DNA of 64,000 nt. Origin: Halomarina ordinaria. GTDB lineage: Archaea; Halobacteriota; Halobacteria; Halobacteriales; Haloarculaceae. The notes beneath the pieces are model-generated. The model did no database searches and was not told the DNA's origin. It saw nothing but the letters and a program-made list of their open reading frames with translations. How positions within the stretch are numbered: the first letter of the stretch is position 1; each line of letters starts with the position of its first letter. This document shows positions 1 to 64,000 of this stretch, piece after piece. The stretch spans positions 2,604,001-2,668,000 of the forward strand of contig NZ_JARRAH010000001.1 in assembly GCF_030553305.1 (NCBI RefSeq). The letters run 5' to 3'. The translations under genes were made by a program, and so were the position numbers.

Positions 1-67
1 GCACGAGGACCTCGCCGACCTGTACAGCGAGGACATCCTCGAGCGGGCGATGAACGTCGGCGCCTAA
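1..67 (+). CDS. 3' end of an unidentified gene (partial)
   Basis: The open frame entering the window (codons begin at base 2) encodes about 21 residues ending LYSEDILERAMNVGA and stops at TAA 65-67. Base and codon use match the haloarchaeal genes around it, so this looks like a real C-terminus. The fragment is too short to assign a family and I do not recognise it. No other gene follows for over 300 bases. Confidence 0.55.
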   Translation, partial: HEDLADLYSEDILERAMNVGA

Positions 68-405
68 CATCACCGCACTCGTTCTTTCGGTCGCTCGTCG
101 CCCAGCCGCCGGCTCGCTCGGCGTCGAGTCTCAGGGACCATCCGCGCTCGGACGAGCGTGACCGCTCACACCTCTCGCTCACGACTCACAGTCCGAGAGT
201 TCACGTACGATACCGCGGCCAGCGTCGCCGTGCGCTGACCAGTCGCCGCGAGGGTCGTCCCGGCGTCGAGTGGCTTCGACCGCCGGACCGCGGACGTGCG
301 ACGGACGACCTCGCGTCATCGACCGACCGTCGCCTGTTCGCTCCCGTACACGTCCCCCGAGGGACGGAGAGCGGCGGCGCCGTCACCCGGCGCCCTCGCC
401 TTCGC
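68..405. other. Intergenic region without a gene
   Basis: The stretch between two converging genes shows no convincing coding frame; the open frames here are arginine- and serine-rich and unlike the acidic local proteome. It is rich in CGCTCG-type low-complexity sequence, a pattern that recurs in other gene-free stretches of this window. I see no RNA gene or promoter. Confidence 0.5.
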
Positions 406-2596
<2,191 letters not shown>

Positions 2597-2619
2597 AGCC
2601 CTATCCCGCACAGGGATGG

Positions 2620-2626
2620 TAAAAAG
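2620..2626 (-). promoter_or_regulatory. TATA-like box of the malic enzyme gene
   Basis: On the minus strand the sequence CTTTTTA is centred about 27 nt before the ATG at 2596. This is the spacing expected for a leaderless haloarchaeal transcript, and it supports that start. Confidence 0.5.
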
Positions 2627-2711
2627 CTACCCACGAATCTGCCCTCCTCGGGGCCACACGGCGCGCCTGCCGAAGGGTGAACGTAAGTGTCCCCGGTGCC
2701 GAGTGTCGACC

Positions 2712-3530
2712 ATGGCGAATCGCTTCCGGACCCTCGTCGGGGTGTCCGCGGGACTGACGTTCCTGCTCATCCTGCTCGGGGTCTACACCGCCGCGGCCGG
2801 CGCGGGGCTGACCTGCAACGCACGCTGGCCGCTGTGCGACGGCGCCGTCTTCGGACTGTTCCCCGCCAACTGGCCGAGTTTCATCGAGTGGTTCCACCGG
2901 CTGGTCGCGATGGTCACCGGGTTCGTCATCCTCGGTGCGACCGTCGCGGCGTGGCGGACGGGGGCCGAACGGCGCGTCCTGGCGGCCCTGGCCGTCGCGA
3001 CGTTCTTCCTGCCCTCGCAGATCGTCCTCGGCGCGCTCACCGTCACGCGGTACGAACTGCTCATCCTGACCGCGCACTTCGTCACCGCGATGACCATCTT
3101 CACGGGCGTCGTCCTCGCGGCCGTCTGGACGTTCGAGGGCGGCCCGGGACGGACCCGCCGGGCCGCCGGCGTCGCGCTGGTCGCCCTGCCGATCGTCGCC
3201 GCGCTGACCCCCCGACTGCTCGTCGTCTACGACGCGAGCGCGCAGGTAGCCTACTACGCGGCGGGCCTGCTCGCCTTCGCCGCCGTCCTCGCGACGACGG
3301 TGTGGGCCGACGAGGCGACCTCCGCGCTCGCACGCGTCGCGACGGGGTTGTCGACGGCGGTGCTGTTCTGCCTGCTCGTCGTCGGCCGGCAGGTCCTCTC
3401 GGACACCGCCCAGGCGCTCGCGCTCGCCGGCGCGGTGCTCGCGTTCGCGCTCACCGGCGTCGCGCTCTGGCTGACCGCCCGGACGGGGGCGGCCGGCCCG
3501 CGGTCGGGCGGCCTCCCCGACGGCGACTGA
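2712..3530 (+). CDS. ctaA: Heme A synthase, CtaA/Cox15 family
   Basis: A 272-residue membrane protein expected to convert heme O to heme A for terminal oxidases. It has about eight hydrophobic segments. The N-terminal half is canonical: a Cys pair C35 and C42 in the first outer loop (CNARWPLC), E59 and H62 in FIEWFHR, and H122 in LTAHFVTAM, matching the numbering known for Bacillus CtaA. The C-terminal half, which should hold two more heme-ligating histidines, contains no histidine at all. The ATG at 2712 (MANRFRTLVG) is chosen because the upstream in-frame part is proline/arginine-rich and not membrane-like. It stands alone, divergent from the malic enzyme gene. Confidence 0.85.
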   Translation: MANRFRTLVGVSAGLTFLLILLGVYTAAAGAGLTCNARWPLCDGAVFGLFPANWPSFIEWFHRLVAMVTGFVILGATVAAWRTGAERRVLAALAVATFFLPSQIVLGALTVTRYELLILTAHFVTAMTIFTGVVLAAVWTFEGGPGRTRRAAGVALVALPIVAALTPRLLVVYDASAQVAYYAAGLLAFAAVLATTVWADEATSALARVATGLSTAVLFCLLVVGRQVLSDTAQALALAGAVLAFALTGVALWLTARTGAAGPRSGGLPDGD

Positions 3531-3616
3531 CCGACCGGTGACGCGACCGTCGCCCGTCGCGTCCGGACCCCGTACGGGGGTGAACCAGTCGTCGATGGTC
3601 GGTTCGAGTGAGTAGG

Positions 3617-3624
3617 TTTATTTT
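3617..3624 (+). promoter_or_regulatory. TATA box of the amino-acid ABC importer operon
   Basis: TTTATTTT is centred about 28 nt before the ATG at 3648, consistent with a leaderless transcript that begins at the binding-protein gene and continues through the permease and ATPase genes. Confidence 0.6.
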
Positions 3625-3647
3625 CCGCACCGGCCTCCTCTGCTACC

Positions 3648-4529
3648 ATGAGTCACGAGAAATCGCTCGGACGGAGGGCGTACCTGAAGGCCGTCGGTGC
3701 CGGGTCGGCCATCGCGCTGGCCGGCTGTCTCACCGACGGTGGCGACGGCGCGGGCGGGGACGGCAACGGGTCGGACAACGCCAGCGGCAACGGGACGGGC
3801 AACGAGACCGGGAACGAGACGGCCGACCCCGTCGGCGAGGGCGGCCAGATCGTCGCCGGGACGGCCCCCGGCTTCCCGCCGTTCGAGATGGAGGAGGGCG
3901 GCGACCTCGTCGGCTTCGACGTCGACCTGCTGGAGGCCGTCGTCGGCGAGACGGACTACGAACTCTCGGGCTGGGAGACCTTCGAGTTCGGCTCGCTCAT
4001 CTCGGCGCTCACGAACGGCCGCATCGACGTCATCGCCGCCGCGATGACCATCAACGAGGAACGCGAGGAGGTCATCGCCTTCACGGACGCGTACTTCGAG
4101 GCCAACCAGTCGATCCTCGTCGCGTCGGGGAGCGACTTCCAGCCCGAGGAGCTCTCGGACCTCGGCGGCCACCCCATCGGCGCCCAGAAGGGGACCACCG
4201 GGGAGGGCATCATCCAGAGCGAACTCATCGACGCCGGCGACCTCGAGGAGTCGAACTACAACGCCTACGACAACTACGTCCTCGCGGTCACCGACCTCGA
4301 GAACGGCAACATCGACGCCATCGTCGTCGACGTGCCCGTCGCGGAGACGTTCCAGCAGGAGCGCGACGTCGAGGTGGCCTTCGAGTACGAGACGGGCGAG
4401 GCCTACGGCTTCGGCGTCCGCCAGAACGACGACCAGTTGCGCGAGGCGCTCAACGAGGGCCTCGCCGCCGTCGAGGAGAACGGCACGTACGAGGACATCA
4501 GCGCCGAGTGGTTCAACACCGAGTCGTAA
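3648..4529 (+). CDS. Amino-acid ABC transporter substrate-binding lipoprotein
   Basis: A 293-residue exported solute-binding protein of the polar amino-acid type (bacterial PBPb fold). The N-terminus has a Tat motif (GRRAYLKA, R9 R10) followed by a lipobox (LAGC, C27), so it should be folded in the cytoplasm, exported and lipid-anchored. A Gly/Asn/Asp-rich linker with several N-X-S/T sites follows, likely N-glycosylated. The binding domain begins near residue 65 (QIVAGTAPGFPPFEM) and keeps the family's GFDVDLL segment. First gene of a four-gene importer operon; the permease gene starts 4 nt after its stop. The exact substrate cannot be read from sequence. Confidence 0.9.
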   Translation: MSHEKSLGRRAYLKAVGAGSAIALAGCLTDGGDGAGGDGNGSDNASGNGTGNETGNETADPVGEGGQIVAGTAPGFPPFEMEEGGDLVGFDVDLLEAVVGETDYELSGWETFEFGSLISALTNGRIDVIAAAMTINEEREEVIAFTDAYFEANQSILVASGSDFQPEELSDLGGHPIGAQKGTTGEGIIQSELIDAGDLEESNYNAYDNYVLAVTDLENGNIDAIVVDVPVAETFQQERDVEVAFEYETGEAYGFGVRQNDDQLREALNEGLAAVEENGTYEDISAEWFNTES

Positions 4530-4532
4530 GCC

Positions 4533-5294
4533 ATGGACCCGACGCAGTGGACGCTCGCGCTCTCTCCGGGCCTCCAGACGTCCCCCGGCGACTGGGCGTT
4601 CGTCTGGGACAACGCCGGCTACCTGGCGAAGGGCATCGTCATCACCGTCCTGCTGACGGCGACGAGCATGGTGCTCGGCTTCCTCGCGGGCTTCCCGGCG
4701 GGGGCCATCGAGGTGTACGGCCGGGGGCCGCTGCGCTCCGCGGTCCGGGGCGCGGGGGTCGTCCTGCGCGGGACGCCCATCCTCGTCATCCTGTTCTTGT
4801 TGTTCTTCGTCTCGCCGTTACCCCTGCCCGAGGGCGACGTCACGATTCCGCTGCTCGACGACAGCCTCTCCTTCGGGATGGGGGCGTTCCTCACGGCGAC
4901 GCTCGGCCTCGGCCTCCGGAGCGCCGCCTACCAGTCACAGATATTCCGCGGGGCGCTCCAGAGCGTCAGCGAGGGGCAGATGGAGGCGGCGCGGTCGGTC
5001 GGTCTCTCGAAGGTCGCCGCCCTCCGATACGTCGTCGTCCCGCAGGCGCTCCGGCGGTCGATTCCGGGCTTCCAGAACGAGTTCACCATCGTCCTGAAGG
5101 ACACGAGCATCGCGTTCGCCATCGGCCTCGCGGAGCTGTTCGCCCGGAGCGACAACCTCACGACCCAGCAGTCGACGGCGACGCTCGAACTGTTCCTCGC
5201 CATCAGCCTCGTCTACTTCGTCCTCACGTTCGCCACGAACCGCTCGCTCGACTACCTCGGTCGGTACTACGCCATCCCCGGCGGTAACTCATGA
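4533..5294 (+). CDS. Amino-acid ABC transporter permease
   Basis: A 253-residue inner-membrane permease of the HisMQ/GlnP type. The family loop that contacts the ATPase is visible around residues 145-175 (GQMEAARSVGLSKVAALR, then VVVPQALRRSIPGF). The segment RGTPILVILFL is the usual start of the permease core. It overlaps the ATPase gene by 4 nt (ATGA), so the two are translationally coupled. A second permease two genes downstream probably makes the heterodimer partner. Confidence 0.9.
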   Translation: MDPTQWTLALSPGLQTSPGDWAFVWDNAGYLAKGIVITVLLTATSMVLGFLAGFPAGAIEVYGRGPLRSAVRGAGVVLRGTPILVILFLLFFVSPLPLPEGDVTIPLLDDSLSFGMGAFLTATLGLGLRSAAYQSQIFRGALQSVSEGQMEAARSVGLSKVAALRYVVVPQALRRSIPGFQNEFTIVLKDTSIAFAIGLAELFARSDNLTTQQSTATLELFLAISLVYFVLTFATNRSLDYLGRYYAIPGGNS

Positions 5295-6043
5295 GTCAGA
5301 CCCCACTGCTACGCGTCGAGAACCTGCAGAAGTCGTACGGCGAAGAGGAGGTCCTCACGGACGTCAGCTTCGACATCGAACAGCGCGACGTCGAGGTCAT
5401 CATCGGGCCGAGCGGGAGCGGCAAGAGCACGCTCCTGCGCTGCGTCAACCGCCTCACTGAGTTCCAGGGCGGCGACATCCGCCTCGACGGCCAGTCCGTC
5501 CTCGAGATGAACGAGAACGACCTCCGGCGCCGCGTGGGGATGGTGTTCCAGGACATCAACCTGTTCGCGCACCTCACCGCCCGCGAGAACATCACGCTCG
5601 GACCGAAGCGCGTCCTCGGCATGAGCGGCGAGGAAGCGACCGGGACGGCCGACCGCTACCTCGCACAGGTCGGCCTCGCGGACCAGGCCGACTCCTACCC
5701 GGCGGAGCTCTCCGGCGGGCAGAAACAGCGCGTCGGCATCGCCCGGGCGCTGGCGATGGAGCCCGACATCCTGCTGTTCGACGAGCCGACGAGCGCGCTC
5801 GACCCCGAACTCGTGGGTGAGGTCCTCGAGGTCATGCGCGACCTCGCCGAGGAGGGGATGACGATGCTCGTCGTCACCCACGAGATGGGCTTCGCCCGCC
5901 GGGCGGCGACGAGCCTGATGTTCCTCGACGAGGGGTCCATCGTCGAGCGCGGTCCGCCCGAACGGCTGTTCGAGAGCCCCGAGCGCGACCGGACCGCGGA
6001 GTTCCTCCAGCGGCTCACGACGCTCGAAGAGGGCCCCGTATGA
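5291..6043 (+). CDS. Amino-acid ABC transporter ATP-binding protein
   Basis: A 250-residue GlnQ-type ATPase. Walker A is GPSGSGKST (residues 39-47), the Q-loop lies in VGMVFQDINLFAHL, the signature is LSGGQKQRVGIARAL and Walker B is ILLFDEPTSALD, followed by the H-loop in VVTHEMGFA. All catalytic motifs are intact. It overlaps the preceding permease by 4 nt and the following permease by 4 nt, so the importer genes form one tight operon. Confidence 0.93.
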   Translation: MSQTPLLRVENLQKSYGEEEVLTDVSFDIEQRDVEVIIGPSGSGKSTLLRCVNRLTEFQGGDIRLDGQSVLEMNENDLRRRVGMVFQDINLFAHLTARENITLGPKRVLGMSGEEATGTADRYLAQVGLADQADSYPAELSGGQKQRVGIARALAMEPDILLFDEPTSALDPELVGEVLEVMRDLAEEGMTMLVVTHEMGFARRAATSLMFLDEGSIVERGPPERLFESPERDRTAEFLQRLTTLEEGPV

Positions 6044-7011
6044 GCGGGGAGACGGTCACGCGCTCGCGCCTCTCGCTCCCCTCGTGGGGACAGGTCGGCT
6101 TCGTCGCCGGGGTCCTCTTCTGGGCGTGGCTCGTGGTGCGCTGGCTCGCGCTGTGGGTCGGCTACACCGAGCCGTTCTTCCCGGCGGGGCCGTTCGAGCG
6201 CGCCGCCGAGGGGCTCACCGTCGACGCCGAGGTCATCGGCGGGACGACGGGCGCGCTCGCGCGGCCGGCCGATATCGCCGCCGGCCTGCTCTCGTGGTGC
6301 GGCGACGTCGCCGGGTTCGTCGCCATCGGCGTCACGAGCCTGCCGGACCTCGCCGCCGGCGCGTGGGTGACCGTCGTCCTCACCGTCGCGGGTATCCTGC
6401 TCGGCCTCCCCATCGCCATCGCGCTCAGCGTCGCGCGCATCTACGGCGGTCGGCTCACGCGCGCGCTGTCGCTCGGCTACATCGAACTCATCCGCGGGAC
6501 GCCGCTGCTCGCCCAGCTGTTCGTCGTCTACTACGGGCTGAACCTCTCGCAGTACTTCCGCGACCTCACCGTCGGCGTGCTCCCGAGTGCCGCGGTCTGG
6601 GTCGCCATCGTCGGCTTCACGGTCAACAGCGCCGCCTACCAGGCGGAGTACATCCGCGCGGCCGTCGAGTCGGTCGACGAGGGGCAACTGACCGCCGCGC
6701 GGTCGATCGGCCTCTCGCGGCTCGACGGCATCCGCTACGTCGTCCTGCCCCAGGGCCTCAGGTACGCGATTCCCGGCTGGACGAACGAGCTCGTCTACCT
6801 CATCAAGTACTCCTCGCTGGCGACGTTCATCACGGTCGTCGAACTGTTCACCGAGGGCGAGGCCATCGCCAACGCCACGTTCCGCTACCAGGACGTCTAC
6901 ATCCTGCTCGGGCTGTTCTACCTCGCGCTCGTCCTCTCGGCGACGGTGTTCATGGACCGCGTCGAGCGCGCCGTCGCCATCCCCGGTCTCGGCGTCGACG
7001 AGGGTCGCTAG
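6040..7011 (+). CDS. Amino-acid ABC transporter permease (second subunit)
   Basis: A 323-residue permease with the same ATPase-contact loop as its partner (GQLTAARSIGLSRLDGIR, then VVLPQGLRYAIPGW). Unlike the first permease it has a long N-terminal extension of about 105 residues with one clear membrane segment and an outside-facing loop before the permease core (RGTPLLAQLFVVYYG). It starts within the ATPase stop codon (ATGA) and its own stop overlaps the end of the opposing regulator gene by 4 nt. Confidence 0.9.
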   Translation: MSGETVTRSRLSLPSWGQVGFVAGVLFWAWLVVRWLALWVGYTEPFFPAGPFERAAEGLTVDAEVIGGTTGALARPADIAAGLLSWCGDVAGFVAIGVTSLPDLAAGAWVTVVLTVAGILLGLPIAIALSVARIYGGRLTRALSLGYIELIRGTPLLAQLFVVYYGLNLSQYFRDLTVGVLPSAAVWVAIVGFTVNSAAYQAEYIRAAVESVDEGQLTAARSIGLSRLDGIRYVVLPQGLRYAIPGWTNELVYLIKYSSLATFITVVELFTEGEAIANATFRYQDVYILLGLFYLALVLSATVFMDRVERAVAIPGLGVDEGR

Positions 7012-7973
7012 CCGGTCTGGCCCGCCGGCTCGAACGCGACCGTCAGGTCGTCGGACACCGTGAACAGTCCCGTGAGCGTCGGGAGGGTGAGGTCGTACTC
7101 GACACGCGGGCGGTCGCCCTCGACCACCTCGAACGGCCACCGCGAGGGCGGTGCGGCCTCCCCCCACGACCGGAAGAGGTGGACGCCCGCCTCCTCGAAG
7201 GCGGCCACCAGCGTCGGCTCGGCGAGCACCGCGTAGATGGGCGGCACCCCCCGGAACTGCGAGCAGACGTCGCAGGTGACGCGCGCCAGCGCGGGGATGG
7301 CTCGCAGGCAGGCCGGACAGAGCTCCTCGCCGTCGAAGCGGTGGTCCGAACAGACCGACAGGGTGGGCGAGACGGTCCCCGCGCACGTCGGACAGACGCC
7401 GTCGAGCATCGCCGCCGTCATGTGGCTGAACCGCCGGTGGGCCGCGTCGAGCACCTCCTGCGGCGTCCGGCCGCGGAGTCCCGCCGGGGGGACGCGCAGC
7501 CAGCCGAGCGTCCCCTCGGGGTGGTCGGCGTGGCTCCGGAGGCCGCCCGAACACGCCGAACAGACCGCGTAGAGGTACTCGCGCCGGTAGCGCGTCTCCA
7601 GACGGCTCCCACAGCGCGGGCAGGCGGTGTCGACGCCGACGGGACCGTAGGACGGGTCGGCGGTGATGGTCCCCGCGACGACGGCCCGGACGACGTTCTT
7701 GCCCGCCTGCCGGAGCCGGTATCCCCCGTCGACGCGCTCGATGAACGTCCCGACCAGCCGGTCGAGGTGGTAGTTGAGGTTCCCGCTGTCGACGCCGAGT
7801 GCCTCCCGGATGGCGGAGAACGGGAGGACGCCGTCGCGGCCCGCCTCGCCGTGGTCGGCCTCCGACCAGATGGTCCTGAGGACCGCGAGCCGGGTCTCGT
7901 TGCCGAGGAGGGCGAACGCCTCCTCCGGAGTCGTGCTGTCGTCGGTCTGCTCTCCGGAGAATGACGTGTCCAT
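7008..7973 (-). CDS. Winged-helix regulator with zinc-ribbon domains
   Basis: A 321-residue protein with an ArsR-like winged helix at residues about 17-95 (EEAFALLGNETRLAVLRTI; NLNYHLDRLV). Then come several CxxC knuckles (CPRCGS, CSACSG, CPTCAG, CPACL, CDVCSQ) that look like two or three zinc ribbons. This architecture is common in haloarchaeal regulators whose ligands are unknown. Its gene is tail-to-tail with the importer operon, overlapping by 4 nt. That makes it a plausible but unproven regulator of the operon. A palindromic TATA-like box sits 27 nt upstream of its ATG. Confidence 0.8.
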   Translation of the reverse strand: MDTSFSGEQTDDSTTPEEAFALLGNETRLAVLRTIWSEADHGEAGRDGVLPFSAIREALGVDSGNLNYHLDRLVGTFIERVDGGYRLRQAGKNVVRAVVAGTITADPSYGPVGVDTACPRCGSRLETRYRREYLYAVCSACSGGLRSHADHPEGTLGWLRVPPAGLRGRTPQEVLDAAHRRFSHMTAAMLDGVCPTCAGTVSPTLSVCSDHRFDGEELCPACLRAIPALARVTCDVCSQFRGVPPIYAVLAEPTLVAAFEEAGVHLFRSWGEAAPPSRWPFEVVEGDRPRVEYDLTLPTLTGLFTVSDDLTVAFEPAGQTG

Positions 7974-7996
7974 GTGAACGTCTCGCTCGGAGGAGT

Positions 7997-8002
7997 CTTA
8001 AG
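7997..8002 (-). promoter_or_regulatory. TATA-like box of the zinc-ribbon regulator gene
   Basis: CTTAAG, centred about 27 nt before the ATG at 7973, fits a leaderless promoter on the minus strand. Confidence 0.45.
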
Positions 8003-8174
8003 TCGACCCGTCGAGTCCGGTCGGCGAACGAAAACGTAATGCGAGTGTGACAGTAACGTGCTGCTGTAAAGGTTGATAGTCTCTCACTCGTACGTTCAAC
8101 ACGGAATCGTTCGCGACCCGGGTGACCGCGACTCCCGTCCCCCGGCCGTTTCGACTGTTCACTGACACCGATCG

Positions 8175-8549
8175 ATGGACTCCCCCCACGCCCAGACACT
8201 GACAGACGCCCCGTCCGACGACCGTCTCACGACGACCCTCGACCTCCTCGGTTCGCGTCGCCGTCGCCGTCTCGTCGCGCTCGTCGCCACGAGCGACGAC
8301 CCCCTCCCGATAGAGACGGTCGTCGACCGACTGCTCGACAGCCCCGACCCGGCCGACGACCGCCACTCGGTCGCGCTCTCGCTCCACCACGCGCACCTCC
8401 CGCGCCTCGACGACGCCGCCGTCGTCGACTACGACCCGATGGACGGGATGGTCGCCGCCGGCCCGAACGCGGCGTACGTCGCGTTCGTCGCCTCGGCGCT
8501 CACCCGCGCGGACGCCAACGCACCCGACCCGGCGATTCCCCTCTCCTGA
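8175..8549 (+). CDS. Small haloarchaeal HTH protein (DUF7344-like)
   Basis: A 124-residue soluble protein. The pattern LDLLGSRRRRRLVALVA at residues 22-38, followed by LHHAHLPRLDDAAVVDYDP at about 76-94, matches the winged-helix domain that is very common in haloarchaea and is, as I recall, catalogued as DUF7344. It probably binds DNA; the target is unknown. It is a single gene between the regulator and rfcL, convergent with the latter. Confidence 0.7.
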   Translation: MDSPHAQTLTDAPSDDRLTTTLDLLGSRRRRRLVALVATSDDPLPIETVVDRLLDSPDPADDRHSVALSLHHAHLPRLDDAAVVDYDPMDGMVAAGPNAAYVAFVASALTRADANAPDPAIPLS

Positions 8550-8595
8550 GGCGGTCGCTCCGCGGTCGGTCGACCGCCCTCCGAGCGGGGTACCG

Positions 8596-10062
8596 TCAGA
8601 AGAAGTCGCCCAGCCCCGACTGCTGGTCGTCGTTCGCCGTCGCGTCGTCGCTCGCGTCGGTCGCCTCCGCGTCGGCCTCGTCCGGTTCGCCCGCCCCGTC
8701 CACCCCCGCGTTCGTCTCGTCCCCCTCGCGCTCCTCTGGCTCGCTCGTACTCGCGCGTGCGCCCTCGAAGGCGCCACCCGAGTGCTCGACGGCCGCCGCC
8801 TCCCGGCGCTCGACGGCGTCCTCGACGATGGACTGGACCTTGTTCGTGTCCTTCCCGCTGCCCGTGACGAACGCGAGGTGGTCCGCCTCCAGTTCGTAGT
8901 GCGCCGCCATCTCGACGGTCAGCTCTCGGTTCTTGCAGTGGTGGGTCATCGCCGCGAGGTAGGGGAGGACCTCCCGGCGGGCCGTCGCGATGCTCATGCC
9001 GCCCACCTCGGCGACGTGGCGGGCGACGTAGTCGCGTTTGTCGCGGCTCGCCCGCGAGCGCCCGAGTTTCGACCAGTAACTCGGCGGGCCGTAGCGCGTC
9101 CACCCGCCCTTGGGTTCGGCGCGGGCAGCGGCCACCCCGGCGGTCATGTTGTCGCTCGCGTAGCGCCAGTAGCTGTAGTTCTGCGTCGCCCGGACGCGCC
9201 CCAGCCAGCGGTCGGCGTCGGCGAGCGCGTCGTAGGCGTCGGCCAGCTCCGCGCCGGCGTAGTCCTTCGGGACGTTGTCCTCGATCCAGTTGATGGCGTC
9301 GTCGGGCGTCTCGTCGACGTCGTAGGAGAACTTCAGCGCCCCCTCGGCGTCCTCCTCCTTGAAGACGGCGTCGAGCAGGTCGAAGATGCCCTCCGTCCGG
9401 TCGCGCGCCCCCGTCGTCACGTCCTCGCGGGTGAGGCGTTCCGTGGTCTCGGCGAGCGCCTGCAGGTCGTTGACCGCCCCCCGGAGGTCGCCGCTGTTGG
9501 CCTCCGCGATGGCCTCCAGCGCCTCGCTCTCGTACTCGACGTCCTCGCGGCGGCAGATGTCCCGGAGGACGGGAACGATGGAACGTGCCGAGACGTCGCG
9601 GAACTCGACGGTCCGGCAGGCCTTCCGCAGCGCCTGTGACATGTCGTAGAACTCGTTGGCGATGAGGACGACCGGCTGGTTGGCCTCCTTGACGAGCGAG
9701 GTGACGGCGCGCGCCCCGCCGCGGTCGGCGTTGCCGTGGATGTTGTCGGCCTCGTCGAGGACGACCAGCTGTCGGCCCGTTCCCGTGAGCGACTGGTTCA
9801 TGGCCGCGCCGCCCGCGTAGCGCTCGATGGCGTCCTTCGTGCGCTGGTCCGAGGCGTTGAGTTCGATGGTCGGCCAGCCCATGTCGTTGGCCAGCGCGTG
9901 CGCCGCCGAGGTCTTCCCCACGCCCGGCGACCCGTGGACGATGACCGCCTCGCGGTGGTCGTCCCACGTCTCCGCCCACTCGCGCAGGGCGTCGCGAGCC
10001 TTGTTGTTCCCGCGTACCTCCGCGAGCGTCGACGGGCGGTACTTCTCCGTCCAGTCGGTCAT
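8596..10062 (-). CDS. rfcL: Replication factor C large subunit
   Basis: A 488-residue clamp-loader large subunit, which loads the PCNA sliding clamp with the small RFC subunits. Walker A is GSPGVGKT (44-51), Walker B is VVLDEADN (about 110-117), and the AAA+ lid and collar domains follow. A low-complexity acidic tail ends in QSGLGDFF (481-488), a textbook PCNA-interacting (PIP) motif. The start MTDWTEKYRPSTLAEV at 10062 matches the conserved archaeal N-terminus. Much longer upstream open frame is shadow of the toxin-antitoxin genes. Confidence 0.95.
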   Translation of the reverse strand: MTDWTEKYRPSTLAEVRGNNKARDALREWAETWDDHREAVIVHGSPGVGKTSAAHALANDMGWPTIELNASDQRTKDAIERYAGGAAMNQSLTGTGRQLVVLDEADNIHGNADRGGARAVTSLVKEANQPVVLIANEFYDMSQALRKACRTVEFRDVSARSIVPVLRDICRREDVEYESEALEAIAEANSGDLRGAVNDLQALAETTERLTREDVTTGARDRTEGIFDLLDAVFKEEDAEGALKFSYDVDETPDDAINWIEDNVPKDYAGAELADAYDALADADRWLGRVRATQNYSYWRYASDNMTAGVAAARAEPKGGWTRYGPPSYWSKLGRSRASRDKRDYVARHVAEVGGMSIATARREVLPYLAAMTHHCKNRELTVEMAAHYELEADHLAFVTGSGKDTNKVQSIVEDAVERREAAAVEHSGGAFEGARASTSEPEEREGDETNAGVDGAGEPDEADAEATDASDDATANDDQQSGLGDFF

Positions 10063-10114
10063 TACCGGAGGGAGGCGCGAGTCGCGTTTAGTGGTTCCGG
10101 AGCGCCGCGCGCCG

Positions 10115-10489
10115 CTATTCCTCGCTTGCAGCTCGCAGGTCGAGTCGCGGGGCGACCCCCTCGTACGCGCCGTCGCTGGAGACGACCGTGTCCCCGTCGG
10201 ATTCGACGAGGTGGAGCGCGTCGAAGGGGGTGAAGTCGTGGTCCTCGACGTACGTCGCCGCCGCGACGACGGTCTCCACGTCGCCGCGCACCTCCACGAG
10301 GGCAGCGGCGTTCGTGACGACGCGCTCGGTGTCTCGCTCCTCGCGGTAGGCCACCAGCAAGAGTTCGATGAGCGTGAACTGGGAGGTCCAGAGTTCGTCC
10401 CGGTGCTCTCGGTACACCGCCTCGGCCGCCTCGCCGAGCCAGTCCTCGTCCTTGACGAGCGCGAGCAGGAAGTCCGTCTCCGCGTACAT
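10115..10489 (-). CDS. vapC: PIN-domain protein, VapC-type toxin
   Basis: A 124-residue PIN-domain protein expected to be a Mg-dependent ribonuclease. The acidic cluster is visible: D6 in MYAETDFLLAL, E in TLIELLLVA, D in FTPFDALHL and D in VVSSDGAY. The ATG at 10489 lies one base after the stop of the AbrB-type gene, the usual antitoxin-toxin order, which decides this start. Target RNA unknown. Confidence 0.8.
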   Translation of the reverse strand: MYAETDFLLALVKDEDWLGEAAEAVYREHRDELWTSQFTLIELLLVAYREERDTERVVTNAAALVEVRGDVETVVAAATYVEDHDFTPFDALHLVESDGDTVVSSDGAYEGVAPRLDLRAASEE

Positions 10490-10490
10490 C

Positions 10491-10721
10491 TCAGCGACCG
10501 GCCTCGTCGAGTGCCGTCTCGCGTGCCCGCTCGCGGAGTTCGGCAGCCGTCGTCCCGACATCCTCGAACTCGTCTCGGAGCGCCTCCAGCGGGTCGTCGG
10601 CGACCGGAACCAGTTTGATTCCGTCGTGGAGGTCGACGATGTGGTAGCGGTCGCCGTACCGCTCGCGCAGTTCCTTCGGGAGCGTCAGTCGGCCCCGGTC
10701 GTCGAGCGTCGCGTCCGACAT
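10491..10721 (-). CDS. vapB: AbrB/SpoVT-type antitoxin
   Basis: A 76-residue protein. Residues 2-45 form a swapped-hairpin AbrB domain (ATLDDRGRLTLPKELRERYG), and the C-terminal half is charged and helical, the likely toxin-binding part. It is the upstream partner of the PIN gene with a 1-nt gap. A weak TATA-like stretch lies about 25 nt before the ATG at 10721. Such antitoxins normally repress their own promoter. Confidence 0.8.
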   Translation of the reverse strand: MSDATLDDRGRLTLPKELRERYGDRYHIVDLHDGIKLVPVADDPLEALRDEFEDVGTTAAELRERARETALDEAGR

Positions 10722-11028
10722 GTACGACCATTTGGTGGGTATCCGCAAAAACGTTCCCCGAAATCGCTCCCGGACCCACCGTGCGGCGTGTGTCGGTGTC
10801 GGGGGTGGGCCGCGAGGGTCGGTCGAACACCGGAGTTCGTCGGCCGAGACCGGCCGCCCCACACCTTCCGTCCGCCCCGGTAGCCGTTCTCCCGTCGCAC
10901 GCCGGCCGCCCCGGATTCGTTAGGTACGGACCCTTCGCGACTTACGATGCCCGGAATCGTCCCCCCGACCGCGCGACGGTTCGTGAGCGACAAACGACAA
11001 AAACGAGACGCCCGATAGCTAGAGTGCG
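10722..11028. other. Divergent promoter region
   Basis: About 307 bases between the antitoxin gene and the Cys-rich protein gene. No coding frame is convincing. It should hold the promoters of both: an A/T-rich patch near 10741-10756 for the minus strand, and an A-rich patch near 10990-11003 for the plus strand. Confidence 0.4.
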
Positions 11029-11388
11029 ATGTCACTGACAGAGACCATCTCCCGGAACGACCGTCTGAGCGACGAACAGCGCGACTGCATCGACAACTGC
11101 CTCAGCGCCGCCGAGACCTGCGAGTGGTGCGCGGACGCGTGCATCGACGAGGGCGAGGGGATGGAGGAGTGCATCCGCCTCTGTCGAGACGTGGCGGACC
11201 TCACGGCCCTCCACGCCCGGTTCATGGCGCGCGACTCGGACTACAGTGCCGACCTCGCGGCGACCTGCGCCGACGCCTGCGAGGCGTGCGCCGACGAGTG
11301 CGAACAGCACGACCACGACCACTGCCAGGTCTGCGCGGACGTCCTCCGCGACTGCGCGGAGACCTGCCGCGAGATGGCGAGCGCGTAA
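11029..11388 (+). CDS. Cys-rich four-helix copper-binding protein (Csp-like, DUF326 type)
   Basis: A 119-residue protein with 15 cysteines, many in CxxC and CxxxC spacing along predicted amphipathic helices (CIDNCLSAAETCEWCADAC; CADACEACADEC; CQVCADVLRDCAETC). A His/Asp patch (EQHDHDHC) lies near residue 96. This is the pattern of four-helix-bundle copper-storage proteins, which bind many Cu(I) ions inside the bundle. No signal peptide is present, so it should be cytosolic. It stands alone with its own promoter region; no copper pump or regulator is adjacent. Confidence 0.8.
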   Translation: MSLTETISRNDRLSDEQRDCIDNCLSAAETCEWCADACIDEGEGMEECIRLCRDVADLTALHARFMARDSDYSADLAATCADACEACADECEQHDHDHCQVCADVLRDCAETCREMASA

Positions 11389-11464
11389 CGCGCTCGTCGG
11401 GCGGCGTGCGACGGTGTCACGTACATAGAGAACGTTTTTCGCCCGGTCGGGCGCAGTCACGCCC

Positions 11465-12055
11465 GTGTTCCCCGAGACCATCGAGACCGACCGGCTCAGC
11501 CTCGAACGCCTCACGACCGACGACGTGCTCGACCTGTACGAGCACGCGCGCGCCGGCGCGCCCCACATCGACGAGATAACGCGTCACGTCAACTGGGACC
11601 CCCACGAGACGCCCGGCGAGACCCACGAGTTCGTCGCCGCGATGGAGGAGGGGTGGGACGAACGAACCCACGCGACGTACGTCGTTCGCACGCGCGAGGG
11701 CGAACCGCTCGCGGGCGACCTCGGCGGCACGACCGGCCTCGAGTTCGACTGGGACCGTCGCAGGGCGGGCCTCGGCCTGTGGCTCCGGAAGCCGCTGTGG
11801 GGACGGGGGTACTCGGGCGAGCGCGCCGGCGCCCTCCTCGCCCTCGCCTTCGAGCGCCTCGACCTCGACCTGGTGTACGTGACCCACGACCCCGAGAACG
11901 ACGCCTCGCGCCGCGCCATCGAGAAGTACGTCGAGCGTTTCGGCGGCCGGCGCGAGGGGACGGTGCGAAACGCCCTCCAGTACGCCTCGGGGCGGGTCGC
12001 CGACGAGGTGCGCTACAGCATCTCGGGGGCGGAGTACCGCGCGAGCGTCGAGTGA
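11465..12055 (+). CDS. GNAT acetyltransferase, RimJ/RimL type
   Basis: A 196-residue N-acetyltransferase. It opens with TDRLSLERLTTDDVLDLYEH, typical of the RimJ/RimL group, and the acetyl-CoA loop is at about 118-130 (LRKPLWGRGYSGERAG), followed by NDASRRAIEKYVERFG. The start is GTG at 11465. A T-rich TATA-like box (11433-11441) lies about 28 nt upstream, which supports this codon. Substrate unknown. Confidence 0.8.
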   Translation: MFPETIETDRLSLERLTTDDVLDLYEHARAGAPHIDEITRHVNWDPHETPGETHEFVAAMEEGWDERTHATYVVRTREGEPLAGDLGGTTGLEFDWDRRRAGLGLWLRKPLWGRGYSGERAGALLALAFERLDLDLVYVTHDPENDASRRAIEKYVERFGGRREGTVRNALQYASGRVADEVRYSISGAEYRASVE

Positions 12056-12077
12056 CGGGCCCCGTCGGTGACGACCG

Positions 12078-12599
12078 TTACCTCCTCGAACGCTTCGTCC
12101 CGCCGACCGACCGGGCGACCAGCTCCGCCCACGGCTCGAAGTCGAAGCGCTCGTAGAACCGGGCGGCGCGCTCGTTCTCCGGGTCGACGTCGAGGACGAC
12201 TCGGTCGAGGGGGAGGGACTGCTCGGCCGCGTGCGCGAGCGCCGCCTCGAACAGGTCGTCCGCGAGGCCGCTCCCTCGGTACTCGGGCGCGAGGTAGAGT
12301 TCGTTGACGACGGCGGCGTCCCAGATGTAGGCGAGGTCGGCGGGGAGGAGGAAGCAGTATCCCACGGGGCCGTCGTCGTCGGCGACGAGGACGCACCCGG
12401 GGTCCCGACGGACGCAGTCGGCGACCCACTCGCGGTAGCCGGCGCGGTAGTCGTCGGTGAGTTTCCCCTCGTAGCGGGCGGCCTTCTCGTCGTCGGCGCT
12501 CCCGAGTTCGCGCTCGAAGGCGCGTTTCAGTGACCAGAGGGCGGGCCAGTCGGCGTCGTGGTCGTAAGGTCTGACGGTCGCGTCGGTCGAATCGTCCAT
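12078..12599 (-). CDS. GNAT acetyltransferase
   Basis: A 173-residue GNAT protein. The central strand and acetyl-CoA loop are visible in NELYLAPEYRGSGLADDLFE (about 97-116), with NERAARFYERFDFEPW near the end. It is convergent with the RimJ-type acetyltransferase, and the gap is 22 nt. The start at 12599 (MDDSTDATVRPYDHD) is preferred over 12626. Substrate unknown. Confidence 0.8.
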   Translation of the reverse strand: MDDSTDATVRPYDHDADWPALWSLKRAFERELGSADDEKAARYEGKLTDDYRAGYREWVADCVRRDPGCVLVADDDGPVGYCFLLPADLAYIWDAAVVNELYLAPEYRGSGLADDLFEAALAHAAEQSLPLDRVVLDVDPENERAARFYERFDFEPWAELVARSVGGTKRSRR

Positions 12600-12645
12600 G
12601 GTGGGAGGTGCCCGCGCCCCGGCCATAGCGCCCTCGATTTCCCAC

Positions 12646-13377
12646 TCAGTCGGCCGGGTCCGGCGTGACCACCTCCGGGCGGACGGTGCCGTAGGTACGC
12701 AACAGGCGTCGGCCGGCGAGTACCACGACTCCCGAGACCAGCAGGAGCAGTTCCCACCCCGAGCGGACGAGGGGGAACACGCGCTCGGTCCCCGGCGACT
12801 CCGGCCCCGGGGTCGGGTCGATGGCGCTGCCGACGTGGACCTCGTCCGAGGAGCCGAACCCGCTGGCGCCGCCGTCCTCGGTGTCGGCGTCGCTGGCGAC
12901 GTAGATGGTGCCCGCGATGGTCCCCGGTTCGGCTCCGGGCGGGAGCGTGAACGTCTGGACGAGGCCCCGTTCGGTCGAGTAGGCGATGGCGCCGTCGAGT
13001 TCGTAGAACTGGTCGTGGACGGGGTAGAGCACGTTCACCCCGCCGTTGGTGAGGTCGAGGCCGATGCCGGCGAGGACGTAGACGAGCACGCAGGCCCACG
13101 CCAGTCGAACCCCTCGTGCGCCGAAGCGTCCGGCGACGACCCCCTCCCGTCGGAGGTGGGTGTCCACGAGGAGGGCGGCGGCGAGCGCGAGCGGGACGAC
13201 GAGCGTGTGTAACAGCGCCCGGTGGGCCCCGGGGATGTAGAGGCCCGCGAGGGCGTCGAGGTCGGGAAGCACCGTCACCACGAGCACCGCGAGCGCGGCC
13301 CGCCACGTGAATCCACGGCCCAGCAGGGCCGCCCCGAGTACCAGTCCCAGCGCGACGTGTACCACCAACGAAGGCAT
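12646..13377 (-). CDS. Membrane protein of the metal-dependent hydrolase (DUF457/YdjM-like) family
   Basis: A 243-residue membrane protein. The N-terminus (SLVVHVALGLVLGAALL), the motif LPDLDALAG near residue 40 and HRALLHTLVVPL near 54-64 match the family annotated as membrane-bound metal-dependent hydrolases. Its conserved His and Asp residues are thought to bind metal. A polar region at 130-210 probably faces outside, and a final hydrophobic segment lies near 212. Enzymatic activity in this family is not established. Confidence 0.7.
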   Translation of the reverse strand: MPSLVVHVALGLVLGAALLGRGFTWRAALAVLVVTVLPDLDALAGLYIPGAHRALLHTLVVPLALAAALLVDTHLRREGVVAGRFGARGVRLAWACVLVYVLAGIGLDLTNGGVNVLYPVHDQFYELDGAIAYSTERGLVQTFTLPPGAEPGTIAGTIYVASDADTEDGGASGFGSSDEVHVGSAIDPTPGPESPGTERVFPLVRSGWELLLLVSGVVVLAGRRLLRTYGTVRPEVVTPDPAD

Positions 13378-13570
13378 CTCTGCCCCGGCTTCGAACGACG
13401 GCGGTTAGGTTATTTTTCTGCTATCCGTGACTACCTCTCCGAGTGGACTCTTTATCCGGGCGTGTGGTCGACCGGTCGGGGACTGCAAGCCCCGCTTACG
13501 CCGGCGCTCCGTGGACCGGTTCCCGCCGCGCTCGGCGTGAAATCGTATCGAAAATAGAGAATGTCGGGCT

Positions 13571-14713
13571 CTACAGCTCGTTGAGCTTCCGGAGGAGCTG
13601 GCCGCGGTACTGCTCGTCGCTCTCGATGCCCTTCATCTCGATGACGTTGCGTTCGAGGCGGTCGAGCGCGACGCGGAAGGCGGACTCGGCGCCGTAGCCC
13701 TCGCCGGAGCCGGCGACCTGCCCGTGGCTGGTCCGGAGGCGGATCTGGCACTGGATGAGGGGCGTGCCGCGGAGTTTCTCCTTGTGGCGGTGGAACCGCA
13801 CGTGGGCGTGCTGGACGGACATCCGCTGGTACTTCTCGACGACCGACTCGATGCTCTGGCGTATCTCGTCGCGGGTGAGCGTGTCGAGCAGGTCGATGTT
13901 CGTTATCTGGACGTCCATGTGCTCCTCCTCGGTGTAGGTGAGCGCGCGGAGGACGTCCGTCTTGGTGAGGATGCCCGCCGGGAGGCTGTCGTCGTACTCG
14001 GGGGTGACGACGAGGCCGGCGTAGTCCATCTCGAACATGAGCTCGACCGCCTCGTCGACCGTCGACTCGATGTCGATGGTCGTCACGGGGCTGGCCATCA
14101 CGTCGTACACCGGGATGTCGAGGATGCGCTCGATGTCGCCCGCCCGGTCGCCCTGCGTCGGCTTGTCCATGTTACGGACGACGACGTCGACGATGTCGTG
14201 GGTGGTCACCATCCCCGTCAGGCGGCCGTTCTCGTTGACCACGGGGAGCCGGGAGACGCCGTTCTCGCGCAGGAGGTTGATGGCCCGACCGACGTGGGTG
14301 TCCTCCGTGACGGTGACGATGTCCTTGGTGAATATCTGGTCGACGGTGAGCACCGAGAGGTTCTCGACGACGGCCTCCAGGATGGCGTCGGCGGTGACGA
14401 TGCCCCAGAGCCCGTCGCCCTCGAAGACGGGGGCGACCTTCGTGTCGCCCTCGACGAGCATGCGCGCGACCTCGCGGACGTCGGTAGTTCGGTCTACTTT
14501 CGGCGCGGACTTCGTCATCGCCGCGGCCTTCATGTCGTCTTCGACGTGCGACTGAAGCAACTGCTGCTGGGTGATGACGCCCTTGTACCCGCCGTCGTTG
14601 GTGACGATGACGCCCTTCGGGTTCTCGTGTTCGAATATCGAACGAACCTTGGAGAGGCGTTTTTCTCCGTCCACCTCGACGAACTCCCGGGTCGCGATGT
14701 CTGCGATGTCCAT
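13571..14713 (-). CDS. Four-CBS-domain protein fused to an HPF/RaiA-like ribosome-binding domain
   Basis: A 380-residue soluble protein. Four CBS repeats occupy about 1-55, 62-115, 122-180 and 203-262, for example GVSRLPVVNENGRLTGMVTT and YAGLVVTPEY. Residues 266-361 then resemble the S30AE (HPF/RaiA) fold: MDVQITNIDLLDTLTRDEIR, a helix SIESVVEKYQRM, alternating strands, and a final helix ALDRLERNVIEMKG. CBS pairs bind adenine nucleotides, and HPF domains bind the small ribosomal subunit in dormancy. I infer a nucleotide-sensing hibernation factor. The ATG at 14713 starts the first CBS domain (MDIADIATREFVEVDGEKRL). The fold calls are by eye. Confidence 0.75.
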   Translation of the reverse strand: MDIADIATREFVEVDGEKRLSKVRSIFEHENPKGVIVTNDGGYKGVITQQQLLQSHVEDDMKAAAMTKSAPKVDRTTDVREVARMLVEGDTKVAPVFEGDGLWGIVTADAILEAVVENLSVLTVDQIFTKDIVTVTEDTHVGRAINLLRENGVSRLPVVNENGRLTGMVTTHDIVDVVVRNMDKPTQGDRAGDIERILDIPVYDVMASPVTTIDIESTVDEAVELMFEMDYAGLVVTPEYDDSLPAGILTKTDVLRALTYTEEEHMDVQITNIDLLDTLTRDEIRQSIESVVEKYQRMSVQHAHVRFHRHKEKLRGTPLIQCQIRLRTSHGQVAGSGEGYGAESAFRVALDRLERNVIEMKGIESDEQYRGQLLRKLNEL

Positions 14714-14821
14714 AGTTCTCTCCGTGTCACCCTTCCGCACCCGACGTTATCAAGGTTGGCGCGGGGGCAGCGCTGTCCGTCAGCCCCGTGACGATTTGTC
14801 TCCGGAGACCGGAGGCGAACT

Positions 14822-15139
14822 ATGGTGGACATCTCCGTCTTCGGCCCCTACACGTACCTCGTGACCGAACTCCTCTGGGGCGTCGTCGCCGTCGCGCTCG
14901 TGTCCTACGCGGACGCCTGGCGCGAGGCCGCCCGGACCACGCTCGTCCTCTACCCCGCCGCCTACGTCTGGGACTGGTATACCCTCCACGTCGGCGTCTT
15001 CGAAATCCCGCTCCGGACCGGCGTCGACCTGCTCGGCATCCCCGTCGAGGAGCACATCTTCATGCTGCTCATCCCGACGATGGTCGTCGGCGCGCACGAG
15101 ACGCTCGCGAAGGTCCTCGACGACCCCGACGACCGGTAA
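14822..15139 (+). CDS. Single-repeat lycopene-cyclase-domain membrane protein
   Basis: A 105-residue protein with three hydrophobic segments. YPAAYVWDWYTLHVGVF (44-60) and the motif IPVEEHIFMLLIPT (73-86) match one repeat of the CrtYc/CrtYd/CarR-type lycopene cyclase domain, including the PxEE motif at 74-77. Haloarchaeal lycopene cyclase usually carries two such repeats in one chain of about twice this length. This protein may be half of a heterodimer or may have another role. No carotenoid gene is adjacent. Confidence 0.7.
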   Translation: MVDISVFGPYTYLVTELLWGVVAVALVSYADAWREAARTTLVLYPAAYVWDWYTLHVGVFEIPLRTGVDLLGIPVEEHIFMLLIPTMVVGAHETLAKVLDDPDDR

Positions 15140-15144
15140 CGACG

Positions 15145-16386
15145 TCAGCCGAGCGTCGACGGCGCCGGGACCGCGATGCCGTACTTGTTGTCCTCCATCG
15201 TCTTCCGGACCACCTCGAGGTCGCTCGAGAGGCCGGGGTAGGAGCCGGTCATCGTCAGCGCGACCATCACGTGTAACCGCGCCTTCCACGCGGGCAGGTC
15301 CTCCATGACGACGATGTCACCCGTCCGGTCGTCGTCGTACCCCGGGTTCAGCGGCGCCCAGTGGACGCGCGTGCTGCGGGCGACGGGAATCCCCGCCTCC
15401 AGGGCGGCCTCCGTCGCCTCCGTGATGGCCGGCGAGACGCCGCCGCCGAAGCCCGTCGCGAGTACGACGGCCCCGTCGACGTGGTAGTCGCCGGCGACCG
15501 CCTGCTCGAGGGTGTACGACTCCGCGCCCGCCCCGTGCGTGACGATGGGGACGGTCATGTCGGGGACGGCGTCCAGGTCGCAGTGCGAGAGGTTCGCGGA
15601 GTAACTACCCGGTTCGCGGTAGAGCACGAGTTCGTTGTCGGTGAAGTAACCGATGGGACCGGCCGGCCCGGACTCGAACGTCTCGACCTTCGTCGTCCAC
15701 GTCTTGGTCACGTCGCGCGCCGCGTGGATGGTGTCGTTCAGGACGACGTAGACCCCACAGGGTTCGTCGTCCAGGTGGAACTCCGTCCGGGTGAGCATCC
15801 TGACGGCCGTGAGCAGGTTCGCCGGGCCGTCGGCGCTCGTCGCGTCGGAGGGCCGCATCGCCCCGACGAACGCCACCGGGATGTCGAGGTCGAGCACCAG
15901 GTCGTTGAAGAACGCGTCCTCCTCGATGGCGTCGGTCCCGTGGGTGACGATGACGCCGTCGACGCCGTCGGCCTCGGCGCGCATCGCCTCCTTCGCCACC
16001 GCGACGTAGTCCTCGACCAGCAGGCTCGAACTCCCCTTCTGGGCGACCTGCACGAAGTCGACGTTCACGAAGTACTCCAGTTCGGGGACCGCCGCCACGA
16101 TGGCCTCGGCCTGGTTGGCGAGGGAGTAGCCGCCGTCCTCGGCCGCCTCCTGCGAACTCGCGATGGTCCCCCCGGTGCCGACGACCCGGATGGTGGGCCG
16201 GTCGCCCTCCGCCGGGAGGTCCCGTTCGGTGAGCTGACTCCCCTCCGGGTCCGCCGCCGCCGAACCCGCCAGCAAGCCGGCGCCGCCAGCCACTCCCGCA
16301 AGTTTCAGAAATTCTCTCCTGTTCGGCATGAAACTGCCACTTTTCTCGTCTTCTGCTGCCCGAGTGCTCGGTTTTTCGCCTGACAT
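15145..16386 (-). CDS. Tat-exported type II asparaginase
   Basis: A 413-residue hydrolase that should convert asparagine to aspartate outside the membrane. Residues 20-45 form a Tat signal (NRREFLKLAGVAGGAGLLAG). The catalytic motifs are present: VVGTGGTIASSQ with T74 as nucleophile, and VIVTHGTDAIEEDAFF for the second Thr-Asp pair. A TATA box 28 nt upstream of the ATG at 16386 supports the longer start; a shorter start at 16329 (MPNRREFLKL) is possible. It may feed on external peptides or nitrogen sources. Confidence 0.88.
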   Translation of the reverse strand: MSGEKPSTRAAEDEKSGSFMPNRREFLKLAGVAGGAGLLAGSAAADPEGSQLTERDLPAEGDRPTIRVVGTGGTIASSQEAAEDGGYSLANQAEAIVAAVPELEYFVNVDFVQVAQKGSSSLLVEDYVAVAKEAMRAEADGVDGVIVTHGTDAIEEDAFFNDLVLDLDIPVAFVGAMRPSDATSADGPANLLTAVRMLTRTEFHLDDEPCGVYVVLNDTIHAARDVTKTWTTKVETFESGPAGPIGYFTDNELVLYREPGSYSANLSHCDLDAVPDMTVPIVTHGAGAESYTLEQAVAGDYHVDGAVVLATGFGGGVSPAITEATEAALEAGIPVARSTRVHWAPLNPGYDDDRTGDIVVMEDLPAWKARLHVMVALTMTGSYPGLSSDLEVVRKTMEDNKYGIAVPAPSTLG

Positions 16387-16410
16387 ACGACCGCACCAAC
16401 GAGATTCAGG

Positions 16411-16417
16411 ATATAAA
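16411..16417 (-). promoter_or_regulatory. TATA box of the asparaginase gene
   Basis: On the minus strand TTTATAT is centred 28 nt before the ATG at 16386, a strong leaderless promoter. It supports the longer N-terminus ahead of the Tat signal. Confidence 0.65.
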
Positions 16418-16684
16418 CGTTGTGTTGTATGAAATACTACGACGCTTAGTTAGACATACACGGTGAATCGATATTAATTTTCTATACTCCGTCGAATTTC
16501 ACGACCGGACCACACGTGTTCGTACCGTCCCCCGTCGGCTCGCTCCGATGGAGCACGGCCTGCTTCGAACCGGGGTCGTTCCGTGCACGTTCGGTCGCTC
16601 CCGAGTCCGACCGACCAGAACCGTGTGCCGCGATGCAACCGGTCGCTCCGTTCTCGGGTGTTGTGCCGTGAGAATGGGTCTGGA

Positions 16685-16737
16685 GCGGATTTGACCCACG
16701 GCCGCTCGCTTCCGCTCGCTCTCTGGGTCAAATCCGC
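16685..16737. repeat. 14-bp inverted repeat
   Basis: Perfect arms gcggatttgaccca (16685-16698) and tgggtcaaatccgc (16724-16737) flank a 25-nt CGCTCG-rich loop. The arm on the minus strand resembles a tRNA T-arm (GGGTCAAATCC). Possible terminator, REP-like element or relic of a tRNA end. Confidence 0.7.
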
Positions 16738-16751
16738 CTGTGCCGCTATTC

Positions 16752-16793
16752 GGTGGCGCTGACTCCTCGCTTCGCTCGTCGTGTTGCGCCACC
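16752..16793. repeat. 8-bp inverted repeat just after tRNA-Val
   Basis: Arms ggtggcgc (16752-16759) and gcgccacc (16786-16793) flank a 26-nt loop. In the direction of the tRNA transcript it starts 6 nt after the tRNA 3' end. Confidence 0.55.
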
Positions 16794-16798
16794 AGAAG

Positions 16799-16873
16799 TG
16801 GGTTGGGGCAGATTTGAACTGCCGACCTCCTCCATGTCAAGGAGGTGTCATAACCAGCCTAGACCACCAACCC
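16799..16873 (-). tRNA. tRNA-Val (GAC)
   Basis: A 75-nt cloverleaf on the minus strand. The acceptor arms GGGTTGG and CCAACCC pair, with discriminator A. The anticodon arm is CCTCC-TTGACAT-GGAGG, giving anticodon GAC, which reads GUC valine codons. The T-arm is GGCAG-TTCAAAT-CTGCC. No intron and no encoded CCA. It is divergent from the trp operon. Confidence 0.95.
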
Positions 16874-17019
16874 GCGCTTGCGTGCATTTCCCGATACCCG
16901 ACAGGGATACTTGAACCTTTCCGAACGCCGTCGGGCGTGTAGCGGCCTCGCACGTTCGGTCCGACCGAGGGGTCCCCTCGTCTCCGACAGGTTCATTACG
17001 ATGCACAGGTTTGTACGTC

Positions 17020-17026
17020 ATATACC
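17020..17026 (+). promoter_or_regulatory. TATA box of the trpDFEG operon
   Basis: ATATACC is centred about 28 nt before the ATG at 17051, consistent with a leaderless trpD transcript. The sequence just upstream (around 16990-17015) is a candidate operator region, but I see no clear repeat. Confidence 0.55.
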
Positions 17027-17050
17027 AATAATCGACATCGGTACCCACCC

Positions 17051-18067
17051 ATGATTGACTACATCGAGCGCGTCACCGACGGCGCGGACCTGACACAGGC
17101 GGAGGCACGGGAGGCGGCCACGGCGGTGTTCGACGGGGCGACCGAGGCGCAGATCGGCGCGCTGCTGGCCGCCCTCCGCGCCAAGGGCGAGACCGAGGCG
17201 GAGATAGCGGGCTTCGCACAGGGGATGCGCGACGCGGCGCTGACCATCTCGCCCGACCGCTCGCCGCTGGTCGACACCTGCGGCACCGGGGGCGACGACT
17301 ACGACACCATCAACGTCTCGACGACCAGCGCCATCGTCGCCAGCGGCGCGGGCGTCCCCGTCGCCAAACACGGCAACTACTCCGTCTCCTCCTCCTCGGG
17401 GAGCGCCGACGTGCTCACCGAGGTGGGCGTGGAGGTGGACGCCGACCCCGAGGCCGTCGAGGCCGCCATCGAGGCCGACGGCATCGGCTTCATGCTCGCA
17501 CCCGTCTTCCACCCCGCGATGAAGGCCGTCATCGGCCCGCGCAAGGAACTCGGTATCCGGACGCTGTTCAACGTGCTCGGCCCGCTGACGAACCCCGCCG
17601 GGGCGGACGCGCAGGTGGTCGGCGTCTACGACGCGGACCTCGTTCCGGTGCTCGCCCGGGCGCTCGCGAACCTCCCCGTCGAGCGCGCGCTCGTCGTCCA
17701 CGGCGACGGCATGGACGAGTTCTGTCTCCACGGCGAGTCCGTCGTCGCCGAGGTGGACGGCGAGACCATCGAGCAGTACACCCTCACGCCCGCGGACGTC
17801 GGCCTCGACGCCGCGCCGGTCGAGGCCGTCGCCGGCGGCACGCCGAGCGAGAACGCCGCCGCGCTCCGGGGCATCGTCGAGGGCGACGTGACCGGCCCCA
17901 AGCGCGACGTCATCCTGCTCAACGCGGGGGCGGCCGTCTACGTCGCGGGCGAGGCCGACACCGTCGCGGCGGGCGTCGAGCGCGCCCGCGAGGCCATCGA
18001 CTCCGGCGCCGCCGCCGCGAAACTGGACGACCTCCGGACGGGCGTCTCGGTCCCCCCCTCGACCTGA
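17051..18067 (+). CDS. trpD: Anthranilate phosphoribosyltransferase
   Basis: A 338-residue enzyme of tryptophan synthesis that joins anthranilate to PRPP. The family motifs are all present: DTCGTGGDD (75-83), PVAKHGNYSVSSSSGSADVL, FHPAMKAVIGPRKELGIRT and NVLGPLTNPAGA. It heads a four-gene operon; its TGA overlaps the trpF ATG by one base. Compare the diverged paralogue at 61249, which lacks these motifs. Confidence 0.96.
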   Translation: MIDYIERVTDGADLTQAEAREAATAVFDGATEAQIGALLAALRAKGETEAEIAGFAQGMRDAALTISPDRSPLVDTCGTGGDDYDTINVSTTSAIVASGAGVPVAKHGNYSVSSSSGSADVLTEVGVEVDADPEAVEAAIEADGIGFMLAPVFHPAMKAVIGPRKELGIRTLFNVLGPLTNPAGADAQVVGVYDADLVPVLARALANLPVERALVVHGDGMDEFCLHGESVVAEVDGETIEQYTLTPADVGLDAAPVEAVAGGTPSENAAALRGIVEGDVTGPKRDVILLNAGAAVYVAGEADTVAAGVERAREAIDSGAAAAKLDDLRTGVSVPPST

Positions 18068-18696
18068 TGGCGCGCGTGAAACTCTGCGGCATCACGACCG
18101 CCAGCGACCGCGACGCCGCCGTCGCGGCCGGCGCCGACGCCCTCGGCTTCATCAGCGAGGTGTCGGTCGACACCCACCGCGAACTCCTGCCCGAGGACGC
18201 CGCGGCGCTCGTCGCGAGCACCCCGCCGTTCGTCACGACGACGCTCGTGACGATGCCCGACTCGCCCGCGGCGGGCGCCGACCTCGTCGCGCGCGTCCGG
18301 CCGGACGTCGTGCAGGTCCACGGCCTCTCGCCGGCCGACATCGAGACGCTCGCCGCGGCCGTGGACGCCCGGGTCGTCGCGGCCGTCGGCGCCGACGAGC
18401 CCGACGTCGTCGCGTACGCCGACGGCGCGGATGCCCTCCTCGTCGACACGCCCGCGACGGACGGGGGCGGCGGCACCGGCGAGACACACGACTGGGCGCG
18501 CACCCGGTCGGTCGTCGAGGACCTCGACACCCCGGTGGTCCTCGCGGGGGGACTGACCCCGGCGAACGTCGGCGAGGCCGTCGCCAGCGTCGACCCCTAC
18601 GCCGTCGACGTGGCGAGCGGCGTCGAGGGACCGGACGGCCGGAAGGACGACGCGGCGATGCGGGCGTTCGTCGCCGGCGCGCGGGGGGCGGTCTGA
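18067..18696 (+). CDS. trpF: Phosphoribosylanthranilate isomerase
   Basis: A 209-residue TIM-barrel enzyme for the next step of tryptophan synthesis. VKLCGITTASDRDAAVAAGA at the N-terminus carries the catalytic Cys, VQVHGLSPADIETL sits mid-barrel, and VLAGGLTPANVGEAV with VDVASGVEG near the end is the phosphate-binding part. It is coupled to trpD (TGATG) and separated from trpE by one base. Confidence 0.95.
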   Translation: MARVKLCGITTASDRDAAVAAGADALGFISEVSVDTHRELLPEDAAALVASTPPFVTTTLVTMPDSPAAGADLVARVRPDVVQVHGLSPADIETLAAAVDARVVAAVGADEPDVVAYADGADALLVDTPATDGGGGTGETHDWARTRSVVEDLDTPVVLAGGLTPANVGEAVASVDPYAVDVASGVEGPDGRKDDAAMRAFVAGARGAV

Positions 18697-18697
18697 G

Positions 18698-20269
18698 ATG
18701 CCGACTCCTGCGCTCTCTCGCACCCGCGACGAGTTCGCCGACCTCGCGGGCGACGGACCGGCCGTCGTCCACGTCGCGGCGGACCTCGACGTCGACTGCG
18801 ACCCGCTGACCGCCTACGCCGCGCTCCGGGCCGACGCCGACCGGCCGTTCTCGTTCCTGCTCGAGAGCGGCGAGAAGGTCGCCTCCCACGACCCCGACGG
18901 GGCGTTCGCGCCCGAGGAGGCGACCCGCCACGCGCGCTACTCCTACGTCGGCGTCGACCCGGCGGCCGTCGTCACGCTCGGCCCCGACGGCCCCAGCGTG
19001 GACGTCTTCGAGGCGCGTTACGCGGACGCCCTCCGCGCCGAATCGGACGGCGACGTCCTCGACGACCTGCGCGCGGCGCTCCCCGACGTCGAGCGCCGCG
19101 GCTTCGAGCGCGCGGAGCGCTTCGCGGGCGGCCTCGTCGGCTTCCTCGCCTACGACGCCGTCTACGACCTCTGGCTGGAGGAGGTCGGCGTCGAGCGCCC
19201 CGACTCGCCCGTCCCCGACGCACAGTTCGTCCTCAGCGAGACGACGCTCGCGTTCGACCACCACCGCGAGCGCTGTCGCCTCGTCTTCACGCCCCTGGTC
19301 GGCGACGACGACGACCCCGAGGGGGTCTACGACGCCCTGCTCGCGACCGCCGAACGCGTGGACGGGGTGCTCTCGGACGCGACGCCGCCGACCCGCGGGG
19401 GGTTCCAGCGGACCGGCGAGCGCGCCGGGTCGCGCGAGGCGTACGAGGCGGCCGTCCGTCGCGCGAAGGAGCACGTCCTCGACGGCGACATCTACCAGGG
19501 CGTCGTCTCGCGCGAGCGCGAACTCCGCGGCGAGGTCGACCCCCTCCGTCTCTACGCCTCGCTGCGCGAAATCAACCCCTCCCCCTACATGTACGTCCTC
19601 GACTACGACGAGCGGACCGTCGTCGGCGCCAGCCCCGAGACGCTCGTGTCGGTGCGCGACGGCCGCGTCACCGCCAACCCCATCGCGGGCACCTGCGCCC
19701 GCGGGACGAGTCCCGTCGAGGACCGGCGGCTGGCGGGCGAACTCCTCGCCGACGACAAGGAGCGCGCCGAGCACACGATGCTCGTCGACCTCGCGCGCAA
19801 CGACGTCCGGCGCGTGAGCGAACCGGGCAGCGTCCGCGTCGAGGAGTTCATGAACGTCCTGAAGTACAGCCACGTCCAGCACATCGAGTCGACCGTCACG
19901 GGACGGCTCGCGCCGCCGTTCGACGCCTTCGACGCCACGCGCGCTTCCTTCCCCGCGGGGACGCTCTCGGGCGCGCCGAAGGTCCGGGCGATGGAACTCA
20001 TCGACGAACTGGAGGAGACGCCGCGCGGCATCTACGGCGGCGGCGTCGGCTACTTCTCGTGGGACGGCGACGCCGACGTCGCCATCGTCATCCGCTCGGC
20101 GCTGGTCGAACGCGACGGCGCGGAGACGAGCGTCACCGTCCGGGCGGGCGCGGGGCTCGTCGCCGACAGCGACCCCGCCGCGGAGTACGAGGAGACGGAG
20201 AAGAAGATGCGGGGGGTGCTCGCCGCCCTGGAGGCCATCGAGCGGCCGCCGACGGAGGTGTCGCGGTGA
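18698..20269 (+). CDS. trpE: Anthranilate synthase component I
   Basis: A 523-residue chorismate-using enzyme. The regulatory motif LLES (54-57, in FSFLLESGEK), known to bind tryptophan in feedback inhibition, is present. The catalytic half has INPSPYMYVLDY, NPIAGTCARG, DLARNDVRRV, ASFPAGTLSGAPK and YGGGVGYFSWDGD. Its stop overlaps the trpG start (GTGA), fitting a heteromeric TrpE-TrpG synthase. Confidence 0.95.
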   Translation: MPTPALSRTRDEFADLAGDGPAVVHVAADLDVDCDPLTAYAALRADADRPFSFLLESGEKVASHDPDGAFAPEEATRHARYSYVGVDPAAVVTLGPDGPSVDVFEARYADALRAESDGDVLDDLRAALPDVERRGFERAERFAGGLVGFLAYDAVYDLWLEEVGVERPDSPVPDAQFVLSETTLAFDHHRERCRLVFTPLVGDDDDPEGVYDALLATAERVDGVLSDATPPTRGGFQRTGERAGSREAYEAAVRRAKEHVLDGDIYQGVVSRERELRGEVDPLRLYASLREINPSPYMYVLDYDERTVVGASPETLVSVRDGRVTANPIAGTCARGTSPVEDRRLAGELLADDKERAEHTMLVDLARNDVRRVSEPGSVRVEEFMNVLKYSHVQHIESTVTGRLAPPFDAFDATRASFPAGTLSGAPKVRAMELIDELEETPRGIYGGGVGYFSWDGDADVAIVIRSALVERDGAETSVTVRAGAGLVADSDPAAEYEETEKKMRGVLAALEAIERPPTEVSR

Positions 20270-20862
20270 GTCCCCGGGTCCTGTTCGTCGACAACTTCGA
20301 CTCGTTCACGTACAACCTCGTCGAGTACGTCTCCCAGCACGCGGAGACGACCGTCGTGAAGAACACCGCCTCGCTCGCCGACGTGCGCGCGGCCGACCCG
20401 GACGCCATCGTCCTCAGCCCCGGGCCGGGCCACCCGGCGAACGACCGCGACGTGGGCGTCACCCTCGACGTCCTCCGGGAGGTGAGCCCCGAGGTGCCGA
20501 CCCTCGGGGTCTGTCTCGGTCTGGAGGCGGCCGTCTACGCCTACGGCGGGTCGGTGGGCCACGCGCCCGAGCCGATTCACGGCAAGGCGTTCCCCGTCGA
20601 CCACGACGGCCGGGGGGTCTTCGAGGGGCTCCCCTCGCCCCTGCGCGGCGGGCGCTACCACTCGCTCGTCGCCACCGAGGTCCCCGACTGCTTCACCGTG
20701 AGCGCGACCACCGAGGCCGACGGCGCGCGCCTCGTCATGGGCGTGCGCCACCGCGAGTACCCCATCGAGTGCGTCCAGTTCCACCCCGAGAGCGTGCTCA
20801 CGGCCCACGGCCACGACCTGATGCGGAACTTCGTCGCGGGTGCCCGGCGGTTAGAACAGTAG
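20266..20862 (+). CDS. trpG: Anthranilate synthase component II (glutamine amidotransferase)
   Basis: A 198-residue class I amidotransferase that supplies ammonia to TrpE. FVDNFDSFTYNLVEY opens the protein, VLSPGPGHP and the nucleophile elbow LGVCLGLEA follow, and QFHPESVLT holds the catalytic His and Glu. The start is GTG at 20266, overlapping the trpE stop by 4 nt; the longer upstream open frame is a shadow of trpE. Its tail overlaps the opposing small membrane gene by 12 nt. Confidence 0.95.
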   Translation: MSPRVLFVDNFDSFTYNLVEYVSQHAETTVVKNTASLADVRAADPDAIVLSPGPGHPANDRDVGVTLDVLREVSPEVPTLGVCLGLEAAVYAYGGSVGHAPEPIHGKAFPVDHDGRGVFEGLPSPLRGGRYHSLVATEVPDCFTVSATTEADGARLVMGVRHREYPIECVQFHPESVLTAHGHDLMRNFVAGARRLEQ

Positions 20863-21045
20863 CGCCGCGGCGAACGGGGCGCTCACGACGTCGAAGACCC
20901 AGAGACCGACCACGACGAGCGCCGCGACCACGACGAGTTTCCACGCGACGCGGAGGGCGAGCCGGCCGACGAGGACGAGCGCCCCGAGGACCGCGAGCGC
21001 CGTCAGGGCGTCGACGGGGACGGACTGGAGGAGGGTGGCGTCCAT
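20851..21045 (-). CDS. Small membrane protein of unknown function
   Basis: A 64-residue protein that is almost entirely hydrophobic, with two membrane segments (ALTALAVLGALVLVGRLAL and LVVVAALVVVGLWVFDVV). A TATA-like box (CGTTTACC, 21069-21077 on the minus strand) lies 28 nt upstream of the ATG at 21045, which argues for a real gene. It overlaps the 3' end of trpG. I do not recognise a family. Confidence 0.6.
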   Translation of the reverse strand: MDATLLQSVPVDALTALAVLGALVLVGRLALRVAWKLVVVAALVVVGLWVFDVVSAPFAAALLF

Positions 21046-21430
21046 ACCCCCTACTACGTCGGTGGGGGGTAAACGGTATCGGCTCGGGAGCGACAGGCTC
21101 GCCGCCCCTCGGTCGCCCCCGACCCCTTCGTTTCAGTGTCGAACCTCCCTGTCTTTTCGCCTCGAACAGGTCTGCAGTCGTACGGTTTTTCGCCGACAGA
21201 CTCACTTTCACTCCGGTCTACCTACGGTTATAGGATGGGAGTCCCTCGGATGGTGACGTGCACCCGGACGTGGAGAGCCCCCGGTCGGGTGCGTTCGAAC
21301 ACGCGGACTACTCGGAGTCGTCGCGACCCAGACGATGGGTTCAACTGGCTCCAACGGAACTAACCGTCGCTATCAATGACTGAACACGAACGACACCACT
21401 CGACATCTGCGGTATCGCTTGGCGGTGGCT
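21046..21430. other. Long region upstream of nrdJ
   Basis: About 385 bases without a convincing gene. It contains the minus-strand promoter of the small membrane gene at its left end. A T-run (cggtttttcg, near 21180-21190) could be a terminator or promoter element. A TATA-like ggttataggat (about 21223-21233) would give the nrdJ message a leader of roughly 170 nt, unusual here where most genes look leaderless. Confidence 0.4.
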
Positions 21431-24400
21431 ATGAGTAATGCAGACCTCTCGGCAGACGACCTGACCCTGCCGATAAAACGGACGACGGGCGAGACGCTCG
21501 AGGCGCGCATGACGGGGAACGCGTACCACAACATCCTCCCCGCGCGCTACCTGCGCAAGGACGCGAACGGTGACCTCACCGAGACGCAGGAGGACCTGTT
21601 CACTCGCGTCGCGAAGAACATCGCGCTCGCCGAGGCCGTCTTCGAGGCCGAGCGCCGCGACGTGGACGTGACCGTCACTCCCGACCAGCTCAAACCGAAC
21701 CACCCGCGCCGCGACGAACTCGCGGCCGAGGTGTTCGGGGCGGGCACGACGGCCGACGGCGAGGCGGAGACCACCCTCTCGGAGTACAACGTCTCGAAGT
21801 TCGCCTACGACACCGTCGTCCCCGACCTGCCCGACGGGATTCGCGCGCATGTCGAGGAGAAGGCCGACGAGTTCGAGGAGCTCATGTCGATGCTCTCGTT
21901 CGTCCCGAACTCGCCGACGCTGATGAACGCGGGCGACGAACTCCAGCAGCTCTCGGCGTGCTTCGTCGACTCGCCCGACGACGACCTCACCGACATCCAC
22001 CAGACCGCGAAGGAGGCCGCCGAGGTCTTCCAGTCGGGCGGCGGGATGGGCTACGCCTTCTGGCGCCTGCGCCCCTACGGCGACGCGGTCGGCTCCACCG
22101 GCGGCATCGCCTCCGGCCCCATCACGTTCATGCGGACGTTCGACCAGATGTGCGAGACCATCGCGCAGGGCGGCACGCGCCGCGGCGCCCAGATGGGCGT
22201 CATGCGCGTCTCGCATCCGGACGTCATCGAGTTCATCCACTCGAAGAACAAGGACGTCTCGCTGGCACACTGCCTGCGCCTCAACGACCCCGACGACTAC
22301 ACCTACACCAGCTTCTCCGAGGCGCTCGAGGAGGCCCGGAGCCTCATCGACGAGGACGGGCGCGTCCCCAAGCACCTCCGCAACGCCGTCGAGGGTCACC
22401 TCTCGAACTTCAACATCTCGGTGGGCGTCACCGACGGCTTCATGGAGGCCCTGTACAACGACGAGGAGTTCACGTTCACGAACCCCCGCACCGAGAAGCC
22501 ACACGTCGCCACCGCCGAGACGAAGGAGATGTACAGCCGCTACGGCCTCGGCGAGTACGTCGAACCCGGCGAGGAGTTCTCCATCCCCGCCGATGTCCTC
22601 TGGGACCGCATCGTCAGCGGCGCCCACGAGAACGGCGAACCGGGCGTCATCTACCTCGAACGGGTGAACAAGGAGCACTCCTTCGACGTGGAGGCCCACC
22701 CGGACCACCGCATCCTCGCGACGAACCCCTGCGGCGAACAGCCGCTCGAGGAGTACGAGGCGTGCAACCTCGGGCACATCAACCTCTCGACGGTCGCCGA
22801 CCTCGACGCCCCCGACTGGCGCGTCTGGTCGCAGGACCACGAGTTCGACTCGCTGGAGGAGGGCGTCGAGCGGTTCCTCTCCGATGCCATCGACGTCGAG
22901 GAGTTCGACCGCCGCATCGACCTCGGGACGCGTTTCCTCGAGAACGTCGTCACGATGTCGGACTTCCCGGTGCCCGAGATCGAGGAGAAGGTCCGCGAGA
23001 TGCGGAAGATCGGCCTGGGCATCATGGGTCTCGCACAGCTCTACATCCAGCTGGGCATCCGCTACGGGAGCGACGAGGGCAACGAGGTCGCCCGCCAGCT
23101 GATGACCCACATCAACCACGAGTCGAAGCGGACCTCCCACGACCTCGCGCTCGAACGCGGGTCGTTCGAGGACTGGGACGACTCGAAGTACGCGGCCCCC
23201 ACCGAGTACCGCGAGTGGTTCGAACACCACACGGGCGAGGACGCCGACGAGTGGGCCGACGGCTTCCCCATCCGCAACCACAACACGACGACCATCGCGC
23301 CCACCGGCACCACGAGCATGGTCGGCAACACCACCGGGGGCTGCGAACCCATCTACAACGTCGCCTACTACAAGAACGTGAGCGACGACGTGCAGGGCGA
23401 CGAGATGCTCGTCGAGTTCGACGACTACTTCCTGCGCGTCCTGGAGGACAACGACATCGACGTCGACGAGGTCAAACGCGAGGCCCAGGAGCAGATGGCG
23501 ACCAACGCCTTCGAGGGTGTCTCCTCGCTCTCGACCGTCCCGGACAGCATCTCCGAGCTGTTCGTCGTCACGGCCGACCTCACCGGGAAGGACCACGCCG
23601 CCGTCCAGTGTGCCTGCCAGGCGGGCGTCGATTCGGCCATCTCCAAGACCTGTAACTTCCCCAACAGCGCCTCGAAGGAGGACATGGACGAGGTGTATCG
23701 CTACATCTACGACCACGGCGGGAAGGGCGTCACCGTCTACCGCGACGGCACGCGCTCGAAGCAGGTCCTGACGACGCGCGCCGACAACGCCGAGTTCGCA
23801 GACATGGACGAGGACGAGGCGGCCGCGGTGCTCGTCGAGCGCATCGAGGACGCCTTCGGGAACCTCGACGGGTTCCTCGAGACCGAGGAGGCCCGCGCGG
23901 CCTTCGGCGGCGGCCTCGACGACCTCGCCGACACCGTCGGCACCACCGGCGAGAAGCGCCCGCGACCGGACGTGCTCTACGGCGTCACCCAGCGTATCGA
24001 CACGGGCTACGGGAAGCTCTACGTCAACATCAACGAGGACGAGTACGGCGAGCCGTTCGAGCTGTTCGCCAACATCGGCAACTCCGGCGGCTTCACCGCC
24101 TCGTTCACCGAGGCGCTCGCCAAGACCATCTCGACGGCGCTGCGCTGTGGCGTCGACCCCGAGGAACTCGCGGCCGAACTGAAGGGCATCCGCAGCCCGA
24201 AGGTCGCCTGGGACAAGGGCGAGCAGGTCAACTCCATCCCGGACGCCATCGGGACGGCGATGCGGCGCTACCTCGACGACGAGATCGAACGCCCCTACCC
24301 CCGCCAGCAGAACCTCTCGGAACTGGGGGACGAACCCCGCACGGAGACGGAGACCGACCCGAACCGGGAGGCGCCCGCGGCCGACGCGGACGTCGACGTC

Positions 24401-24556
24401 GAACCCGAGACCGACGGCGGCGCGGCGGCGGACGACGCCACGCAGTCGCTCATCGACGCCGGCGAGAGCCCCGAGTGCCCCGACTGCGGGTCGATGACCC
24501 TCTACTACAGCGAGGGCTGCAAGACCTGCGAGTCCTGCGGCTGGTCCGAGTGCTGA
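21431..24556 (+). CDS. nrdJ: Adenosylcobalamin-dependent (class II) ribonucleotide reductase
   Basis: A 1041-residue enzyme that makes deoxyribonucleotides with vitamin B12. Recognisable parts are LMNAGDELQQLSACFVDSPD, FQSGGGMGYAFWRLRPYG, the catalytic finger loop NPCGEQPLEEYEACNLGHIN, and APTGTTSMVGNTTGGCEP. The C-terminus (after about residue 1010) is a zinc-ribbon with CPDCGSM and CKTCESCGWSEC that likely shuttles reducing power. The ATG at 21431 is preferred; a TTG at 21419 is in frame. No oxygen-dependent small subunit gene is nearby, as expected for class II. No inteins are present. Confidence 0.95.
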   Translation: MSNADLSADDLTLPIKRTTGETLEARMTGNAYHNILPARYLRKDANGDLTETQEDLFTRVAKNIALAEAVFEAERRDVDVTVTPDQLKPNHPRRDELAAEVFGAGTTADGEAETTLSEYNVSKFAYDTVVPDLPDGIRAHVEEKADEFEELMSMLSFVPNSPTLMNAGDELQQLSACFVDSPDDDLTDIHQTAKEAAEVFQSGGGMGYAFWRLRPYGDAVGSTGGIASGPITFMRTFDQMCETIAQGGTRRGAQMGVMRVSHPDVIEFIHSKNKDVSLAHCLRLNDPDDYTYTSFSEALEEARSLIDEDGRVPKHLRNAVEGHLSNFNISVGVTDGFMEALYNDEEFTFTNPRTEKPHVATAETKEMYSRYGLGEYVEPGEEFSIPADVLWDRIVSGAHENGEPGVIYLERVNKEHSFDVEAHPDHRILATNPCGEQPLEEYEACNLGHINLSTVADLDAPDWRVWSQDHEFDSLEEGVERFLSDAIDVEEFDRRIDLGTRFLENVVTMSDFPVPEIEEKVREMRKIGLGIMGLAQLYIQLGIRYGSDEGNEVARQLMTHINHESKRTSHDLALERGSFEDWDDSKYAAPTEYREWFEHHTGEDADEWADGFPIRNHNTTTIAPTGTTSMVGNTTGGCEPIYNVAYYKNVSDDVQGDEMLVEFDDYFLRVLEDNDIDVDEVKREAQEQMATNAFEGVSSLSTVPDSISELFVVTADLTGKDHAAVQCACQAGVDSAISKTCNFPNSASKEDMDEVYRYIYDHGGKGVTVYRDGTRSKQVLTTRADNAEFADMDEDEAAAVLVERIEDAFGNLDGFLETEEARAAFGGGLDDLADTVGTTGEKRPRPDVLYGVTQRIDTGYGKLYVNINEDEYGEPFELFANIGNSGGFTASFTEALAKTISTALRCGVDPEELAAELKGIRSPKVAWDKGEQVNSIPDAIGTAMRRYLDDEIERPYPRQQNLSELGDEPRTETETDPNREAPAADADVDVEPETDGGAAADDATQSLIDAGESPECPDCGSMTLYYSEGCKTCESCGWSEC

Positions 24557-24721
24557 CTCGGTCCGCCCCGCGTCCGTAACCGCCTCTCGCGGCCTCGCGT
24601 TCCCTCGTTCGCTCGCTCGCGTCCATCGTTACGCTTCCCGGTTGGCGATTCGCGCCGCCACTCGCGTGTCCCCTGCTCGACGGGGAAACGCCTTGGTCCG
24701 GGCGTACGATACGTATCGACG

Positions 24722-24916
24722 ATGGACCTCACGCTCCTCGGGTTCGCCCTCGTCGCCCTCGTCGTCGGCGCGTACCGTATCCGGCGACCGGAGGCGTCGC
24801 TGCTGTTCGGGGACGCCTCGCGCACCTCGCGCCGGGCCCGCCTCGCGAGTCAGACGCTCGGCGGTCTCCTCGTCGCCGCCGGCGCGCTCTTGCTCCTGCT
24901 GGCGCTGAACCCCTGA
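24722..24916 (+). CDS. Small membrane protein of unknown function
   Basis: A 64-residue protein with a hydrophobic N-terminal segment (LLGFALVALVVGAYRI), a basic middle (RTSRRARLAS) and a hydrophobic C-terminal segment (LLVAAGALLLLLALNP). Two-membrane-span topology is likely. It stands alone between nrdJ and an opposing small membrane gene. No recognisable family. Confidence 0.6.
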   Translation: MDLTLLGFALVALVVGAYRIRRPEASLLFGDASRTSRRARLASQTLGGLLVAAGALLLLLALNP

Positions 24917-24925
24917 CCTCGCGCC

Positions 24926-25195
24926 TCACCCCGACCGGCCGCCCCGGACGACGAAGAAGTAGAGCGCGGCGCCGAGGCAGGCGAAGTTCGCGAGCGAGAG
25001 GGCGACGCGCACGCCCGCCGGGAGCGCGATGCCGGCCGACGCCGCGAGGTCCTCGCCGAACAGGAACAGCGTCGCGACGAGCACGAGCGCGATACCGTAG
25101 TTGCGAGCGGTGGAGCGCGCCTCGCGCGTTCGAACGAGGAAGAACGCCGCCAGCGCGACGGCGCCGACGACGCTGAGCGGGAGGAGGTCGACCAT
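24926..25195 (-). CDS. Small membrane protein of unknown function
   Basis: An 89-residue protein with three hydrophobic segments (SVVGAVALAAFFLV; NYGIALVLVATLFLF; LSLANFACLGAALYFFVV). It is convergent with the preceding small membrane gene and lies 45 nt from the start-side end of the next gene on the same strand. No family recognised. Confidence 0.6.
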   Translation of the reverse strand: MVDLLPLSVVGAVALAAFFLVRTREARSTARNYGIALVLVATLFLFGEDLAASAGIALPAGVRVALSLANFACLGAALYFFVVRGGRSG

Positions 25196-25240
25196 ATCGA
25201 GTCACGGGTCGCCCGCGGTATCAGCGTGCCGACCCGTTCC

Positions 25241-26740
25241 TCACTCCGGCGAGACGGTCCGCGTCACCCACCCGGTCGCGCCACGGGGGAAGGCCTCGCG
25301 ACGCTCGCGCGGCTGGCGCGTCCCGTCGCCCTCGTAGGCGCGGACGACCACGTCGTGCTCTTCACCCGGCGCGTCGTACTCGTAGGCCCACTGGCGCCAG
25401 ACGTCCTCGCCGGGCAGTTCCTCGGAGAGGGTCGCGTCGGCCCAGCTCTCGCCGCCGTCGGTCGACACCTCGACGCGGCTGATGCCGCGCGTGCCGGCGT
25501 AGGCGTGGCCCGCGACCTGGACACGGCCGTCGTCGAGGCGGTTGACGACGTGGAACTTCGCGACGGTGGTGACGGGACCGGTACCGTGCCAGCCGCGCTT
25601 CTCCCAGTAGCCCTCCGCGTCCTGTTCCAGTATCTCCATCTCGGTGAGCCACTTGACGTTTATCTCGCCCCAGTGTCCGGGGATGAGCGTCCGGACGGGG
25701 TAGCCGTGGGCGCGCGGGAGCGCCTCGCCGTTCATGCCGTAGACGAGGTAGCCCCGCTTCAGCGCCTCGACGGGGAACACCTGGTAGTAGTCGTCGGCCG
25801 CGCGGAGGCGGACGCAGCACTGGTCGAGGTCGAGGCCGGCGCGCTCCAGGACGTCGGCGATGGGGACCACCTCCCAGAGCGCGTTGTCCATCTTCTTGCC
25901 GTTGAGCGACTCGCCGACGCAGCGAAGCGAGACGAACTTCGATTCGGAGTCCATCCCGGTGAGGTCGTCGTAGCTCAGGGCGACGTCCTCCGCTATGGCG
26001 CCGGTGATGGTGAGCGACCAGTCCTCCGCGTTCACATCCGGGTCGACGCTGCTGATATCGACCGTGTAGAAGTTCTCGCTGACGAGCGGTTCGAGCCCCT
26101 CGACGGGGAGTGACTTCTCCTCGGCCTCCGCGAGGAGGTCCTCGGTGGTCGCGCGCCGTTCCTCCGACGATTCGAGGGCGCCTCCGCCACTGTCACCGCG
26201 TCCGCCGACGACGTACGACAGCAGGCCAAAGCCGAGGGCGGCACCGAGGACGCCCAGGGCGCTCCGTCGGCCGGCGTCGACGCGGCGGCCGGGGTCGCTC
26301 GCCGCGAGCGCCGTGAGGTCCGGGACGGCGACGGCGAGACCCACGGGGAGGGCGGCACCGAGCGCGAGGACGGGCGCGCCCGTGAGCGTGACGGTCATCC
26401 CCCAGACGACGCTCGCCGCGAGTGCCGCGCCGACGAACGGGACGCCGACCTGCCTGCCGATACCGCGCGAGAGGCCGGCCGCGAGGGCGAACAGGAGCGT
26501 CGTCAGCACCAGCGCGGTCAGCAGGTTGAGTTGCTGGCCGAGGCTCCCCAGCAGGAGGATGGCGTACCTGACGACGACGTCCGGCATCGCCCGCGAGAGG
26601 GTCGCCTCGACGGGTGCGACGACGAACCCGGGGGTGAAGCCGGCGAGGAGGTACGACCCCGCGACGCCCGCGATACCGGCCGCGAGCGCGAGTCCGAGCG
26701 ACGGGCCGGCCGCTCGGAGACGTGCGCGAGTGTCTGGCAT
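25241..26740 (-). CDS. Membrane-anchored sulfite-oxidase-type molybdopterin oxidoreductase
   Basis: A 499-residue protein. About four to five membrane helices fill residues 1-180. Residues 250-400 form a sulfite-oxidase-like molybdopterin domain. The Mo-ligating Cys lies in FVSLRCVGESLNGKKMDNA, and HGYPVRTLIPGHWGEINVKW is the usual cofactor-binding stretch. A Mo-co dimerisation-like domain ends the protein (RGISRVEVSTDGGESWADA). The catalytic part is probably outside the membrane. Substrate unknown; no heme subunit gene adjoins it. A TATA-like box lies 26 nt before the ATG at 26740. Confidence 0.85.
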   Translation of the reverse strand: MPDTRARLRAAGPSLGLALAAGIAGVAGSYLLAGFTPGFVVAPVEATLSRAMPDVVVRYAILLLGSLGQQLNLLTALVLTTLLFALAAGLSRGIGRQVGVPFVGAALAASVVWGMTVTLTGAPVLALGAALPVGLAVAVPDLTALAASDPGRRVDAGRRSALGVLGAALGFGLLSYVVGGRGDSGGGALESSEERRATTEDLLAEAEEKSLPVEGLEPLVSENFYTVDISSVDPDVNAEDWSLTITGAIAEDVALSYDDLTGMDSESKFVSLRCVGESLNGKKMDNALWEVVPIADVLERAGLDLDQCCVRLRAADDYYQVFPVEALKRGYLVYGMNGEALPRAHGYPVRTLIPGHWGEINVKWLTEMEILEQDAEGYWEKRGWHGTGPVTTVAKFHVVNRLDDGRVQVAGHAYAGTRGISRVEVSTDGGESWADATLSEELPGEDVWRQWAYEYDAPGEEHDVVVRAYEGDGTRQPRERREAFPRGATGWVTRTVSPE

Positions 26741-26762
26741 ACTCTTACTCAGGTGTGCCAGG

Positions 26763-26768
26763 ACTATA
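26763..26768 (-). promoter_or_regulatory. TATA-like box of the molybdopterin oxidoreductase gene
   Basis: Minus-strand GTATAGT is centred about 26 nt before the ATG at 26740, fitting a leaderless transcript. Confidence 0.5.
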
Positions 26769-26834
26769 CGGGTTGTCCGGTTGTGCGCCGACCGGTGACC
26801 AAAGCTCTTTGCGGCCTTCGACCTCGGTACACCT

Positions 26835-26966
26835 ATGTCCGATTCCGCGGGCGACCGCCGCGGCGGCCGACCCTGTCCCGTCTGTGAGACGCCGCTGTAC
26901 CGACGGCACTGCAAGTACGTCTGTCCGCACCACGGCGTCGTCTACGACTGCTCCGACCCCTTCTAG
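26835..26966 (+). CDS. HVO_2523-like zinc-finger microprotein
   Basis: A 43-residue protein (MSDSAGDRRGGRPCPVCETP and onward). Four cysteines and two histidines are arranged CPVC, then HCKYVCPHHG, then VVYDCSDPF. The segment RHCKYVCPHHGVVYDC is near-identical to what I recall of the haloarchaeal HVO_2523 zinc-finger family. Two zinc knuckles are likely; the function of the family is unknown. A weak T-rich box lies about 26 nt before its ATG. It ends 2 nt before the opposing gene's stop. Confidence 0.8.
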   Translation: MSDSAGDRRGGRPCPVCETPLYRRHCKYVCPHHGVVYDCSDPF

Positions 26967-26967
26967 C

Positions 26968-27630
26968 TCAGTCGACGACGCCAGCGCGGTCGCTCACGCG
27001 CTGGTACATCGGCCCGGCGAGGAGTGCGCCCGCCACGGCGACGCCGGCGACGACGAGCGGCCACCCGGCGTGGACGCCCTCCGTGGTGAGCGCCTCCATC
27101 GACTGCCCGGCGAGGACGCTCGCGACCACCCACGGTATCTCGCCGACGGCCGTCCCGAGGAGGAACGACCGAGGGTCGACGCGCGCGAGCCCCGCCGCCG
27201 CCGACACCACGTCGGTCGGGACGGGCGCGAGTCGGGCGGCGAGGACGCCCCGGGTGTCGCCCGTCGCGGCGAAGAGGTCGGCACTGCGCTCGCCGGCCCG
27301 CGCGAACGGCCCGGTCGTCGGGCGCCACCAGCGGGCCAGCGCGTACGGCGGCACCGTCGTGAGCACCGCCCCGACCAGCGCGACGGGGAGGCCGGCGGTC
27401 CCGTAGACGAAGCCGACCAGCGCGGAGACGACGCTGATGGGCCAGGCGACCAGCGGGCGACAGAGGTACAGCACCGCGAGTGCGAGCGCGAAGCTCCGCG
27501 GGTCGTCGACGAGGGCGTCGAGGGCGACCAGTGCGCGCTCCGGCGGTACCAGCGCGGACGCGAGGAGGGCGACCCCGCCGACGAGGAGGACCCCGGCGAA
27601 CTGTCGGCGCGTCGCGCGGTCCATGCGCAT
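26968..27630 (-). CDS. TVP38/TMEM64 (DedA-like) membrane protein
   Basis: A 220-residue membrane protein with five to six hydrophobic segments. The family region is visible around residues 65-165: WPISVVSALVGFVYGTAGL, then RLAPVPTDVVSAAAGLARVD and FLLGTAVGEIPWVVASVLAG. Members are linked to lipid scrambling or transport. Starts at 27630 or 27624 (MDRATRRQF) are both possible. It is convergent with the zinc-finger gene and divergent from the next gene. Confidence 0.75.
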   Translation of the reverse strand: MRMDRATRRQFAGVLLVGGVALLASALVPPERALVALDALVDDPRSFALALAVLYLCRPLVAWPISVVSALVGFVYGTAGLPVALVGAVLTTVPPYALARWWRPTTGPFARAGERSADLFAATGDTRGVLAARLAPVPTDVVSAAAGLARVDPRSFLLGTAVGEIPWVVASVLAGQSMEALTTEGVHAGWPLVVAGVAVAGALLAGPMYQRVSDRAGVVD

Positions 27631-27707
27631 ACTCCCGGCTTCCGGTGGGTCGGTAAACGCTTTCTGGTCGCACAAGCGTTATTCTCCCGGCCTCTGTACC
27701 CCTCTCC

Positions 27708-28064
27708 GTGACCGACGAGACGGTCGAACTCGGCGTGCAACTGCTCGAACGCCTCGAACACGAGGAGCTCTCGCTGGCGGAGGCCGTCGACCGACTCGAG
27801 ACCGTCACCACCGTGCCGACGACCACCCGGACCATCCTCGACGAGGCCGAGAAACGCGGCGTCATCCGCCGCGAGGACGGCCTCATCAGACCCACCGCTG
27901 GGCGCTTCCTCCGGTTCGAGAGCGAGGTGGTGACGAAGGAGGGAGAGTTCACCTGCAAGCGCTGTGGCGCCAGCCTCTCGACGGGCTACTTCATGCGTCT
28001 GGAGGCCGGCGACCACGGCCCGTTCGGCTCCTCGTGTATCCGGAAGGTGACCGGCCGGGAGTGA
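27708..28064 (+). CDS. Conserved haloarchaeal protein (DUF5830-like)
   Basis: A 118-residue soluble protein. The N-terminal two thirds look helical and HTH-like (LEHEELSLAEAVDRLETVTT; TRTILDEAEKRGVIRREDGL). The C-terminus has a treble-clef-like pattern (FTCKRCGASLSTGYF, then GPFGSSCIRKVTG) with a CxxC pair and a further Cys. I recall this as the DUF5830 family, function unknown. The start is GTG at 27708. Confidence 0.7.
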   Translation: MTDETVELGVQLLERLEHEELSLAEAVDRLETVTTVPTTTRTILDEAEKRGVIRREDGLIRPTAGRFLRFESEVVTKEGEFTCKRCGASLSTGYFMRLEAGDHGPFGSSCIRKVTGRE

Positions 28065-28168
28065 CCGGCCGGGGACGGCGCGTCCCCGCGTCGATGCGTG
28101 AGACACCCCCACGGCGGGCCGACGAAGATGAGAACAGTCAAGTAGCGTAGCCCGAAACGTGTGACTGA

Positions 28169-28303
28169 GCCCGGGTGGCTTAGCTGGACATAGCGCCGCA
28201 CTCATAGGGTTTCACCTGGCGGCATCCGCCGCATCCCGCGAGGCATCGCCTGCCTCCGACCTGGGACATGCGGAGATCGTGGGTTCGGAGCCCACCCCGG
28301 GCA
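28169..28303 (+). tRNA. Elongator tRNA-Met (CAT) with a 61-nt intron
   Basis: The acceptor arms GCCCGGG and CCCGGGC enclose a cloverleaf with anticodon CAT at 28203-28205. An insert separates position 37 from 38. Exons are 28169-28206 (38 nt) and 28268-28303 (36 nt), giving a 74-nt tRNA with anticodon stem CCGCA/TGCGG. The intron (28207-28267) contains two small hairpins (ggcgg-cat-ccgcc and aggc-atc-gcct). Haloarchaeal elongator tRNA-Met is known to carry an intron here, cut by the splicing endonuclease and sealed by RtcB. Confidence 0.93.
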
Positions 28304-28452
28304 CTTTCGTTATCTGACCCCTGTTCCCGTAGGGGTATCCTCGGTCGTCGCGAAGCGACGTCGCGCTCACGCCTCCCGGTGACCGTCTCCCCGGTCGCTC
28401 TGTCCGGTTTCCGTCACGAACTATGATTACCTATCGCTGCCATACGGGGGTG

Positions 28453-29265
28453 ATGGTCGAGAGAACCAGTCTAGAGGGGGCCGTATCGGTAGTGACGGGC
28501 GGCGGTGGGGACATCGGCGGGGGTATCGCCGCGGAGCTGGCGGCCGCCGGGAGCGACGTCGTCATCGCGGACGTGGACGTCCTCGACACTGAGTACAACC
28601 AGCGGTCGTCGGAGGAGATAGGGGGCGCCTCGCGGGCGCAGGGCGCCGTCGAGCGCGTCGAGGACCACGGCCGGCGCGCTCACGTCGTCGAGTGCGACGT
28701 GACGAAGGCCGACCAGGTCGAGGCGATGGTCGACGACGTCGTCGCGGAGTTCGGTCGCATCGACGTCCTCGCGAACAACGCGGGTATCATCACCGTCGCG
28801 CCGGTCGAGGAGATGGCCGAGGCGGAGTGGGACGCCGTGATGGACGTGAACGTGAAGGGGATGTTCCTCGTCGCGCGCGCCGCGATTCCGCACCTGCGAG
28901 ACGCCGAGGGGACCATCGTCAACACCGCCTCCATCGCCGGGAGCATCGGTGCCGCCGGCCTCGCACACTACTGCGCCTCGAAGCACGCCGTGCTCGGGCT
29001 GACGAAGTCGCTGTCCCTGGAACTCGCGCCGGAGGTGACGGTCAACGCCGTCTGCCCGGGTATCGTCGAGACGCCGATGTGGGAGGACGTGTTGACGCCC
29101 GAACTCGGCGAGTCGTACGCGGACACCATCGACCGGGTCATCCCGATGGGGCGCGACCAGACCCCCGAGGACATGGGTCGACTCGCGGTCTTCTTCGCGG
29201 AGAACCGGAACGTCACCGGACAGTCGGTCGTCGTCGACGGCGGCATCCTCCAGAACGTCATCTGA
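28453..29265 (+). CDS. SDR-family oxidoreductase
   Basis: A 270-residue short-chain dehydrogenase. The cofactor motif is VVTGGGGDIGGGIAAELAAA (N-terminal), ANNAGIITV is the NNAG motif, and the catalytic Ser/Tyr/Lys are in NTASIAGSIGAAGLAHYCAS plus the following K. A 20-residue insertion after the first acidic strand (LDTEYNQRSSEEIGGAS) distinguishes it from the shortest SDRs. The start at 28453 (MVERTSLEGAVSVVTG) fits the family better than the in-frame 28423. Substrate unknown. Confidence 0.82.
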   Translation: MVERTSLEGAVSVVTGGGGDIGGGIAAELAAAGSDVVIADVDVLDTEYNQRSSEEIGGASRAQGAVERVEDHGRRAHVVECDVTKADQVEAMVDDVVAEFGRIDVLANNAGIITVAPVEEMAEAEWDAVMDVNVKGMFLVARAAIPHLRDAEGTIVNTASIAGSIGAAGLAHYCASKHAVLGLTKSLSLELAPEVTVNAVCPGIVETPMWEDVLTPELGESYADTIDRVIPMGRDQTPEDMGRLAVFFAENRNVTGQSVVVDGGILQNVI

Positions 29266-29408
29266 GGGTCGCCGACCACCGGACGGCGTCCGGTTCACGC
29301 CTTTTGACGACTGACTCCACCGCACGAATGTTTTCTTTCCGGCACATTCTTGCTAACGCTGAAGTTCGTTTTAACATCAAATATATTTGTAAAATATAAT
29401 ACGATAGA

Positions 29409-29414
29409 TTTATT
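29409..29414 (+). promoter_or_regulatory. TATA-like box of the 44-residue peptide gene
   Basis: TTTATT lies about 30 nt before the ATG at 29442, inside a markedly AT-rich stretch (29330-29440) that contrasts with the GC-rich surroundings. Confidence 0.5.
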
Positions 29415-29441
29415 GCAAGCGCAGCATATGTGGAATATGTC

Positions 29442-29576
29442 ATGTCCGACAGCGCACTCACGCAGTACCTGGCTGAGAACCCGAAGATGACCGGCGCCGT
29501 GTTCACGCTCCTGTTGCTGCTCACGCAGGCGGGGAACGCTGCGGCGGCAGTGGGCCAGACCATCTCCGGTCCGTGA
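29442..29576 (+). CDS. 44-residue single-span membrane peptide (DUF7503-like)
   Basis: A short gene encoding MSDSALTQYLAENPKMTG followed by a hydrophobic stretch (AVFTLLLLLTQAGNAAAAVG) and the end QTISGP. Soluble N-terminus of about 16 residues, then one membrane span or an uncleaved signal. The AENPKMTG-F-LLLLLTQAG pattern matches a tiny haloarchaeal family that I recall as DUF7503, so it is conserved rather than random. It is tail-to-tail with the CHAT-like gene, 36 nt away, and has its own AT-rich promoter. Function unknown. Confidence 0.75.
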   Translation: MSDSALTQYLAENPKMTGAVFTLLLLLTQAGNAAAAVGQTISGP

Positions 29577-29612
29577 GTGCACTGAACGGTAATATTACAA
29601 CGTCGACTATCC

Positions 29613-31784
29613 CTATCTCCTCATCATATCGGAATCCAAACCACTGAGCTGGATTTCGTCACTCCAGTATATCGCCCCGTTCGTATATACTGGGAAATGT
29701 TCCTTTCCCAATATTTCTTCGACTTTGTCACGGCTGAGGACGAAGTCCCCTACGTGTCCTGAATTGAGGTAGAATTCGTTGTTCTGTTCGACGTTCGCCA
29801 TATACAGCGAGCCGAGACCGGACCGTGTAGTTGGATATCCGTAGACACTGAATACGTACTCTTCTCCCCCCTGTCGTTTCAGTTCCGTGTAAATCGGCGT
29901 CCCCCCTTTCCCCTCCGCCAGCACGACCTGGCCGTCGCCGACGACGGTGTACTGTCGGCCGGTGATGGTGTCCGTGCCGAGGATGTCGAGCGTGCTGGCG
30001 AGGGAGAACCCGGAGTTGAGCAGGCGCGCGAGCGTCCGGCCGACGCGGGTGGCCGGGTCGTTGCCGACGTTGACCAGCGTGACGACGCCGGCGATGGCCC
30101 CCGCGTGGACGAGGTGCATCCCCTGTGCGTAGGAGCGACAGGCGTTGAGGACGAACGCGCGCGTGCCGACGGTGTCGAGCGTGGCGGCGTCGAGCCACCC
30201 GTCCGAACACTGCATCCCGCGCTCGTCGACGTGGCCCACGTAGTGGACGAAGTCGCGCTCCTCGGCGAGGATGGCCCGGAGTTCCTCGCGGGTGAGGTCC
30301 TCGTACATCTCCACGTCGAAGGCGACGAACTCGCGGAGCCCGTAGAGGTCCTTCACGTCGGTCTCCGCGCGCATCTCCGGGGAGTTGCTGACGACGGCCA
30401 CCTCGATGGCGCCGCTCGGCTGGGCGTCGAGGCGGCGTTTGCACGCCTCGAGCGTCGGCTTCGACGCCCCCACCGGAATCCCCTCGCCGACCCAGGTCTG
30501 CTCGATGCTGTCGGTCGGGTCGAGCTGGATGATGGGCTGTTCGTCCTCGTCGTCGCCGATGGCGAGGTGCGCGCGGACCGCCTCCGCGCCGTCGTCCTCC
30601 CCGTCCGTCTCCTCCGCTCCGGGAAGCGGGCCGTCGACGCCGGAGCGACAGAACGCGTCGATGGCGGGGCTTCGCGGCTTCACCGCGGCGGTCCGGGGAC
30701 TCGGACAGCGGATCTCCGCGAGGTCGGCGGCGGCGAACGGGAGGTAGGCAACGTTCTCCGGGGCCGGGGCGACGTCGACCGTCTGCTTCCACGTCGGGAC
30801 GGCGGGTTCGACGGCGGCGTAGGGGACGTCCAGGTAGGCGTCCAGCCGCGTCGCGAGCGGCTGGTCGTACAGCGCGGCGAAGTCGAGGTCGAGGCGGTCG
30901 GCGACGACCGCCCGCTCGTGACACTGCACCGGGTAGAGCCCCTCGGTTCGGGTGATGCAGTCGAGCGTGAACACCTGCGCGAGCGTCCGGTGGACGGTCC
31001 GTTCGAAGGTCCGCTGGTCGTCCGGCGTCGCGGGGGCGACCAGCGGGTACTCGCGCTCGCCGACGAGGAGGCGCGGGGTCGCCCCCGGTCGGACGCTCGC
31101 GTCGAGGTAGTGCGCCAGCGAGGCGACCGGGTAGACGTAGCGCAGTTCGGGGGGCACCTCGATGACGACGTCGCCGTCGCGTCGTTCGAACCCCTCGGGC
31201 GCCTGGAAGCGCTCGCCGAGTTCGACGAGCGGCGGATGCCCCCGCAGGGTGGGCCAGGCGCGCTCGGGCGAGGTGGTCTTCAGCGACGACCCGAGACACG
31301 ACAGCGCCCGCATCACGTCGTGGGGGTCCTCGGTCGTGGTGACCGTCGCGGCCGGATACTCGTGGCGCGAGCGGACGCCGAGGCGGACGTGGTCGGTGTC
31401 GCCGACCGCGATGCGCCGCCCCACGTCGTCGATGGTGGTCTCGACGCTCCCCTCGACGGCCAGGTAGGTCTTCACCGCGAGCGAGACGACCTCGACGATG
31501 TAGCGCCCGGGCGGGACGCGCGCCTCGTTCCGGTTCGTCCCCTCGGCGACCGTCCGTCCCCGGTCGTCGCGAACGATGACGTTCACGTACTGGGGGATGC
31601 GTACCTCGGTGGTGTCGAGGCGGACGGCGGTGTCGACGGGGAAGGCGAACCCGTCGGTCGTCGTCGGTCGGGGCGTCACCGGCGACGGTGTCCGGAGCAC
31701 CGTCGTGACGCCCTGGATGTCGTCCGCGATTTCGACGCCGACGGGGTCGTCCGTGGCGGTGATGGACAGTGAACGTACGTTCAC
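29613..31784 (-). CDS. CHAT-domain protease-like protein
   Basis: A 723-residue protein. Residues 445-605 match the CHAT (caspase-like) fold. The catalytic His is in DFVHYVGHVDERG (H518) and the Cys in TRAFVLNACRSYAQG (C549), followed by AGAIAGVVTLVNVGNDPATR as in other CHAT proteins. The first 440 residues have no motif I recognise; residues 65-135 look like a beta-sandwich. The last 85-90 residues are encoded by clearly AT-richer DNA. The start is GTG at 31784, 4 nt after the upstream gene's stop, so the two are co-transcribed. No TPR repeats, signal peptide or membrane segment. Substrate unknown. Confidence 0.78.
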   Translation of the reverse strand: MNVRSLSITATDDPVGVEIADDIQGVTTVLRTPSPVTPRPTTTDGFAFPVDTAVRLDTTEVRIPQYVNVIVRDDRGRTVAEGTNRNEARVPPGRYIVEVVSLAVKTYLAVEGSVETTIDDVGRRIAVGDTDHVRLGVRSRHEYPAATVTTTEDPHDVMRALSCLGSSLKTTSPERAWPTLRGHPPLVELGERFQAPEGFERRDGDVVIEVPPELRYVYPVASLAHYLDASVRPGATPRLLVGEREYPLVAPATPDDQRTFERTVHRTLAQVFTLDCITRTEGLYPVQCHERAVVADRLDLDFAALYDQPLATRLDAYLDVPYAAVEPAVPTWKQTVDVAPAPENVAYLPFAAADLAEIRCPSPRTAAVKPRSPAIDAFCRSGVDGPLPGAEETDGEDDGAEAVRAHLAIGDDEDEQPIIQLDPTDSIEQTWVGEGIPVGASKPTLEACKRRLDAQPSGAIEVAVVSNSPEMRAETDVKDLYGLREFVAFDVEMYEDLTREELRAILAEERDFVHYVGHVDERGMQCSDGWLDAATLDTVGTRAFVLNACRSYAQGMHLVHAGAIAGVVTLVNVGNDPATRVGRTLARLLNSGFSLASTLDILGTDTITGRQYTVVGDGQVVLAEGKGGTPIYTELKRQGGEEYVFSVYGYPTTRSGLGSLYMANVEQNNEFYLNSGHVGDFVLSRDKVEEILGKEHFPVYTNGAIYWSDEIQLSGLDSDMMRR

Positions 31785-31788
31785 GGTC

Positions 31789-32505
31789 TCAGAGGAGCAT
31801 CCAGTCGGTGGTGCTGTCCGACTCCGTCAGGTGCCAGCGCTGTTCCGGCGGTCGGCCGTCGCGGTGTCTGAGGTCGATCCGGGCGTCGAACGCGGAGACG
31901 AGCGCCTCGGTCTCGGTGGCGTCCGGCGCGAGCGGGAGGTGGCAGTGGCCCATCCCGCCCGCGGTCCGGACGGCGCGCCCGAGAGACGTCACGAACCCGC
32001 GAGTCCGGTCGAGGCCGTACTCGTCGAGTAGCACCCCCAGGGTAAGGACCCCGACGCGGATGCGTCCCGGCGTTCGTTCGGTCGTCGACACCGCGTCGAC
32101 GAGTTCGCGTTCGAGCGCCCCGCGGAGTGCCACGAGGCCGTCGCCGGGGGCCGCCGGTGACGCCGGCCCCGTCGTCCACGACGGACCCGACGTCTCGGTT
32201 CCGACCGTGGAGCGGACCGTCGTCGAGAAGTCGAGCAGGGCGACGTCCTCGTCGTCCACGTCGATGTCTCCCGGGAGGTAGGTCTTCGCGCCGGCGAGGT
32301 CGGTGCTGACCAGCGCGAGGATACGTCGCCGTCGCTCGCGTGGCGACCCGAACAGGTTCCGCGTCTGGCGCGCGCGCACCGCGTCGCTCACCACGCCGGT
32401 CACGAGGAGGTGGCACCCCTCGCGTTTCAATTCGGCCAACTCGGCGGCGATGCCGTCCCCGTCGAGGTTCCCTCCGCGAGCGGTACCGGTGTCCATTCTT
32501 GTCAT
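31789..32505 (-). CDS. RecA/KaiC-like haloarchaeal protein (DUF7504-like), partner of the CHAT gene
   Basis: A 238-residue soluble protein. The N-terminus has LKREGCHLLVTGVVSDAVRA, then RRRRILALVSTD. The C-terminal half has RIRVGVLTLGVLLDEYGLDR, GRAVRTAGGMGHCHLPLAPD and FDARIDLRHRDGRPPEQRWH. The strand order resembles a degenerate RecA/KaiC domain, without a Walker A motif. I recall such proteins as DUF7504. First gene of a two-gene operon with the CHAT-like gene. Starts at 32505 and 32496 (MDTGTARGG) are both compatible with the promoter. Confidence 0.65.
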   Translation of the reverse strand: MTRMDTGTARGGNLDGDGIAAELAELKREGCHLLVTGVVSDAVRARQTRNLFGSPRERRRRILALVSTDLAGAKTYLPGDIDVDDEDVALLDFSTTVRSTVGTETSGPSWTTGPASPAAPGDGLVALRGALERELVDAVSTTERTPGRIRVGVLTLGVLLDEYGLDRTRGFVTSLGRAVRTAGGMGHCHLPLAPDATETEALVSAFDARIDLRHRDGRPPEQRWHLTESDSTTDWMLL

Positions 32506-32522
32506 CTCATATGTTTATGTAC

Positions 32523-32530
32523 AAATAAAT
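32523..32530 (-). promoter_or_regulatory. TATA box of the CHAT operon
   Basis: Minus-strand ATTTATTT is centred 22 nt before the ATG at 32505 and 31 nt before the ATG at 32496. The AT-rich patch 32505-32535 is the only promoter-like sequence upstream of the operon. Confidence 0.5.
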
Positions 32531-32596
32531 CATCCGGGGTTTCTCCCGGGGAGACATTTCATCTCGGGCGCACGTCCATCCCGTCGAGAACGACGG

Positions 32597-33385
32597 TCAC
32601 CGTCCCTCGAACGACGGTTCGCGTCCGTCGAGGCGCGCCGAGAATCCCTCTTCGCGGTCGCGCGTGGCGTAGAGCGGGTCGGCCAGCGCGCGCTCGTAGG
32701 CGAGTCCGGCGTCGAGGGGGACGTCGAGCGAGCGGCCGAGCGCGCGCTTGGCCGCCTGCAGGCCGAGCGGTGACTTCTCGGTCAGGTCGTCCGCGAGTGC
32801 GCGGGTGCGCTCGTCCACCTCGTCGTCGTCACAGACGGCCGTGACGAGTCCCAGCCGACGCGCCTCCTCGGGGTCGACGTACGAGGCCGTGTACACGAGT
32901 TCCTTCGCCTTCGCCAGACCGACCAGTCGGGGGAGGCGCTGCGTCGTCCCGCCGTGGGGGAAGACACCGAGTTCGACCTCGACGACGCCGTAGGCCGCCT
33001 CCCGGCCGAGCACGCGGAGGTCCGCGGGGAGCGTCAACTCGAACGCGCCGGCGACGGCGGCGCGCTTGATGCCCACGACGACCGGTTGGGGAAGGGTCTC
33101 GATGGCGTCGAACAGCGCGTGCAACCGCCGGCAGAGGGCGGCGTGCTCGGCGCGGTCGGCGTCGCGCATCATCTCGAGGTCCATCCCCGCGGAGAACACC
33201 GGCCCCTCGCCGAGGAGCGCCACCGCCCGCACCGACTCGTCGTCGGCGACGCGGGCGAACGCCTCGGTCAGGTCGTCGACGAGCGCACCGTTCATCGCGT
33301 TGCGCTTCGCCGGTCGGTTCAACACCACGTCGGCGCGGTGGCCGTCCCGCTCGACCCGCGCCAGTCCCGTGCCTACCTCTGGCAT
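32597..33385 (-). CDS. Enoyl-CoA hydratase/isomerase family protein
   Basis: A 262-residue crotonase-fold protein. VVLNRPAKRNAMNGALVDDL and EGPVFSAGMDLEMM form the CoA-binding/oxyanion region. Where the canonical hydratase has a GxCxGGG-type second loop, this protein reads VAGAFELTLPADLRVL, so the second oxyanion loop is altered. The glutamate in VEVELGVFPHGGTTQRLPRL is present. It acts on an acyl-CoA, but hydratase and isomerase roles cannot be separated. It stands alone. Confidence 0.82.
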   Translation of the reverse strand: MPEVGTGLARVERDGHRADVVLNRPAKRNAMNGALVDDLTEAFARVADDESVRAVALLGEGPVFSAGMDLEMMRDADRAEHAALCRRLHALFDAIETLPQPVVVGIKRAAVAGAFELTLPADLRVLGREAAYGVVEVELGVFPHGGTTQRLPRLVGLAKAKELVYTASYVDPEEARRLGLVTAVCDDDEVDERTRALADDLTEKSPLGLQAAKRALGRSLDVPLDAGLAYERALADPLYATRDREEGFSARLDGREPSFEGR

Positions 33386-33435
33386 ACCCCAGCCACCGGC
33401 CCGAGCGACTTAGCCGTTGGCGCCGGTCCCGGCCC

Positions 33436-33657
33436 TCACGGCTCGTGGGCCGACCGCCAGCGGGCGGCCACCTCCAGTGCGGCCTCGCGGGTGGCCACCG
33501 TCTCGCGCTCGTAGGCCGGTCCCTCGGGTGCCTGTTCCAGGCGGTCGAGCGTCACCGCCCACCGCGTGTCCGCCGTCTCGCGCACCGAGACGACGACGGT
33601 CCCGTCGCTCCGCGTGAACCGGGTCGTCCCCCCCTCTCGCTCCTCGTTCCAGTCCAT
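33436..33657 (-). CDS. Small conserved haloarchaeal protein (DUF7543-like)
   Basis: A 73-residue soluble protein with alternating strands and a C-terminal helix: FTRSDGTVVVSVRETADTRW, then AVTLDRLEQAPEGPAYERET, then ATREAALEVAARWRSAHEP. I recall a haloarchaeal family of this pattern (DUF7543), function unknown. A shared TATA-like box lies 25 nt upstream of its ATG at 33657 and 27 nt upstream of the divergent neighbour. Confidence 0.65.
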   Translation of the reverse strand: MDWNEEREGGTTRFTRSDGTVVVSVRETADTRWAVTLDRLEQAPEGPAYERETVATREAALEVAARWRSAHEP

Positions 33658-33678
33658 AGCCGAGCGTACGGCGGCGGG

Positions 33679-33685
33679 GTTAAGT
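33679..33685. promoter_or_regulatory. Shared bidirectional TATA-like box
   Basis: GGTTAAG on the plus strand (CTTAACC on the minus) is centred about 27 nt before the GTG at 33709 and about 25 nt before the ATG at 33657. One box appears correctly placed for leaderless transcription both ways. Confidence 0.5.
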
Positions 33686-33708
33686 CACTCCCGTCCGGTG
33701 TCGGTGGC

Positions 33709-34143
33709 GTGGAAGACGACCCGACCGTCATCCGGTCGCTCGCGGTCACCGTCGACGACGTGGTCGCCGCGTACGAACACAGTCGCGGCGGCCGACCGAC
33801 GGTGCTGCGCGTGACCCCACCGTACCACGCCCGGATGCGCGCCCGCCTGCACGTCGAACAGCGCGCCGACCCGCCGGCCATCCACCTCGACCCGGCGCGC
33901 CTGCTCGCGGCCGACGCCCCCGACTACCCGACCCCGGAGTCGACCGAGGACCGGTTGCGCGCCGACGACGGGGAGTACACTACGGAGGCCCACTACGAGG
34001 CGCACACCGAGGCCGTCGACGCGTGGCGTGAGGCCGTCCGCGGCCACCTCGCGACGGCGGTGACGCTCTCGACGTCCGAGGGTCCCCACCGCGTCGAGGT
34101 CAAAACACTCGGGACGGACGGGTCGCGGCGGTCGCCACGTTGA
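33709..34143 (+). CDS. Conserved haloarchaeal protein of unknown function
   Basis: A 144-residue acidic soluble protein. It begins (GTG start) MEDDPTVIRSLAVTVDDVVA and contains RVTPPYHARMRARLHVE, YPTPESTEDRLRADDGEYTT and a helical EAHTEAVDAWREAVRGHL. The layout suggests a haloarchaea-specific conserved protein; I do not know its role. The GTG at 33709 is chosen over the much longer open frame because a TATA-like box lies 27 nt before it and the upstream frame is arginine-rich. The next gene starts 25 nt downstream. Confidence 0.65.
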   Translation: MEDDPTVIRSLAVTVDDVVAAYEHSRGGRPTVLRVTPPYHARMRARLHVEQRADPPAIHLDPARLLAADAPDYPTPESTEDRLRADDGEYTTEAHYEAHTEAVDAWREAVRGHLATAVTLSTSEGPHRVEVKTLGTDGSRRSPR

Positions 34144-34168
34144 TGCCGCTCGCGGCGCTGGCCCCCGT

Positions 34169-34417
34169 ATGCGCTCCATCCTGAGCACCGGCGAGCGAGC
34201 CGTCGCCGACCGCCTCGCGGCCGGCGACTCCCGGGAGACCATCGCGGCCGACCGGGACACCTCCGTCGAGGCCGTCGAGAAGGCGGCGGCTCGCATCGAG
34301 GCGAAGACCGAACGCGCGTTCGCCACCCTCGCCGAGAGCCACGTCACCGAGGACGTGCTGGAGACGCTCGACGACGAGACGCGGGCGACTCTCCGCGAGC
34401 GACTGGCCGGCCTGTGA
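34169..34417 (+). CDS. Small LuxR/sigma-like HTH protein
   Basis: An 82-residue protein. ILSTGERAVADRLAAGDSRE followed by TIAADRDTSVEAVEKAAARI resembles a GerE/sigma-type helix-turn-helix (an 'L-T-x-R-E-x-x-V' start, then a recognition helix). The rest is a charged helix. It probably binds DNA or RNA. Encoded 25 nt after the preceding gene, possibly in one transcript. Confidence 0.6.
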   Translation: MRSILSTGERAVADRLAAGDSRETIAADRDTSVEAVEKAAARIEAKTERAFATLAESHVTEDVLETLDDETRATLRERLAGL

Positions 34418-34643
34418 CACCTCTCGGCTCGACGACACCGACGGCCCGGTTCCAGAACCGAGTTCCGAACTTCACCTCGATATATCGGACTCATATCAGA
34501 ATACATACCTTCTTTGATGTTCGAAAGATACAACGTTAAAACTGGCTATAAAACTTCTAACCCGATTTGAGCGGTTCTACTGAAACCAGATAGAGCGTTC
34601 ATGTCGGGTGTAAAACGTCGAACGTCTCGTGAAAGCTCGCGGG

Positions 34644-34650
34644 TTTATAT
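34644..34650 (+). promoter_or_regulatory. TATA box of the 90-residue membrane protein gene
   Basis: TTTATAT is centred 27 nt before the ATG at 34674, a strong leaderless promoter. The AT-rich stretch before it (34418-34640) holds no gene I can support, only a short palindrome cgatatatcg. Confidence 0.65.
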
Positions 34651-34673
34651 GATACCCCACATCCTCGACAAAA

Positions 34674-34946
34674 ATGCAGACGTCTATGTCCACCAACACC
34701 CCCCTCTCCACCGACCGCCGGACCGTCGCCGACGGCGTCCTCATCCCGTTCGTCTCGTACGTGCGTACCGCGGTCACCCGGCTCCTGCGCGCGGTCGCGT
34801 TCTGGCTGGCGGTGTTCCTCCCGCTCTGTTACGTCCCCCTGCTCGTCTTCGCGTTCGACACCCCGGCGGTCCGGGAACTCGCCGCGTCCCTCATCGGCCT
34901 CAACGCCCTCGCGCTCGTCTTCGGACACGCACATCGTCGCGACTAA
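34674..34946 (+). CDS. Small membrane protein of unknown function
   Basis: A 90-residue protein with two hydrophobic segments (AVAFWLAVFLPLCYVPLLVF and ELAASLIGLNALALVFGHAH) after a polar N-terminus. The promoter spacing supports the ATG at 34674; a second ATG at 34686 is possible. It lies 25 nt before the aldo/keto reductase gene. No family recognised. Confidence 0.65.
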   Translation: MQTSMSTNTPLSTDRRTVADGVLIPFVSYVRTAVTRLLRAVAFWLAVFLPLCYVPLLVFAFDTPAVRELAASLIGLNALALVFGHAHRRD

Positions 34947-34971
34947 GCCCCCCGCGGGCGACGGCTCGGTC

Positions 34972-35961
34972 ATGTCCCTGAGCACCGTTCCGCTCGGACG
35001 AACCGGAACGACGGTGAGCGGCCTCTCCTTCGGCACGTGGCGCTTCGGTCGCGAGACCGACACGGGCGAACTCGAGGTCGACCGCGACCAGGCCCACCGA
35101 CTCCTCTCGGCCTACGCCGAGGCGGGCGGCAACTTCATCGACACCGCCGACATGTACGGCGACGGCCTGAGCGAGGAGTGGATCGGCGACTGGCTGGAGG
35201 GCCGCGACCGGGAGGACTTCGTCGTCGCCTCGAAGGTGTACTGGCCGACCCGCGAGGACGACCCCAACGGCCGCGGCATCGGGCGCAAGCACCTCCGCCG
35301 GCAGGTCGACCGCATCCTCGACCGCCTCGGGACGGACTACCTCGACGTGCTCTACTGTCACCGCTTCGACGACCAGACCCCGCCCGAGGAGTTCATGCGG
35401 ACGCTCGACGGCTTCGTCGACGACGGCCGGGTGAACTACCTCGGTGCGTCCACCTTCGAGCCGAACGCGTGGGAGGTCGCCCGCGCGAACGAAATCGCCG
35501 ACAGGCGCGGCTACGAGCCCTTCACGCTCGCCCAGCCGCGCTACAACCTCGTCAACCGCGAGATAGAGGGCAACTACGTCGAGATGTGCGAGGCCTACGA
35601 CCTCGGTCTCTGCCCGTGGTCGCCGCTGGCCGGCGGCTTCCTCACCGGGAAGTACGAGCGCGAGGGGTCGATGCCCGAGGGCACCCGCGGCGCCGAGAGC
35701 GACCGGTTCGCGGACCGGTACCTCTCGGAGGCGAACTTCGACGCCCTCGACGTGGTCCGGGACGTCGCCGAAGAGGTGGGCGCCACGCCCGCACAGGTGT
35801 CCGTCGCGTGGCTCATGCACCACCCGCAGGTCACCGCCCCCATCGTCGGCGCGCGCACGGTCGACCAACTGGAGGAGAACCTCGCCGCCGACGAGGTGTC
35901 GCTCACCGACGAGCAGTTCGAGCGCCTCGCGGAGGCCAAGGAGTACTCGCCGATGGGCTGA
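34972..35961 (+). CDS. Aldo/keto reductase
   Basis: A 329-residue NADPH-dependent TIM-barrel reductase. The catalytic tetrad is visible: D and Y in NFIDTADMYGDG, K in FVVASKVYWPTR, H in LDVLYCHRFDDQ. The cofactor end is APIVGARTVDQLEENLAA. It belongs to the Tas/YajO-like branch. The carbonyl substrate is unknown. It follows the small membrane gene closely and precedes NAD kinase by about 70 nt. Confidence 0.88.
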   Translation: MSLSTVPLGRTGTTVSGLSFGTWRFGRETDTGELEVDRDQAHRLLSAYAEAGGNFIDTADMYGDGLSEEWIGDWLEGRDREDFVVASKVYWPTREDDPNGRGIGRKHLRRQVDRILDRLGTDYLDVLYCHRFDDQTPPEEFMRTLDGFVDDGRVNYLGASTFEPNAWEVARANEIADRRGYEPFTLAQPRYNLVNREIEGNYVEMCEAYDLGLCPWSPLAGGFLTGKYEREGSMPEGTRGAESDRFADRYLSEANFDALDVVRDVAEEVGATPAQVSVAWLMHHPQVTAPIVGARTVDQLEENLAADEVSLTDEQFERLAEAKEYSPMG

Positions 35962-36030
35962 CGCGCTCGCTCACGGCCTGGCGCTCCCGGACAGCCGCCC
36001 TTTTTACCGGTCGGGACCCACCATCGAGCG

Positions 36031-36843
36031 ATGAGAGTCGGCATCGTCGCACAGAAGGACAACCCTCGCGCCGCCGCCCTCGCGGGCGACATCCGCGAGG
36101 CGCTCTCGGTCGAGGTGGTCCCGGACGCGGCGACGGCCGCCGCCCTCGACGTGGACGGCCTCCCGGTCGACGAGATGGACGCCTGCGACCTCGTGGTGAG
36201 CATCGGCGGCGACGGGACGTTCCTCTTCGCCGCACGCGGCGCGGGCGACACTCCCCTCATGGGCGTCAACCTCGGCGAGGTCGGCTTCCTCAACGCCACC
36301 GCCCCCGACGACGCCGTCGGGACGGTCGCCCGGGTCGTCGAGCGCCACCAGGCCGGCGACGCGGCCGTGCTGACGATGCCGCGCGTGCAGGCGACCGGCG
36401 AGGGGTGGACGCTCCCCCCCTCGCTCAACGAGGTGGTCGTCATGGGCACCCAGCGCGGTCACGGCAACGGTGTCGAGACCGAGGTCCGGGTCGACGGCGC
36501 GCGCTACTCGGGCGGGCAGGCCGACGGCGTCCTCGTCTCGACGCCCACCGGCAGCACCGCCTACAACCTGAGCGAGGGCGGCCCGCTCGTCCACCCCTCG
36601 ACGGACGCCCTCGTCGTCACCGAGATGTGCGCCCGCGGGGGGATGCCCCCGCTCGTCCTCCGGACCGACCGGACCGTGCGGGTGCGCGTCGACGGGGCCG
36701 ACGAGGCGGTGGTCGTCGGCGACGGCCGCCTCACCCGCGAGATCGAACCGCCCGCCGAGGTGACGGTTCGCCGCTCCGAGACGCCGCTTCGCATCGCCGG
36801 CCCGGACCTCGACTTCTTCGCGGCGCTCGGGAAACTCGACTGA
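36031..36843 (+). CDS. nadK: NAD kinase
   Basis: A 270-residue kinase that phosphorylates NAD to NADP. The GGDGT motif is in [16 protein letters not shown], with [12 protein letters not shown] next, and the NE/D region and [20 protein letters not shown] after it. All core motifs are intact and the length is normal for archaeal PpnK. A TATA-like stretch (cctttttaccgg, about 35998-36008) lies about 28 nt upstream. Confidence 0.92.
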
Positions 36844-36945
36844 GCCGACCGGGATGCCCGGCCGCGGTGCCCGGTGGAACCCTCCTACCCGCCGTCGTCG
36901 CCACTTTCGGAACGCATAACCGGGCGCCTCCCTAGTTCGAAGTCG

Positions 36946-37887
36946 ATGAGCAATCAGCTGCCGGACGTGCAGGCGTCGAGTCCGGAAGTGACGGTCGGTC
37001 TGAACCGCGTCGGGGTCACCGGCGTCGAGAAACTCGTGAAGGTCGACCGCGACGGCCGCCGCCCGATCGTGCTGATGGCCGAGTTCGAGGTGTTCGTCGA
37101 CCTGCCGTCGTGGCGCAAGGGGGCGGACATGAGCCGCAACATGGAGGTCATCGACGAGACGCTCGAGGACGCGGTCAGCGGGACCACCTCGCGCGTCGAG
37201 GACGTCTGTGGCGACGCCGCCGAGCGACTCCTCGACAAACACGACTACACGACGGAGGCCGAGGTGCGGATGGAGGCGACCTACGTCGTCCGCGACCGGA
37301 CCCCCGAGTCCGACCGCCCGACCCAGTCGACCGCCGACATCATCGCCAGCGCGACGGCCACCGACGAGGGCACCCGCGAGGCCATCGGCGCCCACGTCGT
37401 CGGGATGACGGTCTGTCCCTGTTCACAGGGGATGTCCGCCGTCCGCGCCCGCGAGACGCTCGCCACCCTCGGCGTCGAGGACGACACCATCGAGGAGTTC
37501 CTCGAACGCGTCCCCCAGCCGGGACACTCCCAGCGCGGTCACGCCACCGTCACCGTCGAGAGCGAGGGGTCGCCCGACGTCGACCTCCACGACGTCATCG
37601 AGATCGCCCGCGACTCGATGAGCGCACGCATCTACAACCTCGCGAAGCGCCCCGACGAGGACCACATGACCTACGAGTCCCACGCCGACGCGAAGTTCGT
37701 CGAGGACTGCGTCCGGGCGATGGCCGAGGGGGTCGTCGAGCACTTCCCGCACCTCCCCGACGACGCCGTCGTCACGATGGAGCAGTCGAACGACGAGTCC
37801 ATCCACCAGCACAACGCCCACGCCGAGCGCGTCGCCGAGATGGGGACGCTCCGTGCGGAACTGAACGGGGACCGCGACCGGTTATAA
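36946..37887 (+). CDS. mptA: GTP cyclohydrolase MptA (GTP cyclohydrolase IB family)
   Basis: A 313-residue Fe(II)-dependent enzyme that opens GTP at the start of methanopterin/tetrahydrofolate-type pterin synthesis in archaea. Motifs are [20 protein letters not shown] with the metal Cys and [33 protein letters not shown] is also typical. The ATG at 36946 ([15 protein letters not shown]) is chosen; the longer frame is non-coding-like. In haloarchaea the product also feeds queuosine-type archaeosine synthesis. Confidence 0.93.
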
Positions 37888-38220
37888 CGAGGCGCCGCGG
37901 GTGGCTCCTCTACAGACCCCCGACCAGAAGTACCTCGTCTCCCGTTCGAGCCGCCGGCCCTCACGGGTTCCTCGGCTCGCTCCCCGTGGTCGCTCGCGGT
38001 GAGTGCACGGTGCCCACGTAGAAGAACACGTGCGACGGCCCTGGATACGTGTCCAGTGTTCACTCCGAGTTCCGCCGTGACCGAGCGAACGCCAGTGAGC
38101 GAGGGAGCGGGCCGACGACCGAACGGAGGCGCGTCAGCGCCGAAGTGAGGGAGGAGTGCTCTTGGGTGAGATTTTGCCGAGCGAGGGCGCGAAGCGCCCG
38201 AGCGCAGCGCAAACGGTCGG
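37888..38220. other. Intergenic region without a gene
   Basis: About 330 bases between mptA and the opposing trmB-type gene. No convincing frame. It contains haloarchaeal low-complexity text of the GAGCGA/GCGAGG type (38080-38215), which can form several imperfect hairpins and probably serves as a terminator region for the converging genes. Confidence 0.45.
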
Positions 38221-39024
38221 TTAGAAGGAGAGGGGTTCCGCCTCGCGCCAGCGCGGTTCGAACTCCTCGCGGACGTCCCCGGCGAACTCGCGGTCCTTGA
38301 GGTCGATCATGGCGAGCGTGTCGGCGTCGCGCAGGGGGTGGGGAACCTCGATGCACACCTCGTGGTCGTCGACGATGGTGAAACTCCCGCTGACGTCGTC
38401 GCTCGTCCGGCAGTCGAAGCAGTCGTGCGGGGAGAGCGACTCGCGGTAGCGCCGGCCCACCGACTCGGGGAGCGCGTCGACCAGGTCGGGGCGCATCAGC
38501 AGCGAGACGTCGACGTCGCGTTCGAGCGCCCGTTCGAGTTCGAAGGCGACGCGCTCGCCGAAGTCGTCGAGGTCGAACTGCTGGGAGAACGTCGAGGCGA
38601 CCATCTCGACGCGCTCGTCGGCGGCGGCGATGCGCTCGACGAAGAGGTCGGCGGTCTCGTCGGGCCCGACGGCGGCCGTCCAGAAGCGCTCGTCGACCTG
38701 CTCGGCCGTGTCCAGGTCGCCGACGAGGTCGGAGACGATCTCCTCGTACTGGGCCTCCTTCTCGTCCAGTTCGCGTTTCTTGTCCGCGAGCAGTCGGTTG
38801 AGTGCCGTCTCGGGTTCGACCGCGATGTACTTCTTCGGTCGCGAGGCGCTCTGTGAGCGCGCCAGGTTGTACTGCTCGATGCTGTTGAGCACGTCGTACA
38901 CCCGTCCCATCGGGACGTCGCTGACCTGCGACAGCTCCTTGGCCGTCGTCGGACCGGTCGTGAGGAGCGCCCGGTAGGCGCGCGCCTCGTACTCCGACAG
39001 TCCGAGGTCGCGAAGGCTTGCCAT
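38221..39024 (-). CDS. TrmB-family transcriptional regulator
   Basis: A 267-residue regulator. Residues 1-75 form the TrmB winged helix (LRDLGLSEYEARAYRALLTT; AKELSQVSDVPMGRVYDVLN), a coiled coil follows (LLADKKRELDEKEAQYEEIV), and the C-terminal effector part covers 110-260. The C-terminal region resembles a phospholipase-D-like sensor fold rather than the sugar-binding form. A strong TATA box sits 27 nt before the ATG. Its targets are not evident from neighbours. Confidence 0.85.
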   Translation of the reverse strand: MASLRDLGLSEYEARAYRALLTTGPTTAKELSQVSDVPMGRVYDVLNSIEQYNLARSQSASRPKKYIAVEPETALNRLLADKKRELDEKEAQYEEIVSDLVGDLDTAEQVDERFWTAAVGPDETADLFVERIAAADERVEMVASTFSQQFDLDDFGERVAFELERALERDVDVSLLMRPDLVDALPESVGRRYRESLSPHDCFDCRTSDDVSGSFTIVDDHEVCIEVPHPLRDADTLAMIDLKDREFAGDVREEFEPRWREAEPLSF

Positions 39025-39047
39025 TGGCTGTAGGTCTGGCGCGCGCG

Positions 39048-39054
39048 ATATAAA
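39048..39054 (-). promoter_or_regulatory. TATA box of the TrmB-type regulator gene
   Basis: Minus-strand TTTATAT is centred 27 nt before the ATG at 39024, fitting a leaderless transcript. Confidence 0.65.
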
Positions 39055-39066
39055 CGCTCCGGCAGT

Positions 39067-40677
39067 TTACGAGGATTGCCGTACCCGGCGGTCGAGTTCG
39101 GCGGGCGTCTCGACGGGGTCGGCTGCCTCGCCGTCGACGACGACCCGCGCCGTCCCCGGTTCGCCGTCGGCGCCGGGGACGACTACCTTCTCGTGGTCGG
39201 CGACGCGCCACGCCGCGCGGTGGAGGTCGCTCCCCGGGGCATCGGCGACGCGCACGACCAGCGGGTCGCGCACGACGCGGGAGGCGGCCGTCGCGTACCC
39301 CGCCACCTCGACGCCCATGCGGTGGCGCGCCCCGGCGAACGCCGAGAGGGCGTCCTCGGCGACGGTCCGGTAGCGCTCCTCGCCGGTCGCGAGCGAGAGG
39401 TCGACCAGCGCGTCCGCGAGTTCGACGGTCGTCTCCAGGGGACGGAGCGGGCGCGAGAGGAGCGCGGGACCCGTCTGCGGCCCGTCGGTGAACGTCCCGT
39501 CGTCGAGTCGGCGGTCGACGGTCCAGTCCGCGACGCTCCGCGCCGCCTCGAAGTAGTCGGGGTCGAGCACCTGCCCGGCGGTGACGAGCGCCCCGAGGAC
39601 GCGCGCCTGGTCCGCGAGGAGCCCCCGTTCGCCCTCGCTCCGGGCGTAGTGCGCCACCGCCCCGTCGTCGACGAGCGTCTCCCGGACGTGGTCGAGCGCG
39701 CGCCGGGCGTAGCGCCCCGCCGCCTCGTCGTCGGTGTAGGCGTGCAGGCGCAGGAGGGCGTCGACCGCGAGGCCGTTGCGGTCGGCGAAGACCGTCCCGT
39801 CGACGTGTGGGGGGTCGGCCGCCTCGCGCTCGCTGGCCTCCAGCGTGTAGTAGTCGCCGCCGGCCTGGCTCCCCGCGAAGGCATCGCCCGACCAGAGGGT
39901 CGTCGTGAGGTAATCGCGCGTCCCGAGGGCGGCGTCGCGGTAGGTGGTCTCGCCCGTGTAGAGGTAGGCGTTGGCGAACGCCCGGGCGACAGCGGCGTTC
40001 TCGTCGAGCAGTTTCTCGCGGTGGGGGTCGCTCCAGTCGCGGCCGGTCGCGTAGCGGTAGAAGCCGCCGCCGTAGGTGTCGTAGAGGTGGGTGTGGACGG
40101 CCTCGAGCGTGCGCAGGGCGCGGTCGCGGTCGCGCTTGAGGGCGAACTCCACCGTCCGGGGGAGGGGGAACTTCGCGTCGACGCCCCAGCCGCCGTACTC
40201 CTCGTCGAAGGCCGAGCGCACCTGTTCGAGCATGTGGCCCTCTACCTCGCCGTCGAGGTGGCCCCGGGGGGGTTCGGGGTCCCGGAGCGCGCGGGGGACG
40301 CGGCCGGCGTCCTCGCCGCGCTCGTCCCACACCTCGCGGACCCGTTCGAGGACCGTCCGCAGGTTCTCGGTGGTCATGTACGTCGCGCCGCTCACGATGT
40401 CGCCGCTCGGCGTGAGGACCACCGTCGAGGGGAACCCGCCCATCTGGTAGCGCTCGCGGACGCGCGGGTGGCGGTCGATGTCGACCCGGACGGGGACGAA
40501 GTCGTCGTGGATGTTGGCCGCGACGCTCGGGTTCGAGTAGGCCTCCTCGTCCATCCGCGCGCACCAGTGACACCAGGGCGCGGTCAGCGAGAGCAACACG
40601 GGGCGGTCGGCGGCGCGGGCCTCCTCGAAGGGGGCCGGCCCCCACTCGTGCCACTCGACCAGCGTCTCGTCGTCCAT
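39067..40677 (-). CDS. Thioredoxin-fold DUF255 protein (YyaL/SPATA20-like)
   Basis: A 536-residue protein. Residues 1-120 are a thioredoxin-like domain with PVLLSLTAPWCHWCARMDEE (CxxC) and EEAYSNPSVAANIHDDFVPV. The rest is an alpha/alpha six-barrel resembling glycosidase or epimerase scaffolds (DAKFPLPRTVEFALKRD; GGGFYRYATGRDWSDPHREK; LLDENAAVARAFANAYL). The family is widespread, and its activity is not established. ATG at 40677 (MDDETLVEWHEWG). Confidence 0.82.
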   Translation of the reverse strand: MDDETLVEWHEWGPAPFEEARAADRPVLLSLTAPWCHWCARMDEEAYSNPSVAANIHDDFVPVRVDIDRHPRVRERYQMGGFPSTVVLTPSGDIVSGATYMTTENLRTVLERVREVWDERGEDAGRVPRALRDPEPPRGHLDGEVEGHMLEQVRSAFDEEYGGWGVDAKFPLPRTVEFALKRDRDRALRTLEAVHTHLYDTYGGGFYRYATGRDWSDPHREKLLDENAAVARAFANAYLYTGETTYRDAALGTRDYLTTTLWSGDAFAGSQAGGDYYTLEASEREAADPPHVDGTVFADRNGLAVDALLRLHAYTDDEAAGRYARRALDHVRETLVDDGAVAHYARSEGERGLLADQARVLGALVTAGQVLDPDYFEAARSVADWTVDRRLDDGTFTDGPQTGPALLSRPLRPLETTVELADALVDLSLATGEERYRTVAEDALSAFAGARHRMGVEVAGYATAASRVVRDPLVVRVADAPGSDLHRAAWRVADHEKVVVPGADGEPGTARVVVDGEAADPVETPAELDRRVRQSS

Positions 40678-40787
40678 GCCCCGGGTTGGGACGACGCGCG
40701 AAAGCCTGTTACGACTCGGACGCGCGGCGTGTGCGCCCGAACGGGGCAAGCCGGAACAGGTTTCCCGCCGCGAGGGATAGTGTGGGT

Positions 40788-41294
40788 ATGCTCCGGGTCA
40801 TCGGGCTGTTGCTGCTCATCCCGCTCTTCGATATCCTGGTCCTCGTCGCGCTGTCGGTCCGCTTCCTCGGTCCCGTCGCGACCATCGCGCTCGTCGTCCT
40901 GACCGCCCTCGTCGGCATGTTGCTCGTCCGCGCGGAGGGGCGTCACACGCTCCGGAAGATTCAGGCGAAGCTCTCCCGCGGGGAGATACCCGACGACGAG
41001 GTGGTCGACGGCGCCCTGCTCATCGCCGCGGGTGCGTTCCTGCTCACGCCGGGCATCGTCACCGACGCAATCGGGTTGTTGCTCGCCCTCCCGCCGACGC
41101 GCTATCCCGTCCGCGTGGCGGTGAAGAAGTTCGTCGTCACGCCCTACGTCGACGCGAAGACGGAGGGCTTCACGACCGGCCGGGTGTACACCGGCGGGTT
41201 CCCCCAGGAGGAGACCAGCTACGAGGGCGACGAGGAGTACACCATGGGCGACGACGAGTACAGCGTCGACCGCGGCTCCGGAAGCGACAACTGA
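40788..41294 (+). CDS. fxsA: FxsA-family membrane protein
   Basis: A 168-residue membrane protein. LIPLFDILVLVALSVRFLG and ALVGMLLVRAEGRHTLRKIQ match the FxsA N-terminus, and EVVDGALLIAAGAFLLTPGI with GLLLALPPTR the second half. The tail is acidic and Gly/Ser-rich. E. coli FxsA modulates phage T7 exclusion; the role in archaea is unknown. Start ATG at 40788. Confidence 0.82.
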   Translation: MLRVIGLLLLIPLFDILVLVALSVRFLGPVATIALVVLTALVGMLLVRAEGRHTLRKIQAKLSRGEIPDDEVVDGALLIAAGAFLLTPGIVTDAIGLLLALPPTRYPVRVAVKKFVVTPYVDAKTEGFTTGRVYTGGFPQEETSYEGDEEYTMGDDEYSVDRGSGSDN

Positions 41295-41373
41295 CGGACG
41301 CGAATTCGACACACGTCGGCGCCGAAGAGAAACCCTTAATTGTGCTACTGCAGTACCACCGAGTGCGTCCAAT

Positions 41374-41448
41374 GGGTCGGTAGCTCAGCCAGGTATGAGC
41401 GCTCGGCTGATAACCGGGAGGTCCGCGGTTCAAATCCGCGTCGACCCA
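41374..41448 (+). tRNA. tRNA-Ile (GAT)
   Basis: A 75-nt cloverleaf. The acceptor arms GGGTCGG and CGACCC pair with one wobble. The anticodon arm CTCGG-CTGATAA-CCGGG gives anticodon GAT. The T-arm is CCGCG-GTTCAAATC-CGCG. No intron and no encoded CCA. TTAATT at about 41336-41341 is a likely promoter element. Confidence 0.95.
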
Positions 41449-41802
41449 TCGCGCTCCGGTCGCCGTGACCGGACCGAACACAACGGGCGCGACCTCCCCA
41501 GCCACTTCATCTCGACGCCACCCCCCGAGCGGTGACTCCGTCGACGGTCCTCGCCGGTCTCGGTCGTCCCGTGTCGATACCCGGGAGTCCCGATTCCCTC
41601 TATCAGTCAGGCGACTGTATTAGACGTGCGATAGTTCCACACGAAACGAGGGGGTTCGTCACCCTCCAGCACGGTCGGTCCCTCTGGCGGCGGTCCGCGG
41701 ACGCGCCAACCCGACGCGCGTCGGCACGGACGAGGACCGACAGGTCCTCGAACCTCTCGGTTCCGGAGAGAGTTCCGCTCGGCCGCTCGCTCGGCGTCTC
41801 GG
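41449..41802. other. Intergenic region without a gene
   Basis: About 350 bases after tRNA-Ile. A small inverted repeat (ccggtc / gaccgg, 41457-41473) directly follows the tRNA and may end its transcript. No coding frame is convincing. Confidence 0.4.
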
Positions 41803-41946
41803 CTACCGCACTTCGGTCCGTTCGACGTCGTGACCGGAGGCGGATTCGTGAATCGTCGCGAGGCGGTCGGCGAGTTCACGCGACCGAACCCGCGCCCTGA
41901 AGTCACACGTCGTGCAGTCGAGCCGCCAGCCCCGTTCGTCGCTCAT
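41803..41946 (-). CDS. 47-residue C2H2 zinc-finger microprotein
   Basis: A short gene below usual length limits. It encodes MSDERGWRLDCTTCDFRARV, then a helix and ATIHESASGHDVERTEVR. C11, C14, H33 and H39 give a C-x2-C-x18-H-x5-H pattern, a plausible single C2H2 zinc finger with a helix between the pairs. A purine-rich GGGAGGGGG just before the ATG may act as a ribosome binding site. An AT-rich patch (about 41985-42000) would be its promoter. Haloarchaea have many such microproteins; the function is unknown. Confidence 0.7.
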   Translation of the reverse strand: MSDERGWRLDCTTCDFRARVRSRELADRLATIHESASGHDVERTEVR

Positions 41947-42108
41947 CCCCCTCCCATCTCGACCCGACAGACTTCAACGTTACTCAGATATTTTATAAGT
42001 ACACATCCCAGTTATATCATACGACTGAATATTCCTGTGCCAAACCCTATATTTTGAAACACTACTATACGTTGGTTTTACTGTCAGGGATGCAAATATG
42101 CTCACGTC

Positions 42109-42423
42109 ATGTCGCCAGGTGGGAATCGGTGGGACGGTGAGGGACGGCCGGACCGGACGGTGCTCAATCGAGCGCAGTTCACCGACACCGACGCCGAATC
42201 ACTCCTCGCGACTGTCACGATAGCCCTCGGCGAGGTCCTCGACGAGGACCCGATGCTGCTCGAACCCCCGCTCGCGAGCGTCGCCGAGTGGGACGCGCTC
42301 GAACGCCTCTTCACCGAACAGCGCCCCGGCGAGAGCGTCATCGAGTACGTGGCGTTCACCTACCGCGACGTCGAGGTCGTCATCCGCGGGAGCGGCGAGG
42401 TCCTCGTCTGCGAACCGCGCTGA
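42109..42423 (+). CDS. HalOD1 output-domain protein
   Basis: A 104-residue protein. After a polar N-terminus, residues 30-104 match the haloarchaeal HalOD1 output domain: ESLLATVTIALGEVLDEDPM, LLEPPLASVAEWDALERLF and a final beta part AFTYRDVEVVIRGSGEVLV. HalOD1 is usually joined to response-regulator receivers; here it stands alone. Function unknown, probably signalling. Confidence 0.8.
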   Translation: MSPGGNRWDGEGRPDRTVLNRAQFTDTDAESLLATVTIALGEVLDEDPMLLEPPLASVAEWDALERLFTEQRPGESVIEYVAFTYRDVEVVIRGSGEVLVCEPR

Positions 42424-42496
42424 GCGCACGACGCTGTGGGCCGCCCGCGGTTCGTGCTACCGACTGTCATTTGTAGGCGCGTCCCATACCGTGTGC

Positions 42497-43540
42497 ATGG
42501 ATTCTCCCTCCCGCGCGGTCTACGAGGCACTGCCGGACGCACTCGACGCCAACAGTCCCGTCCGCGTCACGGCGCTCCCCGACGGGAGCGTCGACACGTT
42601 CGGTCCGGTCCACGTCGGCGCGGGAACCGTCGTCGAGGACCGGACCGACTTCGCCGGGCGCGTCGAGGCCGGCGCCTCGAAGTCGTTCCGTCTCGTCCCC
42701 CGCCGCCGCGAACCGGGGGGCCAGGCGACGAACATGGCACTGCAGGCCCACGCGCTCTCGGACGACGTGACGCTCTACGGCTACCTCGACGACCCCCTCT
42801 TCGCCGACCTCCCGTTCGAGACGGTCTCGATGGGGACGCCCGCCCGCGTGTCGGTCTGTGAGTTCGTCGAGGGCGACGTCGTCCTCGCGGAGGCCTCCGG
42901 GGACGTCTCCGCGTGGGACCTCGCCGCCCTCGACGACGTCGCGGACCTGGAGGCGGCGCTCGGGGCGGACGCGGTCTGCTGTGGCAACTGGGTGTCGATA
43001 CCGGGGATGACCGACGCGCTCCGGGCGCTCGGAGACCACCTCCTCGCCGACGTGTTCGTCTTCGACCCGGGCGACCTCACGGGGACCGACCCCTCGTTCC
43101 TCGCGGATTTCCTCGACGCGCTGGCGGTGGTGGGTGACGGGTGGTCGCGGGTCGTCCTCAGCGTCAACCGCCGGGAGGCCGACGCGCTCGCGTCGGCCGG
43201 CGGCGTCGGCACGGACGCCACCGGCGTCGACTTCGCGGCGCGCCTCGCGGGCCTCCGCGAGCGAACCGGCATCTCGGGGGTGGTCTGTCACGACGAGGCG
43301 GCGGCGACCGCGGCCACGCCGGACGACGTGGTCCACGTCGCGAACCTCGAAACCGAGGACGTGACGCGCCAGACCGGCGGCGGCGACCGCTTCGACGCGG
43401 GCCTCGCGCACGGGCTCGCCGTGGGGTGGGGGTGGCGCTCCGCGCTCGGCCTCGCCAACACCTGCGCCTCCTACTACGTCGAGCGCGGCGAGACCGTCAC
43501 CCGCGAGGACGTCCGTCCCTACCTCGCCGGGTACGTCTGA
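42497..43540 (+). CDS. PfkB-family carbohydrate kinase
   Basis: A 347-residue sugar-kinase-fold protein. PGGQATNMALQAHALSDDV is the substrate-side glycine motif, VVLSVNRREADALASAGG is central, and TGGGDRFDAGLAHGLAVGWG carries the catalytic GxGD-type Asp with family consensus nearby. The sugar is unknown. The start ATG at 42497 is preferred to a GTG at 42491. It is followed by archease. Confidence 0.82.
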   Translation: MDSPSRAVYEALPDALDANSPVRVTALPDGSVDTFGPVHVGAGTVVEDRTDFAGRVEAGASKSFRLVPRRREPGGQATNMALQAHALSDDVTLYGYLDDPLFADLPFETVSMGTPARVSVCEFVEGDVVLAEASGDVSAWDLAALDDVADLEAALGADAVCCGNWVSIPGMTDALRALGDHLLADVFVFDPGDLTGTDPSFLADFLDALAVVGDGWSRVVLSVNRREADALASAGGVGTDATGVDFAARLAGLRERTGISGVVCHDEAAATAATPDDVVHVANLETEDVTRQTGGGDRFDAGLAHGLAVGWGWRSALGLANTCASYYVERGETVTREDVRPYLAGYV

Positions 43541-43608
43541 CGCCGGGTGGCAACGGTCTTGAGGGGCCCTGCCCTCCGTTCGACCATGACCACCGTGGAG
43601 GTGCGGTC

Positions 43609-44022
43609 GTGAGCTTCGAGTTGCTCTCTCACCCGGCCGACGCCCGCTTCCGGGCGACGGGACCGACGCTCGCGGCGGCGTTCGCCGAGGCCGCCCGGGC
43701 GTTCGCCGCCATCTCGGAGGGCGGCGGCGACGACGCACTCGCGTTCCCCCTCGAACTCGACGCCGAGGACCGCGAGGCGCTCCTGTTCGACTACCTCGCC
43801 GAACTCGTCCTCCTCCAGGAACTGGAGGAGGTGGCCGTCGCCCGGGCCGAGGACGTGACCGTCGAGGAGCGCGCGAACGAAGGCGGGTACACACTGTCGG
43901 CCACCGTCCGCGCCGGTCCCATCGACGACCCGCTGTTCGACGTGAAGAGTCCCACCTACAGCGAGATGCGCGTCGAACCCGTCGGCGAGGGGTGGGTCCT
44001 CGAAGCCACCCTCGACATCTGA
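43609..44022 (+). CDS. Archease, cofactor of RNA ligase RtcB
   Basis: A 137-residue protein that helps RtcB turn over and widens its nucleotide use. FELLSHPADARFRATGPTLA is the family N-terminus, LLFDYLAELVLLQELEEV the helical core, and VKSPTYSEMRVEPVGEGW the C-terminal strand pair. Asp residues of the family metal site are present in HPADARF and near the C-terminus. The start is GTG at 43609, overlapping the stop of an 8-codon ATG reading frame. The rtcB gene follows after 45 nt. Confidence 0.85.
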   Translation: MSFELLSHPADARFRATGPTLAAAFAEAARAFAAISEGGGDDALAFPLELDAEDREALLFDYLAELVLLQELEEVAVARAEDVTVEERANEGGYTLSATVRAGPIDDPLFDVKSPTYSEMRVEPVGEGWVLEATLDI

Positions 44023-44067
44023 CCGGTCTCGCGTCGTTTTTTGCCCCTCCGGCGGCAACCGACACAC

Positions 44068-45489
44068 ATGGAACCAACCGAAGTCGCCGAGGACGTCTAC
44101 GAGATTCCGCGCTCCGGCGACATGCGCGTCCCGGCGCGCGTCTACGCCTCCGAACCCCTGCTGGAGAAGATGCGCGAGGAGGGCCAGACCCTCCAGCAGG
44201 TGCGCAACGTCGCCACCCTCCCGGGCATCCAGAAGTACTCCGTCGTCCTCCCCGACGGCCACCTCGGTTACGGCTTCCCCATCGGTGGGGTGGCAGCCGT
44301 CGAGATGGACGGCGGCGCCATCTCCCCGGGCGGCATCGGCTTCGACATCAACTGCGGGGTGCGCGTCCTCCGTACCCCCCTCGACTACGAGGCGGTGCAG
44401 GGCCGCGAGGAGGAACTCGTCGAGCGCCTCTACGACCTCGTCCCCTGCGGCCTCGGGAAGGGCGGGTACGTCCGGACCGACCGCGACGACGTCGACGGCA
44501 TCCTCCGCGACGGGATGGAGTGGATGCGCGAGGCGGGCCACGCCCGCGCGGCCGACCTCGAACACTGCGAGGAGGGGGGCCGACTGCCGGGGGACCCCGA
44601 CGCCGTCCCCGAGAACGCGAAGAAGCGGGGCGTCAAGCAGGTCGGGTCGCTCGGCTCCGGTAACCACTTCCTCGAGGTCCAGCGCGTCACCGACCTCTAC
44701 GACGAGGCCACCGCCGACGCCTACGGCCTCCGCGAGGACCAGGTCGTCGTGATGATCCACTCGGGGTCGCGCGGCCTCGGTCACCAGGTGTGCCAGGAGT
44801 ACATCCGGCGCTTCGAGCGGGAGTACCCCGACCTGGTGGACTCGCTCCCGGACCGCCAGCTCGTCTACGCCCCCCTCGGCGACGAGGCGGCCGAGGACTA
44901 CCGCCGCGCGATGTACGCCGCGGCCAACTTCGCGTGGGCCAACCGACAGGCGATGACGCAGGCCGTCCGGCAGACGTTCGAGGAACTGTTCGACGAGGCG
45001 CGCGTCGACCTCGTCTACGACGTCTGTCACAACATCGCCAAGGAGGAGACCCACGAGGTCGACGGCGAGGAGATGGACCTGCTCGTCCACCGCAAGGGGG
45101 CGACGCGGGCGTTCCCCGCCGGCCACCCGGAGGTGCCCGCGGCCTACCGCGACGTCGGCCAGCCCGTCCTCCTCCCGGGGAGCATGGGGACACACTCGTA
45201 CGTCCTCGCGGGCAGCGACCGGTCGCTCGAGTTGAGTTTCGGCTCGACCGCCCACGGTGCGGGCCGCCTGAAGTCCCGGACGCAGGCGAAGAAGGACTAC
45301 GAGGCGGGGAGCCTCACCCAGCGCCTCCGGGGCGAGGGCGTCTACGTGAAGGCGCGCTCGGGCGAGACGGTCGCCGAGGAAGCTCCCGGCGCGTACAAGG
45401 ACGTCGACGAGGTGGTCCGCGTCAGCGACGCCCTCGGCATCGGGACGAAGGTGGCGCGGATGCGCCCCATCGCGAACATCAAGGGCTGA
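44068..45489 (+). CDS. rtcB: tRNA-splicing ligase RtcB
   Basis: A 473-residue Mn/GTP-dependent RNA ligase joining 2',3'-cyclic phosphate to 5'-OH ends. Motifs are SVVLPDGHLGYGFPIGGVAA, GGIGFDINCGVRVLRT, SLGSGNHFLEVQ, MIHSGSRGLGHQV and STAHGAGRLKSRTQAKK with the guanylated His. Length is normal; no intein. A T-run (gttttttg, about 44035-44042) 28 nt upstream may serve as TATA box and archease terminator. It pairs with archease and serves intron-containing tRNAs such as tRNA-Met in this window. Confidence 0.95.
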   Translation: MEPTEVAEDVYEIPRSGDMRVPARVYASEPLLEKMREEGQTLQQVRNVATLPGIQKYSVVLPDGHLGYGFPIGGVAAVEMDGGAISPGGIGFDINCGVRVLRTPLDYEAVQGREEELVERLYDLVPCGLGKGGYVRTDRDDVDGILRDGMEWMREAGHARAADLEHCEEGGRLPGDPDAVPENAKKRGVKQVGSLGSGNHFLEVQRVTDLYDEATADAYGLREDQVVVMIHSGSRGLGHQVCQEYIRRFEREYPDLVDSLPDRQLVYAPLGDEAAEDYRRAMYAAANFAWANRQAMTQAVRQTFEELFDEARVDLVYDVCHNIAKEETHEVDGEEMDLLVHRKGATRAFPAGHPEVPAAYRDVGQPVLLPGSMGTHSYVLAGSDRSLELSFGSTAHGAGRLKSRTQAKKDYEAGSLTQRLRGEGVYVKARSGETVAEEAPGAYKDVDEVVRVSDALGIGTKVARMRPIANIKG

Positions 45490-45497
45490 CCGTCGTC

Positions 45498-46262
45498 TCA
45501 CTCGCCCTCGACGGCCCGGCGCGCCTCCCGCCTGAGGTGCGACTCGTACACGGCCCGGCCGTCGGGGACGCCGCGCAGGCTCACCGCCGGGTTCACGTCG
45601 ACGACGTACGGTCGGCCCACCTCGACCGCGAGGAGGTCGACCTCGCAGCACGTGAGGCCGAACAGGTCGCCCACGGCCCGGGCGAGCGACTCGACCCCTG
45701 AGGGGGGGTCGGTCGCCGACACCTCCCGACCCGACGACGGCGTCACCGTCCGGACGGCCTCGCCGACCCGGTAACACTTGTAGGACGTCTCCGCTCCGAC
45801 GAGCGACTCGACGAGGCGCTCGCCGTCGTACGCGACGGGTCCCGACCGGACGTAGCGATGGACGTGGTCGCGTTCGGTGTACTCGAACCGGCGCTTCACG
45901 ACGACCGGCGGGTCGAGCGAGACGGCGTCGTCCGTCCCGAACTCGAAGCGCGGGACCCGGACGTCGTGGGCACGCAGGAGGCGACTGCGCGCGAGACGGT
46001 CGCAGGCGAGGCGCGCCCCGGCGGTCGCGTTGACCGTCCGGACGCCGGCGAGTTCGGCCCGGCGCATGTCGGCGAGCGCCGGCGGCGCGTACCGCGCGAC
46101 GTGGAGGCAGTCGAGGTCGAACCGCCAGAGGGCGGGGTGAGCCTCGGCGGGGTCGAGACGGACCACGTCGGCCCAGTCGCTCATCGCGCCGAACAGCCGC
46201 CGCTTGAGCGGGTTCGCCGTCACGTCGGACGGGTACACGACGCCGACCCTCGGTCGCCTCAC
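45498..46262 (-). CDS. RimK-like ATP-grasp protein
   Basis: A 254-residue ATP-grasp ligase-like protein. VVVKRRFEYTERDHVHRYV and VESLVGAETSYKCYRVGEAV form the ATP-binding part, and CCEVDLLAVEVGRPYVVDVN with NPAVSLRG the metal-binding end. RimK-like members join amino acids to peptides or other acceptors. It is tail-to-tail with rtcB, 8 nt apart. The start is GTG at 46262. Substrate unknown. Confidence 0.78.
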   Translation of the reverse strand: MRRPRVGVVYPSDVTANPLKRRLFGAMSDWADVVRLDPAEAHPALWRFDLDCLHVARYAPPALADMRRAELAGVRTVNATAGARLACDRLARSRLLRAHDVRVPRFEFGTDDAVSLDPPVVVKRRFEYTERDHVHRYVRSGPVAYDGERLVESLVGAETSYKCYRVGEAVRTVTPSSGREVSATDPPSGVESLARAVGDLFGLTCCEVDLLAVEVGRPYVVDVNPAVSLRGVPDGRAVYESHLRREARRAVEGE

Positions 46263-46354
46263 CGGTCACCGAACGGCCGCGAGCGACTTCAGCGGCCCGC
46301 CGGTCCGCGTCCGTGACTTCTCGGCGGTCGTGACGGACCGTCAGCGGCCGTGAG

Positions 46355-46361
46355 CATTTAC
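46355..46361 (+). promoter_or_regulatory. TATA-like box of msrB
   Basis: CATTTAC is centred about 26 nt before the ATG at 46384, fitting a leaderless msrB transcript. Confidence 0.5.
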
Positions 46362-46383
46362 GCCCGCGACGCCTACCACGACC

Positions 46384-46797
46384 ATGAGCGAGCAGACCCA
46401 CGACCTGCCCGAGACCGACGAGGAGTGGCGCGACCTCCTCACCGACGAGGAGTACCGCGTCCTGCGCGAGCAGGGAACGGAGGCGAAGTTCACCGGCGAG
46501 TTCGTCGGAAAGGACGACGAGGGCACCTACGTCTGTGCCGGGTGTGGCGCCGAACTGTTCGACTCGGAGACGAAGTTCGACAGCGAGGGCTCCGGGTGGC
46601 CCTCGTTCTACGACGCCGCCGAGGGGAGCGTCGAACTCCGCCGCGACACCAGCCACGGGATGGTCCGCACGGAAGTCGTCTGTGCGGCCTGCGGCGGCCA
46701 CCTCGGCCACGTCTTCGAGGACGGCCCCGACCCGACGGGGCAGCGCTTCTGCATCAACTCCGTCGCGCTCGACTTCGAGGACGCGGACGAGGCGTGA
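46384..46797 (+). CDS. msrB: Peptide-methionine (R)-S-oxide reductase
   Basis: A 137-residue repair enzyme reducing methionine-R-sulfoxide. The zinc Cys pairs are CAGCGAELF and CAACGGHLGHVF. GSGWPSFYDA is the substrate pocket, and the catalytic Cys is in GQRFCINSVALDF. Full-length and intact. Its stop overlaps the GTG start of the next gene by 4 nt, so the two are coupled. Confidence 0.95.
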   Translation: MSEQTHDLPETDEEWRDLLTDEEYRVLREQGTEAKFTGEFVGKDDEGTYVCAGCGAELFDSETKFDSEGSGWPSFYDAAEGSVELRRDTSHGMVRTEVVCAACGGHLGHVFEDGPDPTGQRFCINSVALDFEDADEA

Positions 46798-47204
46798 CCG
46801 ACCGCGGCACCTACACGCTCCTGGTCCGCCTCGACGGCCCTGCCACCGTCGAGTTCGGCGCGGCGGGCGAGCGCGCCCTCGACGCCGGCTGGTACGCCTA
46901 CACGGGGAGCGCGTTCGGACCGGGCGGTCTCTCCCGCGTGGCGCGCCACCGCGAACTCGCGCGCGGCGAGCGCGACGCCCGCCACTGGCACGTCGACTAC
47001 CTCCTCGGTCACCCCGGCGCCGCCGTCGAGGACGTCGTGACGACCCGCGAGGCCGACGTGGAGTGCGCCGTCGCCCGTGCGCTCGTCGAGGCACTCGCCC
47101 CCGTCGGCGGCCTCGGCGCCTCCGACTGCGACTGCCCCACGCACCTCGCCTTCGCCCCCGAGCGCGCGCCCCTCGAACGGGCGGTCCGGGCGGCTCACGG
47201 CTGA
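46794..47204 (+). CDS. GIY-YIG/DUF123-family protein
   Basis: A 136-residue protein. GTYTLLVRLDGPATVEFGAA, then GWYAYTGSAFGPGGLSRVAR and HWHVDYLLGHPGAAVEDVV match DUF123, a GIY-YIG-related domain also found attached to archaeal DNA-repair enzymes. The Tyr pair is present. A C-x-C pair (SDCDCPTHL) lies near the end. The start is GTG at 46794, coupled to msrB. Nuclease activity is not shown for the family. Confidence 0.8.
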   Translation: MTDRGTYTLLVRLDGPATVEFGAAGERALDAGWYAYTGSAFGPGGLSRVARHRELARGERDARHWHVDYLLGHPGAAVEDVVTTREADVECAVARALVEALAPVGGLGASDCDCPTHLAFAPERAPLERAVRAAHG

Positions 47205-47261
47205 CCGGGACGGTCGGTCGAACCGACGGGTCTTTGCGCGCTGCCCCCCGCGTCTCGGCCG

Positions 47262-47837
47262 ATGAACCTCCGCACCGGCCCCGAGCGCACGGTTCTGGTC
47301 GACGTCGACGGGACGCTCTGCGCGAACATCCCGCGGCTCGTCGAGTACGTCGACGAACGATACGGCGTCTCGCTGGCCGAACCCGACATCACCGAGTGGA
47401 GCTACCCCGTCGAGGGCACCGACAGGCACGTCGGCGAACTCATCCACGACGCGATGGCCGACCGCCCCGAGGAGTTCCTGCTGTCGATGGACCCACTTCC
47501 CGGCGCGGCGGGGGCGATGGCCCGCCTGCGCGACCACGGTCACGAGGTCCGCATCGCCACCCACCGCCCGGCCGAGACGCACCCGGTCACCCGCCGGTGG
47601 CTCGACGACCACGACGTCCCCTACGACGCGTTCGTCGAGGAGGTGCCCCCGGACAAGGGGGCGCTCCCGGGTGACCTGCTGGTCGACGACTACCACCTGA
47701 ACGTCAGGAACGCCCTCGCGGCGGGGAAGGCGGGCGCGCTCTTTCGTCAGCCGTACAGCGACCCGGCGGCCTGCGAGGGTGCCCTCGTCGCCGACTCCTG
47801 GCGCGACTTCCTCGGGGCCGTCGGGTTCGAGGCGTGA
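47262..47837 (+). CDS. HAD-superfamily 5'-nucleotidase-like protein
   Basis: A 191-residue HAD-fold phosphatase. The nucleophile motif is LVDVDGTLCANIPRL, motif II/III are in IATHRPAETHPVTR, and the metal-binding motif IV in DLLVDDYHLNVRNALAAG. The size and cap match 5'(3')-deoxyribonucleotidase-like members. Substrate unknown. Confidence 0.75.
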   Translation: MNLRTGPERTVLVDVDGTLCANIPRLVEYVDERYGVSLAEPDITEWSYPVEGTDRHVGELIHDAMADRPEEFLLSMDPLPGAAGAMARLRDHGHEVRIATHRPAETHPVTRRWLDDHDVPYDAFVEEVPPDKGALPGDLLVDDYHLNVRNALAAGKAGALFRQPYSDPAACEGALVADSWRDFLGAVGFEA

Positions 47838-47846
47838 GCGGTCGAG

Positions 47847-49448
47847 TCAGTCGTAGGTGTACCCCTCGAAGCGCGTGACGGCGACGCGGACGCCGACGGC
47901 CGCCGCGACGCCCGCGAGGACGACGGTGAGTGCGAGGCCGCCGACGAGCGCCGTCGTCTGCGGGAGGCCGACGAGCTCCGAGAGCACGCCGAGGACGCCC
48001 GGCGCGCCCACCACCGAGGCGGGCAGGCCCGCGACGCCGAGGACCAGCGAGTAGAGCGCGAAGGCGAACAGGCTGGGGACGACCGCCTGTCGGTTGCGCC
48101 CGAGGCGGACCGTCTGGAGGCGCGGGAAGACGCTGCCGACGCCGGCGGCGATACCCGTCGCCGCGAGGGGGAGGACCACCGCCGAGACGCCGACGGCGGC
48201 GAGCGCGGCCGGTTCGAGGCCGGCGGCGAGCGCGAGGCCGACGGCGGCGAGCGCCGTCAGCGGGACGCCGACGAGGACCCCGGCGAGACAGACCCCGCCG
48301 ACGAAGGTCCGGCCGGTGACGGGCGTCGTGAGCGTCACCGGGAGGACCGGTCCCTCGTCGCCGACCGGGTTCAGCGAGAACGCGCTGCCGGTGGCCCACG
48401 CGCCGTAGAAGGCGACCAGTGCGGCCAGTCCGGGCGGCACCGTCCCCGTGCGGACGACGTCCGCGAGCGGCGCCCAGAGGAAGAACAGGGGGTAGGCGAC
48501 GTACTGCAACCGCATGGGGTTTCGCTTCGCGCGCAGCCAGCTCTTTCGCACGACGCGCGCCATCGGCCGGGGGACGAACGTGACGTCGCCCATCCCGGAT
48601 GCCTGGGCCTCGTCCGCGCCCTCCGGCTGGACGGGGTCGTCGTACCAGAGCCGTCCGGCGAGCGCGCTCGCGGCGGCGCCGACGAGCGGGACCGCGACGG
48701 CCGTCGCGCCCAGCGCGCCGGCGGCCCGGACGGCGCTCGCGTCGGGGGACAGCCCGTAGAGCCCGAGGTCGGCGAACCAGCCGAGGGGCGTCGCCCCCAC
48801 CGCCCGGAGGACGGGCGCGAACGCCGACCCCGCCTGCTGGCTGGTGATGACCGCGAAGTACGCGAGGAACAGTCCCACCGCGACGGGCGTCCGCAGGCGC
48901 GAGAGGAGTGCCGACCGGGCGACCAGCACCCGAACGGCCAGCCCGAGGGTCACGCCGGTCAGCGCCCCGACGGTGACGAGGCCGACCACGGCGACGGTCA
49001 GCAGGGCGGCCGTCGCCGGGGCGCCCGCACCGACCGCGAACGCGAGGGCGACGAGCGCGACCGCGCTCCCGGGGAACAGCAACGCGAACCCCACCTCGAC
49101 GAGCGCCAGCGCGGCGATGACCTCGCGGTGCGGGAGCGTCGTGAGCAATCCATCGAGCCCCGGCGGGGCGGTGGACGTCTGGACCGCCCGGATGGTGGTG
49201 AGGAAGACGGCGAACGCGAAGACGGCGGCGGCGGCGAGGCGGAGCAGGTCGAGGGGGGGCGTCACCTCGCCGCGCGCCATCGCGCCACCGAAGGCGTACG
49301 CGCCGAAGACGGCGACCGCGAAGAACAGCGCGCCGAACAGTATCGACGCCCCGATAGCGAGCGCCTGTCGGGTGTTACCGCGGACGGCGCGCCAGCGTCG
49401 GACCACCTCGTGGCGTGCGACGAGGCGGACGTGGCGGGTCGCGCTCAT
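47847..49448 (-). CDS. ABC exporter membrane protein
   Basis: A 533-residue membrane protein with about twelve hydrophobic segments and no catalytic motif. Central charged loop RMVRKSW-like region (RVVRKSWLRAKRNPMRLQ) probably contacts the ATPase. It overlaps the upstream ATPase gene by 4 nt, so the pair forms one transporter. Direction (export) is inferred from the ABC-2-like layout and the type of ATPase. Substrate unknown. Confidence 0.78.
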   Translation of the reverse strand: MSATRHVRLVARHEVVRRWRAVRGNTRQALAIGASILFGALFFAVAVFGAYAFGGAMARGEVTPPLDLLRLAAAAVFAFAVFLTTIRAVQTSTAPPGLDGLLTTLPHREVIAALALVEVGFALLFPGSAVALVALAFAVGAGAPATAALLTVAVVGLVTVGALTGVTLGLAVRVLVARSALLSRLRTPVAVGLFLAYFAVITSQQAGSAFAPVLRAVGATPLGWFADLGLYGLSPDASAVRAAGALGATAVAVPLVGAAASALAGRLWYDDPVQPEGADEAQASGMGDVTFVPRPMARVVRKSWLRAKRNPMRLQYVAYPLFFLWAPLADVVRTGTVPPGLAALVAFYGAWATGSAFSLNPVGDEGPVLPVTLTTPVTGRTFVGGVCLAGVLVGVPLTALAAVGLALAAGLEPAALAAVGVSAVVLPLAATGIAAGVGSVFPRLQTVRLGRNRQAVVPSLFAFALYSLVLGVAGLPASVVGAPGVLGVLSELVGLPQTTALVGGLALTVVLAGVAAAVGVRVAVTRFEGYTYD

Positions 49449-50230
49449 CGCGACCCGTCGGCCGTCGCCGGCGCGAGGTCGGCCTCCTGGGTCACTTCGA
49501 GGAAGACGTCCTCCAGGGTGCGCCCGGTTCCCGCGCCGCCGTCCTCCTCGGCGGCGCGCCGTTTGAGCGTCTCCGGGGGCCCCTCGGCGACGAGGTCGCC
49601 CTCGAAGAGGACGCCGACCGTGTCCGCGAGTTCGTCGACGACCGGGAGGATGTGCGTCGAGAGGAAGACGGTGGTGTCGCCCGCCGCGAGGTCGGCGATG
49701 GTGTCGCGGACCGTCCGCGCCGCCCGCGGGTCCAGCCCCGAGGTCGGTTCGTCGAGGAAGACGACCGACGGTCGGTGGAGGATGGCCTGGATGATACCCG
49801 CCTTCTGTTTCATCCCCTTCGAGTACGTCGAGATGCGCCGGTCGGCGTCCTCCGCGAGCGCGAACCGGCCGAGGAGGTCGTCGATGCGCGCCGACGCCTC
49901 ATCGGCCGGGATGTCGCGCAGGCCGGCGACGTACTCCAGTTGCTCGCGGCCGGTGAGTTCGTCGTACAGCGGCGGCGTGTCGGGGAGGTAGCCCAACCGC
50001 CGGGTGACCGCCCGGCGGTCGGTGATGGGGTGGCCGTCGATGCGCGCCTCCCCCGACGTCGGGGTGAGGAGCGTCGTCAGCATCCGAATGGTCGTCGTCT
50101 TCCCGGCGCCGTTCGGGCCGAGGAAGCCGTAGACGGTGCCGGGGGAGATGGCGAGGTCGAGCCCCTCGACGGCGACGTCGTCGCCGTAGAGCTTCGAGAG
50201 GTCGGTCGCCTCTATCGCGAACGGGGACAT
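49445..50230 (-). CDS. ABC transporter ATP-binding protein
   Basis: A 261-residue ATPase of the ABC-2 exporter type. Walker A is GFLGPNGAGKTTTIRML, the signature region lies in ISTYSKGMKQKAGIIQAIL, Walker B is SVVFLDEPTSGLDPRAART, and the H-loop is in VFLSTHILPVVDEL. All motifs intact. The start ATG at 50230 (MSPFAIEATDLSKLYG) fits the family; an upstream ATG at 50251 is in frame. Partner of the adjacent membrane protein. Confidence 0.9.
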   Translation of the reverse strand: MSPFAIEATDLSKLYGDDVAVEGLDLAISPGTVYGFLGPNGAGKTTTIRMLTTLLTPTSGEARIDGHPITDRRAVTRRLGYLPDTPPLYDELTGREQLEYVAGLRDIPADEASARIDDLLGRFALAEDADRRISTYSKGMKQKAGIIQAILHRPSVVFLDEPTSGLDPRAARTVRDTIADLAAGDTTVFLSTHILPVVDELADTVGVLFEGDLVAEGPPETLKRRAAEEDGGAGTGRTLEDVFLEVTQEADLAPATADGSR

Positions 50231-50365
50231 ACGCACTGGTTCTCGGCGCACCCGAGGAAATAGTTACTCCTTCGTCAGTACTCCCGTACTATCTCTATAT
50301 CGTGATATTACGCACGACGCGGACGTTCCGCAACCGCCATGCGGGCGCGCGCCCCGCCCCTCGCC

Positions 50366-50785
50366 ATGGACGACGACGACCGCTTCCCGTTCACGACCGA
50401 GATTCCCGTCCGCTACCGCGACCTCGACACGCTGGAGCACGTCAACAACGCCGTCTACAGTACCTACCTCGAACAGGCGCGCGTCGAGTACCTCCGGGAG
50501 GTCGTTGAGGCGGACGGCGCCGAGATGGTCCTCGCGCACGTCGAGATGGACTTCCGCGCGCCCGTCCACCTCGGTGACACCGTCGGGGTCGACGTCCGGG
50601 TGAGCGACCTCGGTACGTCGAGTTTCACGTTCGCCTACCGCGTCCGCGTCGGGGACGAGGTGGCGCTCACCGCCGAGTCAGTCCAGGTGAGCGTCGACCC
50701 CGATACGGGGTCCTCCCGCCCCCTCCCCGACGACTGGCGCGCGTCCATCCGCGCCTTCGAGGACGAGACACTATCCGAAATTTGA
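50366..50785 (+). CDS. Hotdog-fold acyl-CoA thioesterase
   Basis: A 139-residue 4-hydroxybenzoyl-CoA-thioesterase-like protein. TEIPVRYRDLDTLEHVNNAV carries the active-site Asp, YSTYLEQARVEYLREV is the hotdog helix and AHVEMDFRAPVHLGDTVGVD the next strands. An in-frame ATG at 50339 would add MRARAPPLA and is nearer the AT-rich promoter (50293-50311), so both starts are possible. Acyl substrate unknown. Confidence 0.82.
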   Translation: MDDDDRFPFTTEIPVRYRDLDTLEHVNNAVYSTYLEQARVEYLREVVEADGAEMVLAHVEMDFRAPVHLGDTVGVDVRVSDLGTSSFTFAYRVRVGDEVALTAESVQVSVDPDTGSSRPLPDDWRASIRAFEDETLSEI

Positions 50786-50795
50786 CCCTCCCGAA

Positions 50796-50803
50796 AGCAT
50801 ATG
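50796..50803 (+). promoter_or_regulatory. TATA-like box of the lipoprotein gene
   Basis: AGCATATG is centred about 28 nt before the ATG at 50828. It favours that start over the in-frame ATG at 50801, which lies inside the box. Confidence 0.5.
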
Positions 50804-50827
50804 TGTGGGTTCGTTGAACGGTCGCGC

Positions 50828-51292
50828 ATGGACCGACGGTCGTTCGTGACCGGCCTCGGGACGCTCGCGCTCGCCGGGTGTCTCGCCGGTGGTCCCTCCC
50901 CGCGGGCCGCCGCGGGGAACGGGTCGACCGACGGCGACGACCGCGCCGACCCGTCGACCGAGTGGCGCCCGTACGTCGACTGCGGCGGGCGCGACGCCGC
51001 CCTCCTCCGGGTCGAGCGGACGCGTCGCACCCTCCCCGACGCCGCCTCGCCGCTCGATGCCGACACCCTCCCCGACGACGAGCGGGCGCTCCTCGATTCG
51101 ACCGTCGAGGACGGCCAGTACGCGACCTGCGACCCCGACGACGCCTTCGAACGGGTCGTCGCCCGGTTCCGTGAGCGGGTGGCCCGCCAGCGCGAGCGCG
51201 ACCCCTCGCGTTCGCTCGCGTACGTCGCGCTCGACGGCCGCTACCACGGCCTCTCGGTCGTCGTCGCGGACCGGGTCTACGCCTGGCGCTGA
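50828..51292 (+). CDS. Tat lipoprotein of unknown function
   Basis: A 154-residue exported protein. The N-terminus MDRRSFVTGLGTLALAGCLA has a Tat motif (R3 R4) and a lipobox (LAGC, C18). A low-complexity Gly/Asp linker follows. The rest is a small acidic domain with two cysteines (YVDCGGRDA; YATCDPDDAF) that may form a disulfide. No family recognised. Its last 16 bases overlap the opposing helicase gene. Confidence 0.7.
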   Translation: MDRRSFVTGLGTLALAGCLAGGPSPRAAAGNGSTDGDDRADPSTEWRPYVDCGGRDAALLRVERTRRTLPDAASPLDADTLPDDERALLDSTVEDGQYATCDPDDAFERVVARFRERVARQRERDPSRSLAYVALDGRYHGLSVVVADRVYAWR

Positions 51293-53916
51293 CGCCCCCA
51301 GAACCGCTCCAGCGCGAGGTCGAGCATGTCCGGGCTGACGGCGCTGAACTCCTCGCGCTCTCGTTCCCCCAGCAGGTCGTTCACCGACCGCGGGGTCCCG
51401 GCGAGGTAGCGCCGGTCGAGCAGGACGCGGACGCCCACCTCGTCGTACCCCCGGAGGACGCGCCCGAACGCCTGTCGGCTCTTCCTGACCGCGGGGACCT
51501 GCACGGCCGTCTCGAAGCCCGTCTCGCGCCCCTCCTCGGAGAACGTCCGTCCGTACGCGTTCATCACCGCCTGCATCCGCGGCGTCGCGGTGTTCGCGTA
51601 CGGGACGCCGACCACCGCCGCGCAGTGGAGGCGCTGTCCCCGGTAGTCGACGCCCTCGGTCACCGTCCCCCGCGCGCTGGTGACGAGCACCCGGTGGGTG
51701 TCGTCGCCCTGGAAGAACCGCGCGAGCATGGCGTCGGTCTCCGAACTGTCGGAGGAGCGGTCCCGGAGGACGGGCTTCGAGACGTGCTCGCGGAGGTACT
51801 CGACGGCCCACTCCGCCTCGCGGTAGGAGGGCAGGCAGAGCAGGGTGTTGCCGTGGCCGCGCGCGAGGCGGACGAGCGCGCTCGCGTACGCCCGCCGCGT
51901 GCGGGTCATCCCGTCGTACTCCACGACGGGGTCGCCCCGGTTGCGGTAGGTGAACGGCGGCACGTCGAGCACCCAGCTCGCCCGGTTCGCCTCGGGGAAG
52001 CCGAGGCCGTACCTCGCCGTCTCCACCCGACGGGGGACGCGGTCGTCGTCCCCCGCGTCCGCTCCGTCCTCGTCTCCTCCGTCCCGCCCGTCCTCCGCAA
52101 GCAACGCCAGCCCGCTCACCTGCCGGTAGACGTCGAACGGTTCGAGCGTCGCCGACATCACGACGCCCCCGGCGAGTTCGTCGAACACCCGCGCGAGCGG
52201 TTCCTGTGGGATGCAGTTGAACAGCACGAGGTCGGCGTTGTACGCGCTCGCCCAGTCGGGCAGCGTCGTGTCCTCGAGGGCCTTCTCCGAGTACTCGAGT
52301 TCCACCTCCCGGAAGTACCGGGCGTGGTCGGCCGTCCCCCACCGCCAGAGGAGGGTGCCGACGGCGTCGCAGACGGGAGTGCGGTCGGTCTGGCCGTCGT
52401 CATCGTGGACGGCCGCCACGGCGGCGCCCACGTCGCGCATCCGCCGCCAGACGTCGTCGGCGAACGCCTCGCGCGCGGCGGCGGTGAGGCGGTCCGTCTC
52501 GACCGCCTCCGGGTCGCGCAGGGGGAGTTCGTGGTCCGCTTCGGGAAGGGACCCCTCGCGGAACCGCCGCTGCCAGTCGCCGTACTCCTCGCGGAGGTAG
52601 GTCGACACCTCCCCGTCGATGGCGTCGGCGAGCCACTCCAGGAACGACTGGGCGACCTCCAGGTCGCGTTCGTCGACGCCGGAGAAGTCGGAGAGCGCCT
52701 TCCGGGCGTGGCGACGGTGCGTTTCCGGGTCCGACCCGGGCGCCCCGCCGGTCCCCGAGAGGTACTCCCGCGCCAGCGTCACGTCGCGGTGGGCGGTGCG
52801 CAGCGCGTGCAGCGAGAGGGTCTCCGAGAGCAGGTCGCGCACCCGCTCTTCGAGCATGTGCGCCTCGTCGACGACCAGGAGCGTCCCGTCGTCGAGGACG
52901 CCCGCCTTCTCGCGCGTCAGGCGGCGCGTCTTCGGGTCGAACGCGTGGTTGTAGTTCCCGACGAGGACGTCCGCCTCGGGCATCAGCGCGGCCATCGACT
53001 CGTGGGGACAGACGCCGCGGTCGACGGCCGCCGCGACGACGGCGTCGGCGTCGAGGACGTGCGCCTCCCCCCGCTCGAAGCCGAAGCCGACCCACCCCTC
53101 GTCGGCGAAGAAGCGCGCGTAGAAGGGGTCGAAGTAACCCGCCTGCCCGGCGGGGAGGTCGCCCCCATCGTAGACGTCGAGGACGTCGCGCGTGTGCGGC
53201 GGGTCGGCCGGGTAGGGCGCACTCTCGCCCGCGGTCTTCAGCCGGGGGCCGTCGAGCGACTCGACGAGTTCGCAGAGCGCCTCCGCGCGCAGTGGGTCGT
53301 ACCACGGCGCCTCCTCGTCGCGCTCGCCGCGGTGCTCGGGACAGCGCCCCTCGGAGTACGAGAGTCGGTCGCACGACTCGTCGCCGCAGACCTCGATGCG
53401 CCCGTCGAGCGCGTCGGGGGCCACGTCGAGGCTGAGCGTCGACTCCCGGCTGACGAGCTTCGCGGTCATCTCGCGCATCCGCGAGGAGGCGTCGTGGACG
53501 CCGCCGTCCCCCGGGAACGCCCCGGTACGGGCGTAGGGGAGGAGGTCGCCCTTCCCGACGAGGACGAGGCCCGCGAACGGCTCCTCGCGCCCGCGGTTGA
53601 GCGTCCGCACCTCGGTGACGAACTGTTTCAACTGCTGTTTGACGGGGGTGACGGCGAAGACGCGCTCGCCGGCCCCGTCGCGTATCGCCTGCAGGCCGGC
53701 GACGAGCGCGATGAGCGTCTTGCCCGTCCCGCAGGCCCCCTCGAGCAGGAGGTAGCCGCCGTCGTCCATCACCTCGCGGGCGCGCTCGACGCCGTCGACC
53801 TGCTGGGGGTAGGGGTCGAACGGGAAGAGGTCGCGCCACGCGGCGTCGAGTCCGGCGCGGGGGACGGTCCGCTGGTCGGGGTCGGCGGCCGACTCGGAGG
53901 GGGCGGGGTCGCTCAC
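51277..53916 (-). CDS. DEAH-box DNA helicase of the XPD/DinG superfamily
   Basis: An 879-residue superfamily 2 helicase. Walker A is LLEGACGTGKTLIALVAG (about 57-74), a Cys-rich insertion follows (CGDESCDRLSYSEGRCPEH and later CPHES) as in the iron-sulfur helicases, the DEAH box is in LLVVDEAHMLEERVRDLL, and the C-terminal motifs include LVTSARGTVTEGVDYRGQRL and RKSRQAFGRVLRGYDEVG. Expected to unwind DNA 5' to 3' in repair or replication. Length is above the usual archaeal XPD size. It stands alone. Confidence 0.88.
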   Translation of the reverse strand: MSDPAPSESAADPDQRTVPRAGLDAAWRDLFPFDPYPQQVDGVERAREVMDDGGYLLLEGACGTGKTLIALVAGLQAIRDGAGERVFAVTPVKQQLKQFVTEVRTLNRGREEPFAGLVLVGKGDLLPYARTGAFPGDGGVHDASSRMREMTAKLVSRESTLSLDVAPDALDGRIEVCGDESCDRLSYSEGRCPEHRGERDEEAPWYDPLRAEALCELVESLDGPRLKTAGESAPYPADPPHTRDVLDVYDGGDLPAGQAGYFDPFYARFFADEGWVGFGFERGEAHVLDADAVVAAAVDRGVCPHESMAALMPEADVLVGNYNHAFDPKTRRLTREKAGVLDDGTLLVVDEAHMLEERVRDLLSETLSLHALRTAHRDVTLAREYLSGTGGAPGSDPETHRRHARKALSDFSGVDERDLEVAQSFLEWLADAIDGEVSTYLREEYGDWQRRFREGSLPEADHELPLRDPEAVETDRLTAAAREAFADDVWRRMRDVGAAVAAVHDDDGQTDRTPVCDAVGTLLWRWGTADHARYFREVELEYSEKALEDTTLPDWASAYNADLVLFNCIPQEPLARVFDELAGGVVMSATLEPFDVYRQVSGLALLAEDGRDGGDEDGADAGDDDRVPRRVETARYGLGFPEANRASWVLDVPPFTYRNRGDPVVEYDGMTRTRRAYASALVRLARGHGNTLLCLPSYREAEWAVEYLREHVSKPVLRDRSSDSSETDAMLARFFQGDDTHRVLVTSARGTVTEGVDYRGQRLHCAAVVGVPYANTATPRMQAVMNAYGRTFSEEGRETGFETAVQVPAVRKSRQAFGRVLRGYDEVGVRVLLDRRYLAGTPRSVNDLLGEREREEFSAVSPDMLDLALERFWGRQRQA

Positions 53917-53976
53917 GCTGGCGGCTCTATCCGCTCGATGGGTTATAAACCGTCGGACCGCGTCGTCCCGCCCCGT

Positions 53977-54582
53977 TCACTCGAGGGCGACGACGCGGGC
54001 GGGTGCGCCGTCCGCGTCCGTCAGCGGGACGGGCAGGGCGAAGACGGTGACGCGCTCGGGGAGCGCCCCGAGGTTCGTCAGGTTCTCGATGATGAGGCGG
54101 TCGGCCGAGAACAGTTCGTTGTGCGCGAAGAGGTCGGCGCCGACGGGGTCGACGCTCGGCGTGTCGACGCCGACGTCGAACCCGCACTCCGCGCAGCGTT
54201 CGGCGGTCTCCGTCGAGAGGTAGGGGTAGTCGTAGTAGACGTCCTGTCCCCAGTAGTCGCTCCAGCCGGTGTGAAAGAGCAGGAGGTCCGCGTCCGAGGA
54301 GGGGACGAGGTCCTCGGTGATCGGCTCGTCGGTCCCCATCGGGCAGTCGACGACGACCGCCTCGAAGCGAAACCGCTCGAGGTCGTACTCGTCGAGGGTC
54401 TTCCCCTCGGGGTCGACGTGCCGCGGGGCGTCGATGTGCGTCCCCGTGTGCGTGCTCATCCCGAAGGCCGTCACCTGGTAGCCGTCGGCGTGGACGGTGG
54501 CGTCGGGCCACGTCTCGACGACGGGGTCGCCCGGGTACGTCGGCATCCCGGGCGCGACGGGATGCGTGAGGTCGTACATCAC
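53977..54582 (-). CDS. Cyclase-family (KynB-like) hydrolase
   Basis: A 201-residue metal-dependent hydrolase. DLTHPVAPGMPTYPGDPVVE opens it, and the metal motif is MSTHTGTHIDAPRHVDPEG (HxGTHxDxPxH). LLFHTGWSDYWGQDVYYDYP and VDTPSVDPV follow. Members act on N-formylkynurenine, isatin and other amides. Its ATG overlaps the stop of the upstream alpha/beta hydrolase gene (ATGA), so the two genes form an operon. Substrate unknown. Confidence 0.86.
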   Translation of the reverse strand: MMYDLTHPVAPGMPTYPGDPVVETWPDATVHADGYQVTAFGMSTHTGTHIDAPRHVDPEGKTLDEYDLERFRFEAVVVDCPMGTDEPITEDLVPSSDADLLLFHTGWSDYWGQDVYYDYPYLSTETAERCAECGFDVGVDTPSVDPVGADLFAHNELFSADRLIIENLTNLGALPERVTVFALPVPLTDADGAPARVVALE

Positions 54583-55397
54583 GCCACGTCGTCGAGGAAC
54601 GTTCGGACGGCCTCGTTCACCGCCGCCGGCCGTTCGAGGTTCGAACTGTGGCCCGCGGCCGGGATGCGCGCCAGCCGGGCGTCGGGGAGCGCGTCGAGCA
54701 TCGGCTCCGCGCGCTCGACGTCGAGCGCGGCGTCCTCCTCGCCGTGGACGACCAGCACGGGGACGTCTATCTCACCGAGCCTGTCCGCGACCCCCTCCCG
54801 GTACAGCCACGACTCCACCTCGCCGACGACCGACGCCGGCGGGTAGGTCTGCCATCGCTCGACCCACTCCGCGACGAGGTCCGGGCGCTCCTCGTGGGTC
54901 GTCCGGCCGAACAGGAGGTGTGACACCGTCTCGGCGAGTCGTGAGGGGACGGCCGGCGCGTCGCGGAGGCCGGCTATCATCTCCTCGTACGTCTCCTGTT
55001 CCTCGGGGGTGTGCGGGTCGGCGATGCTGTCGATGAGGACGAGACCGGACAGGCGCTCGGGGTACCGGAGCGCGAACCGCAGGCCCATGAACCCGCCCAT
55101 CGACATCCCGCCGAGGACGGCGCGCTCGATACCGAGGTGGTCCATGAGCGCCGCGCAGTCGTCCGCCAGGTCGTCGAGGTCGTACGACTCCCGGTACCGG
55201 TCGGTCCGGGCCCGGAGGTTGTACGCGACGACCCGGTAGGCGTCCGAGAGCGCGCTCACCTGCGGGGCAAACATCGTTCGGTCCATCAGCGTTCCGTGGG
55301 CGAGGAGTACGGCGGGTCCCGCCCCACGGTCGACGGCGTACGCCGACCCGCGTCGTCGATACGCCTGTGTCGAATTGGTGGCATCCTCTTCCGACAT
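54579..55397 (-). CDS. Alpha/beta hydrolase
   Basis: A 272-residue serine hydrolase. Oxyanion loop AVLLAHGTLMDRTMFAPQV, nucleophile AVLGGMSMGGFMGLRFALR (Ser in GMSMG), acid in VPVLVVHGEEDAALDVERA, and His in IPAAGHSSNLERP. The start at 55397 (MSEEDATNSTQAYRRRG) is chosen for its promoter; the very long upstream frame is a shadow. First gene of the operon with the cyclase-type hydrolase. Substrate unknown. Confidence 0.86.
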   Translation of the reverse strand: MSEEDATNSTQAYRRRGSAYAVDRGAGPAVLLAHGTLMDRTMFAPQVSALSDAYRVVAYNLRARTDRYRESYDLDDLADDCAALMDHLGIERAVLGGMSMGGFMGLRFALRYPERLSGLVLIDSIADPHTPEEQETYEEMIAGLRDAPAVPSRLAETVSHLLFGRTTHEERPDLVAEWVERWQTYPPASVVGEVESWLYREGVADRLGEIDVPVLVVHGEEDAALDVERAEPMLDALPDARLARIPAAGHSSNLERPAAVNEAVRTFLDDVA

Positions 55398-55422
55398 AAC
55401 ACGAACTATCTCTGCCGAGTAA

Positions 55423-55430
55423 CATATACC
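55423..55430 (-). promoter_or_regulatory. TATA box of the hydrolase-cyclase operon
   Basis: Minus-strand GGTATATG is centred about 29 nt before the ATG at 55397, compatible with a leaderless or near-leaderless transcript. Confidence 0.55.
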
Positions 55431-55570
55431 TAGGCAGGTAGAAGTATTTTTCCAGAACGGCGATTGAAGATACGTAGAACGGTTCGCGATTCGATAGCTC
55501 AACGAGCAGTCTCGAACGACCGATACAGCAGGGGTCGGGTCCCGGCGGCGCGACGTCCCGACGATGCGAC

Positions 55571-56449
55571 TCACCCGAGCGCCACGAGGACGACGCCGAC
55601 GACGGCGAGGACGCTCGCCACGAGGCGCTTGCCGAACGCCCCCTCGTCGAGGACGACGCCGCCGACGACGACGGCGACGACGGCCTGCGAGTTGACGATG
55701 GGCGAGGCGACGCTCGCCGGAATCGCCTGGAACGCGAGCGCGTTGACGTGGTTGACACACGCGATGAGCAGGCCCATCCCGGCGACGCCCGGGTACGCCC
55801 GCCGCGGGAGGGCGTCGAGGCGCGACCGGCCGAGGGGGGCGGCGACGACCAGCACCCCGAGCAGGGTGAGCCAGACGACGAACGGGACGGGGAGCGCGAG
55901 TTCCTGGAGGAGGACGCGCTTGGCCACGTCGGCGACGCCGAACAGCGCAGCGCCCGCCAGCGCCAGCTGGGCGGGCGTGTAGCTCAGCGCCCGTCGGAAC
56001 GGGGCGAGGAGCGCGCCCGGTCGGTAGTTCGCGACGTAGATGCCCGCGGTGGCGACGACGACGCCCCCCACCTGCCACGGGCCGAGGTACTGCCCGAGCG
56101 CGAGCACCTCGATGGGGAGGACGAACAGCGGGACGAGCTTGTTGAGCGGCGTCACGTAGGTGACGTCCCCCCGGTTGACCGCCAGCAGCGAGACGACGAT
56201 GGCGACGCCGGTGAGCAGCGCCGTCGCTCCCGCGGCGCCGACGGCGTCGGGCGCGCTCACCACCTCGGCGACGGGCGCGTCGTCGGGCCACGAGAGCGCC
56301 GCGAGCGGGAGGTACCAGCAGAGCGCCGTCGCGTACGCGCCCGTCATGTACGCCGTCGTCGGGTAGGCCCCGAAGAAGCGCTTGTAGAGGACGAGGTAGC
56401 CGCCGAAGAGGAGGGCGGCACAGACGGCGTAGAGGAGTCCGACGTTCAC
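55571..56449 (-). CDS. EamA/DMT-family transporter
   Basis: A 292-residue membrane protein with ten hydrophobic segments in two repeats, as in drug/metabolite transporters. YAVCAALLFGGYLVLYKRFF opens the first repeat, LALAGAALFGVADVAKRVLL the second, and NSQAVVAVVVGGVVLDEGAF the last EamA segment. The start is GTG at 56449 (encoded MNVGLLYAV). Substrate unknown. It is divergent from the next small membrane gene. Confidence 0.82.
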   Translation of the reverse strand: MNVGLLYAVCAALLFGGYLVLYKRFFGAYPTTAYMTGAYATALCWYLPLAALSWPDDAPVAEVVSAPDAVGAAGATALLTGVAIVVSLLAVNRGDVTYVTPLNKLVPLFVLPIEVLALGQYLGPWQVGGVVVATAGIYVANYRPGALLAPFRRALSYTPAQLALAGAALFGVADVAKRVLLQELALPVPFVVWLTLLGVLVVAAPLGRSRLDALPRRAYPGVAGMGLLIACVNHVNALAFQAIPASVASPIVNSQAVVAVVVGGVVLDEGAFGKRLVASVLAVVGVVLVALG

Positions 56450-56530
56450 GGTCCCTCGTTCTCTCGCACCGTGAAAGGGCGGTCGGTTCGGACCGAGGGG
56501 TTGAGGGCCGTGGCGCCCGTAGCGCCGCCG

Positions 56531-56773
56531 ATGAGTGACCACGCATCCGACCAGGTCGACGGGGACGACGAGGCGTTCCTCACCGACCGCTTCAAACTCG
56601 GGGCGGCCATCGCGCTCTTCGGCGTCCTCGCTCCCGGCATCACCGACTACGCCCTCACGGCCCTCGGGGCGCCCGGTCTCGGCGCCGGCGTCTGGGCCAT
56701 CGGCTACGCCACGACGGTGGTCGTCCTCTTCGTCCTGTTCATCCGACCGCTCGACATCGGTGCCGAGCGGTAA
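56531..56773 (+). CDS. Small membrane protein of unknown function
   Basis: An 80-residue protein with an acidic N-terminus (SDHASDQVDGDDEAFLTDRF) and two membrane segments (LGAAIALFGVLAPGITDYAL; WAIGYATTVVVLFVLFIRPL). The GTG/ATG choice is ATG at 56531; the long in-frame extension upstream is antisense to the transporter and not coding. No family recognised. It is followed at 41 nt by another small membrane gene. Confidence 0.6.
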   Translation: MSDHASDQVDGDDEAFLTDRFKLGAAIALFGVLAPGITDYALTALGAPGLGAGVWAIGYATTVVVLFVLFIRPLDIGAER

Positions 56774-56814
56774 CGGAAGGTTGAAATTCGATTCGCCACG
56801 AGTGGTAGTCAAGA

Positions 56815-57075
56815 ATGCTCACGCTCCCGCTGCAGGTCATCGACAGCTTCCTGCTCCAGTACAACATCGGGCAAGCGTTCCTCTTGCTGTTCGTCGTCGG
56901 CCTGCTGGCGACGCTCCCGCTGAAGAGCAAGACGGTCGTCGGCCTGCACGTCGTGCTGTTCGGCCTGCTGTTCGTCCTGACGCCGCTCAGCATGATGGAC
57001 AGCGAGTTCATCTACCGCGCGTTCGGCCTCGCGCTGGTCGTCGTCGGCCCGATGGTCATCGTCTCCGGACAGTAA
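56815..57075 (+). CDS. Small membrane protein of unknown function
   Basis: An 86-residue protein with three hydrophobic segments (IGQAFLLLFVVGLLATLPL; VVGLHVVLFGLLFVLTPLS; FGLALVVVGPMVIVSGQ). An A/T patch (gaaattcgattc, about 56783-56794) about 27 nt upstream may be its promoter. It is encoded 16 nt before the CPBP gene and may share a transcript with it. Confidence 0.65.
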   Translation: MLTLPLQVIDSFLLQYNIGQAFLLLFVVGLLATLPLKSKTVVGLHVVLFGLLFVLTPLSMMDSEFIYRAFGLALVVVGPMVIVSGQ

Positions 57076-57091
57076 CACGACCCCACCGCCC

Positions 57092-58021
57092 GTGCCCTCC
57101 ATCTCTCTCCTCCGAAACCCGCAGGAAGGTCGCCTCAGAGCACCCTGGCGCCTCCTGCTCCAGACGCTCTTGCTCCTCGTCCTCGCGACCGCCACGCTCC
57201 TCGTCCTCTCGCCGCTCTCGACTCGCGCCTCGCCGCTCGCGCTCAACACGCTCGTCATGGCCGTCGCCGTCGCCCTGAGCGTCGCCATCGCGGCGCGCGT
57301 GCTCGACCGCCGCCCCCTCGCCGACCTCGGCCTCCACATCGACCGGCAGTGGTGGCTCGACTGCGGCTTCGGCCTCGCGCTCGGCGCCGGCCTCCAGACG
57401 CTCCTGTTCGCCGGGCAGGTCGCGACCGGCCTCGTGGTCGTCACGGACGTCGCGCGCGTGACGCCGGCGCTCCTCGGCGGCGTCGTCGGCGCGCTCGCCA
57501 TGTTCGTCGCCGTCGGCGTCTACGAGGAGGTGCTCTCGCGGGGGTACCAGCTGACGAACGTCGCGGAGGGACTCCGCGGCTACCTGGGTCACCGCGGCGC
57601 CGTCGCCGTCGCGGTCCTCCTCACGTCCGTGCTCTTCGGCGCGCTCCACGCCGCCAACCCCAACGCGACGGCGGTGAGCGTCCTCGGCATCTCGCTCGCG
57701 GGCGTCTGGCTGGCGCTCGGCTACGTCCTCACCGGCGAACTCGCCATCCCCATCGGCGCGCACATCTCGTGGAACTTCTTCCTCGGCGTCGTCTACGGCC
57801 TCCCCGTCAGCGGCAACCGCCTCGACGCCTCGTTCGTCGAGGCGCGGGAGGTCGGCCCCGACCTGTTCACCGGCGGGTCGTTCGGCCCCGAGGCGGGCCT
57901 GCTCGGCATCGCCGCCGTCGCCGTCGGGTGCGTCGCCATCGTCGGCTACGTCGGCGCGCGCGACGGGCGCGTCCCGCTGGCCGCGGCGGTGACCGTCCCC
58001 GAACTCCTCACGCGGGAGTGA
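57092..58021 (+). CDS. CPBP-family intramembrane metalloprotease
   Basis: A 309-residue membrane protein (CAAX-protease and bacteriocin-processing family). The conserved glutamates and arginine are in GVYEEVLSRGYQLTNVAEG, the first His in SVLFGALHAANPNATAVS, and the second in PIGAHISWNFFLGVVYGL. These form the putative zinc site inside the membrane. The start is GTG at 57092. Substrate unknown. It directly follows a small membrane gene. Confidence 0.88.
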   Translation: MPSISLLRNPQEGRLRAPWRLLLQTLLLLVLATATLLVLSPLSTRASPLALNTLVMAVAVALSVAIAARVLDRRPLADLGLHIDRQWWLDCGFGLALGAGLQTLLFAGQVATGLVVVTDVARVTPALLGGVVGALAMFVAVGVYEEVLSRGYQLTNVAEGLRGYLGHRGAVAVAVLLTSVLFGALHAANPNATAVSVLGISLAGVWLALGYVLTGELAIPIGAHISWNFFLGVVYGLPVSGNRLDASFVEAREVGPDLFTGGSFGPEAGLLGIAAVAVGCVAIVGYVGARDGRVPLAAAVTVPELLTRE

Positions 58022-58025
58022 GCGG

Positions 58026-59063
58026 TCACTCCCCGACGAGTTCCTCGTACTGCGCGCCCGTCTGCTTCAGCGTCGCCGTCGAGTAGAGCCGTTCGTGGTC
58101 GAAGGGGAGGAAGTCGGCCGCGAGTTCGTCTATCTTCTCGTCGACGGCCGCCGGGTCGCGCCCGTGAATCATGGTGAAGAGGTTGTACGCCCAGTCCTGG
58201 CCGGGCCGGCGCGGGCGGTGGTAACAGAGGGTGACGTAGGGGAGGCGCCCCACGCGCTCGCCGCGGGCGTCGAGGGCGTCGTCGGGGACGTCCCAGACGA
58301 CCATGCAGTTGGCGTCGAAGCCCGTGACGACGTGGTTGACGACGCAGCCGACGCGCTTGATACAGCCCGACTCGAGCAGGCGGTCGACGGCCGCCACCAC
58401 CTCCCCGGTGTCGGCGTCGATGGCGTCGGCGACGTCCGCGTAGGGAGTGAGTGAGAGGGGAAAGCCCCCCTGAATCTCGAGGAGGAGGCGTCGGTCGAGG
58501 GGCGAGAGGTCGGCGGTGGCCTCCTCGGAGATGCGCGTCGCCGTCACCTCGGTCGCGTCGAGGGACTCGCGGGCGAAGCGGTCCTCGTTGACCACCGGGA
58601 ACTCGAGGTCGATGTAGTAGTCCGTGAGCATCGGGAGGTTCAGGACCCGACACCCGGTCCGTGTCTCGATGTCCGCGAGGATGCGGTCGCGCGTCGTCCG
58701 CGACCCGGCGGTGACGACGAACCACATGTTCCACTCGTGGTCGCGGCGGTAGTTGTGGTTCACCTGCCGGTAGCCGTTGATCACCCCGGCGACCTCGTCG
58801 AACCGTTCCTCGGGTGCCTGGACGGCGGCGAGCGTCGAACTGCCGATGACCGGCGGGTTCAACACGGCGCCGAAGCGCCGGAAGATACCCCGGTCGCGGA
58901 GGCGCTCGACGCGCGCGAGCGCCTCCCGCTCGCTCACGCCGAGGGCCGCGCCGACGGCGCGAAACGGGTGCGGTTCGACGGGAAAGCCGCTCTGGAAGTC
59001 GTCGACGAGTCGAGCGTCGACCGCGTCGAGGTCTGTGCGCCAGTCGTCCTCCAGGGTGCTCAT
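58026..59063 (-). CDS. Fused siroheme decarboxylase (AhbA-AhbB type)
   Basis: A 345-residue protein of two Lrp/AsnC-like halves (1-185 and 186-345), each with an HTH-like part and a ferredoxin-like part. The first half has QVNHNYRRDHEWNMWFVVTA with H103 and H109, and the second has VTLCYHRPRRPGQDWAYNLF with H282. Both match the siroheme decarboxylase signature rather than a DNA-binding Lrp. The reaction is removal of two acetate carboxyls from siroheme in the archaeal heme pathway. Often misnamed as an Lrp regulator. It is convergent with the CPBP gene, with a 4-nt gap. Confidence 0.82.
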   Translation of the reverse strand: MSTLEDDWRTDLDAVDARLVDDFQSGFPVEPHPFRAVGAALGVSEREALARVERLRDRGIFRRFGAVLNPPVIGSSTLAAVQAPEERFDEVAGVINGYRQVNHNYRRDHEWNMWFVVTAGSRTTRDRILADIETRTGCRVLNLPMLTDYYIDLEFPVVNEDRFARESLDATEVTATRISEEATADLSPLDRRLLLEIQGGFPLSLTPYADVADAIDADTGEVVAAVDRLLESGCIKRVGCVVNHVVTGFDANCMVVWDVPDDALDARGERVGRLPYVTLCYHRPRRPGQDWAYNLFTMIHGRDPAAVDEKIDELAADFLPFDHERLYSTATLKQTGAQYEELVGE

Positions 59064-59144
59064 CGTCTCCCGTACGGCCTCGGGAACTTACACGCTGTCG
59101 GTTCCGCGCGACACGGTTTTGCGGCCCCCACCCGACGACCGGGC

Positions 59145-60044
59145 ATGGACGAGACCACGGGGACGATGGCCGGGAAGATAGTCGTCCTGACGGGTGCGAC
59201 CAGCGGCATCGGTCGGGTCGCCGCCCGTCGCCTCGGCGAACGGGGAGCGACGGTGGTGCTCACCGGCCGCGACCGAGAGCGGGGTCGGGCGGCCCTCCGC
59301 GAGGTCCGGGAGGCGGGCGGGGACGGACGCTTCGTCCGTGCGGACGTCGCCGACCTCGACGCGGTCCGGTCGCTGGCCGACGTGGTGCGCGAGCGCTACG
59401 ACCGCCTCGACGTCCTCGTCCACAACGCGGCGCTGTCGCTGTCGTCCCGGCGGACGGTCGACCTGGGCGGGCGGGCGGTGGAAGCGGTGTTCCTCGTCAA
59501 CCACCTCGCACCGTTCCTCCTGACGTACGAACTGGTCGACCTGCTGGTCGCGTCGGCGCCCGCCCGGGTGGTCGTCACCGCCTCGTCGGTCCACCGGCGC
59601 GGCGAGCTGGCGCTCTCGGACCTCGCGCTCGACGACGAGTACGACGCCCTCGACGCCTACGCCCGCTCGAAACTGGCGAACGTGCTGTTCACGGTCGAAC
59701 TCGCCGACCGGCTGGCGGGTACCGGCGTCACGGCGAACGCCTATCACCCCGGGTTCGTCCCCGGGAGCGGCCTCTACCGCGATACGAGTCTCCCCCTCTC
59801 GCTCGCGGTCCGCCTCGCCGCCCGCCTCCCGTTCGTCGGGACGAGCGTCGCCGAGGGGGCGGCGGGACTGGTCGCGCTGGCGGCCGACGCCCCGGCCGAC
59901 CTGACGGGAGCGTACGTCGCGGGTCGCTCGCGCGAGACACCCGACGACCGGGCGCACGACGCGGCCCGTCGCGAGCGACTGTGGAACGCGAGCGCGGACC
60001 TCGTCGGCGTCCCCCGGGCGCTCCCGCTCCGGGAGCGGGGGTAG
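59145..60044 (+). CDS. SDR-family oxidoreductase (retinol-dehydrogenase-like)
   Basis: A 299-residue short-chain dehydrogenase. VVLTGATSGIGRVAARRLGE is the NADP motif, LVHNAALSL replaces NNAG, and the catalytic residues are in VVTASSVHRRGE and YDALDAYARSKLANVLFTVE. The long variant with a VxxxYHPG-type segment (ANAYHPGFVPGSG) resembles retinol dehydrogenase/WWOX-like SDRs. Start ATG at 59145, or 59166 (MAGK). Substrate unknown. Confidence 0.82.
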   Translation: MDETTGTMAGKIVVLTGATSGIGRVAARRLGERGATVVLTGRDRERGRAALREVREAGGDGRFVRADVADLDAVRSLADVVRERYDRLDVLVHNAALSLSSRRTVDLGGRAVEAVFLVNHLAPFLLTYELVDLLVASAPARVVVTASSVHRRGELALSDLALDDEYDALDAYARSKLANVLFTVELADRLAGTGVTANAYHPGFVPGSGLYRDTSLPLSLAVRLAARLPFVGTSVAEGAAGLVALAADAPADLTGAYVAGRSRETPDDRAHDAARRERLWNASADLVGVPRALPLRERG

Positions 60045-60080
60045 AGGGAAATAGGTCGACGTCCTATCCCCTCGCGAACA

Positions 60081-60578
60081 ATGTCATCCGCACGTGAGGT
60101 CCCCGACTGGGTTACGCTCGGGGCCGACGAGTCGGTCGTCTGGAGCGGCCACCCGAGCTTCTACCCCGTCGCGATGTCGCTGGTCGTCGGCGCCGTCCTC
60201 TTCGTACTGGGGCCGATTTCGACGGTGTTCCTCCCCGACCCGTGGCGGCTGGTGGGGGTCGTCCTCGTCGTCGCCGGCCTCGCGCTCATCGGCTGGACGT
60301 ACCTCTCGCACCGCAGCACGCAGTACGTCATCACGTCGAACGAGGTGTACAAGAAGACGGGCCTCGTCTCCCGGCAGGTGACGAGCCTCCGGATGGGGCG
60401 CATCCAGAACACCACGTTCACGCAGTCGTTCCCCCAGCGCCTGCTCTCCTACGGCGACGTCCACATCGACACGGCGGGGTCGGGCGCGACGGAGATCGTC
60501 TTCGAGTCGGTCACCGACCCCCAGCGGGTGAGCCGCCTGCTCACGGAACAGCTCGACTCACACGCGGCCGCGGTCTGA
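60081..60578 (+). CDS. Bacterial-type PH-domain membrane protein
   Basis: A 165-residue protein. Two membrane segments (AMSLVVGAVLFVLGPISTVF and VGVVLVVAGLALIGWTYLSH) precede a bPH2 domain (STQYVITSNEVYKKTGLVSR; LRMGRIQNTTFTQSFPQRLL; GDVHIDTAGSGATEIVFESV). Role unknown, membrane-associated. Its last 21 bases overlap the opposing acetyltransferase gene. Confidence 0.8.
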   Translation: MSSAREVPDWVTLGADESVVWSGHPSFYPVAMSLVVGAVLFVLGPISTVFLPDPWRLVGVVLVVAGLALIGWTYLSHRSTQYVITSNEVYKKTGLVSRQVTSLRMGRIQNTTFTQSFPQRLLSYGDVHIDTAGSGATEIVFESVTDPQRVSRLLTEQLDSHAAAV

Positions 60579-61160
60579 GCCCGCCGCGCCGGCGTCCTGC
60601 CCGAGCGAGCGCCCCATGACGACGTACGGCCGGCCGTCGTCGGACTCGAACGGCTCGTGGACGACGTCCCAGCCGCGGCGCTCGTAGAACCGCCGCGCGG
60701 GGTCGTTCTCGACGCCCGTCGTGAGGAGGCTCGTCGCGTTCTCGACGCCGTCGAGCAGCGCGTCGTGGAGCGTGCTGCCGAGCCCGCGCTCCCGGGCCCC
60801 CACGTGGACGCCCAGTTCGACGAACTCGAAGCAGTCGGCGAGCCACCGGTCGCCCTCCTCGACCGGGAGGCTCTCCCTGAGCAGTCCGTGGTAGTACTGG
60901 TCGGGTCGGGAGGCGTAGCCGTAACAGTAGCCGAGGACCGCCTCGTCCTCCCCCTCGACGCCCGCCGCCGCGAGTTCGTCGGGGTCCGTGGCGAGCGCGA
61001 CGACCCCGCGGTAGCCGGGGTACGTCGCGTGCGCCGAGAACCGCTCGGCGACGCTCGTGCGCGCTTCGCCCTCGCCGGCCGACGCCCACACGTCGCGGTA
61101 GCAGTCGATGACGCGCTCGAACGCCGGGCTCTCGGGGACGAGTGGAATGAAGTTCACCAT
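60558..61160 (-). CDS. GNAT acetyltransferase
   Basis: A 200-residue acetyltransferase. LGVHVGARERGLGSTLHDAL is the acetyl-CoA loop and NDPARRFYERRGWDVVHEPF the C-terminal part. The start ATG at 61160 (MVNFIPLVPESPAFERV) is chosen; the longer frame is not coding-like. It is convergent with the PH-domain gene. Substrate unknown. Confidence 0.78.
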   Translation of the reverse strand: MVNFIPLVPESPAFERVIDCYRDVWASAGEGEARTSVAERFSAHATYPGYRGVVALATDPDELAAAGVEGEDEAVLGYCYGYASRPDQYYHGLLRESLPVEEGDRWLADCFEFVELGVHVGARERGLGSTLHDALLDGVENATSLLTTGVENDPARRFYERRGWDVVHEPFESDDGRPYVVMGRSLGQDAGAAGSDRGRV

Positions 61161-61248
61161 TGCTGACGTGAGAGACACGGGGGGCCGACATGGGTGTTGT
61201 GCCGGCACGAGCGGGACGCTTTTGCTCCGCGCGTCCCGACGGTCTGGT

Positions 61249-62313
61249 ATGGCAGAAGCGACGCAGTCATTCGGCGAGTGGCCGCTGAAACGGCTGATGA
61301 CGGAGGTCGTCGGGACGGGACACAAGTCCGCCGACGACATGACCCGCGAGCAGGCCCGCGAGGCGTTCCGGCGTATCCTCGCGCTCGAACCCGACCCGAC
61401 CACGCTCGGGGCGTTCTGGCTGGCGAACCGCTGGAAGCGAAACACGCCGGAGGAACTCGCGGCGTACATCGACGTGATGGCCGAGGAGTCGGTCGTCTTC
61501 GCCGAACCCGACTGCGACCCGGTCGACTGCGGGGCGAACTACGACGGGAAGGGTCGCAGCGCGCTGCTCGGCGTCGGCGCGGGCCTCGTCGCCGCCGCCG
61601 CCGGGACGCCCGTCGTCGTCCACTCCGGCGACCGCGTCCCGACGCAGAAACAGGACGCCTACAAGCACGTCCTCGACGCCCTCGGCGTCGAGACGGACCT
61701 CACGCCCGTCGAGTCCGCTCGCATGACCGACGAGGTGGGCTTCGGCTTCTACTACCAGCCGAACTGCAACCCGGGGGTCACGGGACTCGAAGACCGGCGC
61801 GACCGGATGGGGGTCCGGACGTTCGTCAACACCATCGAGACGCTCGCCAACCCCGCCCGCGCCGACGTCCACCTCGGGAGCTTCTACCACCTCCCCTACG
61901 CCAAGCGCATCATCGACACCTTCGACGCGAGCGAGCGCTACGACCTCTCGCGGGTCGTCATGTTCCAGGGGATGGAGGGCTACGACGACATCCGTCCCGG
62001 GTCGACGAAGGTCGCCGTCTGGGACGGCGGCGAGTTGAGCGACTTCGACATCGAGACGGCCGAGTACGGCATGGACTTCACGAGCGAGGACCTCGCGGTC
62101 GACGACGTGGCCGACGACTCGGCGGCCATCACCGAGGCGGTGCTGACCGGCGCGCGCGAGGACCGCTTCGCCGACGCCGTCGCCGTCAACGCCGCCGTGC
62201 GCATCTTCGCCCGCGACGACGCCGACACGCTGGAGGAGGGTCTCGAGATGGCGCGCGCGGCCATCGACGACGGGAGCGCGGCCGAGACGCTGGAGCGCCT
62301 GCGGGCGTTCTGA
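61249..62313 (+). CDS. Diverged TrpD-family (glycosyltransferase family 3) protein
   Basis: A 355-residue homologue of anthranilate phosphoribosyltransferase by its overall layout: helical N-domain (WPLKRLMTEVVGTGHKSADD), then VDCGANYDGKGRSALLGVGA where TrpD has its CGTGG motif. VVHSGDRVPTQKQD replaces KHGN, and NTIETLANPARADVHLGSFY replaces the GPLTNP segment. The true trpD sits in the trp operon of this window, so this paralogue probably has another substrate. A T-rich box about 27 nt upstream (61219-61225) supports the ATG at 61249. Stands alone. Confidence 0.75.
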   Translation: MAEATQSFGEWPLKRLMTEVVGTGHKSADDMTREQAREAFRRILALEPDPTTLGAFWLANRWKRNTPEELAAYIDVMAEESVVFAEPDCDPVDCGANYDGKGRSALLGVGAGLVAAAAGTPVVVHSGDRVPTQKQDAYKHVLDALGVETDLTPVESARMTDEVGFGFYYQPNCNPGVTGLEDRRDRMGVRTFVNTIETLANPARADVHLGSFYHLPYAKRIIDTFDASERYDLSRVVMFQGMEGYDDIRPGSTKVAVWDGGELSDFDIETAEYGMDFTSEDLAVDDVADDSAAITEAVLTGAREDRFADAVAVNAAVRIFARDDADTLEEGLEMARAAIDDGSAAETLERLRAF

Positions 62314-62406
62314 GGCCGCAGTAACTCGATTCCTGCGGGTTGAAGCCGGGATTTCGTCGGTTGCAAGCTACACTTACTAAAGGCCCCCCGACGTGTGCGT
62401 GACCGC

Positions 62407-62778
62407 ATGGAGCCAGCACCCATTCAGGCCGCAGGTATCGTCGGGAGCCTCATCAACTTCGTCGTGAGCCTGCTCATCGGCGGGCTCGGGATATACGTCG
62501 GCGCGAAGGTACTGACCGGCGTCGAGGACTTCTCCAAGGCGGTCGTCACGGCGCTGGTCGGTGCTATCGCGTGGGCGATCTTCGGGTGGATTCCCATCGT
62601 CGGCTTCCTCCTCGCGCTGGTCGCGTACCTCGCCGTCGTCAACTACCAGTACCCCGGCGGCTGGGTGAACGCCGTCGGCATCGCCCTGGTCGCCTGGCTG
62701 GCGTCGCTCGTCGTCCTCCTGGTGCTCGGCGCCCTCGGCGTGGTCGCGTTCGACGCCCTCGGCGTCCCGGGCGTGTAG
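62407..62778 (+). CDS. Four-span membrane protein of unknown function
   Basis: A 123-residue protein with four hydrophobic segments (GSLINFVVSLLIGGLGIYVG; AVVTALVGAIAWAIFGWIPI; GFLLALVAYLAVVNYQY; LVAWLASLVVLLVLGALGVV). No catalytic motif or known family recognised. Start ATG at 62407 (MEPAPIQAAGIVG); a GTG at 62395 lies in frame upstream. It precedes the cyclophilin gene by about 48 nt. Confidence 0.72.
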   Translation: MEPAPIQAAGIVGSLINFVVSLLIGGLGIYVGAKVLTGVEDFSKAVVTALVGAIAWAIFGWIPIVGFLLALVAYLAVVNYQYPGGWVNAVGIALVAWLASLVVLLVLGALGVVAFDALGVPGV

Positions 62779-62826
62779 GCGCGCGCCCTCCAGTAGGGTT
62801 TTCCCTCCGGGGACGCACCCTCGGGT

Positions 62827-63357
62827 ATGCACGAGAAGGAAAACGAGGACAACCCCGAGGCGGTGCTGCAGACGAACCACGGCGACATCCGACTCGAACT
62901 GTTCGCCGAGCGCGCCCCGCGTACCGTCGAGAACTTCCTCGGCCTCGCCACCGGCTCCCAGGAGTGGGAGGACCCGGAGACGGGCGAGACGCGGTCCGAA
63001 CCCCTCTACGAGGACGTCGTCTTCCACCGCGTCATCGAGGGGTTCATGATTCAGGGCGGTGACCCGACGGGCACCGGCCGCGGCGGCCCCGGCTACCAGT
63101 TCGACGACGAGTTCCACGACGACCTGACCCACGACGCCGCCGGGACGCTCTCGATGGCCAACGCCGGGCCGAACACCAACGGCTCGCAGTTCTTCATCAC
63201 GCTCGACGCCACCCCCCACCTCGACGGCCGCCACTCCGTCTTCGGGCAGGTCATCGACGGGATGGACGTCGTCCGCGACATCGGCTCGCTCCCGACCGAC
63301 GCGCAGGACCGCCCCCAGGAGGACGCCCTCATCGAGGGTGTCCAGGTCTACCGGTAG
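62827..63357 (+). CDS. Cyclophilin-type peptidyl-prolyl isomerase
   Basis: A 176-residue cytosolic cyclophilin. [20 protein letters not shown] carries the catalytic Arg and Gln, [20 protein letters not shown] the substrate pocket, and [18 protein letters not shown] the C-terminal half. The acidic N-terminus [20 protein letters not shown] is typical for halophiles. All active-site residues are present. Confidence 0.93.
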
Positions 63358-63447
63358 ACCCCTCCCGTCCTGTCACCGTGAGTGACAAGACTCATACCGT
63401 GTGAGCCGTGAGCCATCGGTACGGGAACGCACTGCACACCCCACGCC

Positions 63448-63663
63448 ATGACCGACCACCGCATCGACGACGCCGTCCCGAGCATCGCAGAGGAGGTGCA
63501 GTCGTGCCGCGACCGCGGCGTGCTGCTCCACCGCATCGTCCGCCCCCCGAACGCCCCCGAGGAGTGCACCCTCTACCCCGACGACGTCTCGGCCGCGGAA
63601 CTCCCGACGACGTGGCTGACCGCCAGCGAGGGGGCGTTCGTCTCGCTCGCGGACGCACGCTGA
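63448..63663 (+). CDS. Small conserved haloarchaeal protein (DUF7511-like)
   Basis: A 71-residue soluble protein. LHRIVRPPNAPEECTLYPDD and AAELPTTWLTASEGAFVSLA match a haloarchaeal domain that I recall as DUF7511 (the CTLYP ... TTWLTA pattern). Function unknown. It lies between the cyclophilin and ferredoxin genes. Confidence 0.7.
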   Translation: MTDHRIDDAVPSIAEEVQSCRDRGVLLHRIVRPPNAPEECTLYPDDVSAAELPTTWLTASEGAFVSLADAR

Positions 63664-63707
63664 CGGACACCGACAACGCCAAACCGCCGCCTTCCCAACC
63701 AACGGCA

Positions 63708-64000
63708 ATGGCAGAGGACGGCCCCGTCGACCCGAGCGCCATCGGGGAGCGCGACGCCCCACCGGTCGAGGAGAAGCCCTACAAGATAATCTTCGAGGCG
63801 AACAAGTGCATCGCCGCGGGCCGGTGCGCCGAGGTCTCGGCGAACTGGGAGATGGACCTCCTGAGCGGCATCGCGAAGCCCCTGACGTACTTCTTCGACG
63901 AGTCGGAACTGGAACACAACGTCCACGCGGCCGAGGTGTGCCCGGCGAAGAAGGACCGCGGCGTCATCCACGTCGTCGACCGCCGGACGAACGAGGAGAT
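63708..64000 (+). CDS. Ferredoxin-like iron-sulfur protein (partial, runs off the window)
   Basis: The first 97 residues are seen. After an acidic N-terminus comes YKIIFEANKCIAAGRCAEVS with a C-x5-C pair, and HNVHAAEVCPAKKDRGVIHV with a CP motif. This is the cysteine layout of a small 3Fe-4S/4Fe-4S ferredoxin in which some cysteines are missing or lie further on. Electron carrier by family; partner unknown. The 3' end is beyond base 64000. Confidence 0.75.
   Translation, partial: MAEDGPVDPSAIGERDAPPVEEKPYKIIFEANKCIAAGRCAEVSANWEMDLLSGIAKPLTYFFDESELEHNVHAAEVCPAKKDRGVIHVVDRRTNEE

Follow-up and report, generated by a model that had tools for sequence, protein, structure and literature searches.

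What does a haloarchaeal locus do in which a 44-residue peptide gene runs towards a CHAT protease-like gene that is itself preceded by a RecA-like gene? The locus lies in the window, that is, the whole 64,000-nucleotide stretch of Halomarina ordinaria DNA analysed here. The original prediction was a module in which the RecA-like partner senses, the CHAT protein cleaves, and the peptide is the substrate, pore former or brake. The layout is as it had described, including the coordinates, the positions of H518 and C549, and the gaps of 36 nt between the peptide gene and CHAT and of 4 nt between CHAT and the DUF7504 gene upstream of it (Table 1). Our comparison of sequences points to a protease-peptide partnership in salt-loving archaea. 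The best reading, to which we assign a probability of roughly 45%, is that the Gly-Pro (-GP) tail of the peptide meets the active site of the CHAT enzyme and is probably its dedicated substrate.

Table 1. Positions of the genes and key elements within the window.
Feature	Position	Strand	Description and evidence
DUF7503 peptide gene	29442..29576	+	44 aa, MSDSALTQYLAENPKMTGAVFTLLLLLTQAGNAAAAVGQTISGP; convergent to CHAT; PF24335, E 9.1e-20
Codons of the conserved C-terminal Gly-Pro	29568..29573	+	Peptide alignment and codon comparison
AT-rich promoter region of the peptide gene	29370..29414	+	TATA-like part at -38 to -28
CHAT-type cysteine protease gene	29613..31784	-	723 aa; AF2 model and fold matches
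Catalytic His518 codon	30231..30233	-	HYVGH; conservation in relatives
Catalytic Cys549 codon	30138..30140	-	LNACRS; conservation in relatives
DUF7504 gene	31789..32505	-	238 aa; KaiC/RecA-like fold; PF24336, E 2e-34

By sequence, the window CHAT protein scores below the Pfam threshold for PF12770 (11.9 bits against a cut-off of 24; E 0.15), and 11 of 29 orthologues match that family at E values up to 0.5 (best, 2e-5). It belongs to a divergent CHAT-like family outside formal PF12770 membership, and it is the fold and the catalytic residues, not the Pfam score, that place it. The AF2 model (pLDDT 79.5, from a 29-sequence alignment) has a β-rich N-terminal part (about residues 1–145), a middle part and a gingipain/separase-like module (about 330–660), in which the structural matches fall. 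The module has a caspase-like fold, and its best matches are gingipain RgpB (VIA Z 20.4), SAVED-CHAT (17.8), separase (17.6) and the Craspase TPR-CHAT (14.3). The His-Cys dyad is present in an HYxGH ... LNxCxS context; neither H518 nor C549 varies among the 30 closest orthologues sampled, and both are retained in 63 of 64 relatives in a wider set. The 723-residue protein is thus predicted from its model to be a protease of the CHAT/gingipain/separase fold. Its CHAT identity, sub-threshold by sequence, is upheld by the orthologue matches and the predicted fold, and the dyad has proved as conserved as the original prediction required. Searches of PDB chains gave no sequence match to the family, and PADLOC and NCBIfam searches gave none for the three proteins. 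No export signal is visible in CHAT.

The pairing of CHAT with DUF7503 extends far beyond this genome. Of 391 Halobacteria genomes, 366 (94%) carry a CHAT homologue, often in several copies, and 335 carry DUF7503, which is absent from all 20 listed CHAT-negative genomes (p = 6e-20). In 12 genomes examined whole, some of them with 4–6 copies, all 47 copies of DUF7503 are convergent to CHAT, two of them at larger distances (352 and 868 nt). The same arrangement is present in 69 of 80 named loci, a sample biased to close relatives, where the two stop codons mostly overlap or sit a few bases apart. Such frequencies far exceed what chance would give. DUF7503 is obligately paired with CHAT in cis, so that the co-occurrence on which the original prediction had staked its module is borne out. 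Its suggestion that the families are specific to haloarchaea held in part: CHAT is near-universal in Halobacteria, but relatives occur in one other family of the same phylum (4 genomes). Those distant relatives (L249–L252) have no small -GP peptide beside them; L249 and L250 retain the His and Cys, and L251 does not.

Copy number and composition vary. The window genome carries three CHAT genes, two of them with DUF7503; the third, outside the window (G000:C1:389122-390705), is shorter and has no peptide. The closest named locus is that of Halomarina halobia (76% identity). Several non-identical CHAT-peptide pairs can coexist in one genome. Genus g60 (L136–L149; G124, G174) carries about 7–9 CHAT genes in each genome, and several of these genes are accompanied by a divergent hydrophobic -GP peptide of their own that has a longer tail. 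A divergent CHAT subfamily also exists, mostly without a peptide. Two or three divergent CHAT genes stand in tandem without a peptide at L261 and L262, and at L210 and L227 two successive CHAT genes follow one DUF7504 gene, with no peptide found.

The window peptide is a clear DUF7503 member (70.4 bits against a cut-off of 27), and the family is marked by its ending. Gly-Pro closes 73 of 78 distinct DUF7503-family peptides, and the residue preceding it is nearly free; the tails at L082, L083 and L132 end in -TID or -SGI (-GI). We took all 198 CHAT ORFs whose downstream sequence was long enough; 145 of them have a convergent ORF ending in -GP within 260 nt, compared with 57 of 849 control long ORFs (p = 6e-84), which rules out a chance origin. 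Fifteen combinations of Gly and Pro codons are in use, and comparison of close pairs gave 90 synonymous changes (54 + 36) and no non-synonymous change at these positions; what selection maintains is therefore the end of the protein. We also considered whether -GP arises merely because the ORF overlaps the CHAT stop codon; this was rejected because -GP persists at gaps of at least 40 nt (26 loci) and its codons vary. Upstream, an AT-rich element at -28 to -38 of the peptide gene is strongly conserved (about 79–92% A+T over 145 loci) inside an AT-rich stretch extending to about -72. The peptide gene therefore most likely has its own transcript, in agreement with the promoter originally proposed for it.

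The remainder of the peptide is far less constant. Helix-type peptides, with K/R 1.9 on the N side versus 0.13 in the tail, are predicted to be N-in/C-out. An AxA motif is present in 126 of 127, and the tail after the hydrophobic core has a median length of 10 residues. The hydrophobic helix resembles a signal peptide or an anchor in the membrane. Tail residues -8 to -3 change freely, with Ala -10 and the Gly-Pro fixed, and the non-synonymous/synonymous ratio of the variable stretch gives no sign of diversifying selection. Peptides that end in -GP without a clear hydrophobic segment occur in Haloplanus, Halocatena (MFDTITTTTAKHPELTCDTDGHTIGGP), two Halomarina copies of borderline hydrophobicity, and an f3 clade, whose peptides end in STYGGP. 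A quick tree built from 194 CHATs has at least 6 changes between the labels hydrophobic and non-hydrophobic on branches with good support. The factor common to the peptides is the -GP tail, not the hydrophobic helix.

Haloplanus (genus g51) provides the most striking form. In 9 of its 12 genomes, the peptide retains its N-terminus, has no helix and carries 2–14 tandem 13-residue units (for example, YTADGNSGGISGP); three sister species retain the ordinary form. These arrays are found at L130, L131, L156–L159, L207, L269 (partly masked by N), L279 and L280, and no signal sequence was found in them. Among the units of L130, we counted 18 synonymous versus 3 amino-acid variants, where neutral expectation is 26% synonymous (p = 1e-8), and among those of L157, 11 versus 2 (p = 1e-5). 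This excess shows that each tail unit is maintained as protein; in the arrays tested, the units are under purifying selection at the protein level.

The peptide also follows the catalytic state of its neighbor. Both catalytic residues are present in all 145 GP-paired CHATs, and a -GP ORF adjoins none of 9 catalytically dead CHATs (p = 5e-6 overall and 0.02 within divergent subfamilies, both values ignoring phylogeny). The dead paralogues are L253–L257, L103, L251, L142 and one L261 copy without the Cys part. Among them, L253–L256 and L103 represent a CHAT subfamily of pseudo-proteases that has neither the catalytic His nor the Cys and no -GP peptide. An intact dyad without an adjoining -GP peptide occurs in 46 of 191 CHATs, mostly in divergent subfamilies. 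Candidate residues that distinguish peptide-paired from unpaired divergent copies are Q at 624, Y306, L at 288 and R484. The -GP tail, the Haloplanus arrays and the absence of the peptide from pseudo-proteases go beyond what had been predicted.

The third gene plays a lesser part. The window DUF7504 protein matches its family well (120 bits against a cut-off of 27), and its AF2 model (pLDDT 87) aligns with KaiC over 181 residues (Z 17.3). The Walker A motif (GxxxxGK[ST]) was found in 0 of 95 DUF7504 sequences, which give no sign of ATP use. A DUF7504 gene lies immediately upstream of CHAT in 47 of the 80 named loci and just past the peptide in 11 more, and near about 21 of 40 main-family loci in a more varied sample. 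Since it stands beside only roughly half to three quarters of the sampled loci, DUF7504 is an auxiliary KaiC-like protein. The RecA-like partner of the original prediction keeps its KaiC/RecA fold but loses the ATPase motif of that class, and the idea that it is the sensor at the core of the module does not hold for a gene that is missing at a quarter to half of loci. In our neighborhood analysis, no universal fourth partner was found, and only DUF7504 recurs.

We propose that a cytoplasmic CHAT protease acts on a dedicated small partner encoded convergently beside it. The C-terminal Gly-Pro tail of the partner would dock at the CHAT active site and would most likely be cut as a substrate, which would free the tail or switch the partner. 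The tail would be carried by a short hydrophobic helix in most species and by a soluble precursor of 2–14 tails in Haloplanus, and DUF7504, where present, would be an auxiliary KaiC-like protein without an ATP-binding motif. Contact with the active site is favored by the tandem units, by the variants that have only the tail and by the lack of a peptide beside dead enzymes; physical contact, cleavage, the cleavage site and the biological outcome are what we infer. Nothing follows the free C-terminal -GP, so that either the cut would fall upstream or the tail would be a product-like ligand. The main difficulty is topology, as the N-in/C-out prediction would place the tail outside, whereas CHAT has no visible export signal.

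The closest alternative is that the -GP peptide is an inhibitor that occupies the active site as a pseudo-substrate, in the manner of a securin or an antitoxin, until it is displaced, with the Haloplanus arrays as multi-site inhibitors. The pairing and the -GP facts fit this equally well, and the three observations that favor active-site contact are equally compatible with a substrate or an inhibitor. A free C-terminal -GP looks like a bound product, not a cleavable site, and the lack of a peptide beside pseudo-proteases makes sense because these would not need an inhibitor. In two genomes (G367 and G297), CHAT genes that are broken still adjoin an intact peptide, as would be expected of a harmless one. 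Securin, moreover, is a pseudo-substrate that holds separase, a relative of CHAT by fold. However, the intact CHATs with no peptide nearby indicate that an obligatory brake is not needed, and an antitoxin is not usually encoded convergently from a promoter of its own. We regard inhibition as somewhat unlikely.

Less probable still is a signaling role in which the hydrophobic part would be cleaved off as a signal peptide and the tail, processed by CHAT, would be secreted as the signal. The K/R-rich N-region, the hydrophobic core, the near-invariant AxA motif and a short tail that is variable save for -GP are what such a peptide would show. The tandem tails under selection make the Haloplanus precursors resemble multi-copy pheromone precursors, and the several non-identical pairs per genome would also suit a signal. 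Yet the Haloplanus arrays have no signal sequence, the codon-change ratio does not indicate diversifying selection, so that a plain spacer would also explain the variable stretch, and no receptor or exporter gene recurs beside the pair.

A membrane effector, in which CHAT releases or activates the peptide as a pore or membrane toxin in the manner of gasdermin, with DUF7504 as sensor, is improbable. Most peptides have one hydrophobic segment, and CHAT proteases are triggered executioners elsewhere (SAVED-CHAT, Craspase folds). Against this, a gasdermin-like system has a membrane-inserting partner in all members, while here several lineages lost the segment and retained the tail; the pore former offered in the original prediction is thus disfavored, on the peptide sequences, as a shared function. 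The CHAT neighbors in the window are housekeeping genes without PADLOC matches, as had been noted of the surroundings; no relatives of the CHAT protease were found in phage genomes; and near-universal presence is unlike most defense systems. Most improbable of all is a peptide without a target, whose Gly-Pro-stop stalls termination or whose transcript overlaps the CHAT 3′ end to regulate CHAT: -GP-stop does resemble slow-terminating C-termini and the stops of both genes often overlap or touch, but the next gene is CHAT in the opposite direction with nothing downstream in cis, -GP is retained at the wide gaps described above, and the internal -GP units of Haloplanus are preserved at the protein level.

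A caspase-like activity that is sensitive to caspase inhibitors and has no assigned gene has been reported from Haloferax volcanii, and archaeal genomes were said to be without clear caspase homologs (PMC3615174). Several Haloferax species carry this CHAT family, and H. volcanii matches both DUF7503 and DUF7504. The family is possibly the source of that activity and provides a concrete, knockout-ready candidate for it. That an enzyme of caspase/separase fold recognizes the C-terminal -GP of a tiny cis-encoded partner, with multi-copy precursors of the tail in Haloplanus, as an archaeal signaling pair, possibly the source of haloarchaeal caspase-like activity, is a tentative proposal. The pairing supplies a test substrate whose motif (-GP) is already defined, and in the Haloplanus arrays selection is seen to act on the tail itself. 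The family is present in 94% of the sampled genomes, yet most annotations of its parts read hypothetical or DUF, and the two small genes belong to families that are uncharacterized (DUF7503, PF24335; DUF7504, PF24336). No paper naming DUF7503 or DUF7504, and no prior description of the CHAT pairing, the -GP rule or the Haloplanus arrays, was found in our literature search; the module is real, near-universal in Halobacteria and without description in the literature searched.

Among known systems, the best structural match is gingipain (peptidase C25; residues 330–661, Z 20). Gingipains are secreted, whereas the haloarchaeal CHAT has no sequence match to PDB chains and no signal sequence was seen in it. 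The SAVED-CHAT protease filament shares the CHAT fold (Z 17.8) but has a different partner, and no SAVED domain was identified here in the model search. Craspase Csx29 (TPR-CHAT) of type III-E CRISPR is likewise a CHAT protease (fold Z about 14) with a dedicated, genetically linked partner, its substrate Csx30. In type III-E systems, TPR-CHAT is accompanied by Cas7-11 and CRISPR genes; here CRISPR genes are absent, a convergent 44-residue -GP peptide is the partner, and the pair is near-universal in haloarchaea, in a window without defense context. Separase (C50) and securin are similar in fold (Z 15–18) and, by analogy, in a small partner that is perhaps a substrate or pseudo-substrate; they differ in that the haloarchaeal enzyme has no sequence match to solved structures and its partner is a short -GP peptide. 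If the CHAT-peptide pair is a switch, it would represent an archaeal case beside separase-securin and Csx29-Csx30.
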